Assembly: GCF_000829825.1 (NCBI RefSeq)
Contig: NZ_JXSL01000030.1
Span: 317,501-381,500, forward strand
Length of the DNA stretch: 64,000 nucleotides
Source of the DNA: Paramagnetospirillum magnetotacticum MS-1
Lineage (GTDB): Bacteria; Pseudomonadota; Alphaproteobacteria; Rhodospirillales; Magnetospirillaceae
Reading direction: 5' to 3'
The notes under the pieces are model-generated. The model searched no databases. It saw only the letters and a program-made list of their open reading frames with translations, and was not told the origin of the DNA. This document shows, piece by piece, positions 1 to 64,000 of the stretch; the first letter of the stretch is position 1; each line of letters begins with the position of its first letter. The position numbers and the translations under genes are program-made.

Positions 1-421
1 AGAAGTTATAGGCGTAGGGCGGCAGGTCGGGTTCGCCGATCATGGTGTTGAAGCGGGCCAGACGCAGCGCGCAGCACACCGAGAACAGCAAGACCAGCGC
101 CCAGCCGAATCCTCCGGCGCCTTGCATGGTCCAAAAATACAGCACCATGGCGGGCGCCACGCCGAAGCTGACGAAATCGGAAAGGGAATCCAGTTCGGCG
201 CCGAACTTGGAGGTGCCTTGAAGCAGCCGCGCCACCCGCCCGTCCAACCCGTCCAGAATGGCGGCCAGAACGGTGGAGATCACCGCCTCCTTCCACATGC
301 CGTGTACGGCGAAGCGGATGGAGGTGAGGCCAGCGCACAGCGCCAGCAGCGTCAGGATGTTGGGGATCAGCTTGTTGATCGACAACCCCCGGATACGGGG
401 CGGACGCTTGGGGCGGAACAT
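1..421 (-). CDS. pssA: CDP-diacylglycerol--serine O-phosphatidyltransferase, 3' end outside window
   Basis: Membrane enzyme that joins CDP-diacylglycerol and serine to make phosphatidylserine, the precursor of phosphatidylethanolamine. Read leftward from the ATG at 421, the protein begins [12 protein letters not shown] and soon shows the CDP-alcohol phosphatidyltransferase signature: DGLDGRVAR, eight residues, then G-x3-D-x3-D (GAELDSLSD). Hydrophobic helices follow (around WALVLLFSVCCALRLARF). The start overlaps the psd stop by one base (TGATG on the minus strand), so the two genes are very likely translationally coupled and form one operon in pathway order reversed (psd first). Only about 140 residues are in the window; the C-terminal membrane part is cut off. 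Confident call. Confidence 0.93.
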   Translation of the reverse strand, partial: MFRPKRPPRIRGLSINKLIPNILTLLALCAGLTSIRFAVHGMWKEAVISTVLAAILDGLDGRVARLLQGTSKFGAELDSLSDFVSFGVAPAMVLYFWTMQGAGGFGWALVLLFSVCCALRLARFNTMIGEPDLPPYAYNF

Positions 422-1131
422 CAGCGGATTTCTCCCTGGCGGGCGCCTTCCGTGGAGTCAAGATCGGCCAGCACGGTCTCACCGGCGATGATGCTCTGGC
501 CCAGGCTGACCAGGGGCGAGACGCCCGCTGGCAGATAGACGTCGACGCGAGAGCCGAAACGGATCAGGCCGAAACGCTGACCGGCGCGCACCGCCTGCCC
601 GTCCTTGAGATCGCATTTGATGCGCCGCGCCACCAGACCGGCAATCTGCACGAAGGCGATTTCGCGGCCATCGGCGCGGCTCATGCGCACGCTCATGCGT
701 TCGTTGTCGGCGCTGGCCTTGTCCAGGGAGGCGTCGAGGAACTGGCCCGGCCGGTACGAGCATTTGACGATGGTGCCGTCCACCGGGCAGCGGTTGATAT
801 GCACCGAGAACACGCTCATGAACACCGAGATGCGCATGCGGGGTTCCTCGCCCATCTCCAGTTCGGGAGGCGGGGCGACCATGCCCACCATCTGCACCAC
901 GCCGTCGGCGGGGCTGATCACCAGGCCGTCACGGGTGGGCGTGACGCGGTCGGGATCGCGGAAGAACCATGCGCACCAGCAGGTGAGCAGCGCCCCCGCC
1001 CATCCCAGCGGCGCCCAGATCTGGCCCAGCAGCAGGGCTCCCAGCGCGAAGAGTCCGACAAACGGCCAGCCTTCGCGGTTGATGGGAAACCAAAGATACT
1101 TGGTCAAGGAAATCTGCTGCGCCTGCACCAT
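421..1131 (-). CDS. psd: Phosphatidylserine decarboxylase, PSD-A type
   Basis: Decarboxylates phosphatidylserine to phosphatidylethanolamine at the inner membrane, with a pyruvoyl group made by self-cleavage. The 236-residue protein has the short PSD-A layout: two N-terminal hydrophobic stretches (about residues 22-55), the FFRDP and SPADG motifs (56-77), the histidine segment [12 protein letters not shown] (108-119) and the cleavage site FGSR (192-195), where the Gly-Ser bond is cut and Ser becomes pyruvoyl. Length fits the short family rather than the ~320-residue E. coli form. It sits directly upstream of pssA with a one-base overlap, so both steps of phosphatidylethanolamine synthesis are co-transcribed. 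Confidence 0.95.
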
Positions 1132-1218
1132 TTCACCCCTTCGAAATACGCCGCCCCTTTTGGAATTTCATCCCGGTCGGCGGCATGATACTAGTGTGGA
1201 GGAATTGAAGTTCCTACC

Positions 1219-1767
1219 ATGAATTTCATTGGGGATCGGGCGACCTTACGCATGTCCAAGCCGAATGCGTTTTCTTTAGGCGGCATGAGCATGCCGCTGG
1301 ATATCGACGCCGTCCTTGAAGGAGCCGAGGCGCCGCCTCTGACTCTGGACAATGGCCCTGTTGCCTTTGATTTCGGCTTTCGCTTCGTCCGCTTTGCCGC
1401 CCGGCTGGAACAGTCGGACTCGGGCGTTCAACTCAAGCTGGTGGGCGATCTCGGTCCCATGCCGTTCTCGGCGGAATCGCCCGCCGCCCGCGCCGGTCTC
1501 GCCCGCATCGTCGAGTCGGGAAATTCCGTGCTGGGAACGGGCACCCTGCGCATCGGTCAAGGCCGCATCCTGCTGGGCGGAGATCTTCGCATTCCCGCGC
1601 CGGTTTCGGCGGTGGGACTGGTCTCGGCGGTGGCGTGCTTCCTGGCTCCGGCGACGCCCTATATGGAGCTGATCTCCATGTATGTCCGCCCGCCCCTGGC
1701 CCCCGCCCGCATCGGCGAAAGCGCCGTGCGGCCCGAGTGGCGCAAGGCAAAGCGCCACTACACCTGA
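1219..1767 (+). CDS. Hypothetical protein, 182 aa
   Basis: Family not recognised. The predicted product is mixed hydrophobic/polar with no clear signal peptide or membrane helix, and ends in a basic tail (EWRKAKRHYT). The middle is rich in Gly, Leu and Ala with short alternating segments, suggesting a mostly beta fold, but this is only an impression. The ATG at 1219 has a GGAGG about 14 bases upstream; an internal ATG at 1252 has no better ribosome site. It stands alone, divergent from psd and convergent with the LysM gene. Codon use resembles its neighbours, which supports it being real. Confidence 0.6.
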   Translation: MNFIGDRATLRMSKPNAFSLGGMSMPLDIDAVLEGAEAPPLTLDNGPVAFDFGFRFVRFAARLEQSDSGVQLKLVGDLGPMPFSAESPAARAGLARIVESGNSVLGTGTLRIGQGRILLGGDLRIPAPVSAVGLVSAVACFLAPATPYMELISMYVRPPLAPARIGESAVRPEWRKAKRHYT

Positions 1768-1770
1768 GTC

Positions 1771-2715
1771 TCACTTCTCCGGGGCGTTGAACACCTGACC
1801 GGGATAGATGAGGTCGGGGTTCTTGATGTGATCGCGGTTGGCCTCGAAGATCACCGTATAGGCCATGCCCTGGCCATAAAGCCGCCGGGCGATGCGCCAA
1901 AGGGAATTGCCCTGCAGCACGGTCACGGTCGAGCCTCCCTTGGGCGGCACCTCGTCGCCTCTGGACCAGGAGGTCTCCACCCTCGCGATGACCTTGCCCT
2001 TGCCGTCCACCTGATCGGCGCGCAGCAGATGGCTGCCCTTGCCCGGCACCAGGGAGGCGGTCACCCGCCAGTTGCCCTCGGCATCGGCCGAGGCCCGGCC
2101 CAGCAGGCGATTATCCATATAGAGGATGACCTTGGCCCCAGCGGGCGCCCGGCCCGAGACCGTCATACGTCCCTTGTCGTCATGGTCAATGATGTCCAGC
2201 GACAATCCGCCCGGAGCGGTGGCGGCATTCGGTCCTTGCAGAATGCGGCTGGAGCCGTCGCGGCCCGACTTGATGGCCAGGGCGGTTCCCTGGCCGCGCG
2301 GCGGCACGACCAGCACCACGGTCTCGCTGGATTCGGACTGGCTGCCGTCCGGGTTGAGGGCTCTCAGCTTCAGCTCGCGCGAGCCGGGGGAAAGCGGGCC
2401 GGGAGGCAGGAAAACCCATTCGCCCCGCCCATCGGCGGTGACCTGGCCCAATTCCTGACCGCCATCGACGACGGTGATCCTGGCACCCGGCTTGGCCCGC
2501 CCGGCGATGACGGCGTCGCCACCGGCATCGATGCGCACCACGTCAAAGGACGGCTCGCCCGAATCGGCCGTGGCGGCCGGGACTGCCGTGCTGGCCGGGG
2601 GAGGAATCTGCGCCTCAATCTCCTTCGTTTCGTCACGCAGATTGAGCATGGCGAGAACGATGGCGATCACGGCAACGGCAAGCCCGATGAGGGCGACAAG
2701 CTTAGGCCGGTTCAA
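1771..2715 (-). CDS. Membrane-anchored LysM-domain protein
   Basis: Probably a peptidoglycan-associated envelope protein. It begins with a short cytoplasmic stretch and one transmembrane helix (about residues 6-24, LVALIGLAVAVIAIVLAML), followed by an Ala/Pro-rich linker and two Ig-like or carboxypeptidase-regulatory-like beta segments (about 58-140 and 172-250; repeated phrases such as G-x-A-x-PGA-x-I/V). The last ~50 residues form a LysM domain (VLQGNSLWRIARRLYG to NPDLIYPGQVF), which binds glycan strands. The start is a TTG preceded by GAGGAG a few bases upstream; no better ATG exists. This Ig-like plus terminal LysM layout is common in Rhodospirillales. The exact role is unknown. Confidence 0.85.
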   Translation of the reverse strand: MNRPKLVALIGLAVAVIAIVLAMLNLRDETKEIEAQIPPPASTAVPAATADSGEPSFDVVRIDAGGDAVIAGRAKPGARITVVDGGQELGQVTADGRGEWVFLPPGPLSPGSRELKLRALNPDGSQSESSETVVLVVPPRGQGTALAIKSGRDGSSRILQGPNAATAPGGLSLDIIDHDDKGRMTVSGRAPAGAKVILYMDNRLLGRASADAEGNWRVTASLVPGKGSHLLRADQVDGKGKVIARVETSWSRGDEVPPKGGSTVTVLQGNSLWRIARRLYGQGMAYTVIFEANRDHIKNPDLIYPGQVFNAPEK

Positions 2716-2964
2716 CGGCTCCTCGCTGGGTGGTGGCGGTGGAAGCGGCCGCTACCCTAGCCCTTATTTCCCCCGGTGTCACGGGCGGGAATCCGCTCCA
2801 AGCGCCCGATTCATGCGTTTTCCCACGCCCCTACCCGCCCGTTTCCCCTCCCAACGAGTAGGATTGAGTCTTGCGTTTGGCACCCCGAATGCTATCGTCC
2901 CGCGTTTGCCGCGTGGCGGGATTTCACGGGCAGGCGACGGCATGGGCTTCCAGCGAAGGGATGA

Positions 2965-5196
<2,232 letters not shown>

Positions 5197-5208
5197 TTCC
5201 GGCGGGAG

Positions 5209-5237
5209 CGGGGCGGGAGATGCGAACTCCCGCCCCG
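5209..5237 (+). terminator. GC-rich hairpin between the two icd genes
   Basis: Eleven-base-pair perfect stem (CGGGGCGGGAG with CTCCCGCCCCG) around a 7-base loop, starting 13 bases after the first icd stop. No T-run follows, so it may be a 3' stabiliser, a partial terminator, or a processing element that sets different levels for the two isocitrate dehydrogenases. Confidence 0.5.
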
Positions 5238-5302
5238 TCCCATCGGTCCGCCACCTTTACCGAAGTGTTATTGGGCCTTTCGCACCCCGAGGAACCCCGT
5301 CA

Positions 5303-6520
5303 ATGAAGAAGATCAAAGTCGCAAACCCGATCGTCGAGCTGGACGGCGACGAGATGACCCGGATCATCTGGAAGTTCATCAAGGACAAGCTGATCCTGCC
5401 CTATCTGGATGTGGATCTGAAATACTACGATCTGGGCATCGAATACCGCGACAAGACCGACGACAAGGTGACGGTCGAGGCCTCGGAGGCCATCAAGAAG
5501 TATGGCGTCGGCGTCAAATGCGCCACCATCACCCCCGACGAGGCGCGGGTGAAGGAATTCAACCTCAAGAAGATGTGGAAGTCGCCCAACGGCACCATCC
5601 GCAACATTCTTGACGGCACCGTGTTCCGCGAGCCGATCATCTGCAAGAACGTGCCGCGCCTGGTGCCCGGCTGGACCAAGCCCATCGTCATCGGCCGCCA
5701 CGCCTTCGGCGACCAGTACAAGGCCACCGACTTCACCGTCCCCGGCCCCGGCAAGCTGACCATCAAGTTCGTCGGCACCAATGGCGAGACCATCGAGCAC
5801 GAAGTCTTCGACTTCCCCGGCGCGGGCGTCGCCATGGGCATGTACAATCTGGACGAGTCCATCTACGGCTTCGCCCGGGCCTGCCTGAATTATGGCCGCC
5901 AGAAGAAGTGGCCGGTTTATCTGTCGACCAAGAACACCATTCTCAAGGCCTATGACGGCCGCTTCAAGGACATCTTCCAGGAAGTCTACGAGAAGGAATT
6001 CAAGGCCGATTACGACAAGCTGGGCATCACCTACGAGCATCGCCTGATCGACGACATGGTCGCCTCGGCGCTCAAGTGGTCGGGCGAATTCGTCTGGGCT
6101 TGCAAGAATTACGACGGCGACGTGCAGTCCGATACCGTGGCCCAGGGCTTCGGCTCTCTCGGCCTGATGACCTCGGTGCTGATGAGCCCCGACGGCAAGG
6201 TGGTCGAGGCCGAGGCCGCCCACGGCACGGTGACGCGGCATTACCGCGAACACCAGAAGGGCAAGGAAACCTCCACCAACCCCATCGCGTCCATCTTCGC
6301 CTGGACGCGGGGCCTGTTCTACCGCGCCCAGTTCGACAACACCCCCGAAGTGGCCAATTTCGCCCAGGCCCTCGAGGAAGTGTGCGTGGAAACGGTGGAA
6401 TCCGGCTTCATGACCAAGGACCTGGCCATCCTGATCGGCCCCGGCCAATCCTGGCTGACCACCCAGCAGTTCCTGGACAAGCTGGACGAGAACCTGAAGA
6501 AGCGCATGGCCCTGGCCTGA
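5303..6520 (+). CDS. icd: Isocitrate dehydrogenase (NADP+), homodimeric type
   Basis: Second NADP-dependent isocitrate dehydrogenase; same reaction as the upstream gene but a different protein family. 405 residues, with features of the dimeric, eukaryote-like subfamily: N-terminal [15 protein letters not shown], substrate-binding [19 protein letters not shown] (about residues 94-112), metal-site segment [30 protein letters not shown] (written in part: DDMVA and NYDGDVQSD), and [14 protein letters not shown] near the cofactor site. A GAGGAA sits just upstream of the ATG. A strong terminator follows. Having both enzyme types adjacent suggests either redundancy, or different regulation and kinetics. 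Confidence 0.95.
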
Positions 6521-6548
6521 TATCGGCCGGGCCGTCCGGTCAAAAAAG

Positions 6549-6585
6549 AACCCCGCCGAAGCGAATGCTGCGGCGGGGTTTTTTC
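6549..6585 (+). terminator. Rho-independent terminator of icd
   Basis: Stem AACCCCGCCG / CGGCGGGGTT with an inner AGC/GCT pairing, followed by TTTTTTC, placed 28 bases after the stop of the dimeric icd. Classical intrinsic terminator. Confidence 0.9.
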
Positions 6586-6595
6586 TTGGGCCGGA

Positions 6596-6727
6596 TCAAC
6601 GGGCGCAGAAGGAATCGATACGGCGGCGCATCTCTTCCTGCGCACGGCTCAATTCCTGCAAATTATCCTTGATCCGGGCCATCTGCGCGCCGAATCCGGC
6701 GCGGAAGTTGTCTATGTCGAATCGCAT
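6596..6727 (-). CDS. Small predicted coiled-coil protein, 43 aa
   Basis: Short open frame on the minus strand with a plausible protein-like composition: MRFDIDNFRAGFGAQM then a charged helical half (IKDNLQELSRAQEEM, RRRIDSF), ending in CAR. The heptad-like spacing of hydrophobic residues suggests a short coiled coil. An AAGGA lies somewhat far upstream (about 15 bases). It is tucked between the icd terminator and the fliP 3' end, and would be read toward the icd terminator, which could serve both strands. No function can be assigned; it could be non-coding. Confidence 0.45.
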   Translation of the reverse strand: MRFDIDNFRAGFGAQMARIKDNLQELSRAQEEMRRRIDSFCAR

Positions 6728-6876
6728 TCTGGCGCATATCCTTGGGTTGGTTTCATCCCAAACGGCTCTTATGCGCTAAGTATGACAAGGAAAGGTCAAC
6801 ACACTTCGCGCTGGTCGTTAACTGAATTTAAACCAACGCGAAATGTGTCGTCACTTCTCGATTCGGTAGTAGGTTC

Positions 6877-7629
6877 TTACCCGTAACTCTGCACCAAGGA
6901 CCCTACGACCAGATACCAGCCATCGACCATAACGAAGAAGATCAGCTTGAACGGCAGCGAGATCATGGCGGGTGGAATCATCATCATGCCCATGCTCATC
7001 AGCACCGAGGCGATGACCATGTCGATGATCAGGAAGGGCAGGAAGATCAGAAAGCCGATCTCGAAGGCGCGGCGCAATTCGCTGATCATGAAGGCGGGGA
7101 TCAGGGCTCTCAAGGGAACGTCCTCGGCCTTCTCCACTTCCTTGGCGCGCGACATGTCCATGAACAGCTTGAGGTCCTGGGCGCGCACATGCTTGCTCAT
7201 GAAGGCGTGGAAGGGCTTGATGGCGCGCTCGAACCCCTCGATCTCGTCCAGGTGGCCATCCATCACCGGCTGGATGCCGTCGGTCCAGGCCTTCTCGAAG
7301 GTGGGCGTCATGACGAAGGCGGTGAGGAACATGGCCAGGCTGACCATCACCGTGTTGGGCGGACTTTGCTGGGTGCCCAGCGCTTGGCGCAAAAAGCCCA
7401 GCACCACCACGAAGCGGGTGAACGAGGTGATCATCACCAGGATGCTTGGCGCCACCGACAAAACGGTGGTCAGCGCGATCAGTTGGATGATGCGCGAGGT
7501 GGCGCTGGCCTGCGGCCCGCCTAAGTCGATGTTCAGGGACTGAGCCAGGACCGGACCGGCCAGCAGGGCCGTCCCCAGGCCGATGGCTGCGGCCAGGATC
7601 ATCCGCGGGCGCGACGCAAGACGGCTCAT
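6877..7629 (-). CDS. fliP: Flagellar type III export gate protein FliP
   Basis: Core of the flagellar export gate (FliP5-FliQ4-FliR1) in the basal-body membrane. The 250-residue product starts with a cleavable signal peptide (MILAAAIGLGTALLAGPVLAQ), followed by four membrane segments; the family signatures SFTRFVVVLGFLRQALGTQQ and PFLIIDMVIASVLMSMGMMM are present. The start at 7629 is chosen because it overlaps the fliO stop as ATGA and precedes the signal peptide; the open frame runs further upstream without coding meaning. Last gene of a four-gene leftward operon divergent from flgB. Confidence 0.96.
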   Translation of the reverse strand: MSRLASRPRMILAAAIGLGTALLAGPVLAQSLNIDLGGPQASATSRIIQLIALTTVLSVAPSILVMITSFTRFVVVLGFLRQALGTQQSPPNTVMVSLAMFLTAFVMTPTFEKAWTDGIQPVMDGHLDEIEGFERAIKPFHAFMSKHVRAQDLKLFMDMSRAKEVEKAEDVPLRALIPAFMISELRRAFEIGFLIFLPFLIIDMVIASVLMSMGMMMIPPAMISLPFKLIFFVMVDGWYLVVGSLVQSYG

Positions 7630-7958
7630 ACTCCGGTCTCCGGCTTGGTGTTCCCGGGCCAGGCGACCTCGGGGGCGGACAGGGCGAAGGCGGCGCGGGG
7701 GCAATCGGCCTCCACCACCACGGGCTCTGCGCCGCCCAGGACCAGCAGATGTTCGCGGTCGTCGCGGCGCACCAGGACCAAACGATGTTTCACGTCCAAG
7801 GTCAAGGATTCCACGATGCCGAGTCGCCGCCCGGGGGCACCGGCCTTTCCCGCCATCATGCCCGGCAGGCGGCGGCGAACCACCCACATCACGCCGAAGA
7901 TCAGTCCCAGCACTGCCACCAGCGACAGGATGAAGCGCAGATATTGGGCAGAATCCAT
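7626..7958 (-). CDS. fliO: Flagellar biosynthesis protein FliO
   Basis: Small bitopic membrane protein that assists FliP assembly in the export gate. 110 residues: a transmembrane helix at about 7-26 (LRFILSLVAVLGLIFGVMWV), basic RRRLPGMM, then a short cytoplasmic beta domain (RLGIVESLTLDVKHRLVLVRRDDREHLLVLGG) typical of FliO. Start at 7958 is set by the helix position. Overlaps fliP by four bases (ATGA), so the pair is coupled. Confidence 0.9.
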   Translation of the reverse strand: MDSAQYLRFILSLVAVLGLIFGVMWVVRRRLPGMMAGKAGAPGRRLGIVESLTLDVKHRLVLVRRDDREHLLVLGGAEPVVVEADCPRAAFALSAPEVAWPGNTKPETGV

Positions 7959-7960
7959 GC

Positions 7961-8227
7961 TCAGATGTCCAGGGAGGTCGGTGTATGACGCTGGGTCAGC
8001 GCATGGGCCAGCAGATCCAGATCGGCGACCAGGGCTTCGAGACCGGGGCGGAAGGCCTCGCCCTCCTTGCGTTCCAGGCCCAGCACGGCGCCGCAGACAT
8101 AACGCACGCGGCCTTCCAGGGCCGCCAGGTCTACCTCGGTCCCGGTGGCCAGCAGGCGTCTGGCCGTCCCCACCAGAGTGGCGGCCTTTTCCAGTTCCTG
8201 GCGCAGGGCGTCGGATTGATCGCTCAT
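7961..8227 (-). CDS. Hypothetical protein in flagellar operon, 88 aa
   Basis: Predicted all-helical acidic protein (starts MSDQSDALRQELEKAATLVG, ends TQRHTPTSLDI) with no signal peptide or membrane helix. I do not recognise the family. Its start overlaps the stop of the FlhB-like gene by four bases (ATGA) and its stop lies 2 bases before fliO, so it is embedded in the flagellar export operon and is likely a chaperone-like or regulatory component of motility. That role is inferred from position only. Confidence 0.75.
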   Translation of the reverse strand: MSDQSDALRQELEKAATLVGTARRLLATGTEVDLAALEGRVRYVCGAVLGLERKEGEAFRPGLEALVADLDLLAHALTQRHTPTSLDI

Positions 8228-8577
8228 GCGGTGCCTCCCGGCGGTGGGGCCGCGCCCATGGTCGCATTGGCGCGGTAGACATAGGCCAGAATCTCGGCCA
8301 CGGCGACGAAGGCCTCCACCGGAATGACGGTGTCCACTTCGACGGCGGCCAGAACCTCGGCCAGATCGGGATCGGTGCGGACCTTCACCCCATGGGCGAA
8401 GGCCAGTTGCAGAATCTGTTCGGCTACCGCGCCGCGGCCCGAGGCGGTAACGGTGGGCAGGCCGGGATTGTCCGGATCGTCGGCCAGCGCCACGGCCACC
8501 TGACGCCGCTTCGGGTGGGCGCTAGCCTTGGCCCGCTCGCTTTCCGCCCCTTCGTCCCAAATGTCGCTGTTGCCCAT
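8224..8577 (-). CDS. FlhB C-terminal-domain-like protein
   Basis: 117 residues resembling only the cytoplasmic C-terminal half of FlhB/YscU: VAVALADDP, LPTVTASGRGAVAEQILQLA, HGVKVRTDPDLAEVL, and VDTVIPVEAFVAVAEILAYVYRAN. The autocleavage NPTH motif of true FlhB is absent and there are no membrane helices. Small FlhB-like proteins of this type occur in other flagellated bacteria (FhlX/YlqH-like) and may substitute for the C-terminal part of FlhB during substrate switching. First gene of the leftward operon, immediately downstream of the CtrA-like boxes. The full-length flhB is encoded on the other strand at 11003. Confidence 0.85.
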   Translation of the reverse strand: MGNSDIWDEGAESERAKASAHPKRRQVAVALADDPDNPGLPTVTASGRGAVAEQILQLAFAHGVKVRTDPDLAEVLAAVEVDTVIPVEAFVAVAEILAYVYRANATMGAAPPPGGTA

Positions 8578-8626
8578 GACCGGCTTTCACAGGGGTTCAC
8601 CAGGGCCTAGAATGTCCCTGGCGCGC

Positions 8627-8641
8627 TTAAAATTCGTTTAA
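8627..8641. promoter_or_regulatory. CtrA-like box 1
   Basis: Exact match to the CtrA consensus TTAA-N7-TTAA (spacer AATTCGT). It lies 50 bases upstream of the leftward FlhB-like/fliO/fliP operon and in the divergent region shared with flgB. The core CTTAA..TTTAAG is itself nearly symmetric. Confidence 0.65.
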
Positions 8642-8687
8642 GCCTCCCAAGCCTCCCGCGACGGCCAACCCCGCAGATTGACTCGGC

Positions 8688-8702
8688 TTTACCGAATCTT
8701 AA
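8688..8702. promoter_or_regulatory. CtrA-like box 2
   Basis: TTTA-N7-TTAAAC, one mismatch from the CtrA consensus, about 90 bases upstream of flgB. Together with box 1 it places one site near each divergent operon. Confidence 0.5.
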
Positions 8703-8790
8703 ACGGGTCGGGCGGATAGTGATCGTGGCGGAAGATGTGCGCCCATCCACCCATCCGGGGCGCCCCACCCAAGGCGAAGGTTTCGCGCGA

Positions 8791-9192
8791 ATGTACGACG
8801 ATCTCGGCATTTTCAAGATGGCCAAGGCCCAAATGGACTGGATCGCCCAGCGCCAGGAAGTGCTGGCTGGCAACATCGCCAATGCCAATACGCCGCGCTA
8901 CCTGCCCAAGGACCTGAAGGACCTGGACTTCAAGCAGGTTCTGGCTGGAACCACCGAACCCGAAGTGGGCGCCGCCACCACCAATGCCAAGCATATCGTG
9001 CCCGAGGTGACGCCCAGCCCCTTCAAGGCGGTCACCCAGCGCCGGACCTACGAATCCACACCCGACGGCAACGCCGTCATTCTGGAAGAGCAGATGGCCA
9101 AGCTGGGCGATGCCAATTCCAAGTACAACGCCGCCGCCGCGCTGTTCCAGAAGTACCAGAAGATGATCAAAACCGCCTCGGGCAGCCGGTAA
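8791..9192 (+). CDS. flgB: Flagellar basal-body rod protein FlgB
   Basis: Proximal rod subunit exported through the flagellar type III system. 133 residues; the N-terminal rod signature QRQEVLAGNIANANTPRYLPKD (ANxANxxTPxY class) is at about 20-40, and the C-terminus (KYNAAAALFQKYQKMIKTA) forms the usual coiled-coil helix. I chose the ATG at 8791, which follows GAAGG by about ten bases and matches the family start; an upstream in-frame start would add a non-homologous extension. First gene of flgB-flgC-fliE-fliQ-fliR-flhB-cckA. Confidence 0.95.
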   Translation: MYDDLGIFKMAKAQMDWIAQRQEVLAGNIANANTPRYLPKDLKDLDFKQVLAGTTEPEVGAATTNAKHIVPEVTPSPFKAVTQRRTYESTPDGNAVILEEQMAKLGDANSKYNAAAALFQKYQKMIKTASGSR

Positions 9193-9207
9193 GCGGAAGA
9201 GACAGCC

Positions 9208-9618
9208 ATGGACGAACTGAGCAAAAGTACAACCATCGCCATCTCCGGCATGAAGGTGCAGTCCCAGCGTCTGCGCCTGATCTCGGAGAATCTCGCCAAT
9301 TCCGACTCTTTGGCCCAGACCCCCGAGGGGCTGCCTTATCGCCGCAAGGTGATGACCTTCAAGAACGAACTGGACCGCGCCACCGGCACCAGCCTGGTCA
9401 AGGTGGACAAGGTGCGCGCCGATTCGTCTGAGTTCCAGCGCCGCTACGATCCCAAGCATCCCGCCGCCGACCGCGACGGCTATGTCCTGGCCCCAAACGT
9501 CAATCCGCTGATCGAGATGATGGACATGCGCGAGGCCCAGCGCAGCTACGAGGCCAATATGAACGTCATCAACGCTTCGCGCTCGCTGTTGTCGCGCACC
9601 ATCGATATGCTGCGCTAG
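9208..9618 (+). CDS. flgC: Flagellar basal-body rod protein FlgC
   Basis: Second proximal rod protein. 136 residues with the rod N-terminal motif (LRLISENLANSDSLAQTPEG, about 27-46) and the C-terminal family motif (NVNPLIEMMDMREAQRSYEAN then MNVINASRSLLSRTIDMLR, quoted in parts). Starts 15 bases after flgB and is followed closely by fliE. Confidence 0.96.
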   Translation: MDELSKSTTIAISGMKVQSQRLRLISENLANSDSLAQTPEGLPYRRKVMTFKNELDRATGTSLVKVDKVRADSSEFQRRYDPKHPAADRDGYVLAPNVNPLIEMMDMREAQRSYEANMNVINASRSLLSRTIDMLR

Positions 9619-9635
9619 ACTTAGGATTTACCGCC

Positions 9636-9947
9636 ATGACCTCCCGCCTCACCGACGCCATCTCCGCCTACAAGTCCGCCGCCAATCCCTTCGAATCGGT
9701 GGGCAAGACCAGTGAGACCGAGGGCAATGGCACCGACTTCGCCAGCGTGCTGAAGGACGCCGCCAAGGTGGCGGTGGGCGATGCCAAATCGGCGGAAAAG
9801 GCCTCCATGTCCGCCATCGCCGGCAAGGCCGATATCCGCGAAGTGGTGGCCGCCGTGGCCAATGCGGAAATGACCCTGGAAACCGTGGTCAATGTCCGCG
9901 ACAAGGTGATCAACGCCTATAACGAAATCCTGCGCATGCCCATCTGA
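9636..9947 (+). CDS. fliE: Flagellar hook-basal body complex protein FliE
   Basis: Junction protein between the MS ring and the rod. 103 residues; the C-terminal half carries the FliE signature (VVAAVANAEMTLETVVNVRDKVINAYNEILRMPI, seen as NAEMTLETVVNVRDKV and NEILRMPI). The N-terminal half is low-complexity and polar, as usual. Same operon, 17 bases after flgC. Confidence 0.95.
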   Translation: MTSRLTDAISAYKSAANPFESVGKTSETEGNGTDFASVLKDAAKVAVGDAKSAEKASMSAIAGKADIREVVAAVANAEMTLETVVNVRDKVINAYNEILRMPI

Positions 9948-9962
9948 GCGGGGCGGCCCCGG

Positions 9963-10232
9963 ATGACCGAGCCCGAACTCATCGATGTGGCGCGCGAGAC
10001 CATCATGGTCATGCTGAAGGTGGCGGCGCCCACCCTGCTGACCGGTCTGGTGGTGGGCCTGATCATCTCCATCTTCCAGACCCTGACCCAGATTCAGGAA
10101 CAGACCCTGACCTTCGTGCCGAAGATGCTCTTGGTCTTCGCCTCCATGATCTTGTTCCTGCCCTTCATGCTGCATTCGCTGACCGAGTTCTGGAGACTGG
10201 TCATGGACCGCGTCGTCGCCGGCGGCGGTTGA
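9963..10232 (+). CDS. fliQ: Flagellar export gate protein FliQ
   Basis: 89-residue two-helix membrane protein of the export gate. Helices at about 18-38 and 53-73; FliQ motifs ETIMVMLKVAAPTLL and QIQEQTLTFVPKML are clear. Adjacent to fliR with one intervening base, as in many flagellar operons. Confidence 0.96.
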   Translation: MTEPELIDVARETIMVMLKVAAPTLLTGLVVGLIISIFQTLTQIQEQTLTFVPKMLLVFASMILFLPFMLHSLTEFWRLVMDRVVAGGG

Positions 10233-10233
10233 C

Positions 10234-10998
10234 GTGCTGACCGACCTTCTCCAGCTCGATATCTTCCGCTTCTTTCTGGTGTTCACCCGCATCGGCGCGG
10301 CTTTGATGCTGTTTCCCGGCCTGGGCGGATCACTGGTGTCGACCCGCATCCGCCTGCTGCTGGCCCTGGCGGTAGCCTTCGTGATCATGCCGGTGGTGGC
10401 CCCGGTCTTCCCGGCCGTGCCCAAGAGCGTGGGCGGCATGCTGCTGTCGGTGTTCGGCGAGGCGGTGGTCGGCGCCTATATCGGCACGGTGGTCATGTTC
10501 ATCATGTCGACCCTGAACATGGCGGGCTCCATGATCGGCTATCAGACGGGTCTGACCAACGCCTTCTCTTTCGACCCCATCTCCCAGCAGCAGAGCCAGT
10601 TGCTGACCGGATTCTTGTCCAATATCGGTCTGGTGGCGGTGTTCGCCACCGATCTGCATCATCTGATGTTCCAGGCGGCCTATGAATCCTATGCCCTGTT
10701 CCCTCCGGGCCAGCCCCTGCAATTTGGCGATTACGCCGAGACTCTGGGCCATCTGGCCACCGACACCTTCAAGGTGGGAACCCAGTTCGCCGCGCCGCTG
10801 GTGGTGTTCGGTCTGGTGTTCTACACTGGCCTCGGCCTTCTGTCGCGGCTGGTGCCTCAGTTGCAGGTGTTCTTCGTCGCCATGCCGGTGCAGGTGATGG
10901 TGGGAATGTGGCTGTTCATGGTGACCATACCCCTGGTGATCTCATTGTTCCTGCGCTTCTTCGAATCAGGCCTGATGCCCTACGTCCAGCCGAGGTGA
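10234..10998 (+). CDS. fliR: Flagellar export gate protein FliR
   Basis: Single-copy gate subunit that partners FliP, FliQ and FlhB. 254 residues with about six membrane helices; family features include FLVFTRIGAALMLFPGLGG near the N-terminus, AGSMIGYQTGLTNAF (~90) and PVQVMVGMWLFM near the C-terminus. The start is a GTG one base after the fliQ stop, consistent with coupled translation. Confidence 0.95.
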   Translation: MLTDLLQLDIFRFFLVFTRIGAALMLFPGLGGSLVSTRIRLLLALAVAFVIMPVVAPVFPAVPKSVGGMLLSVFGEAVVGAYIGTVVMFIMSTLNMAGSMIGYQTGLTNAFSFDPISQQQSQLLTGFLSNIGLVAVFATDLHHLMFQAAYESYALFPPGQPLQFGDYAETLGHLATDTFKVGTQFAAPLVVFGLVFYTGLGLLSRLVPQLQVFFVAMPVQVMVGMWLFMVTIPLVISLFLRFFESGLMPYVQPR

Positions 10999-11002
10999 GA
11001 GC

Positions 11003-12070
11003 ATGGCCGAAGACTCAGACGACAAAACAGAAGAACCAACAGACCGAAAACTGAGCCAGGCCCGCGAGCAGGGCAACATTCCCACCTCCCAGGAAGTGAA
11101 GATGTGGGCCAGCCTGGTGGGCGCCCTGGTCATCATCACCCTGTTTGCTCCCTATATGGCCCGCGACATGGGCCGCCTGCTGCTCCCCTTCATCGAGCAT
11201 CCCCACGCCTTCCCCATGGAACAATCGGATGTGGGGAATCTGCTGAGCATGATCACCATGGATATGCTCAAGATTCTGGTCTTGCCCATGATGATGCTGG
11301 TGGTTCTGGCCCTGGTCTCGGCCATGGGGCAAAGCGGCCTGATGTTCCTGCCCGACAAGCTGACCATGGATTTTTCCAAGCTGAGCCCCATGAAGGGCAT
11401 CACGCGTATCTTCTCGGGCCGCAATCTGGTCGAATTCGCCAAGTCGCTGTTCAAGGTCAGCGCCATCGGCTTCGTCATCTTCCTGGTGCTGAAATCGCAT
11501 ATGAGCGAATACGCCGGACTAGCGGCGCTGGACCTGATGGCCGTGCTGGACTATATGCGCCATCAGGTGATCGCCATGATCATGATCGTGGTGCTGATGG
11601 TCTTCGTGCTGGCCGCCGCCGACTGGTTCTACCAGCGTTGGGCCTTCAATCAGCAGATGAAGATGACCAAGCAGGAGATCAAGGACGAGCACAAGCAGAC
11701 CGAAGGCGACCCCATGATCAAGGGCCGCCTGCGCGCATTGCGCATGCAGCGCGCCCGCCAGCGCATGATGGCCGCCGTGCCCAAGGCCAGCGTAGTGGTG
11801 ACCAACCCGACTCACTACGCGGTGGCGCTGCAATACGACCAGGATTCCATGGGCGCGCCCGTCCTGGTGGCCAAGGGCGTGGATCTGATCGCCAAACGCA
11901 TCCGCGATCTGGCCACCGAGAATGAAGTGCCCATCGTCGAGAATCCGCCGCTCGCCCGCGCGCTTTACGCCACGGTGGAACTGGACGAGGAAATCCCGCC
12001 CGAACACTACAAGACCGTGGCGGAAATCATCGGTTACGTCATGAAGCTGAAGGGTGAACTTGCGCACTGA
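11003..12070 (+). CDS. flhB: Flagellar export switch protein FlhB
   Basis: Controls the change from rod/hook to filament export. 355 residues: cytoplasmic N-terminal DDKTEEPTDRKLSQAREQG, four membrane helices between about 30 and 210, then the soluble domain with the self-cleaving NPTH motif at residues 268-271 and the downstream PIVENPPLARALY segment. Overlaps the start of cckA by 17 bases. Confidence 0.96.
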   Translation: MAEDSDDKTEEPTDRKLSQAREQGNIPTSQEVKMWASLVGALVIITLFAPYMARDMGRLLLPFIEHPHAFPMEQSDVGNLLSMITMDMLKILVLPMMMLVVLALVSAMGQSGLMFLPDKLTMDFSKLSPMKGITRIFSGRNLVEFAKSLFKVSAIGFVIFLVLKSHMSEYAGLAALDLMAVLDYMRHQVIAMIMIVVLMVFVLAAADWFYQRWAFNQQMKMTKQEIKDEHKQTEGDPMIKGRLRALRMQRARQRMMAAVPKASVVVTNPTHYAVALQYDQDSMGAPVLVAKGVDLIAKRIRDLATENEVPIVENPPLARALYATVELDEEIPPEHYKTVAEIIGYVMKLKGELAH

Positions 12071-14444
12071 CGCCATTGCCTCTCCGCTGGTTCTCTGCCT
12101 GGCCGCCTCGGTGGCCGGAACCGCCGTGCTGGGCGTGGCCGAGGCTGGCTGGCCAGCCATCGCGGCGGCCGCCCTGGTGGCGGCGTTGTCTGGGGGGAAA
12201 CTGCTGCTCGGCGCGCGCCGCCCGGCCGGAGATGCCGCAATCCTGGCCGGAGCGCTGGATTCGGAAAGCCGCGCGGTTCTGGTGGTCGCCAGCATTGGTG
12301 CCGAGCTTTACCGCAATCAGGCGGCGCGCCGCCTGCTGGGACCGGCCTCCGATCCCCTGGCCCCGCTCAAATCCCTGGCCGCCGATGACGACCGCGCCCT
12401 GGCCGAGATGGAGCGTCTCGACGCCGCGGCGTCCGTGGGCGCGCCCCGGCGCACCGAGGTCAGTCTGGTCTCGGCGGGGGGCGGACGCGAATGGTTCACC
12501 CTGGAGGTCCGCCCGGCGGGCACGCCCCAGGCCGTGGCCTGGATCGCCGAGGATGTCAGCGCCCGCCGCGCCATCGAAGAGACCTTGCGGCGCGAAAACG
12601 AGCTTCTGTCCGACTTCGTCGACCTGCTGCCGGTGGGCTGCTACTCGGCCGATGCCGATGGCACGGTGCGTTATGTCAACCAGCGTCTGGCCGAATGGCT
12701 GGGCAAGAGCGGCGACGAGATCGTCGGCCACAATCTGGCTGATGTCTTCGGAATCGTCCCCAACCCGGAAGAGGAACGGGCCGAGTTGCGCCTGCGCGGC
12801 CGCTCGGGCGAGGTGTTCCAGGCCCTGGTCGCCCATTCGGTCTTCGACGAGGGCGGCGAGATGTTCACCCGCTCCGTCGTCGTGCGCGATCTGGTGCCGG
12901 AACAGCAATGGGAAAAGGCGCTGCGCGCCGCCGAGCGCCGCTTCCGCTGGCTGTTCGACGACGCGCCCGTGGGCATCGCCCTGGTGGATCTGGACGGCGG
13001 CGTGGGGGCGTGCAATCTGGCGCTTCAGGCCATGCTGGGCATCGACCGCGACGACATGATCGGGCGCCCCGTCATTGACGTGGTGGCCGAGGAGAACCGC
13101 GCGGCGGCTTCCGAGCAATTGGGCAAGGTGATCGCGGGCTCTACCCCCGGCACTCATCTGGAAGTGCGCCTGAAAGGGCGGCGCAACCTCATCGCCCAGC
13201 TTTTCGTCAGCCCCAGCCACGAAGACGGCGAGATTTCCGGTCTGGTCATCCACTTCATCGACGCCACCGAGCAACGCAACCTGGAAATGCAGTTCGCCCA
13301 GAGCCAGAAGATGCAGGCCATGGGGCAGTTGGCCGGCGGCGTGGCCCATGATTTCAATAATCTGCTGACCGCCATGATCGGCTTTTGCGACCTGCTGCTG
13401 CAGCGCCACGGCGCGGGCGATCCCAGCTTCGCCGATATCATGCAGGTCAAGCAGAACGCCAACCGCGCCGCCTCCCTGGTGCGCCAATTGCTGGCCTTTT
13501 CGCGCCGGCAGGCGCTGCAGCCCCGCCTGCTCAACGTCACCGACGCCCTGGCGGAGCTCTCCAACCTGCTGCGCCGCCTGCTGGGCGAGACCATCGAACT
13601 GCGCATGGTCCATGGCCGCGCCCTAGGCCTGGTGCGCGTGGATCCCGGCCAGTTCGATCAGGTCATCATCAACCTCGCCGTCAATGCCAGGGACGCCATG
13701 CCGGGCGGCGGCGCGCTGACCATCCGCACCAACACCGTCCATGTGGACCAGCCCGTCCAGCGCGGCCCCGAACTGATGCCCGCCGGAGACTATGTGCAGA
13801 TCGAGGTGGCCGATACCGGCACCGGCATCGGCAAGGAAAACCTGGCCCGCATCTTCGAGCCCTTCTTCTCCACCAAGGAAGTGGGCGCCGGAACTGGCCT
13901 GGGCCTGTCCACCGTCTATGGCATCGTGCGCCAGACCGATGGCTTCATCTTCGTGGAGTCAGAGCCCGGCCAGGGCACCATCTTCTCCATCTATCTGCCC
14001 CGCATCGACGCCGACCCGGCCGCCGAGACCAAACGCGCACCGGTGCAATCGGAAGCCGTCGGAACCGACCTTACCGGCTCGGGAACCATTTTACTGGTGG
14101 AAGACGAGGACGCCGTCCGCCTGTTCGGTGCCCGCGCCCTCAGGAACAAAGGCTATACCGTCATCGAAGCCCGATCCGGCGAACAGGCCATGGAGGTCCT
14201 GAACGGCGGCGAGCCCATCGAAGTCCTCATCTCCGACGTGGTCATGCCCGGCATGGACGGCGTGACGCTGGCCCGCTTTGTCCGTATGGAACGCCCCGCC
14301 ATCAAGGTGATCCTCATCTCCGGCTATTCCGAAGACGTCGCCCGCGACGGCATCGACCCCGATGCCGGAATCCACTTCCTGCCTAAACCCTTCTCGCTGA
14401 AGCAATTGGCGGGGGCGGTGAAACAGGTGATGGACGAGGGGTGA
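12054..14444 (+). CDS. cckA: Hybrid histidine kinase CckA
   Basis: Master hybrid kinase/phosphatase that, through the phosphotransferase ChpT, controls the response regulator CtrA in alphaproteobacteria. 796 residues: two N-terminal membrane helices (about 8-50), two PAS-like regions (about 180-300 and 300-410), the CckA-type H-box LAGGVAHDFNNLLTAMIG with phospho-acceptor His432, N-box NLAVNARDAMPGGG, G-boxes DTGTGIG and GTGLGLSTVYGI, and a C-terminal receiver with Asp728 (ISDVVMPGMDG). Start is a GTG inside flhB. Position behind flhB fits Rhodospirillales, where the CckA-CtrA route is tied to motility; CtrA-like sites lie in this same locus. Confidence 0.92.
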   Translation: MNLRTDAIASPLVLCLAASVAGTAVLGVAEAGWPAIAAAALVAALSGGKLLLGARRPAGDAAILAGALDSESRAVLVVASIGAELYRNQAARRLLGPASDPLAPLKSLAADDDRALAEMERLDAAASVGAPRRTEVSLVSAGGGREWFTLEVRPAGTPQAVAWIAEDVSARRAIEETLRRENELLSDFVDLLPVGCYSADADGTVRYVNQRLAEWLGKSGDEIVGHNLADVFGIVPNPEEERAELRLRGRSGEVFQALVAHSVFDEGGEMFTRSVVVRDLVPEQQWEKALRAAERRFRWLFDDAPVGIALVDLDGGVGACNLALQAMLGIDRDDMIGRPVIDVVAEENRAAASEQLGKVIAGSTPGTHLEVRLKGRRNLIAQLFVSPSHEDGEISGLVIHFIDATEQRNLEMQFAQSQKMQAMGQLAGGVAHDFNNLLTAMIGFCDLLLQRHGAGDPSFADIMQVKQNANRAASLVRQLLAFSRRQALQPRLLNVTDALAELSNLLRRLLGETIELRMVHGRALGLVRVDPGQFDQVIINLAVNARDAMPGGGALTIRTNTVHVDQPVQRGPELMPAGDYVQIEVADTGTGIGKENLARIFEPFFSTKEVGAGTGLGLSTVYGIVRQTDGFIFVESEPGQGTIFSIYLPRIDADPAAETKRAPVQSEAVGTDLTGSGTILLVEDEDAVRLFGARALRNKGYTVIEARSGEQAMEVLNGGEPIEVLISDVVMPGMDGVTLARFVRMERPAIKVILISGYSEDVARDGIDPDAGIHFLPKPFSLKQLAGAVKQVMDEG

Positions 14445-14542
14445 CGTCAGGGTGGAACAGCAGAGGCGCCCGCGCACCCCAGCCAGGGGCAAGGGCCCCT
14501 GGACCCCGCCCCTCACCCTCTTACCCTCGGGCGACGACGCCA

Positions 14543-14557
14543 GAACCGAATTAGAAC
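14543..14557 (+). promoter_or_regulatory. LexA (SOS) box 1 of recA
   Basis: GAAC-N7-GAAC, the alphaproteobacterial LexA direct-repeat operator in reverse orientation, 97 bases upstream of the recA start. A further GAAC follows at 14564, so RecA control may involve an extended site. Confidence 0.75.
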
Positions 14558-14579
14558 AAACGCGAACAATTCCCCTTGC

Positions 14580-14594
14580 GTTCTCCTCTCGTTC
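14580..14594 (+). promoter_or_regulatory. LexA (SOS) box 2 of recA
   Basis: GTTC-N7-GTTC, the same operator in the opposite orientation, 60 bases upstream of recA. Two complete boxes pointing in opposite directions frame the probable promoter. Confidence 0.75.
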
Positions 14595-14653
14595 GTGTAC
14601 GGTATTCCTCATTGCGGAACCGCCCGGTTCGGGATAGATGAAGGGGAACGGCC

Positions 14654-15733
<1,080 letters not shown>

Positions 15734-15756
15734 CCCTCGCGGGTGCGAAAACCACA

Positions 15757-15803
15757 GGGCCACCCGCGGCAATGCGGGTGGCCCGAGTGCTGAGAGCACT
15801 TTT
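15757..15803 (+). terminator. Double hairpin after recA
   Basis: An 11-bp stem (GGGCCACCCGC / GCGGGTGGCCC, 15757-15784) immediately followed by a small stem (AGTGCT-GAG-AGCACT, 15786-15800) and TTT. Placed 24 bases after the recA stop; the second hairpin with its T-run is the likelier terminator. Confidence 0.65.
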
Positions 15804-15814
15804 GTCAGGCAATT

Positions 15815-15850
15815 AGACCATCGCGCGTCAAACATGACGCACGATGGTCT
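15815..15850. other. Isolated 15-bp imperfect palindrome
   Basis: Stem AGACCATCG-c-GCGTCA, loop AACA, TGACGC-a-CGATGGTCT, with a single C/A mismatch. It lies between the recA terminator and the structured repeat. It could be a second terminator, a protein-binding palindrome or a mobile-element relic; no neighbouring gene explains it. Confidence 0.5.
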
Positions 15851-15910
15851 GTTTGATGTTTGTCCCTCTGCCTTACGCCAAATCTCGATAAGCAGGACTC
15901 ATCGGGATTT

Positions 15911-16016
15911 GGATAGGCCCAAGGGGCCGCGCGCCTTATGGCGCGGAAGGTAAAGGCGCGCAGCGCCTGTCCGCCGAATGAGGGCGATCCCGGTGATCGG
16001 TTCCGATCACCGGGAT
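15911..16016 (-). repeat. Dispersed four-hairpin repeat, copy A
   Basis: Contains, left to right: GGCCC-AAG-GGGCC (15916-15928), GCGCC-TTAT-GGCGC (15931-15944), AGGCGC-GCA-GCGCCT (15954-15968) and a perfect 14-bp stem from ATCCCGG to CCGGGAT with a 2-base loop (15987-16016). The same order of hairpins, with different but self-complementary stems, recurs at 47777 (opposite orientation) and, in part, at 61369 and 63802. The + strand can be translated as MARKVKARSACPP-NEGDP from 15938. Confidence 0.8.
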
Positions 16017-16021
16017 TTGAT

Positions 16022-16071
16022 ATTAGCCCGGCCTTCCGGCCGCTTGGCCGCCGCCTTCAATGGCGGCTAAT
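16022..16071. repeat. Nested palindromic block next to repeat copy A
   Basis: Contains GGCC/GGCC-type inverted repeats and the hairpin GCCGCC-TTCAAT-GGCGGC (16050-16067), enclosed by ATTAGCC and GGCTAAT. The loop, read on the minus strand as ATTGAA, resembles the ATTGA loop of the hairpin at 63802-63818, suggesting a related element. Confidence 0.5.
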
Positions 16072-16132
16072 CGCGGTGTGCGCCAGATTTGACGTTCATC
16101 GCTCTAGATCCGTCGGTCCAGCGCCCAACCTC

Positions 16133-16924
16133 CTACAACTTTGCGATATGTTCGCCCAACGGGTCCAAACTGGTTGCTGTGGCCAGTTTGCCATGGGCTT
16201 CCATGGCTGCGGTACGATAGGCCCGATACGCATTGAGATTATCATCGGTGAAACAAGCCACATATTCGGCAACCTCTTGAGGCACGGTGCCATAGGCAAC
16301 GGCCATGCCCGAGGGTGTGCGGGTCAGGACCTGGGTGGTCAACCCGCTCGACCTGCGAATATGATTGATGGCATCCACGAGGCCGCAATTAATCACATCG
16401 TGGAAAATATAAACGGCATCCTCTGCGGCCACCGTCCTGCACGCGCTAAAATCAACGATTACAGCCTCATTACTGTGGATGGCATCGATAAGGAAAAGAT
16501 CCACCTTCCCACCCAGATGTCTGACGGCCATGAGTTCAACATCCCCTGGGGAGAATCCTGCTTCAGCTTTGATATTAAGCCCACACGCCCGGGCAATCCG
16601 GTTGGTAAGGGCGTTACCGTCCTGATTAGGATCAATGGAGACGATACGCGCGTGCGGAAAAATCATGCCCAAAGCAATCGTGCTCCACCCAAGAGCATTA
16701 CCAATCACCAGAATATTCTTGGGCGACAACATGGCACCCAAGGGCTCCATGAACATCAGCTCCTGCAAGGCAAGCCCCATAACGCCCACGATCGTCTTGT
16801 CAGGATTGATAAAGCAAGTGAAGTGAGCATCCGGAAAACCGCCGAAATGCGCTGGTGAATAACCGGTCAGCGGCATCAGTCCCTGGTCCTTATATGCCTT
16901 CATCAACCGGGGCAGAATGGACAT
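16133..16924 (-). CDS. Class I SAM-dependent methyltransferase-like protein
   Basis: Predicted 263-residue protein of the class I (Methyltransf_24-like) fold: glycine-poor motif I NILVIGNALGWSTIALGMIF (quoted in part: LVIGNALGWS), acidic end of strand 2 in ARIVSIDPN, and motif-like VDLFLIDAIHSNEAVIVDF and YIFHDVIN. Substrate unknown; the C-terminal family fits O-methyltransferases or cephalosporin-hydroxylase-like proteins. I set the start at the ATG at 16924, which has GAGG five bases upstream; a GTG at 17035 would overlap the oxyR-like gene and lacks a ribosome site. Composition is clearly AT-richer than the flanks, suggesting horizontal gain beside a repeat. Confidence 0.75.
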   Translation of the reverse strand: MSILPRLMKAYKDQGLMPLTGYSPAHFGGFPDAHFTCFINPDKTIVGVMGLALQELMFMEPLGAMLSPKNILVIGNALGWSTIALGMIFPHARIVSIDPNQDGNALTNRIARACGLNIKAEAGFSPGDVELMAVRHLGGKVDLFLIDAIHSNEAVIVDFSACRTVAAEDAVYIFHDVINCGLVDAINHIRRSSGLTTQVLTRTPSGMAVAYGTVPQEVAEYVACFTDDNLNAYRAYRTAAMEAHGKLATATSLDPLGEHIAKL

Positions 16925-16973
16925 ATCAACCTCACTCACTCGAACATCGCGAAAGCCAAAAAGGCGGGATCCG

Positions 16974-17876
16974 TCATGGCCTGTCAATCTGGAAAAGAAC
17001 CTGGCCCAGAAGACGGTATTCGTCTTTTCTGGCACTGGATCTACGCCAGGCCAAACCCAAGAGACGAGAACCGCCCATGGCCAGGGGGCGGGTCACCAGA
17101 TCTGTTCCGGCCAGAATCCCGGCCTCGACCGCAAGACGTGGCAACAAGGTGACCCCCATGCCCGAGGCCACCATCTGCACCAGGGTGCCAAGACTGGTAC
17201 CCATCACGCCCTCTCCCCTCCTGGGGGCAGGCAGGGAACAGGCAGCCAGAGCATGCTCGCGCAAGCAATGCCCCTCTTCCAGCAGCAACAGATCCACCTG
17301 GGCCAGATCGGCGCCGCTTACCATCTCACGCTCGGCCAGGGGATGGGTGGGTGGACAGGCCAGAACGAAAGGATCCGTCGCCAGGGCCGCCATCTCCATC
17401 TCGGGCGCATCATAGGGAAGCGCCAGAACGGCGGCGTCGAGTTCGCCAGCGACCAGCCGATCCAAGAGCCGCGCGGTAAGATCCTCGCGCAGTTCCAGCC
17501 TGAGATCGGGATACTGGGCGCGCAGACCGGACAGGGCGCGGGGCAGCAGGAAGGGAGCGATGGTGGGAATGACCCCCAACCGCAAACGCCCACAGAGTGG
17601 TTTGCCATGTGCCCGTGCCAGATCGGCCAAATCCTCTGCACCGCGCAGAAGGTCACGGGCACGGGCCACCACCTCTTCGCCCAAGGGCGTCATCAGCACC
17701 TTGCGCTTGGTCCGCTCCACCAAAGTGGCGCCCAACAGGCTTTCCAGTTCCTGCAAACCAGCCGACAAAGTGCTTTGGGTCGCAAAGCAGGCCTCGGCGG
17801 CCCGACCGAAATGGCGATGCTCGGCCAGAGCCACCAGATAGCGCAATTGCCGCAAGGTGGGCAGATGGGCCGCCAT
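16974..17876 (-). CDS. oxyR: LysR-family peroxide sensor OxyR
   Basis: Redox-sensing transcription activator. 300 residues: N-terminal winged helix (LRQLRYLVALAEHRHFGRAA and QSTLSAGLQELE), then a LysR effector domain. The OxyR hallmark is present: GHC at residue 204 and a second Cys at 213 (spacing 9, as Cys199/Cys208 in E. coli), in the context LLEEGHCLREHALAAC. So it should form the regulatory disulfide in response to H2O2. Its start overlaps the stop of the MlaF-like ATPase by one base, so the two are co-transcribed. No catalase or peroxiredoxin gene is adjacent. Confidence 0.9.
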   Translation of the reverse strand: MAAHLPTLRQLRYLVALAEHRHFGRAAEACFATQSTLSAGLQELESLLGATLVERTKRKVLMTPLGEEVVARARDLLRGAEDLADLARAHGKPLCGRLRLGVIPTIAPFLLPRALSGLRAQYPDLRLELREDLTARLLDRLVAGELDAAVLALPYDAPEMEMAALATDPFVLACPPTHPLAEREMVSGADLAQVDLLLLEEGHCLREHALAACSLPAPRRGEGVMGTSLGTLVQMVASGMGVTLLPRLAVEAGILAGTDLVTRPLAMGGSRLLGLAWRRSSARKDEYRLLGQVLFQIDRP

Positions 17877-18694
17877 CAGGAAGGACCTCTTTGATGCAAC
17901 ACGGGCATCAATTCAAAATAGGGACGGATGATGGGCGAGCGTGAGGATTCGAAGGCCTCGAACGGACCATCGAAGGACACGCGGCCCTGATGCAGCATCA
18001 CCACTCTGGGCCGCAACCGGCAGAGCAGATCCTTGTCATGGGTGACCACGATGGTGGTGCGCGCCCGCCCATCGCGGTCATCCACATGAGTGGATTGCAG
18101 CAGGTCCTGAATCTGCGAGGCGGTTACGGGGTCGAGACCGGTGGTCGGCTCGTCGAAGAACAGGCAACGCGGCTCCATGGCCAGGGCGCGGGCGATGGCG
18201 ATGCGCTTGGCCATGCCACCCGAAAGGGCTTCCACCCGCTCGGCCAGAAAATCCGGCGAGGAGGGCAGGCCCACCGCCGCCAGCACCCGGCCAGCCGTGG
18301 CCGCGATCGCGTCTTCGCTTTGATGGCCGATTTCTTCCAGCCACAAGCCGATATTGTCGAGAACCGTGCCGGAGAACAGGGCGTTGCGCTGAAACACCAC
18401 GCCCCAATGCACATGGATATCGGCCATGCGGTCAGCGTCCAGGGCGGCAAGGTCGAGCAAGGTTCCGTCGCCACGGTCAGGATCGGCGACCAGGACCCGA
18501 CCGGAATCGGGCTGCATCAGGCCAAGAATATGATTGAGCAACACGCTCTTGCCGCACCCCGATCCCCCCACCACGGCGATGAAAGCCCCGGCGGTGATTT
18601 CGAGATCCACGCCACACAGCACCTCGTGCCCGTCGAAGGCCTTGGTCAGGCCCTCGATCCGAATCTCCAGGGGGGATGCGCAGGCGTCACTCAT
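17876..18694 (-). CDS. ABC transporter ATP-binding protein, MlaF-like
   Basis: ATPase of the MlaF/Ttg2A group, which drives phospholipid transport across the envelope with MlaE and MlaD. 272 residues: Walker A GGSGCGKS, Q-loop VFQRNALFSGTVLDN (VVFQ-x-A-LF is the Mla pattern), signature LSGGMAKRIAIARAL, Walker B CLFFDEPTTGLDP and switch His in VVTHDKDLL. The ATG at 18694 is chosen since the conserved domain begins shortly after. No permease or substrate-binding gene is nearby; the only partner is oxyR downstream, overlapping by one base. Confidence 0.88.
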   Translation of the reverse strand: MSDACASPLEIRIEGLTKAFDGHEVLCGVDLEITAGAFIAVVGGSGCGKSVLLNHILGLMQPDSGRVLVADPDRGDGTLLDLAALDADRMADIHVHWGVVFQRNALFSGTVLDNIGLWLEEIGHQSEDAIAATAGRVLAAVGLPSSPDFLAERVEALSGGMAKRIAIARALAMEPRCLFFDEPTTGLDPVTASQIQDLLQSTHVDDRDGRARTTIVVTHDKDLLCRLRPRVVMLHQGRVSFDGPFEAFESSRSPIIRPYFELMPVLHQRGPS

Positions 18695-18730
18695 GAAAAA
18701 CAGGATAGACCGCCGGGCCTGAAACGGCAA

Positions 18731-18758
18731 ACGGCCACCCCTTCGCAGGAGTGGCCGT
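18731..18758 (-). terminator. Terminator downstream of asd
   Basis: ACGGCCAC / GTGGCCGT stem with a 12-base loop, followed on the minus strand by TTTGCCGTTT; lies 25 bases past the asd stop and separates it from the ATPase-oxyR operon. Confidence 0.7.
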
Positions 18759-18782
18759 CGCAAAACCAGGACCTGAAGGGAA

Positions 18783-19799
18783 TTACTTCTTCAGGTAATC
18801 GCGGATGAGAACCTCGGCGATCTGCACGGCGTTCAAGGCCGCGCCCTTACGCAGGTTGTCGGCCACGCACCAGAAGTTCAGGCCGTTCTTGACCGTCGGG
18901 TCCTTGCGGATGCGGCTGATATAGACCGGGTCTTCGCCGGTGGTGTCGAGCGGCGTGATATAGCCGCCCGGCTCGCGGGTATCCATCACCACCACGCCCT
19001 CGGCCTCGCGCAGGGCCTTGGTGGCCTCGGCCACGCTGACGGGGCGCTCGAATTCCACATTGATGGATTCCGAATGGCTGACGAAGACCGGCACGCGCAC
19101 GCAAGTCGCGGTCACCGAGATATCGGGATCGAGGATCTTGGCGGTCTCCACCACCATCTTCCACTCTTCCTTGGTCGAGCCGTCATCCATGAAGACGTCG
19201 ATCTGAGGAATCAGGTTGAAGGCGATCTGCTTGGGAAACTTCTGCGGCTTGATGGCGTCATGGACCAGAATGCCCTTTGTCTGGTCGTAAAGTTCGTCCA
19301 TGCCTTCCTTACCGGCGCCCGACACCGACTGGTAGGTGGAGACGACCACGCGCTTGATCTTGCCCAGCTTGTGCAGCGGCTTCAACGCAACCACCATCTG
19401 AATGGTGGAGCAATTGGGATTGGCGATGATGCCGCGCTTCTTGTACTGGGCGATGGCTTCCGGGTTGACCTCGGGCACCACCAGGGGCACGTCGGGCTCC
19501 ATGCGGAAGTGCGAGGTATTGTCAATCACCACACAGCCAGCGGCGGCGGCGCGCGGGCTGTGCAGGGCGGAGACCTTGGCGCCCGGCGACGACAAGGCGA
19601 TATCGCAGCCCTTGAAGTCGAACGTGGCCAGATCCTTGCACTTCAGTACCTTGTCCCCGAAGGAGACCTCACGGCCCACCGAGCGCTCGCTGGCCAGGGC
19701 GACGACCTCATCGGCAGGGAACTTGCGATCCGCCAGAATTTGCAGCATCGCCCGGCCCACATTGCCCGTAGCGCCGATCACAGCAACCTTGTAACCCAT
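18783..19799 (-). CDS. asd: Aspartate-semialdehyde dehydrogenase
   Basis: NADPH-dependent reduction of aspartyl phosphate to aspartate semialdehyde, the branch point to lysine/diaminopimelate, threonine and methionine. 338 residues: nucleotide-binding VAVIGATGNVGRAML at the N-terminus, catalytic Cys in NPNCSTIQMV (~130), GSGAGKEG-like SVSGAGKEGMDEL, and the catalytic His region in RVPVFVSHSESINVEF. The ATG at 19799 is preceded by GGAGAAGAGAAG. A candidate transcription attenuator with its own leader peptide lies directly upstream (19857-20019). Confidence 0.96.
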   Translation of the reverse strand: MGYKVAVIGATGNVGRAMLQILADRKFPADEVVALASERSVGREVSFGDKVLKCKDLATFDFKGCDIALSSPGAKVSALHSPRAAAAGCVVIDNTSHFRMEPDVPLVVPEVNPEAIAQYKKRGIIANPNCSTIQMVVALKPLHKLGKIKRVVVSTYQSVSGAGKEGMDELYDQTKGILVHDAIKPQKFPKQIAFNLIPQIDVFMDDGSTKEEWKMVVETAKILDPDISVTATCVRVPVFVSHSESINVEFERPVSVAEATKALREAEGVVVMDTREPGGYITPLDTTGEDPVYISRIRKDPTVKNGLNFWCVADNLRKGAALNAVQIAEVLIRDYLKK

Positions 19800-19856
19800 C
19801 TTCTCTTCTCCGTGTCTCCAGGAGCCCCTGCAATCCCTGGCGCTTTTTCGCATGCG

Positions 19857-19942
19857 AAAAGGCCCGCGGGAAACTTGCCGCGGGCCTTTTTCGTACGATC
19901 GTGACGAACCGGCCCGCTCAAGCGGTCTTGGTGGTGCCGGTT
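19857..19942 (-). promoter_or_regulatory. Candidate Thr/Lys-responsive transcription attenuator of asd
   Basis: Four segments on the minus strand can pair in exclusive ways. Segment 1, AACCGGC (19942-19936, inside the leader-peptide codons), pairs with segment 2, GCCGGTT (19913-19907). Segment 2 as GCGGGCC (19917-19911, directly after the leader stop) pairs instead with segment 3, GGCCCGC (19886-19880). Segment 3 pairs with segment 4 to give a 13-bp hairpin AAAAGGCCCGCGG / CCGCGGGCCTTTT (19890-19857), i.e. a terminator with a short T-run. A ribosome stalled at the Thr/Lys codons would mask segment 1 and favour 2:3, letting transcription reach asd. Pairings are seen directly; function is inferred. 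Confidence 0.65.
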
Positions 19943-20019
19943 TTAGTAGTGACGAAGGCCGCCGCCGGGGCGAAACCCCGGGCGTGGGAACCGTTTGCCT
20001 TGGACAAGCAGACGAACAT
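19918..20019 (-). CDS. Leader peptide of asd, 33 aa
   Basis: Small frame on the minus strand beginning MFVCLSKANGSH and ending VTTKTGTTKTA before TGA. Nine of the last eleven residues before the final Ala include five-plus Thr and two Lys codons, amino acids made through Asd. The ATG at 20019 has an excellent ribosome site (GGAGG, five-base spacer); an in-frame ATG at 20031 exists without one. The stop codon abuts segment 2 of the attenuator. No other function suggested. It resembles the thrL-type leader logic of enterobacteria, but not its sequence. Confidence 0.65.
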   Translation of the reverse strand: MFVCLSKANGSHARGFAPAAAFVTTKTGTTKTA

Positions 20020-20091
20020 CACGTCCTCCATCGGAAGGCGTAGCATTAACGGAAGCCGTTGCGCCGCGCAAGGGGAAAGGGGTGGGGAGCC

Positions 20092-21402
20092 TCAGCTCCC
20101 CTTGATGCCCGAGCATACCCGCGAGATGAAGGCGTCGATATCGTCGTTCATGCTGACCGTACGGCTGGCCAAATCACCGGCAGCGATCAGCACCTGACCG
20201 GCGGCGTCGGTGGCGGTGCCCGCCGTCGACGCCACTTCGCCGATAGTGTCGGCCACGGTCTGCACGTCGGCGGCGACGGTGCGGATGGACCGACTCATTT
20301 CGGCCACCGCCGCGCTTTGCTGCTCGGTCGTGGCGGCAATGCCGGTGGCGTTGTCGTTGATCTCGCGGATCTTGCCCGCAATATTGCGCACCGCATCCAC
20401 GGCCTGGCCGGTTGCCTGACGCATGCCGTTGATCTGGCTGGAAATTTCGTCGGTGGCCCGCGCCGTCTGGTTGGCCAGATGCTTGACCTCGTTGGCCACC
20501 ACGGCGAAGCCCTTGCCCGCCTCGCCCGCCCGAGCCGCCTCGATAGTGGCGTTGAGCGCCAGAAGATTGGTCTGGGCGGCGATCTCGGTGATCAGGCTGA
20601 CCACTTCGCCGATCTTCTGGGCCGCCACATTGAGACCGTTGATGGCCTCGTCGGTCTCGGTGGCGACGCGCACCGTCTCCTGGGCCATGCGGGCCGATTC
20701 CTGGATGCGCGAAGCCACGTCGCGGATACCCGACGACACCTGCTCGGCGGCGGCGGCCACGGATTCCACATGGGAATAGGCGTCCTCGGCCGCACCGGCG
20801 ACGCGGGTGGATTGTTCGCTGGTCTGGGACGCGATATCGGACATCTGCTGGGCGGTGGCTTCCAGTTCCGTGGCGGTGGAGGCCACGACCTGGGTCACAT
20901 GCTTGATGGTGTTGCCCACGCCGGTGGCCTCGGCGCTGAAGGCCTGGGCACGCTTTTCCATTTCGCTCAGCGCCTGGTTGATCAGGCGGGCGTGGTCGGC
21001 GAATTCGCCCACCAGGCCATCGGTGAGGATGTGGCGGAAATAACGCCCTTCCGAGGTCAGCGTCATGGCAGCGTCAGCCTCCTTGGTGAAGGCCTCGGTC
21101 AAATCGAGAAGGCGGTTGACCGCTTTGTCCAGCTGGCCGAGGACACCGCCTTCAGTGATCCCCACCACACGCACGTCCAGACGCCCGGCCCCGGCCTCGG
21201 CCAGAATGGTGCAAGCCCGGTGGATGGAGGCCCGCGCGCGGTTGAGATAGAACAGCGCAGCCAGTGCCCCCAAGGCAGCCAGCCCGATGGCCCCGGCATC
21301 GAGCAGGGTCCCTCGGCTGAGCGCGATTACCGCGCCGATGCCGCACAGCACCGCCGACAGGACGGCGGCGGCCAAGGCCCTAGAGAGAGAAGACGAATTC
21401 AT
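20092..21402 (-). CDS. Methyl-accepting chemotaxis protein without large sensor domain
   Basis: Signalling receptor for the chemotaxis kinase CheA. 436 residues: two closely spaced N-terminal membrane helices (about 10-28 and 31-45, [19 protein letters not shown] and [10 protein letters not shown]), a helical linker, and a full cytoplasmic domain with the hairpin tip [35 protein letters not shown] (recognised in parts). There is no periplasmic sensor. The start at 21402 lies inside the upstream PAS gene (23-base overlap), so the PAS protein probably supplies the input, like a split Aer receptor. Ends in a GGGGAGC/GCTCCCC hairpin over the stop. Confidence 0.92.
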
Positions 21403-21904
21403 CGTAGGGCACTCCCGCGCCTTGCAGTTTGGCGACAACGGCCTGGAAGGCGGCTTCCATGCCCACCTTGCGGTCGGAATGACCATTTTCGATGGCCAGC
21501 AGATCCTTATAGAGAGCCTCGGCCTTCTCCACCGCGTCGCGCCGGGGGACACGGCGGTTGGAATGATAACTGACGATCTTGCCCGACTTGTCGAAGGTGG
21601 GCGTCACATGGGCCAGAACCCAATAATGATCGCCGTTCTTGGAACGGTTCTTCACATAGGCGAAGATTTCCTTGCCAGCCTCGATGGTGTCCCACAACAG
21701 TTTGAAGACGCAGCGCGGCATATCCGGATGACGGATGATGCTGTGCGGCTGATTAAGGATCTCGGCCTCGGAAAAGCCAGCCATCCGCAGAAAGACCTCA
21801 TTGGCGTAGATGATCCGCCCTTTGGTATCGGTCTTGCTGACAATGATTTCATCCGCGCCGAACATACGCTCGACCCCGGACAAGTAAACACCAGGACGCG
21901 ACAT
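21380..21904 (-). CDS. PAS-domain sensor protein, Aer-like
   Basis: 174-residue soluble protein with one PAS domain very similar in pattern to the N-terminus of the aerotaxis receptor Aer: [44 protein letters not shown] and [20 protein letters not shown]. In Aer this domain binds FAD; whether it does here cannot be seen. It overlaps the downstream receptor gene by 23 bases in another frame, so the two are made together and probably act as a two-part redox/aerotaxis receptor. A TTGACA promoter lies about 100 bases upstream. Confidence 0.88.
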
Positions 21905-22345
21905 GACATTTCCCCACTTCGTCAGAGCGCCGGGCAGCTACCCGCATCATGGACGTCCCGACCCAACACCCCGGAACAATCCTGTACGGATATTACCCCA
22001 AATCAGTTTAGATACTATGAATAAGAATGTGTCAAAAGCATGGACAAGAATATGTCGAAATGTAACGCCATGCAGGGTTGCATAGGCAGCGATCCTTACA
22101 GATTCTTGACATTGGAAACCGCTCCTTCCCCTTCCATACTCGCCACCCCACCCAAATACCATTGAATGCCAGTGCGGCCTAAACTCTGGAGGGAGCGGGA
22201 AATCGCCCACCATCCCCACCCATTCGGGTGTTTTATTTAAAATAATTCAAACTTTAGAACCCGCCACGCCCGTCGCTTTTCCTTTGCGTCCTGGCGCCAC
22301 ATCCCTATGCTCGCGCCGCCTGCGTCCCCCCCAAGAGAGCCGGGA
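21905..22345. other. Divergent intergenic region, 441 bp, AT-richer
   Basis: No gene recognised. It separates the leftward PAS-chemoreceptor pair from rlmJ and is AT-richer than its surroundings. It contains one good sigma-70-like promoter for the PAS gene (22007-22035) and an AT-rich stretch (22230-22256) that could host the rlmJ promoter. Confidence 0.5.
22007..22035 (-). promoter_or_regulatory. Sigma-70-like promoter of the PAS-chemoreceptor operon
   Basis: On the minus strand, TTGACA (22035-22030), a 17-base spacer and TCTAAA (22012-22007), about 100 bases before the PAS start codon. Confidence 0.5.
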
Positions 22346-23194
22346 ATGAACTACCGCCACGCCTTCCATGCCGGAAACTTCGCCGATGTGATGAAGCACG
22401 CCGTCCTGGCCCTGGTCATCGCCAGCCTGAAGCGCAAGGACACACCGTTCTTCGCTCTCGACACCCATGCGGGGATCGGCGCCTATGATCTGGAAGCCCC
22501 CCAGGCCGACAAGACTGGCGAATACCTGAACGGCATCGCCCGCGTTCTTGACGCCGACCAGCCGCCAGCCGATCTGGAACCCTATCTGGCCGTGGTGCGC
22601 GGGTGGAATTCGGGCGGATCGCTCCGTCGCTATCCCGGCTCGCCGGAACTGGTCCGCGGCCTGATGCGCCCCCAGGACCGCATGGCCCTGGTGGAACTGC
22701 ATCCCGAGGATGTGGAGACATTGCGCGCCCGCTTTCACGGCGACCGCCGGGTGGGGGTCCACCATCTGGACGGCTATACCGCCGCCAAGGGATTGCTGCC
22801 TCCCCTCGAGCGCCGGGGGCTGGTGCTGATGGACCCGCCCTTCGAGGTCAAGAACGAGTTCGACCGCCTGCTGGCAGCATTGCGCCGCACACGCAAGCTG
22901 TGGCCCACCGGCATCATTCTCGCCTGGTATCCCATCAAGGGACGCGAGCCGGTGGATGGCTTTCTTCAGGCCGTCGCCGATGATGGAGGGCCGGAATCCC
23001 TGGCCGCCGAATTGCTGCTGCGGCCGGCACAGGACCCGTTCAAGCTGAACGGCAGCGGCCTGCTGATCATCAATCCGCCCTGGCAATTGCGGGAAAGCCT
23101 CGAACGGCTGCTGCCCTGGCTGGCCTCCATCATGGCGCCCGCGACCGGATTCTCGACCGTCCGGCAGGTGATCGCCGAGAAGACCCTCGGGTAA
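22346..23194 (+). CDS. rlmJ: 23S rRNA (adenine2030-N6)-methyltransferase
   Basis: Methylates A2030 of 23S rRNA. 282 residues beginning MNYRHAFHAGNFADVMKHAVL, the signature N-terminus of RlmJ; SAM-binding region DTHAGIGAYDL; catalytic DPPF motif (LVLMDPPFEVKNEF); family C-terminal part GSGLLIINPPW. Start at 22346 fits the family precisely. Monocistronic. Confidence 0.95.
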   Translation: MNYRHAFHAGNFADVMKHAVLALVIASLKRKDTPFFALDTHAGIGAYDLEAPQADKTGEYLNGIARVLDADQPPADLEPYLAVVRGWNSGGSLRRYPGSPELVRGLMRPQDRMALVELHPEDVETLRARFHGDRRVGVHHLDGYTAAKGLLPPLERRGLVLMDPPFEVKNEFDRLLAALRRTRKLWPTGIILAWYPIKGREPVDGFLQAVADDGGPESLAAELLLRPAQDPFKLNGSGLLIINPPWQLRESLERLLPWLASIMAPATGFSTVRQVIAEKTLG

Positions 23195-23204
23195 CCCCCC
23201 GATA

Positions 23205-23223
23205 TTGCAGTGCAGAACTGCAA
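23205..23223 (+). promoter_or_regulatory. TTGC-type palindrome, candidate PhaR-like operator
   Basis: TTGCAGT-GCAGA-ACTGCAA, a perfect 7-bp inverted repeat whose left half TTGCAGTGCA is identical to the site in front of the phasin gene at 34694. It lies about 100 bases upstream of the outer-membrane-like gene. Confidence 0.45.
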
Positions 23224-23324
23224 CACTTCGAAAGAATCAAATCCGCGGTCGCTTCGGGGGCTTCCCCCCGGGCTGCCGCGCACTTATATCTTACCGAAGC
23301 GATACACCTTCTCCCGTTTCGGCC

Positions 23325-23957
23325 ATGACATCCGCGAGATCCGCCCTGTTTGCCATTCTGGCGCTGCCCTTGTGGGCGGTGGGATCGGCGGATTCGGCGG
23401 AATTGTCCCCGACCGCGCGGCTGGTTCCCGGCGGCGGCGGCGCGCGTGCCGAGACGCCGGTCTTCGGTCTGGGCGAGACTCAATTGCCCCTGGCCTCATC
23501 GGGCAAGCTGTCGGTGGGAACCCTGTCGGGTCCGTCCGCGGGCCTGTCCGGTCATCCGCTGGCCTTCGGCCTGCCGGGAAGTCCGCTGGCGGTGGGCGGC
23601 TATGTGGCCTATGGCGGCGCGTCATCCCAGTTGTCCTCGTCGCTACGCAGCGACGGCCTTTCCAGAGGCGCCAATCTGGCGGCCTCATGGGGCGGCGGAG
23701 TGCTGGGCAACGACAGCCGGGCGGCCCTCGCCCTGGGGGTGAGCCGCATCAGCCCCAATACCCAGCAGCCCTCCCTGACCCTGGCCGATCCCTATCGCGC
23801 CGGAACCGGCACCGAAATCAACATGTCGCTCAGCCTGATCCATCAGGTCAGCCCGTCCTTCAGCGTCGGCGGCATGGCCGGAGCCAACCGCAGCAACGGC
23901 ACCGAATCCTCTGGAACCGGCCTGTCGCTCGGCGCGGGTCTGGGCTACCGATTCTAA
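23325..23957 (+). CDS. Small outer-membrane beta-barrel-like protein
   Basis: 210 residues. A signal peptide is evident (SARSALFAILALPLWAVGSADSAE), followed by Gly/Ser/Leu-rich alternating strands and a C-terminal ...LGAGLGYRF, ending in the aromatic Phe typical of outer-membrane barrels. Family not recognised. The start at 23325 places the signal peptide at the N-terminus; the frame is open upstream but has no better site. Its stop overlaps that of the convergent SPOR lipoprotein by three bases. A TTGC-type palindrome shared with phasin promoters lies upstream. Confidence 0.65.
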   Translation: MTSARSALFAILALPLWAVGSADSAELSPTARLVPGGGGARAETPVFGLGETQLPLASSGKLSVGTLSGPSAGLSGHPLAFGLPGSPLAVGGYVAYGGASSQLSSSLRSDGLSRGANLAASWGGGVLGNDSRAALALGVSRISPNTQQPSLTLADPYRAGTGTEINMSLSLIHQVSPSFSVGGMAGANRSNGTESSGTGLSLGAGLGYRF

Positions 23958-24736
23958 TCGCGCCCGGTCACGCCGCATTCGGCGATGGTTTTGCCCAATT
24001 CCTTGCAGATGAGCTTGGCCCCGGCATCGTCCTTGGCTCCGGCGAACAGGCGCACGAACTTGCCCTTCCCCTTGAGATCGACGGATTTCATGACCGGCTC
24101 GGATGCCTTGAGAGTGCCCGAACGCTCGGCCAGGATGCCCCAACCCTTTTTGGCCCAGGCTTCCGTCTTGTAAGACGCCAGATAGACCAGCTTGCGTGGG
24201 GCCTCGGGCGGCGGAGGCGGAGCCGCCACCGGAGCGGGAACGGGCGCAACCGCCATGGGCGGAGCGGCCGGTTCCGCCATCATGGGCGCCGGATTGGCGG
24301 CCAGCTTCTCGCCTCGCTCCAGCCGCAAGATCCAAGCGCCATAGCGGGTCACCAGTGCGCCGTCGTTCATGGCCGCATAGGTGGCGAGGGGCTTGCCGTC
24401 GCACTCCACCCTCAGCACCGCCACCTTGTCGGCCACGCCCGGCCAATCGGGGGCAGCGGCTCCGATCACGATCGACAGCGGAGCCTGATCTTGCAGATAG
24501 ACCGGCGAGGCACAGACCCGGCCCGCGGCGTCACCGGCCCGGCCGGCCTCCATGGACACCGCCTGACCGCGCGGGGCGGAAGCGCTATCGGACACCACCC
24601 CCGAGGGGAAGGCGTCGGTAACGATCCAGGTGCCGTTATACCAGGTCCCCACCGCGGGCTGGACCGTGGAGGCACAGCCCCCCAGCACAGCGAGAGCGCC
24701 GAGCGACAGGACGGAGAGTGAAAGCCGATGGGTCAT
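23954..24736 (-). CDS. Lipoprotein with C-terminal SPOR-like domain
   Basis: 260 residues. Lipoprotein signal with lipobox LGGC (around residue 20), a central globular part with several Cys and aromatic residues, a Pro/Ala-rich linker (APVPAPVAAPPPPPEAP), and a C-terminal segment YLASYKTEAWAKKGWGIL ... FVRLFAGAKDDAGAKLICKELGK that matches the SPOR pattern for binding denuded peptidoglycan. The ATG at 24736 has GAGG six bases upstream. It follows the carbonic anhydrase by 8 bases, so they are probably one operon. Confidence 0.8.
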   Translation of the reverse strand: MTHRLSLSVLSLGALAVLGGCASTVQPAVGTWYNGTWIVTDAFPSGVVSDSASAPRGQAVSMEAGRAGDAAGRVCASPVYLQDQAPLSIVIGAAAPDWPGVADKVAVLRVECDGKPLATYAAMNDGALVTRYGAWILRLERGEKLAANPAPMMAEPAAPPMAVAPVPAPVAAPPPPPEAPRKLVYLASYKTEAWAKKGWGILAERSGTLKASEPVMKSVDLKGKGKFVRLFAGAKDDAGAKLICKELGKTIAECGVTGRD

Positions 24737-24744
24737 CACTCACC

Positions 24745-25515
24745 TCACATCACGTCGAGCAGCAGCTTGCGGCGATTGAGCGGCTGAACCGGGCGGGCGT
24801 TGTTGGGAAACAGCTTGGCGAAAGCGGCCAACTGCTCGGCCGAGGCGGTAACGGCCTGACGATACACCACCCACTGCACCACCTCGGAACAGGGCGGCGT
24901 GGTCAGCGATCCGGCATAGCGGAAGGTGACCGGGTCCTTGGGCAGCAGCATGGAGGCGTCAAGCATGGACGTGCCCGTGGCGGTTTCGCCCCCCTTGGCG
25001 GGCATCACCTGCCAGATGGCTTCCAGCGCCGGATTGGCGGCACCCTTGGCGATCATAACGCCCAGAACGGCCAGCCCGCCATCGGCCGCCTTGTGGACGA
25101 AGTGGCATTCCATGTCGAAGAAAGCGCCATCCACCGTATGTTCGCTGGGATGGTGGAAGTGGAATTGCAGCAGGTCATAGGACTTGCCGTCCAGCATCAA
25201 GCTGCCACCGCCCGCGCAATCGACCTGAATGGTGTGGCCGTTGTTCTGGACCCGAAGGGGAATGGGCCGCCAAGCGGTCAAGGGATCGCCGATGATGGCG
25301 GCGATGGGCTTGGAAAGATCGACGGGCGACTGTTCGCGCCCCATGGAACAGGCGGCGTATTCCGGCGACAGCATGCCCCATTCCTTGGGCCCGCCATGTC
25401 CCTCATAGGCCCAGTGGGCACCCTCGGACGCCACCGCTTCGGCAATAGACCCGCCGCAGGCGCCGCACAGGCAGGCGGCACCACTGGCCCCCTTGAGGAA
25501 TGAACGACGATCCAT
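24745..25515 (-). CDS. Alpha-type carbonic anhydrase, exported
   Basis: Hydration of CO2 to bicarbonate in the periplasm. 256 residues. The N-terminus MDRRSFLKGASGAA is a twin-arginine signal. Zinc ligands of the alpha class are visible: the two His of LLQFHFHHPSEH and the His of ECHFVHK; the substrate-side motif LTTPPCSE is also conserved. The start at 25515 is chosen to give the Tat signal; an upstream in-frame start would add eight residues. Tat export agrees with cofactor-loaded folding before transport. Partner gene downstream is a SPOR lipoprotein. Confidence 0.92.
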   Translation of the reverse strand: MDRRSFLKGASGAACLCGACGGSIAEAVASEGAHWAYEGHGGPKEWGMLSPEYAACSMGREQSPVDLSKPIAAIIGDPLTAWRPIPLRVQNNGHTIQVDCAGGGSLMLDGKSYDLLQFHFHHPSEHTVDGAFFDMECHFVHKAADGGLAVLGVMIAKGAANPALEAIWQVMPAKGGETATGTSMLDASMLLPKDPVTFRYAGSLTTPPCSEVVQWVVYRQAVTASAEQLAAFAKLFPNNARPVQPLNRRKLLLDVM

Positions 25516-25578
25516 CACAGCCCCTCCCATCAAACACACTCGGATGGAAAGGCTATCGCCGAATCGGCCCGCCGTCCA

Positions 25579-27534
25579 TCACTCGTCAAGCTCGCGGCGT
25601 CCGGTGAACAGGTCCAGCGCCTCCGGGTTGGCCAGGGCCTCCTTGTTCTTGACGGCGCGGCCATGGACCACGTCGCGCACCGCCAGTTCGACGATCTTTC
25701 CCGATTTGGTGCGTGGGATATCGGCCACCTGCACAATCTTTGCCGGAACATGGCGCGGCGTGGTGTTGTCCTTGATGCGCTTCTTGATGCGCGCCTCCAG
25801 CTCGGGAGTAAGCTTCACCCCGTCGCGCAGCCGCACGAACAGCACGACGCGCACATCGGCCTGCCAGTCCTGGCCGATCACCAGACTTTCCAGCACATCG
25901 TCGATCTGTTCCACCTGGCGGTAGATCTCGGCGGTGCCGATGCGCACGCCGCCGGGATTGAGCGTGGCGTCGGACCGGCCGAAGACGATGATGCCGCCGG
26001 TCTGGGCGTTAAGCTCGACCCAGTCGCCATGGGTCCAGATTCCGGGGAACTTCTCGAAATAGGCGGCCTTGTACTTGTCCCCGTCATGGTCGTTCCAGAA
26101 CCCCACCGGCATGGAGGGGAAGGCCTTGGTACAGACCAATTCACCCTTGGCGCCGTCCAGCGAGGCCCCGTTCTCGTCGAAGACCTCCACCTTCATGCCA
26201 AGGCCGCGCGCCTGGATCTCGCCGCGATAGACCGGCGCCAGCGGATTGCCCAGCATGAAACACGAGATGATGTCGGTACCGCCCGAGATGGAGGCCAACT
26301 GCACATCGGCCTTCACCTTGGCGTAGATATAGTCGAAGCCCTCGGGCGCCAGGACCGAGCCGGTGGAACAGATGGTGCGCACCGTGGCCAGGGAGTGGGT
26401 CTTGATGGGCTCCAGCCCGGCCTTGGCGATGGCGTCGATCCACTTGGCCGAGGTGCCGAACAGGGTCATGCCCTCGGCATCGGCGAAGTCGAACAAGATA
26501 TTGCCGCCCAGATGGCTGGGATTGCCGTCGTAAAGCAGCAAGGTGGCCTCGGCTCCCAGCCCCGCCACCAGCCAGTTCCACATCATCCAGCCGCAAGTGG
26601 TGAAGTAGAAGACCCGGTCGTCACGGCGCACGTCGCAATGCAGACGGTGTTCCTTCAATTGCTGAATCAGCGCGCCGCCCGCCGAGTGGACGATGCATTT
26701 GGGCGCGCCCGTAGTCCCCGAGGAATACATGATGTAAAGGGGATGATCGAAAGGCAGACGGAGGAACTCCACCGCCTTGGGGGCGAACGGCGCCAGGAAG
26801 TCGCCCAGATGCACCGCCTTGGCCACGGCGGAAATATCGGCCGCCTCGCGGGTATAGGGCACCACCACCACCGCCTCCAGCGAGGCGATGCCCGGCACGA
26901 TGGCCGCCAGCTTTTCCAGACAGTCGTGGGACTTGCCCGAATAGAAATAACCTTCCGCCGCCACCAGAACCTTGGGGCCAATCTGGCCGAAGCGGTCCAG
27001 CACGCCCTGGACGCCGAAATCGGGGGAGGCCGAGGACCAGATGGCGCCCAGTGACGCCGCCGCCAGCATGAAGGCCACGGATTCCGGCATATTGGGCATA
27101 TAGCCCGCCACCCGGTCGCCTTGGCCCACTCCAACGGATTTCAGCGCCTGCTGGATGCGCGAGACCAGGGCGTGAAGATCGGCGAAGGACAGCCGCCGCT
27201 TCACCTTGTCCTCGCCCCAGAAGACCATGGCGTCGCCCGCATCGCTGCGCCGCATCAGGTTCTCGGCGAAATTCAGACCCGCCTCGGGGAACCACTTGGC
27301 GCCCGGCATGCGGGCGGCATCGTCAACCACGACAGCGCCCGGACCATCGCCGATGATCCCCGCCTCGTCCCACATCAGCGACCAGAACTGATCGGGCCGG
27401 TCCACCGACCAACGCCACAACGCCGCGTAATCGCGTGCCCCGACCTGAAAGCGGGAATCAGCCTGGCCCATGAACCGGGCCAGCGCCGAGCCCTCGGCAC
27501 GCTCCTTCGACGGCTGCCACAGCATTACGGACAT
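25579..27534 (-). CDS. Acetoacetyl-CoA synthetase
   Basis: Activates acetoacetate to acetoacetyl-CoA with ATP, feeding ketone or PHB breakdown products back to central metabolism. 651 residues, ANL superfamily: P-loop [16 protein letters not shown]5-like motif [10 protein letters not shown], acetoacetate-specific family stretch [15 protein letters not shown], and the C-terminal catalytic Lys in [16 protein letters not shown]. Sequence layout ([11 protein letters not shown] start, [12 protein letters not shown]) matches AacS rather than acetyl-CoA synthetase. Together with two phasins in the window it indicates active polyhydroxybutyrate metabolism. Monocistronic. Confidence 0.9.
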
Positions 27535-27719
27535 GGTTCCTCCACCTTACGATCAGCCGTTCGTTTCTACCGCGAAGACCCGCCCGCGCCAAGCGCGATC
27601 CAGTGGGCTACCCCAGAGCCCTGGCGTCCAAGACACATTTTGCTTCAATGAATCCCTGGAGGCGCAGACGAAGTCGTAGCATACTCGCCCCGCAGGCAAT
27701 TGAGGAATTCAGGTTTCAC

Positions 27720-28022
27720 ATGGACATCTCCATTTCCCACCAGGACGACACCCTGACCGTGCGCCTCGACGGGACCATGGACTACACCGTCACCGCCCAG
27801 ATGAACGGACTGATCACCGACCTCAATTCCATCAAGGCGTCGCGGGTGATCTTCGATCTGGTCAAGGTGGGGCGAGTGGATTCCGTCGGATTGGGCATGC
27901 TTCATCTGGCCAAGGACGAGATTATCGGCAAGGGCCGTCGTCTGACCTTGCGTGGCGCGGCGGGAAATGTCCGGCGTCTGTTCGAGCTGACCGACGGCGA
28001 TTCCAGCTTCGATTTCGAATAG
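27720..28022 (+). CDS. STAS-domain protein
   Basis: 100-residue single STAS domain, like an anti-sigma factor antagonist: MDISISHQDDTLTVRLDGTMDYTVTAQMNGLI fold start, and the region around the usual phosphoserine reads VGRVDSVGLGMLHLAKDE, where DS-x-G-L-G keeps the Ser. It could act in a partner-switch or in a chemotaxis/kinase pathway. No cognate anti-sigma kinase is adjacent; it is followed at 9 bases by a J-domain membrane protein. Start at 27720 excludes a non-conserved upstream extension. Confidence 0.85.
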   Translation: MDISISHQDDTLTVRLDGTMDYTVTAQMNGLITDLNSIKASRVIFDLVKVGRVDSVGLGMLHLAKDEIIGKGRRLTLRGAAGNVRRLFELTDGDSSFDFE

Positions 28023-28031
28023 CCCACATCC

Positions 28032-28520
28032 ATGATCCTGCGTCTGCTTCTGCTCGTCGGAGGGGGGTTCGCCCTTTGGTGGGGCTGGCACTGGTGGCGC
28101 AAGGCCTCTCCCGACAAAGCCCGCAAAGCGCTGATTGCCGCCGTCCTGGCCGCGCTGGTGCTGGGCGGCATTCTTCTGGTTGTGACCGGAAAGCTGGCCG
28201 GACTGGCCGCCATCGCCGCCGGTCTGTCGCCCTGGATCGGCCGGGCATTGCGTCTGCACCAGATGTGGCAGTCGGTAAAACGCATGACCGGCCGCGACGC
28301 CCCTTCGGGGCAAACACCACCCCCGCCGCCGCAGCCTCCCGCCGACACGGCCATGAGCCGCGCCCAGGCCTACGAGGTTCTGGGCATCCCTCCCGGAGCC
28401 AGCCCCGAAGAGATCCAGGAGGCCCATCGCCGCCTGATGCGCAGCGCCCACCCGGATGCGGGCGGCTCCACCTGGATCGCGGCGCGGCTCAATCAGGCCC
28501 GCGACGTTCTGCTGGGTTGA
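28032..28520 (+). CDS. Membrane-anchored J-domain protein
   Basis: 162 residues: N-terminal helix (LRLLLLVGGGFALWWGWHWW) and a second hydrophobic segment (ALIAAVLAALVLGGILLVV, and following LAGLAAIAAGL), a Pro-rich linker (QTPPPPPQPPAD), then a C-terminal J-domain with helix II/III and the diagnostic HPD (RLMRSAHPDAGGS). Topology is that of alphaproteobacterial DnaJ-like/Tim14-type proteins that recruit DnaK to the membrane. Probably co-transcribed with the STAS gene. Confidence 0.88.
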   Translation: MILRLLLLVGGGFALWWGWHWWRKASPDKARKALIAAVLAALVLGGILLVVTGKLAGLAAIAAGLSPWIGRALRLHQMWQSVKRMTGRDAPSGQTPPPPPQPPADTAMSRAQAYEVLGIPPGASPEEIQEAHRRLMRSAHPDAGGSTWIAARLNQARDVLLG

Positions 28521-28633
28521 AAAAAGCGCTCTAACCGTTGCTTCCGTCACGCGGGCATGGCAAAACTGCCGCGGCCATGACGAGGCGCGAATAACGCGCC
28601 GGGTGGTCGAGACAAAGCATTCAGGAGTGTTCG

Positions 28634-29506
28634 ATGACTCGTCGAGTCCGCAAGGCCGTGTTCCCCGTGGGTGGCATGGGCACCCGTTTCCTGCCCGCCA
28701 CCAAGGCGATGCCCAAGGAAATGCTGCCCGTGGTGGACAAGCCGCTGATCCAGTACGCGGTCGAGGAAGCGGCGGCGGCTGGCTGCGAGCATTTCATCTT
28801 CGTTACCGGCCGCGGCAAGAACGCGCTGGAAGACCATTTCGACCATAACCCCGAGTTGGAGCGCATCCTCAAGGATCGCGGCAAGTTCGATCTGGTGGAG
28901 GCGGTGACCTCCTGGATGCCCAAGTCGGGCCAGATCTCCTATACGCGCCAGTCCGAGCCCCTGGGCCTGGGCCACGCTGTGTGGTGCGCCCGCGATCTGG
29001 TGGCCGATGAGCCCTTCGCCGTATTGCTGCCCGATGATCTGATCCTGTCCAAGACCGCCTGCCTGAAGCAAATGGCCGCCGTGCACACCGAAGTGGGTGG
29101 CCATGTGGTCGCCGTCTCCGACGTGCCCCGCGAACACACCAAGCGCTACGGCATTCTGGACGTGGAACACGACAACGGCCGCCTGGCCCGCGCCAAGGGT
29201 CTGGTGGAAAAGCCCGACCCGGAAGTGGCGCCCTCGACGCTGTCCATCATCGGCCGCTATATCCTGCATCCGGCGGTGTTCGATGTGCTGGACAAGAAGG
29301 AGAAAGGCGCTGGTGGCGAAATCCAGCTGACCGACGCCATCAGCCAGACCATCGGCATGGTTCCCTTCCACGGGTTGCGTTTCGAAGGCGCCCGGTTCGA
29401 TTGCGGCGACAAGGTGGGCTGGCTGGAAGCCAATCTGGCCTTCGCCCTGGCCCGCGACGACATGGCCGAGGCCGCCCGCGACCTGATCACCCGTTTTCAC
29501 GGCTAA
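28634..29506 (+). CDS. galU: UTP--glucose-1-phosphate uridylyltransferase
   Basis: Makes UDP-glucose for surface polysaccharide. 290 residues: nucleotide-binding VFPVGGMGTRFLPATKAMPKEMLPVVDKPLIQY (recognised in part, GMGTRFLPATK), uridyl-binding LLPDDLILS, and VEKPDP plus GEIQLTDAI at the active-site floor. Starts 114 bases after the J-domain gene; 13 bases before ugd. First enzyme of the block that leads to UDP-glucuronate. Confidence 0.96.
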   Translation: MTRRVRKAVFPVGGMGTRFLPATKAMPKEMLPVVDKPLIQYAVEEAAAAGCEHFIFVTGRGKNALEDHFDHNPELERILKDRGKFDLVEAVTSWMPKSGQISYTRQSEPLGLGHAVWCARDLVADEPFAVLLPDDLILSKTACLKQMAAVHTEVGGHVVAVSDVPREHTKRYGILDVEHDNGRLARAKGLVEKPDPEVAPSTLSIIGRYILHPAVFDVLDKKEKGAGGEIQLTDAISQTIGMVPFHGLRFEGARFDCGDKVGWLEANLAFALARDDMAEAARDLITRFHG

Positions 29507-29519
29507 GGACGAAAGCGTC

Positions 29520-32580
<3,061 letters not shown>

Positions 32581-32581
32581 C

Positions 32582-33964
32582 ATGACCTCCCACACTTTCC
32601 ACCCCACCATCCTGCGCGAATACGACATCCGCGGCATCGTGGGCGAGACTCTGTTCGCCGCCGATGCCGAAGCCATTGGCAAAGCTTTCGGCACCCGTGT
32701 GCGCAGGAATGGCGGCCATGTGGTGGCGCTGGGCTGGGACGGACGTCTGTCCAGCCCAGAGATGGCCGAGGCGCTGACCAAGGGATTGATGGCGGCGGGC
32801 TGCACGGTGCGGCGCATCGGGCGTGGCCCCACCCCCATGCTGTACTTCGCCGCCAAGGTGAGGGAGGCCGATGGCGGCATCATGGTGACGGGCAGCCACA
32901 ATCCGCCCAACCATAACGGCTTCAAGATGGTTCTGGCGGGCAAGCCTTTCTTCGGCCCCGACATCTTGTCCCTGGGCGCCATCGCCAGCGCCGGAGACTT
33001 TGCGGCGGGCGAAGGCAAGGCCATCGAGGATTCGGTGTTCGAGGAATATGTTTCCCGCCTGGCCCAGGACTATGATGGCCTGCGTGATTTACGCGTGGTC
33101 TGGGATTGCGGCAACGGCGCCACCGGCGAAGTGCTGCACGCCCTGGTCAAGCGCCTGCCCGGCACCCATACCGTGCTGTTCGGCGAGATCGACGGCCACT
33201 TCCCCAATCACCATCCCGACCCCACCGAGCCCCATAATCTGGTGGCGCTGCAAGACAAGGTGCTGACCGAATCCGCCCATTTGGGGCTAGCCTTCGACGG
33301 CGACGGCGACCGCATCGGCGTGGTGGACGCGGAAGGCCGCATCCTCTATGGCGATCAGATCCTGGTGATCCTGGCCGAGGATGTGCTGAAGGCCCTGCCG
33401 GGCGCCACCATCATCGCCGATGTCAAGGCGTCCAAGGTGTTCTTCGACGAGGTGCGGCGCATGGGCGGCAATGCCGTCATGGGCCGCACCGGCCATTCCC
33501 TGATCAAGACCCAAATGGCCGAGACCGGCGCGCCCCTGGCGGGCGAGATGAGCGGCCATATCTTTTTCGCCGACCGCTATTACGGCTTCGACGATGCCCT
33601 TTACGCCGCCATTCGCCTGCTGGGCATCGTGGCGCGTTGGGACCACATGACCATCGGCCAGCGCCGCGACAAACTTCCCCACATGGTCAACACCCCGGAA
33701 CTGCGCTTCGACTGCCCGGAGGAGCGCAAATTCGCCGTGGTCGCCGAGGTCAAGGCAAGGTTGGAGGCCGAGGGCGCCACCTTCTCGGCCATCGACGGCG
33801 TGCGGGTGGACACCAAGGACGGCTGGTGGCTGTTGCGCGCCTCAAACACCCAGGCCGTTCTGGTGGCCCGCTGCGAGGCGTCCAGCCCCGAGGGCCTCAA
33901 GTCGCTGCGCCAGACCCTGGCCGACCAGCTTTCCGCCAGCGGGGTGAGTCTCGGTCATTACTGA
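32582..33964 (+). CDS. Phosphomannomutase/phosphoglucomutase
   Basis: 460-residue member of the bifunctional PMM/PGM subfamily (AlgC/ManB/ExoC-like), acting on mannose and glucose phosphates. N-terminal LREYDIRGIVGETL, phospho-Ser in VTGSHNPPNHNGFK, metal loop FDGDGDRIGVVD, GEMSGHIFF sugar loop, and RASNTQAVLVARCE. Paired one base after pgm, so two different phosphohexomutases are translated from one mRNA. Confidence 0.93.
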   Translation: MTSHTFHPTILREYDIRGIVGETLFAADAEAIGKAFGTRVRRNGGHVVALGWDGRLSSPEMAEALTKGLMAAGCTVRRIGRGPTPMLYFAAKVREADGGIMVTGSHNPPNHNGFKMVLAGKPFFGPDILSLGAIASAGDFAAGEGKAIEDSVFEEYVSRLAQDYDGLRDLRVVWDCGNGATGEVLHALVKRLPGTHTVLFGEIDGHFPNHHPDPTEPHNLVALQDKVLTESAHLGLAFDGDGDRIGVVDAEGRILYGDQILVILAEDVLKALPGATIIADVKASKVFFDEVRRMGGNAVMGRTGHSLIKTQMAETGAPLAGEMSGHIFFADRYYGFDDALYAAIRLLGIVARWDHMTIGQRRDKLPHMVNTPELRFDCPEERKFAVVAEVKARLEAEGATFSAIDGVRVDTKDGWWLLRASNTQAVLVARCEASSPEGLKSLRQTLADQLSASGVSLGHY

Positions 33965-34081
33965 TGGTGGCTTGAATTTCTTCGAATCCGGCTCCAGACT
34001 GTTCTCATTCGAAGGTAGGGGGTCTGTGACCGGTCACCCCACTGCAATAGTCAATATCCAAACGACGAAGGGGGACCAGCT

Positions 34082-34513
34082 ATGTCCGTCGAATCCATTC
34101 TGAAGACCAAGGGCAGCGTCGTCTTCACCATCCGCCCCGAGCATTCGGTGGCCGACGCCGCCGCGCTGCTGACCAACAAGAAGGTCGGTGTGGCCGTGGT
34201 CTGCGACGCCAAGGGCAAGCTGCAGGGCGTGCTGTCCGAGCGCGACATCGTCAAGGGCCTGGCCCAGTACGGCAAGGCCGCCCTGGAAATGCCGGTGCGC
34301 AACGTCATGTCCAGCCCGGTGGTCACCTGCACCCCCGGCGACAGTGTCAAGACCATCATGGGCGTGATGACCGAACGCCGCATCCGTCACCTGCCGGTGC
34401 TGGAAAAGGACGAACTGATCGGTATCGTCTCTATCGGCGACGCGGTCAATTTCCGCCTGACCGAAGCCCAGATGGAAATGAACGTACTGCGCGACGTCGC
34501 CGCCACGCGGTAA
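34082..34513 (+). CDS. CBS-domain pair protein
   Basis: 143 residues made of two CBS motifs (about 10-62 and 76-128), e.g. VAVVCDAKGKLQGVLSERDIV and RRIRHLPVLEKDELIGIVSIGDAV. Such stand-alone pairs bind adenosine nucleotides and act as energy or redox sensors. Partner unknown. Own promoter and strong terminator. Confidence 0.92.
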   Translation: MSVESILKTKGSVVFTIRPEHSVADAAALLTNKKVGVAVVCDAKGKLQGVLSERDIVKGLAQYGKAALEMPVRNVMSSPVVTCTPGDSVKTIMGVMTERRIRHLPVLEKDELIGIVSIGDAVNFRLTEAQMEMNVLRDVAATR

Positions 34514-34525
34514 GAAATTCCCTGA

Positions 34526-34567
34526 ACACCCCCGGAAACTCAGGTTTCCGGGGGTGTTTGCTTTTTT
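34526..34567 (+). terminator. Terminator of the CBS gene
   Basis: Perfect 14-bp stem ACACCCCCGGAAAC / GTTTCCGGGGGTGT with TCAG loop, followed by TTGCTTTTTT. Confidence 0.93.
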
Positions 34568-34590
34568 GCATCCCCCCCATGCACGACAGT

Positions 34591-34663
34591 TATGTTGCAG
34601 TGCAAAATTTATGTTGCGCTGCGGCATGGGTCTGTTAGATTGGCGTCATGTTGCAGCGCACAA
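34591..34663 (+). promoter_or_regulatory. Cluster of three TTGC-type operators before phasin gene
   Basis: TATG-TTGC-AGT-GCAA (34591-34605, perfect palindrome), TATG-TTGC-GCT-GCGG (34610-34624) and CATG-TTGC-AGC-GCAC (34647-34661). The same motif stands before the second phasin (59743). PhaR repressors of PHB-producing alphaproteobacteria bind TGC-rich sites of this kind, so these are candidate PhaR operators. Confidence 0.6.
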
Positions 34664-34693
34664 CGCGCCTCACCTCTGATAAGGATCACGCAC

Positions 34694-35044
34694 ATGACTT
34701 TCAAGATCGACGGTTTCGAGAAGTTCGTCTCCCTGGGCAAGGACAATGCCGACGCTTTCGCCAAGTCGGGCGCCGCCACCGTCAAGGCCTTCGAAGAGAT
34801 CGCCAAGGCTCAGCAGGCCCTGATCGCCGAGAACGTCAAGAAGGCTGACGCCGCCGTCAAGGCGCTGTTCTCCGTGAAGAGCCCGGCCGAGTTCGCCGAC
34901 CTGCAGGGCAAGCTGGCCCGCGAGTCCATCGAGAGCGCCATCGCCGACGGCCGCAAGCTGGCCGAGCTGTCGACCTCTGCTCTCACCGCCGCCGTCGAGC
35001 CGATCCAGGCCCGTTTCGCCGCGCTGACCAAGGTTGCCGCTTAA
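34694..35044 (+). CDS. Phasin family protein
   Basis: Small amphipathic protein coating polyhydroxybutyrate granules. 116 residues beginning MTFKIDGFEKFVSLGKDNAD; the whole is helical and Ala-rich with the phasin_2 pattern (ATVKAFEEIAKAQQALIAEN, VKSPAEFADLQGKLARESIE, and AVEPIQARFAAL). Start at 34694; the frame extends upstream through the operators but that part is not conserved-like. A second, different phasin is at 59280. Confidence 0.9.
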   Translation: MTFKIDGFEKFVSLGKDNADAFAKSGAATVKAFEEIAKAQQALIAENVKKADAAVKALFSVKSPAEFADLQGKLARESIESAIADGRKLAELSTSALTAAVEPIQARFAALTKVAA

Positions 35045-35057
35045 TCCGATCCCTTAA

Positions 35058-35220
35058 GGGTCCGTCAAGGTTCCTCCCACCTTTCGACGGACCTGGATCG
35101 GATAAGACCCCGCCGCCGCCCTTTTGAATGTCCGGGGCTCTCCCCCCCATCCCGCTGCTTCCGGACATTGGCGACGACGGATACAAGCCCCGGCCTCCCT
35201 CCCAAGGCCGGGGCTTTTTC
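35058..35220 (+). terminator. Two hairpins downstream of phasin
   Basis: First, GGTCCGTC/GACGGACC with a long loop (about 35058-35093). Second, a strong terminator AAGCCCCGGCCT / AGGCCGGGGCTT plus TTTC (35185-35220). The interval between the phasin and moxR (35045-35297) has no convincing gene. Confidence 0.75.
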
Positions 35221-35297
35221 TTTGCCCATTTCAAATCCGCATTCCTTGACCGAATTGAGCAAGGCACCTACCTTTCCCATGGAGAAGGAGTGAGTCC

Positions 35298-36143
35298 ATG
35301 TCGTTCAAGGGTACCGATAGCTATGTGGCGACCGAAGACCTGCTGGTCGCCGTCAATGCCGCGCTCAAACTCGAACGCCCCCTGCTGATCAAGGGCGAGC
35401 CGGGAACCGGTAAGACCGTTCTGGCCGCCGAGGTGGCCAAGGCGCTGGGCCGTCCTTTGCTGCAATGGCATGTCAAGTCCACCACCAAGGCGCAGCAAGG
35501 CCTTTATGAATACGACGCGGTGGCGCGCCTGCGCGATTCCCAACTGGGTGACGCCCGCGTCCACGATATCTCCAACTACATCGTCAAGGGCAAGCTATGG
35601 GAGGCCTTCGACGCGCCCGCCCCGCCGGTCCTGCTCATCGACGAGATCGACAAGGCCGATATCGAGTTCCCCAACGACCTGCTGCTGGAACTGGACCGCA
35701 TGGAGTTCCATGTCTATGAGACCAAGCAGGTGGTCAAGGCGGCGCAGCGTCCCATGGTGATCATCACGTCCAACAACGAGAAGGAACTGCCCGACGCCTT
35801 CCTGCGCCGCTGTTTCTTCCACTACATCCGCTTTCCCGACCGCGAGACCATGGAGCGCATCGTCGCCGTGCACTATCCCGGCATCAAACCGGCCCTGCTG
35901 CACGAGGCGCTGACCGTGTTCTTCGACATCCGCGAGGTGGCGGGGCTGAAGAAGAAGCCGTCCACGTCGGAATTGCTGGACTGGATCAAGCTGCTTTTGT
36001 CCGAGGATCTGTCGCCCGACGATCTGCGCGCCAAGGACAAGAGCACCCTGATCCCCAAGCTGCACGGCGCCCTGCTGAAGAACGAGCAGGATGTGCACCT
36101 GTTCGAGCGGCTGGCCTTTCTCAGCCGGCGGGAGGGACGCTGA
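35298..36143 (+). CDS. MoxR-family AAA+ ATPase
   Basis: Chaperone-like ATPase that works with von Willebrand A (VWA) proteins in maturation or insertion of metal centres. 281 residues: Walker A GEPGTGKT (33-40), Walker B VLLIDEIDKAD, sensor 1 MVIITSNNEKELPDAFLRRC with arginine finger. First gene of moxR-hemerythrin-VWA; its stop overlaps the hemerythrin start by one base (TGATG). Confidence 0.93.
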   Translation: MSFKGTDSYVATEDLLVAVNAALKLERPLLIKGEPGTGKTVLAAEVAKALGRPLLQWHVKSTTKAQQGLYEYDAVARLRDSQLGDARVHDISNYIVKGKLWEAFDAPAPPVLLIDEIDKADIEFPNDLLLELDRMEFHVYETKQVVKAAQRPMVIITSNNEKELPDAFLRRCFFHYIRFPDRETMERIVAVHYPGIKPALLHEALTVFFDIREVAGLKKKPSTSELLDWIKLLLSEDLSPDDLRAKDKSTLIPKLHGALLKNEQDVHLFERLAFLSRREGR

Positions 36144-36532
36144 TGGCCGTCATCGCCTGGACCGAGGCCATGAGCGTGGATGACGCCGCCCTCGACAAGG
36201 ATCACCAGAAGCTGATTCGCATGATCAACGATCTGGATCAGGCCGCCCCCGATTTCATGGAACTGTTCAACGCCGTCCTCGACTACACCACCGGGCATTT
36301 CGAGCGCGAGGAAACCCATCTGGACGCCATCGGCTTTCCTGGCCTGGACGCCCATCGCGTCCAGCACGACGACTTCGCCGATCAGGTGGCCGACATGCTG
36401 CGCCAATACCGCGACAGCCCCTTCGACGCGGGCGACACCCGACTGAAGGACTTTCTGTGGACCTGGCTGAAAGGCCATATCCTGATCGAGGACCAGCGCT
36501 ATGCCGCCTGGGCCCGGGCCAAGGGCGGCTGA
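36143..36532 (+). CDS. Bacteriohemerythrin
   Basis: Di-iron O2-binding four-helix protein. 129 residues with all seven ligands in the usual spacing: His21 (LDKDHQ), His52 and Glu56 (TGHFEREE), His71 and His75 (AHRVQH), His112 and Asp117 (GHILIED). Wedged between moxR and the VWA gene, overlapping the former by one base and ending 8 bases before the latter. The placement suggests O2 or iron sensing, or iron supply to the MoxR-VWA system; inferred from context only. Confidence 0.94.
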   Translation: MAVIAWTEAMSVDDAALDKDHQKLIRMINDLDQAAPDFMELFNAVLDYTTGHFEREETHLDAIGFPGLDAHRVQHDDFADQVADMLRQYRDSPFDAGDTRLKDFLWTWLKGHILIEDQRYAAWARAKGG

Positions 36533-36540
36533 GCCCCACC

Positions 36541-37746
36541 ATGTTCCTCACCCTCTTCCTCGAGCTGCGCGACGCCAAGGTGCCGGTCACCTTGAAGGAG
36601 TACCTTACCCTGCTCGAAGCGCTGGCCGAGGGCGTGGCCGAGATGAGCGTCGATACCTTCTACTACTTGTCGCGCTCATGCCTGGTGAAGGACGAGCGTA
36701 ATCTGGACAAGTTCGACCGGGTGTTCGGCCGGGTGTTCAACGGCGTGGTGGGAGAGAGCGATGAACTGGCCGCCGCGCTCAAAGCCGCCATCCCCGAGGA
36801 ATGGCTGCGAAAGCTGGCGGAAAAGCACCTGACGCCGGAAGAGATGGAACAGGTCAAGTCGGCGGGCGGCTTCGAAAAGCTGATGGAGACCCTGAAAAAA
36901 CGCCTGGAGGAACAGAAGGAACGCCATCAGGGCGGCTCCAAATGGATCGGAACGGCGGGAACCTCCCCCTTCGGCGCCTATGGCTACAACCCGGAAGGCG
37001 TGCGCATCGGCCAGCATGAATCGCGGCACCGCCGCGCGGTCAAGGTGTGGGACGAGCGCACTTACAAGAATCTCGACGACGGCATCGAACTGGGCACGCG
37101 GAACTTCCGCATGGCGTTGCGTCGGCTTCGCCGCTTCGCCCGCGAAGGCGCCGCCACCGAACTGGACCTGCCCGGCACCATCACCTCGACGGCGCGGGCG
37201 GGCGGCTGGCTTGATCTTCAGATGCGGCCAGAGCGCCACAACAAGATCAAGGTCCTGCTGCTGCTCGATATCGGCGGCTCCATGGACGAGCATGTGCGCA
37301 TCTGCGAGGAACTGTTTTCGGCGGTGCGCTCCGAGTTCAAGCATCTCGAACACTTCTATTTCCACAACTGCCCCTATTCCGGCCTGTGGAAGGACAATCG
37401 CCGCCGCCACCAGGATGTCACCAATACCCTGGACGTCATCCACACCTACCCGTCCGATTACAAGCTGATCTTCGTGGGCGACGCCGCCATGAGCCCCTAC
37501 GAGATCACCATGCCGGGCGGCGCGGTGGAGGAATGGAACGAAGAACCTGGCCATGTCTGGATGCGCCGCCTGCTGGACCAGTGGCCCAGCGCCGTCTGGC
37601 TCAATCCCGCGCCCCAGGCCCGCTGGCACTGGACCCATTCCACCCAGCTTATCGGCCAACTGATGGGGGGGCGCATGCATCCGCTGACCTTGGAAGGCAT
37701 CGACGGCGCCATGCGGGATCTGAACCGCAATTCCATCCGGGTCTGA
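36541..37746 (+). CDS. CoxE-like VWA-domain protein
   Basis: 401 residues: N-terminal MFLTLFLELRDAKVPVTLKEYL helical part, a charged central helix (METLKKRLEEQKERH), and a C-terminal VWA domain with MIDAS-like DIGGSMDEHV (DxGxS rather than DxSxS) and VGDAAMSPYEI. This is the usual partner of MoxR-type ATPases (CoxD-CoxE, NorQ-NorD, GvpN-like pairs). The start follows the conserved N-terminus. The target complex is not encoded here. Confidence 0.9.
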   Translation: MFLTLFLELRDAKVPVTLKEYLTLLEALAEGVAEMSVDTFYYLSRSCLVKDERNLDKFDRVFGRVFNGVVGESDELAAALKAAIPEEWLRKLAEKHLTPEEMEQVKSAGGFEKLMETLKKRLEEQKERHQGGSKWIGTAGTSPFGAYGYNPEGVRIGQHESRHRRAVKVWDERTYKNLDDGIELGTRNFRMALRRLRRFAREGAATELDLPGTITSTARAGGWLDLQMRPERHNKIKVLLLLDIGGSMDEHVRICEELFSAVRSEFKHLEHFYFHNCPYSGLWKDNRRRHQDVTNTLDVIHTYPSDYKLIFVGDAAMSPYEITMPGGAVEEWNEEPGHVWMRRLLDQWPSAVWLNPAPQARWHWTHSTQLIGQLMGGRMHPLTLEGIDGAMRDLNRNSIRV

Positions 37747-37894
37747 CGGTCGCCCAGCGGAGACAACCATGAACCGGACGATCCTGCGTCATTTTTAACG
37801 CCCGATGGTCTAATGACGGATAGCCGATATTGGTCTGCGGCAGTCATGTGCTAGCCTGCACCCGCTGACTGTTCTATGGGGAGAATGGGACCGG

Positions 37895-40099
37895 ATGGCC
37901 GACGGGGGTAAGCGAACCCTGACATGGCTGGGGGGAGCGCGCGGCCACCTCTTCCAGGTGGTGGTGTTGGGTCTTGTTCCCGCCATCTTTCTCGGCACAT
38001 TGGCGATCATCACCCAACTGGTCGAAACCCTGACCCTGCAAGCGGCTGGCGCCCAGGTGGAAGCCCTGGCGCGCATGGCCGCCGCCATCCATAACCGCGG
38101 CCTGGAAAGCTCGCGCGAGGCACTGGCCGCCCTGGCCACCGACCCCGAAGACGACGAATGCGGCAGCCACTACCGCCATTTCCTGCTGGCCGTCGAAGGC
38201 CATGAAGGATTTCTGCGCACGGACGCCTCGGGAAAGGTGGGGTGCAGCATTTCCCAGGGAACCGACATCACCTGGCTGGCCAAGGGTCCCCATATCGGCG
38301 GCAGCCTGGAAAGCGGAGGCTTCGCCACCGCGCCCTATGTCCTGCTCAAGGAGGGACGCGCCGCCCTGCCCATGGCCTATCCCATCTTGGACTGGATGGG
38401 CTCGCCGCGCGGCGTGATCGCCACCGCGCGTTCGCTCGATCACCTGGCCCGGGCGGTGGCGCCGCCCGTCCTGCCCGAAGGCGCCCGCCTGTTGGTCCTG
38501 AAATCCGACGGCACCGTCCTGGCGCGGGTGCCGCCCTTGCCCGAGCCCGGCCCCACCGTGACCCCCGTTCCCGAATTGCGCGAAGCGGCCGCCAGGGGCA
38601 CCGCCGGGTCCTTTACCGCCACCTCCATCACCGGCGAAACATCGGTCTTCGGCATCGCGCCGTTGGGCCGCATGGCGCCCGAGACCATTGTGGCAGTTAC
38701 CGTGCCGGTGGATATGCTGGGCGGGCCGGAACGCCAGTTCCTGCGCATGGCCATCATGGCTTTCGGCATCGCCGGATCGGGTGTGGTGCTGCTGCTGTGG
38801 TATTCCAGCCGGCGGCTCTTGTTCCTGCCGCTGGGCCGCCTGGCCGACGCCATGCGCCGGGTGCGGGCTGGCGACATGAGTGCGCAGGCCGGTGGCGGGA
38901 TCGGCGAAGTGGGCGAGATGGGCGACACCTTCGACACCATGGTCGGCGCGTTGAACGAACGCGAGGCCCGGTTGGCCGATAGCGAGGACCGCTTCCGCGC
39001 CACCTTTGATCAGGCGGCAGTGGGGATGAGCCATTCCACCCCCGACCGGCGTTTCATCCGCATGAACCGCCGTTTCGCCTCCATGCTGGGCTATGAGCCC
39101 GAGGAACTGATCGGCCGCTCCACCCTCAGCATCACCCATCCCGAGGACCGCATCCTGGCGACCGATGAAATCGCCGCCATGATCCGCGGAGACATTCAGA
39201 GCTTCGCCACGGAAAAGCGCTATATCCGCAAGGATGGCTCTATCGCCTGGGTCAATCTGACTCTGTCGGCTCTGCGCCGCGACGGGCGGGTGGAATATCT
39301 GATCGGCGTGACCGAGGATATCGAGCGGCGTAAACAGGCCGAGGTCCAGCTCCTGGCCGCCAAGGAACAGGCGGAAAGCGCCAGCCGCGCCAAAAGCGAT
39401 TTCCTGGCCGGGATGAGCCATGAACTGCGTACCCCGCTCAACGCCATTATCGGTTTTGCCGAAACCATGTATTCCCAGGTTTTGGGACCCATCCCCGAGC
39501 GATACCGCGAATATGCCGGCGATATCGCGGCGTCCGGGCGCCATCTGTTGGGCATCATCACCGACATCCTGGATCTGGCCAAGATCGAGGCGGGACGGAT
39601 GGAACTTGACGAAAATCCCGTGGAAATCGCGCCCGTGGTCGAGGCCGCCATCCGCCTTCTGCGTGATCGCGGCACGGCCGCCCGTCTGGACCTGCACAGC
39701 GATATTCCCGCCAGCCTACCCCGGATTCTGGCCGATGAGCGGCGCATCCGCCAGGTGGTGATCAATCTGCTGGCCAATGCGGTAAAATTCACCCCCCATG
39801 GGGGATCGGTGAGCGTATCCGCCAATCTCACCACCGATGGCGGCCTGGCGCTTCACGTTTCCGACACTGGAATCGGCATGACCGACGAGGAGATGAGTCA
39901 GGCCGTGGAACCCTTCGTCCAGGTGGACGCCCGCATCGCGCGGCGCCACGAGGGCACCGGCCTGGGACTGCCCATGGTGGCCGCCATCATGGAAATGCAC
40001 CGCGGCACCATCGCCATCGCCAGCCGCCCCAACCAAGGCACCACGGTCACAGTGACCTTCCCCCGCGATCGGGTGCTTAGCGCCGATCCGGCCGGGTGA
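37895..40099 (+). CDS. Membrane PAS-containing sensor histidine kinase
   Basis: 734 residues: membrane helix at about 20-42, a periplasmic region to about 283, second helix (IMAFGIAGSGVVLLLWYSS), HAMP (RRLLFLPLGRLADAMRRV), PAS with PAC (FRATFDQAAVGMSHSTPDRR to EYLIGVTEDIERRKQ), then HisKA H-box SDFLAGMSHELRTPLNAIIGFAE and HATPase N/G boxes (NLLANAVKFTP, DTGIGM, GTGLGLPM). No receiver domain, and no partner regulator adjacent. Its 3' end overlaps the convergent hydrolase gene by 23 bases. Confidence 0.92.
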   Translation: MADGGKRTLTWLGGARGHLFQVVVLGLVPAIFLGTLAIITQLVETLTLQAAGAQVEALARMAAAIHNRGLESSREALAALATDPEDDECGSHYRHFLLAVEGHEGFLRTDASGKVGCSISQGTDITWLAKGPHIGGSLESGGFATAPYVLLKEGRAALPMAYPILDWMGSPRGVIATARSLDHLARAVAPPVLPEGARLLVLKSDGTVLARVPPLPEPGPTVTPVPELREAAARGTAGSFTATSITGETSVFGIAPLGRMAPETIVAVTVPVDMLGGPERQFLRMAIMAFGIAGSGVVLLLWYSSRRLLFLPLGRLADAMRRVRAGDMSAQAGGGIGEVGEMGDTFDTMVGALNEREARLADSEDRFRATFDQAAVGMSHSTPDRRFIRMNRRFASMLGYEPEELIGRSTLSITHPEDRILATDEIAAMIRGDIQSFATEKRYIRKDGSIAWVNLTLSALRRDGRVEYLIGVTEDIERRKQAEVQLLAAKEQAESASRAKSDFLAGMSHELRTPLNAIIGFAETMYSQVLGPIPERYREYAGDIAASGRHLLGIITDILDLAKIEAGRMELDENPVEIAPVVEAAIRLLRDRGTAARLDLHSDIPASLPRILADERRIRQVVINLLANAVKFTPHGGSVSVSANLTTDGGLALHVSDTGIGMTDEEMSQAVEPFVQVDARIARRHEGTGLGLPMVAAIMEMHRGTIAIASRPNQGTTVTVTFPRDRVLSADPAG

Positions 40100-40907
40100 T
40101 GAACGCGGCCATGGCCGCAACCACCTCCTGCTCGCGCCCGAAATAGCCGTGGGGCGACATGGCTTCGCAGGCCCCGGATCGGGCCTCGGCTCCGCCCTCG
40201 ACCATCAACAGGTCGCGCCGCCGTGATTTCGCCAAGGCCTCGGCCACCCGTGGCGCATCCGCAGGAGGGGTCACCTCGCAGGCATCCCCGGCATGGGCCA
40301 CGACCAGGGCAGGAATGGTCACCTCATCCAATCCCAAACCCAGAACGCCATTGGGGGGGTAGGAATGCTTGCGATGCCCGCGGGTGATGGACGACGTCAA
40401 AATCAGACCATCCACCCGATCACCCAGACGGGCCGCCCCTTGCGCCGCCGACAATGTGCCCATGCTGGTCCCGATCAGCCATACCGGGATGCCCCCGTTT
40501 TCGCGCTTCAGCACCGCCGCCAGGGCGGCGATATCGGCCATGTGCTCGTCCGACAACCGGAAGCTGGTGGTCATGCCCCCCCCCTGATCCGAGGGAGCGT
40601 CGATGGTGGCCACCAGGATGCCCGCCGAGGCCAGCAACCGGCGGGTCCGCACCAGGAAATTGCCGCGCCCGAATGGCACCGGTTCGGCAATCTCCATACC
40701 GGGCCGGACGCCGACACTGCCTTCGCCCCCGGTGAAGAGTATGGCCGCCGCCACCGGTGGCGCGGCTGGCACCGCCAGGTAGTAGGCCGTGACGACCCCC
40801 GGACGGCTTTCCATCTCCACGGCCCGCTCGCTCACGGCTGTTTCACCGCCCATTGCCGCGCCGCCCGCCAGCAAGAGCATCGTGACCAGCAACCGTCCAA
40901 GCATCAT
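40077..40907 (-). CDS. Exported alpha/beta hydrolase
   Basis: 276 residues with signal peptide (LGRLLVTMLLLAGGAAMG), nucleophile elbow GTSMG, and catalytic His in SPHGYFG; Asp probably in VAHAGDACEV. Substrate unknown; the fold resembles dienelactone-hydrolase-like esterases. Start at 40907 (MM) gives the signal peptide at the N-terminus. Confidence 0.8.
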   Translation of the reverse strand: MMLGRLLVTMLLLAGGAAMGGETAVSERAVEMESRPGVVTAYYLAVPAAPPVAAAILFTGGEGSVGVRPGMEIAEPVPFGRGNFLVRTRRLLASAGILVATIDAPSDQGGGMTTSFRLSDEHMADIAALAAVLKRENGGIPVWLIGTSMGTLSAAQGAARLGDRVDGLILTSSITRGHRKHSYPPNGVLGLGLDEVTIPALVVAHAGDACEVTPPADAPRVAEALAKSRRRDLLMVEGGAEARSGACEAMSPHGYFGREQEVVAAMAAFITRPDRR

Positions 40908-40987
40908 GTCGCTCCCCAAGCCGCTGGCTCCCAAACCCGCATCATGGCACAGTAGGCTGACAACCTTAATGGATCGCTCCGAGGCTC

Positions 40988-41512
40988 ATGGTCAGCGAAC
41001 TTCTCCGTCCCGATTCCGAATTCTCCCGAGCCGTATACAAGGAGATCCGCCCAGCCATACCCCGTGCACAATGGCCGACGAGCGCCCTGCGCGCCAGTTT
41101 CACCCCCAGCAGCGACGGCCTGGCCCTGATCGCCGCCTTCGAGGGACTGCCCCCCGCCTATGCCGCCGTGGCGGCCCAGGTGGTGCTGCGCGCCAAGGTT
41201 GATCTCGTCCTGGTCTCGCCCGTGGCGGTTCTGGCCTCCGCCGTGGTTTACATGCGGCGTTGGCGCGACACGTTTCTCTATGCGCTGCTGCCCCTGCTGT
41301 TCGCCATCCCTCTGATGGCGCCCCTGGGAGACGCGGCCATGCGGGCCAGTTTCGTCCTGTTTTCCCTGAACATGGCGGCCCTGCTGGTCACCCATGCCCG
41401 CCTGCTGCAGCGGCGCGCCAAACTGCAACAGGGGCGCTTTATCGCCGAAATCCCCTCGCCCGGCCTGCGCATCAAGGTGCCCCAGGGAACGCCGCTCCAT
41501 CCCCAGGACTGA
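40988..41512 (+). CDS. Hypothetical membrane protein, 174 aa
   Basis: Family not recognised. A soluble N-terminal ~60 residues is followed by three hydrophobic segments (about 72-88, 95-110 and 118-135), then a basic tail. Composition and GC pattern are like those of the neighbours. Convergent with the binding-protein gene, four bases apart. Confidence 0.65.
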   Translation: MVSELLRPDSEFSRAVYKEIRPAIPRAQWPTSALRASFTPSSDGLALIAAFEGLPPAYAAVAAQVVLRAKVDLVLVSPVAVLASAVVYMRRWRDTFLYALLPLLFAIPLMAPLGDAAMRASFVLFSLNMAALLVTHARLLQRRAKLQQGRFIAEIPSPGLRIKVPQGTPLHPQD

Positions 41513-41516
41513 GGGT

Positions 41517-42563
41517 TCAGGGCACGGTGGCCGTCTCCTTGGCGCGGCGCTTGACCTCCGTCCAGACTTCGTCGTGACGCCGTTCCGCCGCCTCGACGCA
41601 GGAGGGCAGAAAACCCACCTTGGCGGGCCATGGCGCCACCAGTTCCGGCGCGCTCAGCACCGATGGCAGGAGAAAGCGCTCGCTGCCGCGGATCATGTTG
41701 GCATAACCGTTGAAGCTCGAATCCAGGGCCGCGTTTTCCGGCCGCAGCATGAAGGTCAGGAACTTCACGGCATTGGCCCGGTTCGGCGGATTTCGCGGCA
41801 CAACCACCACATCGGTCCACACCAGATTGCCTTCCCGCGGATAGGCATAGGCCAGGCTGGGCCGCTTTTCCCTGGCCCGCATGACGTCACCGTTCCAGCC
41901 CACCACCAGAACCATGGCGGGATCGGTCAAGACCGTCATCACCCGGTCGACGGGCACCAGCCGGCTATGCGCCACGACCGGCTCGAGCAGGCGAGAGGCC
42001 TTTTCCAGCTTGCCCTCGTCCATGGTGCAGCGCCCCTCGCCCAGATAGATCAGGGCCAGTTGGACCATCTCGCCGTCATCGAGCAGACCGATCCGGCCTT
42101 CGATCTCGGGCGGGGGATCGAAGAGCAGGCGCAGCGAATCGATATCGCCGCGATGAATGGAAGTGTCCACGGCAAAAGCGGTGGTCCCCCACTGATGGGG
42201 AATGGTGTATTCGTTGCGCGGATCGAAGGATCGGGACCGCCAGGGGTCCTCCACATTCCAAAACCCGTTGAGCCGGTCGGCCAGCACCCGCTCGATCAGC
42301 CCCTCGCGGATCAATTGGCCCACGCGGTAATCGGGAGAAAAGGCGATGTCGAAGCCCGACTTCGCCCCGATAAGCCCGCCGACCACCTGATCGTGGTCGG
42401 CCACCACGGTCAGGTTCACGGTGATGCCGGTCTCGCGCTCGAACTTGCGCAGCAATTCCGGCGAAAGATAGGACGACCGGGTCAGAACCCGCAACTCGCT
42501 GGCCGCCGTGTCGACCCCCGCAAGCAGGAGAACGGCAAGCAGAACCAGCAGGCGCCGCATCAT
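41517..42563 (-). CDS. Periplasmic polyamine-type solute-binding protein
   Basis: 348 residues: signal peptide (RRLLVLLAVLLLAGVDTAAS), then the PotD/PotF-like pattern LRVLTRSSYLSPELLRKFERETG, GFDIAFSPDYRVGQLI, IPHQWGTTAFAVDTS, and a C-terminal NPPNRANAVKFLTFMLRPENA. Such proteins deliver putrescine or spermidine to an ABC importer, but no permease or ATPase gene is near, so it may be orphan or serve sensing. The start overlaps the stop of the upstream zincin gene by one base. Confidence 0.87.
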   Translation of the reverse strand: MMRRLLVLLAVLLLAGVDTAASELRVLTRSSYLSPELLRKFERETGITVNLTVVADHDQVVGGLIGAKSGFDIAFSPDYRVGQLIREGLIERVLADRLNGFWNVEDPWRSRSFDPRNEYTIPHQWGTTAFAVDTSIHRGDIDSLRLLFDPPPEIEGRIGLLDDGEMVQLALIYLGEGRCTMDEGKLEKASRLLEPVVAHSRLVPVDRVMTVLTDPAMVLVVGWNGDVMRAREKRPSLAYAYPREGNLVWTDVVVVPRNPPNRANAVKFLTFMLRPENAALDSSFNGYANMIRGSERFLLPSVLSAPELVAPWPAKVGFLPSCVEAAERRHDEVWTEVKRRAKETATVP

Positions 42564-42970
42564 CACTCCTCGTCCTCGATACGCTGCATATCCTCGTCGG
42601 ACAGTCCGAAGTGATGGCCGATCTCGTGAATCAGCACATGCTTGACCAGAGTGGAGATATCCTCGCCGGTCTCGCACCAGTAATCGAGGATGGGGCGGCG
42701 ATAGAGAAAGATCATATCCACATCACCCGGAACGCCCCCGAAGGCGTGGATGTCCATGGCCGATCCGCGATAAAGCCCAAGCAGATCGAAGGGACTTTCC
42801 AGGTCCATCTCGCGCTCCACCTCCTCGTCGGGGAAGTCGTCGACGCGGATCACCACATCGGCGGCGTAAAGGCGCAGTTCCTCGGGAATATCGGCGAAAG
42901 CCGCCTGGGCGATGGTCTCCAGATCGGCCAGGGTGGGGGGGGCGCTATGGTGGGGCATGACTCTGCTCAT
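42563..42970 (-). CDS. Zincin-like metallopeptidase family protein
   Basis: 135 residues of the minimal gluzincin/MMP-like family: [21 protein letters not shown] has HExxHxxGxxD, the zinc-binding and catalytic motif. Upstream conserved features are [12 protein letters not shown] and [10 protein letters not shown], and IFLYRRPIL. Two starts are possible, 42970 or 42958. Coupled to the binding-protein gene by overlapping TGATG. Confidence 0.88.
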
Positions 42971-43052
42971 GAATCAGAATCTACCCTGTCCTTGCGCCCG
43001 GCACCAGGGGTCCCCACTCTTCACAACAGCACACAAAAAAGGAGAGACCGCC

Positions 43053-43367
43053 ATGATCGCCAGGCTAAGCCCCGACGAGCGTAAGGCCGCCCTGGCCACG
43101 TTGGACGGCTGGACCGAGGCCGAGGGGCGAGACGCCATCGCGCGTTCGCTGCGCTTCGCGGATTTCGCCCAGGCCTTCGCCTTCATGACCCAAGTCGCCC
43201 TGGCCGCCGAGAAGATGAATCATCACCCGGAATGGTTCAATGTCTGGAATCGGATAGACGTCACCCTTTCCACCCATGACGCGGGCGGAGTGACGCAAAA
43301 GGACATCGATCTGGCCCGCGCCATCAACGGCGCGGCCAGTCGTGCCGGGTCCGGCGGAACTGCCTAG
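43053..43367 (+). CDS. phhB: Pterin-4a-carbinolamine dehydratase
   Basis: Recycles the pterin cofactor of aromatic amino-acid hydroxylases. 104 residues: typical [19 protein letters not shown], then [27 protein letters not shown], containing the paired active-site His of the NHHPE motif. AGGAGA lies before the ATG at 43053. No phenylalanine hydroxylase gene is next to it. Overlaps the convergent small gene by four bases. Confidence 0.95.
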
Positions 43368-43588
43368 ACCGAAATATCCAGCACCTGGCCCACCGCGCCA
43401 CTCTTGGCGACGGACTCGGCCACGGCGGCGGCCTGCTGCGCTGGCTGCCCACCTTGGGTGAGCACCTGAGCGACGGCTAGAGCCGCGTTCTCTTCCTGTT
43501 TGGCAGCGGTCAGGGGGGCCTGTAACCCGGCCTGCGCACGCTGAAGGTAAAGCACCGAATTCCCGGCGCCGACGGATGATGCGTCCAT
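43364..43588 (-). CDS. Putative motility peptide, YjfB-like
   Basis: 74 residues, Ala/Gln-rich, of the pattern [16 protein letters not shown] ... [21 protein letters not shown], resembling the YjfB-like putative motility family found near flagellar or chemotaxis genes. Role unknown. A CtrA-like box lies 37-51 bases upstream of its start, linking it to the flagellar regulon. Confidence 0.7.
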
Positions 43589-43624
43589 GGTCCTGCCTTT
43601 CTGGCTGAACGTTAGACAGTCACG

Positions 43625-43639
43625 TTAACGCATTCTTTA
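43625..43639 (-). promoter_or_regulatory. CtrA-like box 3
   Basis: Read on the minus strand, TAAA-N7-TTAAC: one mismatch from TTAA-N7-TTAAC, upstream of the YjfB-like gene. Confidence 0.45.
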
Positions 43640-43660
43640 GGAAATGTCACGATCAGGATT

Positions 43661-44197
43661 CTAAGGCTGGGGATCGCCCGCCAGTTCCCGCATGACCTGG
43701 CCCAGCAATTGGCGGAAACGGGCGTCCTCGGGGCCATCGACCTTGACCACCCAGCCGCGCACCGAGGACAGCAAGGAGGCGCCGTCGCAGAACGCGGCCA
43801 GCAATTCCACCCGCCCGCCATCGGACTGGGCCAAGGCTGTCGCCACATTGCCAGCGCAAAGCGCGGCAGCGTCCAGGGAGGCAGGCGCCCCCAGGGCGAC
43901 CACCACCCGGATCTTCGGATTCGGCGCCGCCTGGGCATCGTGGGTCATGGTAAAGGGACGGGCGGGAATGGCCGCCGACATGGCCCTCGCCACCCCGGCC
44001 CGCAATTCGCCCGCCCCAACACCGAAGGGATTGCCGTGCACTTCCAGCAGCAAGGGACCGGATGCGGTGGCGGAGAAGAAGGTACTCCAGGTCGCGGCGC
44101 TGCGATAGCCGCCCGGCACGGTCGAAGGGCCATCGCCGCATCCGCCCAGAAGGGCGGCAAGGACGGCGGCGCCCAGTGAAAACAGCTTCTTCATCAT
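43661..44197 (-). CDS. Hypothetical lipoprotein
   Basis: 178 residues: signal peptide with lipobox LLGGC near residue 20, then an alpha/beta globular domain (PLLLEVHGNPFG, IRVVVALGAPAS, GWVVKVDGPED). Family not recognised. Own short unit. Confidence 0.7.
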   Translation of the reverse strand: MMKKLFSLGAAVLAALLGGCGDGPSTVPGGYRSAATWSTFFSATASGPLLLEVHGNPFGVGAGELRAGVARAMSAAIPARPFTMTHDAQAAPNPKIRVVVALGAPASLDAAALCAGNVATALAQSDGGRVELLAAFCDGASLLSSVRGWVVKVDGPEDARFRQLLGQVMRELAGDPQP

Positions 44198-44378
44198 GCC
44201 CCCATGGTTGCGCCGACAGCACCTTTAGGCAAGCCCCTTCCTTTCCTTTTTCCCACGCCCGGAAACTACCTAATACTAGAGACGCGGTTCCGCATAGCAC
44301 TCGACCGATGTTAGGGTGTTGACCGGAGTGGCGCTCGCGGCATGCGCCTTCCGGGCCAGGAGAGGGGTTGGGATAAAA

Positions 44379-44798
44379 ATGACGCGCCGAGTCTGCGTCC
44401 TGATCATTGAGCCGAATGCGCACATGCGGCGGCTGATCGGCACCCTGATGGGGGCCGTGCCCGCCCATGAGGTGATCGAGGCCCGCACTCCGCAACAGGC
44501 TGTCGCCCTGGTGGCCGAACACTCCCCCCATCTGGTGATCATGGACTGGTCCGACGACCCCACCGAGGGCGTGCTGTTCGTCCACCGCCTGCGCCGGGGA
44601 GAAATCGGCCGGGCCGATGTGCCGGTCCTGGCCATCAGCCCGTCCCTGCACCATGCGGTGCTGGAATCGGCAGTGGAGACCGGCATCGACGACATCATCG
44701 CCAAGCCCATTTCCGCCGTTGAAATCATTGCGCGGGCCACCGACTTGATCGAACAGGATCGTCGGCGCGGCGAATCGACGGAACAGGCAGCGGAATAG
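44379..44798 (+). CDS. Stand-alone receiver-domain protein
   Basis: 139 residues: single CheY-like receiver. Strand 1 VCVLIIEPN, phospho-acceptor Asp in LVIMDWSDD, conserved Thr/Ser position VLAISPS, and Lys in DIIAKPIS. The N-terminal acidic pair is partly replaced (EPN). The ATG at 44379 starts the fold; upstream frame is excluded. Six bases before an HPt gene. Confidence 0.88.
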   Translation: MTRRVCVLIIEPNAHMRRLIGTLMGAVPAHEVIEARTPQQAVALVAEHSPHLVIMDWSDDPTEGVLFVHRLRRGEIGRADVPVLAISPSLHHAVLESAVETGIDDIIAKPISAVEIIARATDLIEQDRRRGESTEQAAE

Positions 44799-44804
44799 CT
44801 CCCC

Positions 44805-45236
44805 ATGGCCGGTGACGGCAAGTTCCCCGAATTATCTCCCGAAGCCCTGGCCCGCGCCGAAGCCGCCCTGGCCGGGCTGTCCGGCCGCTATCTGGAATGG
44901 GCCGAGGCCGACGCCGCCCGGATGCGTGCCTGCCTGGACGAGATCCAGGCATCCCAGGCCGATCTTGCCCAATTGCTGCCCCGACTGTTCACCATCAGCC
45001 ACGATATGAAGGGCCAGGCCGCCACATTCGGCTATCCCCTGGTCAGCGAACTGGGCAACCGGCTATGCCGGATGATCGAGAGCCGTCCGGCCCCCACCCC
45101 CCAGGACGTGTCTTGCATGGCGCGACTGGGCAACGCCATGGCCCGCATCATCACCGAGCGCATGGCCGGTGACGGCGGCGAGGCCGGCCGCGCCCTGGTG
45201 GCGGAACTGCCGTCAGAGCCCGGACAGATCCCGTAA
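44805..45236 (+). CDS. Histidine phosphotransfer (HPt) protein
   Basis: 143 residues, all helical, with the HPt motif FTISHDMKGQAATFGYPLV; the His of SHDMKG is the phospho-acceptor. Directly after a receiver gene, so they likely exchange phosphate in a relay. The hybrid kinase feeding them is not adjacent. The 3' end overlaps the convergent Sel1 gene by 24 bases. Confidence 0.87.
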   Translation: MAGDGKFPELSPEALARAEAALAGLSGRYLEWAEADAARMRACLDEIQASQADLAQLLPRLFTISHDMKGQAATFGYPLVSELGNRLCRMIESRPAPTPQDVSCMARLGNAMARIITERMAGDGGEAGRALVAELPSEPGQIP

Positions 45237-46358
45237 TTCCTGCACCAGCTGACGGGCCCGGCCCGACTGGCGCGGGTTCATGGCCTTGGCGATGGCGTCA
45301 CGGGCGGCCTTGGCGCTTTCCTCGCCCTGGGCGGCGGCAAGCTCGTACATGACATAGGCGCGCACCGGGTCCTTGACATAGAAGCCCTGCCCCTTGGCCG
45401 CCAGATCGCCCAAGGCAAGCAAAGCCTCGGCATGGCCCTGGACGGCGGCGGCTTCCAGCCAGGCCACGCCCTCGACCATGTCCATGGGCAGTTCCATACC
45501 CTTCACCTTGGCCGAACCCAGCAGGTACTGAGCCTCCACATGGCCTTTGGCGGCGGCAGAACGCAGCCAACGCTCGCCCTCGTTGATGCCGGGACGCAGT
45601 TGCACCGCCTTGCCCTCCTCGGCATTGGGCGGCTTTACCGGATACCATACCGCGCCGAAAGGAAGGCTCTTGCGCTCGGCGTCCTTGAGGTTCCATTCCT
45701 CGTCGGCCGGATTGCGCCACTGGGCCGGAAGCGACAGCAACAGGCGGCCCAGGCGGAAGCGGGCCTCCAGATCGCCCTTCAGCAGGGCGGCGCGGCGATA
45801 AAGGGCCTCGGCCTGATCGGGATCGGGAGGCGCGCCGTGACCGCGTTCCAGCACATCGGCCAACCCCATCATGGCCCGCAGATCGCCCCCTTCGGCGGCA
45901 TCGGCCAGCCAGGAAATGCCGTCATGGCTGCCGATGGCGTGAACCTCGCCGTCCACGAACAGTTCGACCCAGCGCTTGCGGGCATGGGCATCGCCCAGGG
46001 TTCCGGCCTTGTACCACCAGTTTCCCGCGGCATTGAGGTCGCGCGTCACACCCTTGCCGGTCTCGAAGGCCTTGGCCGCCTCGACGGCGGCGGCGGCATG
46101 CCCCCCGGCCCCCGCCAGGGTAAACCACACCAGCGCTGTCCGGGCATCGGGCTTGAGGCCGTGACCGCCATCGCGATAGGCCAGGGCCAACTGATACTGG
46201 GCTTCCATGTCGCCATTGGCGGCCAGGGCCGTCAGACTGGCGTGGCGCGCCTCGGCGGCGGCGGCGGGCTTGGCCGCCTTCTTGGTCGCCGCCCCGGCGC
46301 CTTCAGCCAGGGGCAAGGAGAGGGCGAGCAATGCGGCGACGGAAGCGGCGATCCTCAT
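45213..46358 (-). CDS. Exported Sel1-like repeat protein
   Basis: 381 residues: signal peptide (RIAASVAALLALSLPLAEGAGA), then repeats of the Sel1/TPR-like type (A-x-xG-x2-EAQYxLAxxY...; e.g. NGDMEAQYQLALAY, KGDLEARFRLGRLL, KGHVEAQYLLGSA, QGHAEALLALGDLA). Such proteins are scaffolds in the periplasm. Start at 46358 aligns with the signal peptide. Confidence 0.88.
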   Translation of the reverse strand: MRIAASVAALLALSLPLAEGAGAATKKAAKPAAAAEARHASLTALAANGDMEAQYQLALAYRDGGHGLKPDARTALVWFTLAGAGGHAAAAVEAAKAFETGKGVTRDLNAAGNWWYKAGTLGDAHARKRWVELFVDGEVHAIGSHDGISWLADAAEGGDLRAMMGLADVLERGHGAPPDPDQAEALYRRAALLKGDLEARFRLGRLLLSLPAQWRNPADEEWNLKDAERKSLPFGAVWYPVKPPNAEEGKAVQLRPGINEGERWLRSAAAKGHVEAQYLLGSAKVKGMELPMDMVEGVAWLEAAAVQGHAEALLALGDLAAKGQGFYVKDPVRAYVMYELAAAQGEESAKAARDAIAKAMNPRQSGRARQLVQELRDLSGL

Positions 46359-46419
46359 GAAACGGCACTTTCCACAATCTGGATGTCGGGCGCGCATGAT
46401 TCCACTTCCCAAGCGGTAA

Positions 46420-47766
<1,347 letters not shown>

Positions 47767-47776
47767 CCGCACACCA

Positions 47777-47875
47777 GATCCCGATGAGCCGAACTCATCG
47801 GGATCGCCCTCAAACGGCGGGCGGACGCTGTGCGTCCTTGCCTTCCGCCGCATAAGCGGCGCGGCCCCATGGGCC
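47777..47875 (+). repeat. Dispersed four-hairpin repeat, copy B
   Basis: Order on this strand: 12-bp stem GATCCCGATGAG / CTCATCGGGATC (47777-47805), GGACGC-TGT-GCGTCC (47823-47837), GCCGC-ATAA-GCGGC (47847-47860) and GGCCC-CAT-GGGCC (47863-47875). Equivalent to copy A (opposite strand), with each stem changed on both sides. On the minus strand it reads MRRKARTHSVRPP-FEGDPDE, close to the other copies. Begins 10 bases after the aatA stop, so the first hairpin may also end aatA transcripts. Confidence 0.8.
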
Positions 47876-47890
47876 TAACGGCAAAATAAT

Positions 47891-47916
47891 GGGGCGGTTC
47901 CGCGAGGAACCGCCCC
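47891..47916. terminator. Terminator between aatA and chemoreceptor
   Basis: Perfect 11-bp stem GGGGCGGTTCC / GGAACCGCCCC with GCGA loop. Short A and T tracts on either side let it serve both the rightward aatA and the leftward chemoreceptor gene. Confidence 0.7.
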
Positions 47917-47939
47917 TTGCCGTTTCACCTCCGCCCGGA

Positions 47940-49637
47940 TCAGGCCGCCTGCGTCCTGATCTCGCGCAGGAAGCCGTCGATCTCGCGGGTGAGCGTCCCG
48001 TTCTGGGTCACCATGTCGCGGGCGGAGCCAGCCACTTCCTCGGCGGCGGACTTGGAGGTCCGGGCCCCGTCGGAGACACGGCCGATATGCTCGGACACTT
48101 CGCGGGTGCCACGCGCCGCTTCCTGGACGCTGCGGGTGATTTCGTGGATGGCGGCGTTCTGCTCCTCCACCGCGCTGGCGATGGAAGACGTTGCCTCATC
48201 CACTTTGTTGATGGTCTCGCCGATATGGCGGATAGCGGCGACCGCGCGGGTGGTCTCCGTCTGCACCGCGGCGATCTGGGTGGTGATTTCCTGGGTCGCC
48301 TTGGCGGTCTGGTTGGCCAGGGTTTTCACCTCCCCCGCCACCACGGCAAAGCCTTTTCCGGCTTCGCCCGCCCGCGCGGCCTCGATGGTGGCGTTGAGCG
48401 CCAGAAGATTGGTCTGGCCCGCGATGGCATCGATCAGTTTCACCACCTCGCCGATTCGGCCAGCGGCGGCGGCCAGGGCGGCGACCATGGCGTTGGTCTG
48501 CTCGGCCTCCTCGGCGGCGGCCCGCGCGATATCGGCGGTCAAGGCCACCTGGCGGGTGATCTCGTTGCCCGAAGAACTCAGCTCCTCGGCAGCCGATGCG
48601 ACCGTCTGCACATTGGAGGAGGTCTGCTCGGTGGCGGCAACCACGGCGCTGGTCTGTTCCGATGTCTGGTCGGCGGTCTGGGTCATGGCCTGGGAAGCGC
48701 CGTTGAGACGCTGGCCCACCTGATTGATGGCATCCACCGCCGATTTGACCCGGTGTTCCAGTCCCTCTGCCATGTCTTGCAGCGCCCGGCTGCGCTCCTT
48801 TGCCGCGGTGTTCTTGAACTGCTCCTGCTCGTCGAGAAGGCGGCGGTTCTCCTTGGCATTCCCCCGGAAGACTTCCATGGCACGGGCCAAAGACCCGATC
48901 TCGTCATTGCGCCCCGTCCCCTCCACTTGCCGATCGGTATCGCCATCGGCCAAGGCCCTCATGCGGTTCACCAGCCCCCCCAGGGGCCCCGTGATGGAGC
49001 GCGCAATCAAGACCGCCACCACGGCGGCCAGAAGCCCCAAAATCGCGGCTTTCACCCCCAGATCAACAGCCTTGGCGCGATAGGCCTCGTCGATGTCGTC
49101 GATGTATACGCCAGTCCCCAGAACCCAATTCCAGGGGCGGTAATTGGCGACGTAAACCAGCTTCGGAACCGGTGGCGCGTCCTTCACCCGCGCCCAGTGA
49201 TAGCTGGCGAAACCGGACCCGGCGGGGCTTTGCGCCACATCGTTCATGGCACGGGTGACATAGACCCCCTTGGGGTCCTTCATTTCCGACTGGTCCTGGC
49301 CTTCCATCTCGGGACGCATGGGATGCATCAGCGGACGCATGTCGTATGTGTTGATGAAGACGTAATCATTGTTGCCATAACGCCAGCCGCGCAGCGTGTC
49401 CTTGGCCAGGCGCTGGGCCTGTTCCTCGCTGAACTCGCCCTTGGCGGCACGGGCACGGAAGCTTTCGACCACGCTGGCCGCGGAATCCACGACTTGTCGC
49501 AGCGCCTGGCGGCGATCATCCATGAGGGTCTCGCGGGTCGAGGACAGACTTTGAACGGCAAGCAGTCCCAGTCCAACCACCAGCAAGGCAACCAGAGACC
49601 AGATCTTGCCACCAATTCCAAGCTTCATCCCACCCAT
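47940..49637 (-). CDS. Methyl-accepting chemotaxis protein with Cache sensor
   Basis: 565 residues: membrane helix 1 (about 11-30), periplasmic single-Cache (sCache_2-like) domain with the typical [23 protein letters not shown] and [15 protein letters not shown], helix 2 ([17 protein letters not shown]), HAMP, and a full signalling domain with the tip [23 protein letters not shown]. The start at 49637 has AAGGAGG six bases upstream. Ligand unknown; sCache_2 domains often bind small carboxylates. A CtrA-like box stands about 95 bases upstream. Confidence 0.93.
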
Positions 49638-50006
49638 GGCGAACCTCCTTCAGAACCGGCCACAAAGCCCCCTCCGGGAGACTCCGGGACGTACCGAGCC
49701 CGATAACCAAGCCTATCACTTTAGGTCTAGGTTAAGCCTTTTTTAATAAGATTTCGAGCTTCCCCGCGATTGTCTTTTCACTTCGGAATTAGAATAAACT
49801 GCACTTTCATGGCGTTGACACCAAGCCTGGTTCCTCAAACACATTTTGCCACCCCTATGCCATAATGCATAATCAGCAGAGCAGGGGCGACTCAACCCCC
49901 CTTAACATCCCCGACACATTGTGCCACAACAATGGAGTGGCCCGGGCTTTGGCCCGACTCCCCTCTGACGGGACCCCTTTCGATGCATCTGAAGCGGGAT
50001 CAGGAA
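49638..50006. other. Divergent intergenic region, 369 bp
   Basis: No gene recognised. It holds the chemoreceptor ribosome site, a CtrA-like box (49732-49746), an AT-rich stretch and the 5' flank of the HD-GYP regulator gene. Confidence 0.5.
49732..49746. promoter_or_regulatory. CtrA-like box 4
   Basis: Exact TTAA-N7-TTAA (spacer GCCTTTT), 95-109 bases upstream of the Cache chemoreceptor start. Confidence 0.55.
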
Positions 50007-51032
50007 ATGACCGACATGCGATCGAGGGCGGTGGACCTGCTGGTGGTCGAGGACAATCCCGCCGATGCCCGCCTGATCGAGTTGCTCCTGAGCGAGGTGG
50101 GCGGCATCATGTGCCGCCGGGCCGATTGCCTGGGCGACGCCATCGCCAAGGCCGAGGCCGCGCCGCCAGACGCCGTTCTTCTCGACCTTTCCCTTCCCGA
50201 CGCCCACGGTATCGAGACGGTGGAACGGTTTCGGGCCGCCGCCCCCACGCTGCCCATCGTCATCTGCACCGGACTGGACGATGAATCCATGGGCTTGCTG
50301 GCCCTGCAGCACGGATGCCAGGACTATCTGGTCAAGGGCCAGGGGGACGGCAATCTGATCCGCCGCACCATCCTTTACGCCATCGAACGCAAGGCCGTGG
50401 AGGAGGAGCGCCGCACCACCGCCGAACGCCTGAAACGCGTCCTGCTTCAGACGGTCCGCTCGCTGTCGCTGACATTGGAGATGCGCGACCCCTATACGAC
50501 GGGCCATCAGCGGCGGGTGGCGCAATTGTCCACCGCCATCGGCAGGCGGATGGGTCTGTCGGAAATGGTTGTCGAGGGGCTGCGCACAGGTGGTCTGCTG
50601 CACGATATCGGCAAGATTCACATCCCTGCCGAATTTCTCAGCCGTCCCGGCAAATTATCTGTCGAGGTTCACAAGGTCATCCGCATGCATCCCCAGATGG
50701 GCTGGGAGATCATGAAGGATATCGAGTTTCCCTGGCCGGTGGCCGAGATGATCCGCCAGCACCATGAAAGGCTGGACGGCAGCGGCTATCCCCTGGGCCT
50801 GAAGGGTGACGAGATCATCCTGGAATCAAGGATCATCGCCGTGGCCGACGTGCTGGAGGCCATCTCGTCGCATCGTCCCTACCGGCCCGCGTTGGGGCTG
50901 GATGTGGCCGTGGCCGAATTGCGCGAACATTCGGGCAGCCGCTATGACCCTGCGGTCGTCCAGGCCTGCATCGACGTGGTGGAGGAGAAAGGGGCGAGCA
51001 TCCTCGACGAGGACCCCGCGCCGCAGCTTTAG
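50007..51032 (+). CDS. Response regulator with HD-GYP phosphodiesterase domain
   Basis: 341 residues: receiver (LLVVEDNPADARL, Asp in VLLDLSLPD, Lys in YLVKGQ), then an HD-GYP domain with intact HD (GLLHDIGKIHIP), HHERLDGSGYP and further metal ligands. Predicted to hydrolyse cyclic di-GMP under phosphorylation control, thereby favouring motility. Start is uncertain: 49983, 50007 or 50016; I chose 50007 (AGGA just upstream). No kinase gene adjacent. Confidence 0.92.
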   Translation: MTDMRSRAVDLLVVEDNPADARLIELLLSEVGGIMCRRADCLGDAIAKAEAAPPDAVLLDLSLPDAHGIETVERFRAAAPTLPIVICTGLDDESMGLLALQHGCQDYLVKGQGDGNLIRRTILYAIERKAVEEERRTTAERLKRVLLQTVRSLSLTLEMRDPYTTGHQRRVAQLSTAIGRRMGLSEMVVEGLRTGGLLHDIGKIHIPAEFLSRPGKLSVEVHKVIRMHPQMGWEIMKDIEFPWPVAEMIRQHHERLDGSGYPLGLKGDEIILESRIIAVADVLEAISSHRPYRPALGLDVAVAELREHSGSRYDPAVVQACIDVVEEKGASILDEDPAPQL

Positions 51033-51036
51033 CCCG

Positions 51037-51225
51037 CTACTCGGCGGCAATGACCGCCGCAGCGCCGCGCTTGGCCTGGCGGCGCAACTGCGCCATCAGC
51101 AGTTCGCGCGGATTATGGCAGGAACCGCACCAGACGATGGCGGTGCCGTCTCCATAGGAATGGACACGGTGATCACTGCTCTGCTGGCAATTCGGACATT
51201 CCAAAACGGTCTTGGGCAGGCTCAT
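51037..51225 (-). CDS. Small zinc-ribbon protein, 62 aa
   Basis: Two Cys pairs, CPNC and CGSC, 20-odd residues apart (LECPNCQQSSDH, VWCGSCHNPRE), likely binding one zinc, then a basic Ala-rich helix (LRRQAKRGAAA). Function unknown. Convergent with the HD-GYP gene. Confidence 0.75.
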   Translation of the reverse strand: MSLPKTVLECPNCQQSSDHRVHSYGDGTAIVWCGSCHNPRELLMAQLRRQAKRGAAAVIAAE

Positions 51226-51311
51226 GGATACCCCCGGTCAAGGCCCATAGAGTTACCTGGAATCGCTCGAAAATGGAAGGCGGAAACACCGCCCCCTCAT
51301 CTGCGTCCAGG

Positions 51312-53039
51312 TCATACCTCGCGGATACCGCTCAGGAAGCGATCCACCTCGGCCCGCAGGGTCTGGGCCTGACGCTGCAAAGTCTCCACCGCTCCCAACA
51401 CATTCTTGGCCGACTGGTCGGTCTCGTGGATGGTCTGGGTCACCGCATTGATGTTCTCGTACACGAATTTGGTGCCCGAGGCGGCATGGTCGATGTTGCG
51501 GGCGATCTCCTGGGTGGCGGCACCCTGTTCCTCGATGGCCGAAGCGATGGCGGTGGTGATGCCGTCCATGGAGGAGATGGTGGTGTTGATGCCGCGGATG
51601 GCACGGACCGTCTTGTCGGTCTCCTGCTGGATGGTATTGACCTGGGACGCGATGTCCTCGGTGGCGCCCACCGTCTGGCGCGCCAGATTCTTCACTTCCG
51701 ACGCCACCACGTTGAAGCCCTTGCCCGCCTCGCCGGCGCGTGCCGCCTCCACCGTGGCGTTGAGCGCCAGCAGGTTGGTCTGCTCGGCGATGCCGGTGAT
51801 CATCTCGACGATCTCGCCGATCTTATCGGCGGCTCCGGCCAAACCCTGAACGCGGGTATTGACCGAGTCGGCCTCCTTGGTGGCGGAGACCGCCACCTGA
51901 TTGGACATGCCGACCTGCTGGGCGATCTCGCTGATGGAGGACGAAAGCTCCTCGGCGGCGGACGCCACGGTGCTGACGTTCTGATTGGCCTCGCTGGCCT
52001 GGCGGGCGGCGGAATTGGCCCGTTCCAGGGCCTGATCGGCGGATTCGACCATGCTCCGCGCGGTCTGGATCATCTGCTGCGCCGAAGCCGAGACGGAATC
52101 GAGCACCGCCGTCACCGCCTTGTCGAAGGCTGCGATCAGATCTTCCAGGCGATGCATGCGCAGTTCCCGCGCGGCGGCCGCGGCCTGCGCCTCGCCCTCC
52201 ATCTTCTGCTTGGCGATGGTGTTGTCCTTGAAGACCTGCACGGCGCGGGCGATGTCGCCCACCTCGTCCTGGCGTTCGAGGGCCGGGACGGAAACGGAGG
52301 TGTCGCCGCCCGCCAACTGCTCCATGCGCACGGTCATATCCTCGATGGGATCGGCAATGATGCGCTTGAGGATCAGGCGGACGCCGAAGACGGCAAGGAT
52401 GGTGGCAATGATGCCGCCCACCACCAGCCAGGTCAGCACCTGGTTGAGCCGGGCCTCGGATTCAGACGTGGACAACGTGGAGGACAGCACGGCGATGACA
52501 TCGCCATCGACCATGCCCATGCCGCCGTGACAGGCGTGGCACACTTCTTCCTTTGCGCCATCGGTGACGCCAAGGACGATGGGCAGGGAATACCGGTAGA
52601 AACCGCCGTCAAAGCGGCCGACCGCCACCTTGGTGTCGAATGCCTCGCGGTCGATGTCGTCCTTGGGCAATTTTGCGGGCTTGTCCGGGTCGGCCTCCTT
52701 CATATAGGCGGCGACCTTGGGGCCCCAGGCGCTCCACACCTTGCCGGGATAGTGGATATTGCGCGAATCGAACCAGTTGTTGAAAACCGTGATGCCGATA
52801 TTGTCGGCATCCTCCGGCCTCTTGGCCATGACGTTGAGGATCAGCGCATGCAACGAGGTCATCTCGTTGGCCGAAAGCTGCCGCAACTGGCGCTCCATTT
52901 CGGCGCGCTCGAACCGGGCAATCGTGAGGACCACGGCGGCGATCAGAAAAACAACGCCAGCCCCTACGATCAGCATGAAGCGGCTGGACAGCCGCAAGTT
53001 CCGCCACGCGTACGACACGGAAACTCCCATCCGTTTCAA
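51312..53039 (-). CDS. Chemoreceptor with c-type haem motif in periplasmic domain
   Basis: 575 residues: helix 1 at about 21-40, periplasmic DUF3365/Tll0287-like domain (FNNWFDSRNIHYPGKVWSAW), with a CxxCH haem-attachment motif CHACH at 167-171, helix 2 at about 202-222, HAMP, then a complete methyl-accepting domain ([31 protein letters not shown], in part). Covalent haem c would make it a redox or gas (O2, NO) receptor for taxis. Motif and location are seen; haem attachment is inferred. Confidence 0.93.
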   Translation of the reverse strand: MKRMGVSVSYAWRNLRLSSRFMLIVGAGVVFLIAAVVLTIARFERAEMERQLRQLSANEMTSLHALILNVMAKRPEDADNIGITVFNNWFDSRNIHYPGKVWSAWGPKVAAYMKEADPDKPAKLPKDDIDREAFDTKVAVGRFDGGFYRYSLPIVLGVTDGAKEEVCHACHGGMGMVDGDVIAVLSSTLSTSESEARLNQVLTWLVVGGIIATILAVFGVRLILKRIIADPIEDMTVRMEQLAGGDTSVSVPALERQDEVGDIARAVQVFKDNTIAKQKMEGEAQAAAAARELRMHRLEDLIAAFDKAVTAVLDSVSASAQQMIQTARSMVESADQALERANSAARQASEANQNVSTVASAAEELSSSISEIAQQVGMSNQVAVSATKEADSVNTRVQGLAGAADKIGEIVEMITGIAEQTNLLALNATVEAARAGEAGKGFNVVASEVKNLARQTVGATEDIASQVNTIQQETDKTVRAIRGINTTISSMDGITTAIASAIEEQGAATQEIARNIDHAASGTKFVYENINAVTQTIHETDQSAKNVLGAVETLQRQAQTLRAEVDRFLSGIREV

Positions 53040-53170
53040 CGCGGCCGACCCGATCCGACCGCAGCGCCCATTCCGATTCCCCAGCGAAGACTATTACGAA
53101 AGTCGGGAAAAGAAAATACCGGGTTTTCGCATGACACAGGAAAACGGCGGGCGCCGCGACCACAGAGATA

Positions 53171-54043
53171 TTACGAACGTACTAATGCATCATAGTCAGC
53201 GATCAACTGCCGGGTTATATCCCCCGGCGTAAATGTATAAGACCCAATCTCGCGCACAGGTGTCACCTCGGCGGCGGTCCCGGTGAGGAAGCACTCGGAG
53301 GCCTTGGCCAGTTCTTCCGGGAAGATGGCCCGTTCCACCACGGTGATGCCCCGCTTCTTGGCAAGGTCGATCACCGTCTGGCGGGTGATGCCGTTCAGGA
53401 AGCAGTCCGGGGTCGGCGTATGCAGTTCCTTGCCATACACGAAGAAGATATTGGCGCCGGTGGCCTCGGCGACCTGGCCGCGCCAGTCCAGCATCATCGA
53501 GTCCTCGTATCCTTCGCCCTCGGCCTTATGCTTGCTCATGGTGCAGATCATGTACAAACCGGCGGCCTTGGAGGCGGTGGGAGCGGTCTCGGGATGGGGA
53601 CGCTTCCACGTGGAGACGTTGAGACGGATGCCCTTCATGCGCGCTTCCGGGCTCCAATAGCTGGGCCAGGACCAGGTGGCCACGGCAAAGCGGATCTTGG
53701 AGCTTTGGGCGGCGACACCCATCATCTCGCTGCCGCGCCAGGCCACCGGACGGACATAGCCGTCGACGATATTGTTGGCCTTGACGGTGGCCATGGTGGC
53801 CTCGTCGATCTCTTCCACCGTCCACGGCACTTCGAAGCCCAGAATGCGGCCCGAATCGATCAGGCGCTGGGAATGCTCGCGCAGCTTGAACACCTTGCCG
53901 CCATACACCCGTTCGCCCTCGAACACGCAAGATCCGTAATGCAGGCCATGGGTCAGCGTGTGGATCTTGGCGTCGCGCCAGGGGACCAGCTTGCCGTCGA
54001 ACCAGATGAAGCCGTCGCGGTCGTCGAAGGGGAGGACTGACAT
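53171..54043 (-). CDS. ilvE: Branched-chain amino acid aminotransferase
   Basis: Last step of Leu/Ile/Val synthesis. 290 residues, fold-type IV: IWFDGKLVPWRDAKIHTLTHGLHYG, RVYGGKVFKLREHSQRL, active Lys in NVSTWKRPHPETAPTASKAAGLY (second Lys of SK), and EATGANIFFV with TPTPDCFLNGITRQTV. I set the start at 54043; an in-frame ATG at 54122 would add 26 residues but lacks a ribosome site. Divergent from the petP-type regulator. Confidence 0.93.
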   Translation of the reverse strand: MSVLPFDDRDGFIWFDGKLVPWRDAKIHTLTHGLHYGSCVFEGERVYGGKVFKLREHSQRLIDSGRILGFEVPWTVEEIDEATMATVKANNIVDGYVRPVAWRGSEMMGVAAQSSKIRFAVATWSWPSYWSPEARMKGIRLNVSTWKRPHPETAPTASKAAGLYMICTMSKHKAEGEGYEDSMMLDWRGQVAEATGANIFFVYGKELHTPTPDCFLNGITRQTVIDLAKKRGITVVERAIFPEELAKASECFLTGTAAEVTPVREIGSYTFTPGDITRQLIADYDALVRS

Positions 54044-54163
54044 GGTCGTTCCGTTCCAATTATGAGGTGGCAGCAGGGCGTGAGGTTGGAAAATTACCAA
54101 TCTCTCTTGCATGGCGTAACATTTATAGGCCATATATGTCAACATGACTGACGTAACCGCATC

Positions 54164-54670
54164 ATGAGCGACATCAAGACCGGCATCAACCCGCTGTTCC
54201 TGCGCGAGGAGGAACTGCGTCAGGGGATCGAGCTGCTGTTCTTCGCCTATCGCGACTTCACGGCCGAGCCCGACGCCATCCTGGGCGAGTACGGCTTTGG
54301 CCGCGCCCATCATCGGGTCATCTATTTCGTCGGCCGCCATCCCGGCATCACGGTCAGCGATTTGCTGGAGATTCTGCGGATCACCAAGCAGAGCCTGTCA
54401 CGCGTGCTGGGTCAGCTGGTCACCGAGAAATTCATCGTCCAGCGCCCCGGATTGCGTGATCGCCGCCAGCGCCTGCTGGAACTGACCGAAAAGGGCGTGG
54501 AACTGGAACGCCTGCTGACCGAGCGTCAGCGCGCCCGCATCGCCAGAACCTATCGCGAAGCCGGGGCCGAGGCGGTGGAGGGCTTCCGCAAGGTGATGCT
54601 GGGCCTGGTGGACGAGGCTGATCGCGGCCGCTTCCCCGCCCGCGCCCCCGGACTGCGCCGGGGGGGCTAG
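54164..54670 (+). CDS. petP: MarR-family regulator, PetP-like
   Basis: 168 residues with winged helix (RAHHRVIYFVGRHPGITVSDLLEILRITKQSLSRVL), wing DRRQRLLELTEKG, and C-terminal dimerisation helices. Immediately before an OmpR-type regulator with 4-bp spacing, the arrangement of petP-petR in Rhodobacter. Symbol follows that conserved order; function is not proven here. Confidence 0.82.
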   Translation: MSDIKTGINPLFLREEELRQGIELLFFAYRDFTAEPDAILGEYGFGRAHHRVIYFVGRHPGITVSDLLEILRITKQSLSRVLGQLVTEKFIVQRPGLRDRRQRLLELTEKGVELERLLTERQRARIARTYREAGAEAVEGFRKVMLGLVDEADRGRFPARAPGLRRGG

Positions 54671-54674
54671 GGCC

Positions 54675-55358
54675 ATGGACGACGCCCACATCCTGGTGGT
54701 GGATGACGACCGGCGCTTGCGGGAATTGCTGCGCAAATATCTTTCCGACAACGGCTATCTGGTGGCCACCGCCGCCGATGCCGCCGAGGCGCGCCAGTGC
54801 ATGGCGGGCCTGGCCTTCGACATGATGGTCCTCGACGTCATGATGCCGGGCGAGGACGGCATGTCGCTGACCCGCTCGCTCCGGGCCGAAGGCAAGACCC
54901 TGCCCATCTTGCTGTTGACGGCACGCGGCGAGGTGGACGACCGCATCAGGGGCCTGGAATCGGGCGCCGATGACTATCTGTCGAAACCGTTCGAACCGCG
55001 CGAATTGCTGCTGCGCGTCGCCTCCATTCTGCGCCGCAGCCCCCGCGACGAGCCGGAACCGGCCCATGAACTCCGCCTGGGCGCCTTCGTCTGGGATATG
55101 GGCCGCGCCGAGTTGCGCCAGGACGGTCAACCCGTCCACATCACCCAGGCCGAACGCGATCTTCTGTCCATCCTGGCCGAAGTGGCGGGCCAGGGTGTGT
55201 CGCGTGATGATCTGGCCGCACGGACGGGAAATTCGGCCAATCCCCGCACCGTCGATGTCCAGGTGACGCGATTGCGCAAGAAGATCGAGGACGACCCCAA
55301 AATGCCGCGCTATCTTCAGACAGTGCGCGGCATGGGCTACATGCTGCGCCCCGACTGA
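54675..55358 (+). CDS. petR: OmpR-family response regulator, PetR-like
   Basis: 227 residues: receiver (ILVVDDDRRLR, Asp in MVLDVMMPGEDG, Lys in DYLSKPFEP) and OmpR-type winged helix (QAERDLLSILAEVAGQGVSRDDL and VDVQVTRLRKKIEDDP, ending GMGYMLRPD). Next to petP and followed by its probable kinase. Confidence 0.9.
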   Translation: MDDAHILVVDDDRRLRELLRKYLSDNGYLVATAADAAEARQCMAGLAFDMMVLDVMMPGEDGMSLTRSLRAEGKTLPILLLTARGEVDDRIRGLESGADDYLSKPFEPRELLLRVASILRRSPRDEPEPAHELRLGAFVWDMGRAELRQDGQPVHITQAERDLLSILAEVAGQGVSRDDLAARTGNSANPRTVDVQVTRLRKKIEDDPKMPRYLQTVRGMGYMLRPD

Positions 55359-55370
55359 GGAAGCTGCTCC

Positions 55371-56696
55371 ATGCCCCAAATGGGCCTTTGGCTGAAGCGT
55401 CTGGCGCCCCAGGGCCTTCTGGGACGTTCGCTGCTGATCATCGTCATGCCGCTGGTGGTGCTGCAACTGGTCTCGGCCTATGTCTTCTACGGCAGCCACT
55501 GGGAGACCGTCGCCAAGCGCCTGGCCAAGGGGCTGGCGGGTGATATCGGCTATATCATCGAATCCATGCGCGCCTTTCCCGGCGTTCCGGAGCGGGGCGT
55601 CATCCTCGCCATCGCCGCCAACAAGATGGAGTTGGACACCCGTTTCCTGCCCGACGCCATCCTGCCCAACCAGCCCAAGGGCGCGCCCAGCAGCTTCCTC
55701 GAACGCGCCCTGGCCGAGGCCCTGGACGAGCGGGTCCAGCGCCCCTACCGTATCGACGCGGAGACCTTGGAGCGCGAAGTGGTCATCCGCGTACAACTGT
55801 CCGACGGCATGCTGGAGGTCTTCGCCCCCAAGAAACGGCTGTTCAGTTCCACCACCTATGTCTTCATCCTGTGGATGCTGGGCACCGCCATGCTGCTGTT
55901 CGGCATCGCCACCTTGTTCATGCGCAATCAGGTGCGCAGCGTGCGCAAGCTGGCGGTGGCCGCCGACCGTTTCGGCAAGGGCCAGGACGTGGCCGATTTC
56001 AAGCCGGAAGGCGCGCGCGAGGTCCGTCAAGCGGCCCAGGCCTTCAATCTGATGCGCCAGCGCATCCAGCGCCAGATCCAGCAGCGCACCGAGATGCTGG
56101 CCGGGGTCTCCCACGACCTGCGCACGCCGCTCACCCGCATGAAGCTGCAACTGGCCATCATGGGCGACATGGACGGGCGCGCCGAGTTGGACGAGGACGT
56201 CGCCGAAATGGAACGCATGGTCGAAGGCTATCTGGCCTTCGCCCGCGGCGAAGGCAGCGAACAGCCGGAACAGGTGGATCTGCGGGCCCTGGTGGACGAG
56301 GTGGTCACCCGCTTCCGCCGCCAGGGCAGCGTCATCGACCTGCATCACGAAGGCGAGATCGTCATGCCGCTGCGCCCCGATTCCCTGGCCCGCGCGCTGG
56401 GCAATTTGATCGGCAACGCGTCGCGCTATGCCGGTCATGTCTGGGTCCGGGTGGGACGCCGCGCCGAGGCGGCCGAGGTTTTGATCGATGATGACGGCCC
56501 CGGGATCCCCCCCGACCGCCGTGAAGAGGTTTTCAAACCCTTCACCCGCCTGGAGGTCTCGCGCAATCTGGCGACCGGCGGCGTCGGGCTGGGGTTGACC
56601 ATCGCGCGCGATATCGTGCGCACCCATGGCGGCGACGTGGTGCTGGAAGACTCGCCGCTCGGCGGATTGCGGGCGCGCGTACGGCTGCCCTTGTGA
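55371..56696 (+). CDS. Membrane sensor histidine kinase, EnvZ-like
   Basis: 441 residues: helix 1 (~17-40), periplasmic domain, helix 2 (TYVFILWMLGTAMLLFGIATLF), HAMP, H-box EMLAGVSHDLRTPLTRMKLQL, N-box NLIGNASRYAG, and G-box DDGPGIPPD with GVGLGLTIARDI. Directly downstream of petR (12 bp), so it is the likely partner. Confidence 0.9.
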   Translation: MPQMGLWLKRLAPQGLLGRSLLIIVMPLVVLQLVSAYVFYGSHWETVAKRLAKGLAGDIGYIIESMRAFPGVPERGVILAIAANKMELDTRFLPDAILPNQPKGAPSSFLERALAEALDERVQRPYRIDAETLEREVVIRVQLSDGMLEVFAPKKRLFSSTTYVFILWMLGTAMLLFGIATLFMRNQVRSVRKLAVAADRFGKGQDVADFKPEGAREVRQAAQAFNLMRQRIQRQIQQRTEMLAGVSHDLRTPLTRMKLQLAIMGDMDGRAELDEDVAEMERMVEGYLAFARGEGSEQPEQVDLRALVDEVVTRFRRQGSVIDLHHEGEIVMPLRPDSLARALGNLIGNASRYAGHVWVRVGRRAEAAEVLIDDDGPGIPPDRREEVFKPFTRLEVSRNLATGGVGLGLTIARDIVRTHGGDVVLEDSPLGGLRARVRLPL

Positions 56697-56731
56697 TAGA
56701 TTTCGCCTGACGGTTTTAGGGGAAACGGGTC

Positions 56732-57355
56732 ATGAAGACTGTACTGGTAGGCAATATCAAAGGCGGCTGCGGCAAGACGACCCTTTCGACCCATATCGCC
56801 GCGGCCTTCGCGGGCCAGGGACTGGTCACCGCCATCGCCGATTGCGACCGTCAGAGATCCAGCCTCAACTGGCTGCGCCGCCGCCCGGCGGGCCTAGCCC
56901 CCATCACCGGCCTGGATTGGTCCAAGGATGTCGGCTCGCCGCCTAAGGGCCTCGACCGGCTGGTCATCGACGCCCCGGCGGCCATGCATCACAAGGATGT
57001 GGAGGACCTGATCGGCATCTCGGAAGTGGTCGTGGTCCCCGTTCTGCCCGGCGCCTTTGACGAGGATGCCACCGCCCATTTCCTCGAGCGCCTCGCCAAG
57101 GTCAAAGCGGTGCGCAAGAACAAGCGTGTGGTGGCCGTGGTGGGAAACCGCCTGCGCCCCGGCACCAAGGCCAGCGACCATCTGGATGGATTTTTCGGCG
57201 GATTGGGCTTTCCCGTGGTCGCCCGCCTGCGCGACAGCCAAATCTACACCGCCGTCGCCGCTGCGGGTTCGACGGTGATCGAAGCTGGCGACCGCCGCGC
57301 CAGATCCTATGCCGCCGAATGGGAACCGCTTCTGGCCTTGATCGAAGGGCGTTGA
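56732..57355 (+). CDS. ParA/MinD-like ATPase, orphan
   Basis: 207 residues: deviant Walker A KGGCGKTT near the N-terminus, VTAIADCDRQRSSLNWL (ParA DxDPQxS variant), VIDAPAAMHHKDV. Lacks an obvious ParB partner. A Walker-type ATPase of this small size may position protein clusters (such as chemoreceptors, PHB granules or carboxysome-like bodies). Starts 35 bases after the kinase gene. Confidence 0.87.
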   Translation: MKTVLVGNIKGGCGKTTLSTHIAAAFAGQGLVTAIADCDRQRSSLNWLRRRPAGLAPITGLDWSKDVGSPPKGLDRLVIDAPAAMHHKDVEDLIGISEVVVVPVLPGAFDEDATAHFLERLAKVKAVRKNKRVVAVVGNRLRPGTKASDHLDGFFGGLGFPVVARLRDSQIYTAVAAAGSTVIEAGDRRARSYAAEWEPLLALIEGR

Positions 57356-57454
57356 CCCTCCGGTTGAACCGCATCGCTATTGATTTTCGGTTTCATCAAT
57401 TCCGTCAGCCCCAATCATAGGCTAGACTCTCCGCCATACGCATAATGACGGAGA

Positions 57455-59188
57455 TTGGCGCACTTGCCCCCTACCCTTGCCCATCTCCCACCCGTTCCCG
57501 ATATATACGTGCCGACATATCGTCGGATTCGCCTCCTGATGGGGGGGCTGATTGTCGTCTTCCTGGCGGCATTGGTTGGCAGCACCTTGTTTTCGGTCAT
57601 CTCCTCGCGCAGTGAAGAACTCCGAGACGCCGATAACGAATTGAGGCACACCTCCCACCTCCTGGCGGAAGTGGCGGCCTCCACCTTCCTTTCCATCGAC
57701 AAAGTTCTGATGGGAACCGCCGAAATCGCCGCGCGGCAAGACGATCCCAGCCGATTGCTGCAATTCCTGCGCCGCCAACTGGCCCAGGCCCCCACCGCCC
57801 GCGCCTTGCTGGTCATCGGCCCCGACGGCATGTCCCGGCTGGCCACCAACCTGCCCGATCCCCATAGAGCCATCGATCTTTCGGACCGTCCGTATTTCCT
57901 GCATCACCGCAATGGCGGGCCCAGCACCTTGTATGTCAGCGGAGTGATCCAGAGCCGCAATGACGACCATTGGATCATGGTGCTGAGCCGCCGGATCGAA
58001 ACGCCCGATGGCGCCTTCGCCGGAGTGGTGGCCGCCACCATCAACCTGGAACAGCTTGCCTCCATCCTTGACGCGGCCGCCCCCGACTCCAGCGATTCCG
58101 CCCTGCTGGTTTCGCCTGACGGCACCATCCTGGCCAGAAGTCCTGATCACGTCCGCTATGTGGGCAAGTCGCTGGCGGGACAACCGGCCTTTGAAACAGC
58201 AAGGACCGCGCCCGAAGGAAGCGGCGAAATCCTCTCTCCCCTGGATGGACGCAAACGGCTTTACGCTTTCCACAAGGCTTCCAGTCATCCGGTCATCGCC
58301 GTCGCCTCCCACGACCAGGAAGCGCAGTTGAGGGAATGGCGCCTCCACAGCATGACTCTGGTCGCGTCGGCCCTTCTGGTCGGGCTGATCATCGGCGCCT
58401 TGGCCCTGTTCCTGGCCCGTCAGTTGGAGCGCATGGACCGCACCTTGAGCGAACTGGCCCGCTCGCGCCGTGAGGCCGATGCCGCCAACCGCGCCAAGTC
58501 CGCCTTCCTGGCCAATATGAGCCACGAGCTGCGCACGCCGCTGAATGCCATCATCGGCTTCTCGGATGCGCTGCTGGTGGGGATTCCGGGTCATACCTGC
58601 CAGTCGCGCTGCCAGGACTATCTTGGCCATGTCCAAACCTCGAGCCGTCACCTCCTGTCGCTGATCAACGACATTCTCGACCTGTCAAAGATCGAGGCCG
58701 GATCGACCGAGATCGCCCTGGCCCCGACACCCTTGGCGCTGCTGATCACGGAATGCCTGGAAATCGTGCGGGCCAAGGCCGAGTCCAAGAACATCTCCGT
58801 TGCCCTGGCCGGACCTGACCAAGACCTTATGGTGACGACCGATTCCCGCCGTCTGCGCCAGATTGTGCTCAATCTGTTGTCCAACGCGGTCAAATTCACC
58901 CCCGAGGGCGGGCGGATCATCCTGGAGGCGGAGTGCGACAGTGGCCAGTTGGCCCTGACCGTCAATGACACCGGCATCGGCATGACCCAAGAGGAAATCG
59001 CCGTGGCCTTGACCCCCTTTGGGCAAAACGATTCGGATCTGGCCAGACGGGAGGCCGGAACCGGCCTGGGTCTGCCGCTGTCCAAGCGCCTGACCGAATT
59101 ACTGGGCGGGACATTGTCAGTCACCAGCATTCCGGGACGCGGCACCACGGTCACGATCAGCTTGCCTCTGTCTCGTCCCTTGCCATAA
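57455..59188 (+). CDS. Sensor histidine kinase with periplasmic double-Cache-like domain
   Basis: About 577 residues: helix 1 (~30-48), periplasmic ligand-binding dCache-like domain (LSDRPYFLHHRN, VLSRRIETPDGAFAGVVAATINLEQL, typical of dCache), helix 2 (LVASALLVGLIIGALALFLA), H-box SAFLANMSHELRTPLNAIIGFSD, N-box NLLSNAVKFTPEGG, DTGIGM and GTGLGLPLSKRL. The start is unclear (TTG at 57455 or 57464; GGAG at 57450 favours the latter). No regulator adjacent. Confidence 0.88.
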   Translation: MAHLPPTLAHLPPVPDIYVPTYRRIRLLMGGLIVVFLAALVGSTLFSVISSRSEELRDADNELRHTSHLLAEVAASTFLSIDKVLMGTAEIAARQDDPSRLLQFLRRQLAQAPTARALLVIGPDGMSRLATNLPDPHRAIDLSDRPYFLHHRNGGPSTLYVSGVIQSRNDDHWIMVLSRRIETPDGAFAGVVAATINLEQLASILDAAAPDSSDSALLVSPDGTILARSPDHVRYVGKSLAGQPAFETARTAPEGSGEILSPLDGRKRLYAFHKASSHPVIAVASHDQEAQLREWRLHSMTLVASALLVGLIIGALALFLARQLERMDRTLSELARSRREADAANRAKSAFLANMSHELRTPLNAIIGFSDALLVGIPGHTCQSRCQDYLGHVQTSSRHLLSLINDILDLSKIEAGSTEIALAPTPLALLITECLEIVRAKAESKNISVALAGPDQDLMVTTDSRRLRQIVLNLLSNAVKFTPEGGRIILEAECDSGQLALTVNDTGIGMTQEEIAVALTPFGQNDSDLARREAGTGLGLPLSKRLTELLGGTLSVTSIPGRGTTVTISLPLSRPLP

Positions 59189-59222
59189 CGCCGACCGGCG
59201 GCGAACAGGCCCCCGAAAAGAA

Positions 59223-59250
59223 ATGGCCGCCCCCAGTCAGGGGCGGCCAT
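59223..59250. terminator. Terminator between kinase and phasin
   Basis: 11-bp stem ATGGCCGCCCC / GGGGCGGCCAT, with TTTCTTTT on the minus strand; ends the leftward phasin transcript and possibly the rightward kinase. Confidence 0.85.
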
Positions 59251-59279
59251 CGCCATTTCTGTCCGAACGGACGGAAAGC

Positions 59280-59717
59280 TTACTTCTTGCCAGCCTTGGT
59301 GAAGACCTCGCGGGCCTCGTCCAGGCTCTGGGTGAAGCGCTTGTTCAGCAGGTCGAAAGCCTCGGAATTGGCCTTGGCGATCATCTCGGCCAGTTCACGG
59401 GCATTGCCCAGGGCGCGCTCGAAGGCGTCCTTGGCGAATTCAGCCTGCTTGGCGGCCTTGTCCTGGGGCGAACCGGGCTCGGCGAAGTCCTTGGAAACCT
59501 GAGCAACCTCGTCAATGGTCTGACGCAGAATCTCGACCTGACGCTTCACGACGTTCTGCAGGCCCTCGAAGGCCAGCTTGTTCGCCTGGGTCAAGGCCTC
59601 GATATTCTTGCGCTGATTGGCGACGATGGTCTCGACGTCCACGCCGGGAACCTTGAAGTCGCCCAGATACTTGGACACGTCGAAATCGAAGAACTGCTCA
59701 GTCTGCTTGGCGGCCAT
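59280..59717 (-). CDS. Phasin family protein (PhaP-like)
   Basis: 145 residues, helical: FDFDVSKYLGDFKVPGVDVETIVANQRKNIEAL (recognised in parts), ANKLAFEGLQNVVKRQVEILR, ending TQSLDEAREVFTKAGKK. This is the common phasin_2 form on polyhydroxybutyrate granules. GGTTGGAGAT precedes the ATG. A TTGC-type operator lies 26 bases upstream of the start codon. Confidence 0.93.
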   Translation of the reverse strand: MAAKQTEQFFDFDVSKYLGDFKVPGVDVETIVANQRKNIEALTQANKLAFEGLQNVVKRQVEILRQTIDEVAQVSKDFAEPGSPQDKAAKQAEFAKDAFERALGNARELAEMIAKANSEAFDLLNKRFTQSLDEAREVFTKAGKK

Positions 59718-59742
59718 GTTATATCTCCAACCTTGGGTGTTC

Positions 59743-59760
59743 TATGTTGCGGTGCAGCAA
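59743..59760 (-). promoter_or_regulatory. TTGC-type operator before second phasin
   Basis: TATG-TTGC-GGT-GCAGCAA, the same motif as the three sites before the first phasin (34591-34661). Confidence 0.55.
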
Positions 59761-59849
59761 GATAAGCGAGGGAGCGCCTTCGAGTCAAATGGAGTTGTGC
59801 GTAGTTCACCGGATATTAACAAAATGCCTACTCGCCCCTAACGAACAGA

Positions 59850-60641
59850 CTAACCGGCAAGTTCTCGCCCACGGCGAGTTGCGGCCGCCACCGCCTCGCT
59901 CATCAGCCCGGGAATACCGTTCTTTTCAGCCATCAGCACCGCAAGTGCCGCCGCCGTTGTCCCCCCCGGCGACGTCACGTTCTGGCGCAGTTGTTGCGTG
60001 GTTTCCGAAGATAGCCGCAGCAATTCCCCCGCCCCCGCCACGGTCGCCCGCGCCAGGCGTTCGGCCAGGGCGGGCGGCAGGCCCTGGGCCAAACCGGCCG
60101 CCTCCATGGCTTCGGCCAGCAGGAAAATATAAGCGGGGCCCGAGCCCGAGACGGCGGTCACCACATCCATCAGCGCCTCGTCATCGACCCAGCCGACCTC
60201 TCCCACCGCCTCCAGCAGCGACCCGCACAGGTCGCGGGCCTGCGCCGGTACCGAGGCTTCGGCGCAGCACACGGTGATGCCGCGCCGCACTGCCGCGGGG
60301 GTATTGGGCATGGCCCGCACGATGACGGCGTCGGGCCCCAGGAGCGAACGGAAGAAGGCGATGGTCTTGCCCGCGGCGATGGACAGGAACAGGGAGGTTC
60401 CGAAGCGGGCATAGGGCGGCACCACATCGGCCATCACCTGCGGCTTCACGGCGAAGATCACCACATGGGGGACGAAACCCTCTGGGATCGCCGCATGGGA
60501 GGCAACCACCCGCACCGACCCCAGATCGGGGCAAGACGGCTCGACCACCACCACGTCACCGGGCGACGTGCCGCGCTCGAGCCAGCCCGCCAGCATGGCC
60601 GAACCCATCTTGCCGCAACCGACCAGCAGAATCTTGGTCAT
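59850..60641 (-). CDS. proC: Pyrroline-5-carboxylate reductase
   Basis: Final step of proline synthesis. 263 residues: Rossmann ILLVGCGKMGSAMLAGWL, NADP/dimer region FAVKPQVM, MPNTPAAVRRGIT, and the P5C-binding signature VTAVSGSGPAYIFLLAEAM and NVTSPGGTTAAAL. Start at 60641 with GGGAGG upstream. Follows the YbjN gene. Confidence 0.96.
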   Translation of the reverse strand: MTKILLVGCGKMGSAMLAGWLERGTSPGDVVVVEPSCPDLGSVRVVASHAAIPEGFVPHVVIFAVKPQVMADVVPPYARFGTSLFLSIAAGKTIAFFRSLLGPDAVIVRAMPNTPAAVRRGITVCCAEASVPAQARDLCGSLLEAVGEVGWVDDEALMDVVTAVSGSGPAYIFLLAEAMEAAGLAQGLPPALAERLARATVAGAGELLRLSSETTQQLRQNVTSPGGTTAAALAVLMAEKNGIPGLMSEAVAAATRRGRELAG

Positions 60642-60701
60642 GGAAAAACCTCCCTCGCACCAATGCCAGGGGCGTGGCATGGCACGGGGAGATAAGCGAA
60701 G

Positions 60702-61205
60702 TCAAGCCTCGCCCACGGTCTCCAGCAGCGAGGCGGCGATGGCCTCGGCGGCGGTCTTGCCCCCCCAGATGACGAACTGGAAGGCAGGGTAGAAGCGCTC
60801 GCACTCGGTGACGGCGATATCGACCAGATCCTCTACCTGCTCGGGCGAAAAACCCGCCCCGCCGCGCAGCAGCGAGGTATGGCGGAACATGGGCACACCC
60901 TCGTCATCCCACAGGCCAAAATGGCCGAGCCACAGCTTCTCGTTCAAGGTGGCCAGCAATTCGTGGACCATGGCCCGGCGGGCGGGCGGAATCTTCATGT
61001 CGAAGGCACAGGTGAAGTGCATGGCCCCCATATCTTCGCGCCAGGCGAAATAAAGGCTGTAATTACACCACTGGCCAGGCGCTTCGGCGGCCAATTCCTC
61101 GTCATTGCGACGGTCAAAGGCCCAGTCGTTGGCGGCGACGACTTGCTCGACAAGATCGACGGGATTGATCTGGGGCTCTTCCTGATACGTGGCGGTCAAG
61201 GTCAT
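60702..61205 (-). CDS. YbjN-domain protein
   Basis: 167 residues: NPVDLVEQVVAANDWAFDRR, YFAWREDMGAMHFTCAFDMKIP, and FGLWDDEGVPMFRH match the YbjN/type III chaperone-like fold, seen widely beside proC in alphaproteobacteria. Role unclear (stress or secretion). Likely an operon with proC (60-bp gap). Confidence 0.85.
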   Translation of the reverse strand: MTLTATYQEEPQINPVDLVEQVVAANDWAFDRRNDEELAAEAPGQWCNYSLYFAWREDMGAMHFTCAFDMKIPPARRAMVHELLATLNEKLWLGHFGLWDDEGVPMFRHTSLLRGGAGFSPEQVEDLVDIAVTECERFYPAFQFVIWGGKTAAEAIAASLLETVGEA

Positions 61206-61368
61206 GCCTGCGCCCTCCCTTGGCATGGCGGCCGTCGATTCCACCGGCTTGAATCAAACGGTTGTGTTCGCGCCCGCAGAATTTACACAAGGGGTAGCCT
61301 AACCAAACGCCAATAGCAGGCGCAAGGCTTTATTTGCGGAGTATTTATGAAATCATGTGGATAAGTGA

Positions 61369-61560
61369 AGCGGCCGCTTTGGCGCGGCCCCTTGGGGATC
61401 AGTACGCCGCCCCTCAGGCGCCGGGCGGGCGCGAGCGCCCTTGGCTTTCCGCCGCATAAGCGGCGCGGCCCCTTGGGGATCAGTATGCCGCCCCTCAGGC
61501 GCCGGGCGGGCGCGAGCGCCCTTGGCTTTCCGCCGCATAAGCGGCGCGGCCCCTTGGGCC
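61369..61560 (-). repeat. Tandem copies of the dispersed repeat, 81-bp period (copy C)
   Basis: Two nearly identical 81-bp units (61397-61477 and 61478-61558) plus a partial unit at the left. Each has the GGGCGC-GA-GCGCCC hairpin (61427-61440, 61508-61521) and GCCGC-ATAA-GCGGC (61451-61464, 61532-61545); the last ends in GGCCC-CTT-GGGCC. Units differ by one base near the start (GTACG/GTATG). Minus-strand reading contains RRKAKGARARPAPEG twice. Confidence 0.9.
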
Positions 61561-61562
61561 TA

Positions 61563-61583
61563 CCACGCCCCGCTGGGGCGTGG
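61563..61583. terminator. Hairpin downstream of ubiK
   Basis: CCACGCCCC / GGGGCGTGG stem with GCT loop, 18 bases past the ubiK stop (minus strand); no T-run follows. Confidence 0.5.
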
Positions 61584-61600
61584 GAGTAACGTCGCGGACC

Positions 61601-61891
61601 TCAGGCCTTGGGTTTGGGCGCAGCTTTGGTCTTGGCGGGAGGAGCGGCGACGAAGGCGGCCTCGAGCGCGGCGACGCGGGCGGCCAGGGCCTCGTTTTCC
61701 TCGCGGGCCTTGATGGCCATGGCGCGCACCACCTCGAACTCCTCCTTGGGCACCATGTCCAGGCTGGCGGTGAAGCGCTCGAACTGCTGGCGGATCATGG
61801 CCTCCATCTCGGCCCGCAGGCCGGACAGCGCGCCCAGCGCACCGGAAGCGACACGGGCGAGATCATCGAAGAAGGGTTTCTGGCTTTGCAT
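61601..61891 (-). CDS. ubiK: Accessory factor UbiK/YqiC family
   Basis: 96-residue coiled-coil protein of the BMFP family: SQKPFFDDLARVASGALGAL, then KEEFEVVRAMAIKAREENEALAARVAALE, and a Lys/Ala/Pro-rich tail. Relatives assist ubiquinone synthesis (UbiK) or bind membranes. I set the start at 61891; the frame is open further upstream but overlaps cobT. Confidence 0.85.
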   Translation of the reverse strand: MQSQKPFFDDLARVASGALGALSGLRAEMEAMIRQQFERFTASLDMVPKEEFEVVRAMAIKAREENEALAARVAALEAAFVAAPPAKTKAAPKPKA

Positions 61892-61928
61892 GATGGCCTC
61901 TTGGAAAAAACGAAGTTCTATTATGGGC

Positions 61929-62966
61929 CTATGACCCGTCCTTGTCACTGACTCCGGCCTCGGCGAAGGTGTGCATGCCCGCATGGCAGGCCGCCGCCGC
62001 CTTGAGAACCCCCACCGCCAGCGCGGCTCCAGACCCCTCGCCCAGGCGCATGCCCAGATCGAACAGCGCTGTCTTGCCCAAGGCCGCCAGCAGCCGCTTG
62101 TGTCCCGGCTCCACCGAGACATGGCCGACCATGCAATGGTCCAGCGCGCCCTTGCACTCCACCTCCAGGGCGGCCACCGCCGCCGTGGTGACATAGCCGT
62201 CCAGCAGCACCGGAACGCGCTTGAAACGCGCCGCCAGCACCGCGCCCGCCATGGCCGCCAGTTCACGCCCCCCCAGACGGCGGAGAATATCGAGCGGCAT
62301 ATGCCCCTTGTGCAAAGCCACGCCTTGCCCCACCACCTGGATCTTGCGGGCCAGGGCGCCGCCCTCGATTCCGGTGCCGCGCCCAGTCCAGTCGGCCGCC
62401 TCGCCCCCGAACAGCGCCGCCGAGACGGCGGCCGCCGGTGTCGTATTGCCGATCCCCATCTCGCCGATGACCAGAACATCGATGCCGTTGGGCACCGCAT
62501 CCATGCCATGACGGAAGGCATCGACGAAATCCAGCTCTTCCATGGCCGGACCCCTGGTGAAGTCGCCGGTGGGCTGGTCAAGCTCCAAGGCCAGCACATC
62601 CAGCTCGATGTCGAAGGTTTTGCACAACTGGTTGATGGCCGCGCCGCCACGGCGGAAATTGGCCACCATCTGCGCCGTGACCTCGGCGGGAAAGGCCGAG
62701 ACGCCCAGCGCAGCGACGCCGTGATTGCCCGCGAAGATCCGAGCCACCGGACGGGTCATGGTGGGAGGATGACGTCCCTGCCAGGCGGCCAGCCAGGCGG
62801 AGACCTCTTCCAGACGCCCCAGCGAACCGGCCGGCTTGGTCAATTGGGGTTCGCGCGCCGCCCAGGCGCTTGAAGCCGCCGCATCGGGGCCCGGCAGGTT
62901 CGCCAGCAGGGAGCGTATCTGGGCAATACTAGAAATAGACGAGTTCAAGGAAACACTCCCCAACAT
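61929..62966 (-). CDS. cobT: Nicotinate-nucleotide--dimethylbenzimidazole phosphoribosyltransferase
   Basis: Makes alpha-ribazole phosphate for the lower ligand of cobalamin. 345 residues: LTKPAGSLGRLEEV, IFAGNHGVAALGVSAFP, ELDQPTGDF, GEMGIGNTTPAAAV and the C-terminal catalytic Glu region MRLGEGSGAALAVGVLKAA. Start is ATG at 62966 (or a TTG at 62948 with GGGGAG before it). Divergent from cobS, 38 bases apart. Confidence 0.95.
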   Translation of the reverse strand: MLGSVSLNSSISSIAQIRSLLANLPGPDAAASSAWAAREPQLTKPAGSLGRLEEVSAWLAAWQGRHPPTMTRPVARIFAGNHGVAALGVSAFPAEVTAQMVANFRRGGAAINQLCKTFDIELDVLALELDQPTGDFTRGPAMEELDFVDAFRHGMDAVPNGIDVLVIGEMGIGNTTPAAAVSAALFGGEAADWTGRGTGIEGGALARKIQVVGQGVALHKGHMPLDILRRLGGRELAAMAGAVLAARFKRVPVLLDGYVTTAAVAALEVECKGALDHCMVGHVSVEPGHKRLLAALGKTALFDLGMRLGEGSGAALAVGVLKAAAACHAGMHTFAEAGVSDKDGS

Positions 62967-62967
62967 A

Positions 62968-62996
62968 TTGCGGTTTCGTCTTATCCGTCCTATAAC
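62968..62996 (+). promoter_or_regulatory. Possible promoter of cobS giving a leaderless mRNA
   Basis: TTGCGG, a 17-base spacer, and TATAAC, whose end is only 8 bases before the cobS ATG; no ribosome site lies between. If used, transcription would begin at about the start codon. Confidence 0.4.
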
Positions 62997-63004
62997 CCAT
63001 CGCC

Positions 63005-63781
63005 ATGAGCAAGTCACCTTTCATCGACGAGATTCCGCCGCGCTCCTGGCTGGGCGACGTCCATCTGGCGGCGGTCTTCCTGACCCGACTGCCCTTGCCT
63101 GATGCGGGCATGGGTGATCTGGCGCGGTCCATGCGCGCCTTTCCCCTGATCGGTCTGGGCCTCGGCCTGGGCGGCGGCGCCATCGCCTGGGCGGCGGGAA
63201 GCGTCCTGCCGCCTCTGGCCGCCGCTCTGCTCTGCGTCCTGTCCCTGGTCCTGGCCACCGGCGCCCTGCACGAAGACGGGCTGGCCGATCTGGCCGACGG
63301 ACTGGGGGCGCGCGGCGACCGCGACAAGCGTCTGGAGGTGATGCGCGATTCGCGCACGGGCGCTTTCGGCGTCCTGGCCCTGATCTTCTCCGTCGGCCTT
63401 CGGACCGCCGCCCTGGCGGCCATTCCGCTGGGCTGGAGTCAATGCGCCGCATTGGTGGCCGCCTGTTCCCTGTCACGCGCCCTGATCCCCGCCGCCATGC
63501 AGGTGATGGGGCCGGCGCGCGGCGACGGATTGGGAGCCGGGGCAGGTTGTCCCGACGCCACCATCGCCGCCACCGCCGCCGGTCTCGGCCTGCTGGCCTG
63601 TCTGGCGGGGCTGGGCCTGTCTGGAACGCTGGGCGCCCTGATCGCCGCCCTGGCGGCGGGAGGCGCGGTGGTATGGACGGCGCGGCGCGCGCTGGGCGGC
63701 TATACCGGCGACGTGCTGGGCGCCGTGCAGCAGGCGACCGAGATCGGAATCTTGCTGGCCGCCGCGGGAATGCTGTCATGA
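63005..63781 (+). CDS. cobS: Adenosylcobinamide-GDP ribazoletransferase (cobalamin synthase)
   Basis: Joins adenosylcobinamide-GDP and alpha-ribazole (phosphate) to finish the cobalamin nucleotide loop. 258 residues with several membrane helices; family motifs include FLTRLPLPD, ALHEDGLADLADGLGARGDRDKRLEVMRDSRTGAFG (metal-binding EDGLADLADG) and GYTGDVLGAVQQ. Stop overlaps the ATG of a mini-ORF (ATGA). Confidence 0.95.
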   Translation: MSKSPFIDEIPPRSWLGDVHLAAVFLTRLPLPDAGMGDLARSMRAFPLIGLGLGLGGGAIAWAAGSVLPPLAAALLCVLSLVLATGALHEDGLADLADGLGARGDRDKRLEVMRDSRTGAFGVLALIFSVGLRTAALAAIPLGWSQCAALVAACSLSRALIPAAMQVMGPARGDGLGAGAGCPDATIAATAAGLGLLACLAGLGLSGTLGALIAALAAGGAVVWTARRALGGYTGDVLGAVQQATEIGILLAAAGMLS

Positions 63782-63888
63782 GCGAGGCGAAGGCGAAGCG
63801 CGGCGCCATTGAGGCGCCCGAAGCGAAGCGGAGGAAAGCCAAGGGTTTCGGAGAAACCCGCCCGGCGATTGAAGGGCAGAAAAGATGA
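63778..63888 (+). CDS. Repeat-derived 36-aa ORF bridging cobS and cobC
   Basis: Starts inside the cobS stop (ATGA) and ends inside the cobC start (ATGA), so both junctions are overlapped. Product is basic: MSEAKAKRGAIEAPEAKRRK then AKGFGETRPAIEGQKR. The last half matches the peptide read from the dispersed repeat (RRKAKG-x-RPA-x-EG). It may be a coupling linker created by a repeat; whether the peptide is made or useful is unknown. Confidence 0.5.
   Translation: MSEAKAKRGAIEAPEAKRRKAKGFGETRPAIEGQKR
63802..63859 (-). repeat. Dispersed repeat, diverged copy D in the cobS-cobC junction
   Basis: Hairpins GGCGCC-ATTGA-GGCGCC (63802-63818) and GGGTTTC-GGA-GAAACCC (63843-63859). Flanks of the latter (GGAAAGCCAAGGG before and CGCCCGGCG after) match the minus strand of copy C, while the stem differs on both sides. 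Confidence 0.65.
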
Positions 63889-64000
63889 GCCAGAATGCGA
63901 CCCGCTGGTGGCTGCTGCGCCACGCCCCGGTTCCCTGTCCCCATGGCCGTATCACCGGACGCCTGGACGTGGCCTGCGACACATCGGAAGACGAGGTCTT
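63885..64000 (+). CDS. Histidine phosphatase, CobC-like, 5' end
   Basis: Only the first 38 residues are in the window: MSQNATRWWLLRHAPVPCPH shows the RHxP-type phosphohistidine motif (LLRHAPV) of the phosphoglycerate-mutase/histidine phosphatase family. After cobS it most likely is alpha-ribazole phosphatase. Confidence 0.75.
   Translation, partial: MSQNATRWWLLRHAPVPCPHGRITGRLDVACDTSEDEV

Follow-up and report, generated by a model that had tools for sequence, protein, structure and literature searches.

A conserved Thr/Lys leader with competing RNA helices upstream of asd in Paramagnetospirillum magnetotacticum and its relatives: a putative transcription attenuator

Introduction

The threonine leader thrL of Escherichia coli (Rfam RF00506, Thr_leader) precedes thrABC, encodes a Thr-rich peptide whose control codons are those for Thr and Ile, and follows the 1:2 / 2:3 / 3:4 logic of alternative RNA pairings; in classical attenuators the antiterminator is generally taken to work during transcription. 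The asd gene encodes aspartate-semialdehyde dehydrogenase, from whose product Lys, Thr, Met and Ile are all made. To our knowledge, few attenuators have been described in alphaproteobacteria.

As far as the available parts of the sources go, the trp and ilvB leader peptides of alphaproteobacteria are cases of leader control in this same class, serving other amino acids and other genes. For Thr and Lys, the accessible portion of a study from 2023 (PMC10117765) describes SEP5 of Sinorhizobium meliloti as conserved in Sinorhizobium only. This short ORF, located in the 5' UTR of a gene named “aspartate dehydrogenase”, contains six Thr and three Lys codons towards its 3' end, and the study suggests that it may be a leader peptide. 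The gene in question is probably asd. The idea of a Thr/Lys leader peptide in this class was thus not wholly unforeseen, being foreshadowed by the SEP5 proposal. No account of an asd attenuator that includes the RNA structure is found in the literature that we searched, including the available parts of PMC2965389 (the accessible main text of which does not mention asd), PMC10117765 and PMC1273637, although a mention of asd in Vitreschak 2004 (FEMS Microbiol Lett) is possible. The remark in the original prediction that no such asd attenuator was known in alphaproteobacteria has to be corrected in part, to make room for SEP5 as a possible leader peptide.

Here we describe an element preceding asd in the window, by which we mean the whole analysed stretch of 64,000 nucleotides from Paramagnetospirillum magnetotacticum MS-1 (contig NZ_JXSL01000030.1, positions 317,501 to 381,500); all coordinates below are window positions. 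Like thrL, the element has a Thr-rich leader peptide and a proposed pairing logic of the same kind, and its GCGGGC / GCCCGC / GCGGGC segments are very similar to those in the Thr_leader alignment. Unlike thrL, it stands before asd and codes for Thr and Lys. From SEP5, which the available text of PMC10117765 defines by its ORF and codons, it differs in having a predicted RNA structure and in its wider distribution.

Results

Layout of the asd leader region

On the minus strand, the window carries in this order a chemotaxis-receptor gene (3' end at 20092; an MCP signal domain was found), the ribosome-binding site GGAGGA (20024..20029), the leader ORF, segments 2, 3 and 4, and asd (18783..19799, 338 aa), the proposed target gene, whose identity is borne out by a match to NCBIfam NF011456 at 522.8 bits. 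The leader ORF, MFVCLSKANGSHARGFAPAAAFVTTKTGTTKTA, comprises 33 codons (19918..20019, with the ATG at 20019 and the stop codon TGA at 19920-19918) and ends in VTTKTGTTKTA; on re-reading, its letters and coordinates and those of GGAGGA proved correct. Its control codons, ACT ACT AAA ACC GGC ACC ACC AAG ACC, include one for Gly (19924..19950) and contain segment 1, AACCGGC (19936..19942). Segment 2, GCGGGCCGGTT (19907..19917), abuts the stop codon and is followed by segment 3, AAAAGGCCCGCGG (19878..19890), and by segment 4, CCGCGGGCCTTTT (19857..19869), which forms the 3' arm of a terminator-like hairpin together with its U run. All four segments and the pairings originally proposed among them, including the 13-bp hairpin of segments 3 and 4, were found in place. 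From the end of segment 4 to the ATG of asd there are 57 nt, and segment 4 includes no ribosome-binding site for asd.

The shortness of the T run, which had been named as a weak point from the start, is real: the U run of the window measures 4 nt and doubles as the 3' end of the 3:4 stem, and a consensus scan of the window called no terminator at this hairpin. The leader region folds somewhat better than its shuffled versions (z -2.4; 6/200 shuffles equal it). Searches of Pfam and NCBIfam with the leader peptide returned zero matches. A further hairpin, CCGGGG/CCCCGG, lies inside the leader ORF (19965-19981, minus strand); it is 97.9% paired among the 16 genus sequences, with covariation equalled by 58/500 shuffles. 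Upstream of the leader we noticed by eye a promoter-like stretch, TTGCGC and TTAATG(C) with 16/17 nt between them (20043..20071, minus strand), which is partially conserved in an alignment of 16 genus genomes and may serve as a promoter; consensus scans did not call it, giving no sigma-70 promoter there.

The leader peptide in the genus and beyond

An asd match was obtained in 16/17 genomes of the same genus, and all 16 readable upstream regions possess both the leader, with Thr and Lys making up 6-8 of its last 14 residues, and a 2:3 complement. In the alignment of these 16 sequences the GGAG of the leader ribosome site is invariant, the AAA ACC GGC and CCAAGACCGC codons are mostly kept, and segments 2, 3 and 4 are nearly unchanged. 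Three loci (L009, L010 and L012) have fewer Thr codons and retain both Lys codons, their peptides ending in FKTGTSKTA, LKTGTPKTA and FKTGTPKTA, respectively.

For a wider survey, we drew asd upstream regions from genomes of the same family, order or class as the window's genome, together with those on named contigs, giving 299 loci, of which 286 distinct ones remained once L016 (asd start absent), L163 and L236 (too short) and 10 duplicates had been taken out; this denominator still holds a few paralogues (e.g. L018, L176). By a strict count, a short ORF with at least 7 Thr+Lys among its last 14 residues occurs in 71 of the first 226 distinct upstream regions, as against 0-1 per set in 20 dinucleotide-shuffled sets, and Thr+Lys tops all 190 amino-acid pairs. 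The runner-up is Ala+Thr (58/226); Thr is common in combination with other residues too, which makes the case for Lys less strong than the case for Thr. In a search that disregarded start codons, at least 5 of the last 14 residues were Thr or Lys in 101/286 regions and at least 6 in 92/286; the low-scoring part of the 101 (e.g. L064, L204, L288, L298) looks like chance, and requiring a start codon left 95 regions at the threshold of 5. In a raw, uncontrolled count, 75/92 leader-positive loci match the ribosome site over at least 4 nt. Outside the Thr/Lys end, the peptides vary strongly between families, as judged by eye.

The distribution of the element is patchy. In the order sample, 82/127 loci and 10/19 families are positive, the latter figure including one doubtful leader (L204). 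Within the window's own family, one locus scored as negative (L111) carries the leader farther upstream, and a 23-bp inverted repeat lies there between attenuator and asd; in six others (L106, L113, L122, L172, L019 and L176) a Thr/Lys leader was not found before the asd or asd-like genes, and the element seems to be absent or replaced in parts of this family. In genome G078 both of the two asd genes (L115, L186) are preceded by a Thr/Lys leader of their own with the 2:3:4 arrangement.

Pairing and covariation of the RNA segments

In 86 of the 101 Thr/Lys-rich regions, sequence near the leader stop codon is complementary to the 5' arm of the best hairpin (at least 6 nt, with G-U pairs allowed). 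This complement begins -1 to +3 nt from the stop codon in 80/86, and the hairpin starts 20-36 nt past the stop codon in 85/86. The rule of hairpin plus complement is not specific by itself, because 46/165 leader-negative regions also pass it. A stretch of at least 4 T in 6 nt stands at the hairpin end in 64/86 of these loci. The stricter demand that segments 2 and 4 be identical copies is satisfied by 38/85 leader-positive and 11/201 other regions, and six of those 11 (L004, L161, L164, L165, L201, L223) turn out to be Thr/Lys-rich when read back from the stop.

A similarity cut reduced the 86 loci to 60, of which 55 were aligned (L064, L150, L253, L298 and L299 were left out), so that these representatives are preselected for a 2:3 complement. 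The best-covarying part of the element is the 3:4 helix, which is 90.2% paired and shows both-side changes at 6/11 pairs, a figure matched by 0/500 shuffles. The 2:3 helix is paired in 94.3% of cells and yet nearly invariant: both-side changes occur at only 2/7 pairs, in one cell each, and 20/500 shuffles equal this. The 2:3 duplex nevertheless beats shuffled sequence (mean z -2.8 for 46 family loci, -2.7 for 39 others), RNA that begins with segment 2 and stops after segment 3 adopts the 2:3 fold in 55/55 of the preselected representatives, and in two loci (L134, L146) the core is altered jointly in segments 2, 3 and 4 (GCGGCC/GGCCGC/GCGGCC). Segment 3 being common to both helices, 2:3 and 3:4 are mutually exclusive.

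The 1:2 stem is a different matter. Overall it is 60.4% paired in the representatives, and the exact AACCGGC/GCCGGTT pair is found in 29/46 leader-positive members of the window's family and 0/55 outside it. Mean z scores are -0.9 (family) and -0.2 (outside) against codon-shuffled leaders, and -1.2 and -0.6 against shuffled downstream sequence; 1:2 thus hardly stands out from controls. Of what had been expected to be conserved in relatives, then, the leader frame, 2:3 and 3:4 are kept, the last with compensatory changes, but 1:2 is intact in only some members of the window's family.

Occurrence elsewhere in the genome and the order

A covariance model built on the 55 representatives found a single convincing site in the window's genome, the one before asd, at 99.2 bits (150 of 3298 candidates scored); the next match, at 32.9 bits, is the same hairpin read on the opposite strand. 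Across the order, at least 95/149 genomes have a match at E <=0.01 (24 candidates scored per genome). The 59 best matches among the 149 genomes, all at E <=1.6e-6, include loci on which the model was itself partly trained; the position of asd is known for 54 of them, and 54/54 lie upstream of it. Two of these 54 (L315, L316) have a GNAT acetyltransferase gene between element and asd, and the leader of L316 is poorer, with 4 Thr+Lys in the last 14 residues. When 20 weaker or displaced matches in the order were inspected, two were L315 and L316, and the other 18, all below 40 bits and not associated with asd, resembled ordinary gene ends with terminators, judging from the printed stretch and its ORFs alone. 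A Thr/Lys-rich frame was seen in 4 of these 18 (L319, L320, L323, L324). Before hom, aspartate kinase (ask) and dapA of the genus, with gene starts set by alignment and 49/49 regions usable, 0/49 regions reach 5 Thr+Lys residues, the best having 4.

Relation to the Rfam threonine leader

At gathering cut-offs, Rfam yields zero matches in the window. The best match below them is RF00506 at 33.2 bits (E 4.8e-5), where the curated gathering score is 55. Among 20 related loci, 8/20 match this family at E <=0.1, the best at 49.3 bits; a score of at least 55 bits is reached in 0/120 order genomes and in 1/14 control genomes, and weak matches are scattered over many other places in the order genomes. 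Membership in RF00506 was rejected on these scores.

A Thr/Lys leader in a second order

Thr/Lys-rich ORF ends also precede asd in the order of genome G298 (L391-L460), which is probably Hyphomicrobiales, because it resembles Chelatococcus and Thr/Lys-rich ORFs stand before asd in L043, L097 and L098. Here the threshold of 5 Thr+Lys among the last 14 residues is reached in 36/70 upstream regions and that of 7 in 33/70 (31/70 by a slightly different rule), with 0 in each of 20 shuffled sets; at this higher threshold Ala+Thr ties with Thr+Lys, also at 33/70. By the measure of at least 4 T within 6 nt, a hairpin closes with a T run in 3/35 loci, compared with 64/86 in the first set. A consensus fold of 19 of 35 leader regions from this order gave no common structure. 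We did find segments that could pair with local sequence as well as with sequence close to the asd start, at 7 nt in 19/35 regions (shuffled mean 4.75, max 8) and at 6 nt in 28/35 (shuffled mean 16, max 21); this set of 35 includes L043, L097 and L098 and differs from the 35 used for the T run. Segments resembling CTCTCCC / GGGAGAG recur between leader and asd start in L391-L460.

Folding with a stalled ribosome

Assuming a downstream ribosome footprint of 13 nt, we folded the RNA of the window that would be left free by a ribosome at different codons. With the ribosome at the first Lys and the RNA made up to segment 3, the 2:3 helix forms (-24.1 kcal/mol). With the ribosome at the last Thr, the beginning of segment 2 is covered and a weak fold is left (-8.8 kcal/mol), and one at the stop codon covers nearly all of segment 2, again leaving a weak fold (-2.9 kcal/mol) until 3:4 can form. 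By hand arithmetic, segment 2 is left free when the ribosome stalls anywhere between the run's first Thr and the Thr preceding the second Lys, both included. When segment 4 is added to the RNA, even the stalled state has a minimum-energy fold that contains 3:4, not 2:3, and therefore 2:3 would have to act during transcription.

Discussion

We propose that the element is very probably a ribosome-mediated transcription attenuator through which asd responds jointly to charged tRNA-Thr and charged tRNA-Lys. As in a classical attenuator, a short ORF whose translation is predicted, a ribosome-binding site and control codons for products of the pathway are all there, as are a mutually exclusive putative antiterminator (2:3) and terminator (3:4). 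If either Thr or Lys were scarce, the ribosome would stall within VTTKTGTTKT, cover segment 1 and leave segment 2 free to pair with segment 3 as soon as the latter was made, so that the 3:4 terminator would be blocked and asd transcribed. Conversely, with both amino acids plentiful, the ribosome would reach the stop codon and cover segment 2, whereupon 3:4 would form and transcription would end before asd. Were the leader not translated at all, 1:2 could form and 3:4 would again be left to form. Leader translation, stalling, termination and the physiological response are in this scheme predictions from the sequence. A joint reading of Thr and Lys appears sensible for asd because the enzyme makes the common precursor of the two, and the conservation of the leader in relatives points to a real switch.

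Could the hairpin instead be a plain terminator, be it of the upstream chemotaxis-receptor gene or as a constitutive brake on asd, with the leader a chance ORF? The hairpin alone is ordinary, the weak model matches elsewhere look like common terminators, and more than a quarter of the leader-negative regions (46/165) satisfy the hairpin rule. A chance ORF, however, would be expected neither to exceed shuffled sequence so far in Thr and Lys, nor to keep its ribosome site and reading frame throughout the genus, nor to place its stop codon within a few nucleotides of the complement in 80/86 loci, and we regard this explanation as extremely improbable. Nor do we favor, considering it very unlikely, a leader that acts mainly on translation or on Rho-dependent termination and not through an intrinsic terminator. 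The short U run of the window would suit such a mechanism, and so would the second order, the leaders of which mostly lack a U run (3/35 versus 64/86), so that leader-based control need not use one; against it, in the window a gap of 57 nt separates segment 4 from the asd ATG and segment 4 contains no asd ribosome site, and of all parts of the element it is 3:4 that covaries best.

It is, finally, unlikely that the peptide or an attenuated short RNA functions in trans, in the manner of rnTrpL / peTrpL of S. meliloti, which, according to the available portions of PMC7298713 and PMC10117765, provide an alphaproteobacterial precedent. Against it, the peptides differ much between families beyond their Thr/Lys end; function in trans is compatible with attenuation, and both could hold. 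Returning to attenuation of asd, the reading put forward in the original prediction is supported, and comparison across relatives indicates that the element is a real, conserved and attenuator-like one, its sensing and termination steps being predicted.

The output half of the system may differ in the second order, where a U-run terminator is rare. There is, in our estimation, about an even chance that a Thr/Lys leader has been kept before asd across at least two alphaproteobacterial orders while its RNA output differs, with an intrinsic-terminator switch in the window's order and, close to the asd start of the other, a switch that mostly lacks a terminator. The order of SEP5 probably uses a downstream RNA different from that of the window element.

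If our model is correct, one attenuator would read two amino acids and control the enzyme that feeds both of their branches, which offers a direct explanation, open to testing, of how these bacteria adjust their aspartate pathway. Should the second order prove to belong to the same picture, one kind of sensor peptide would be coupled to two RNA outputs.
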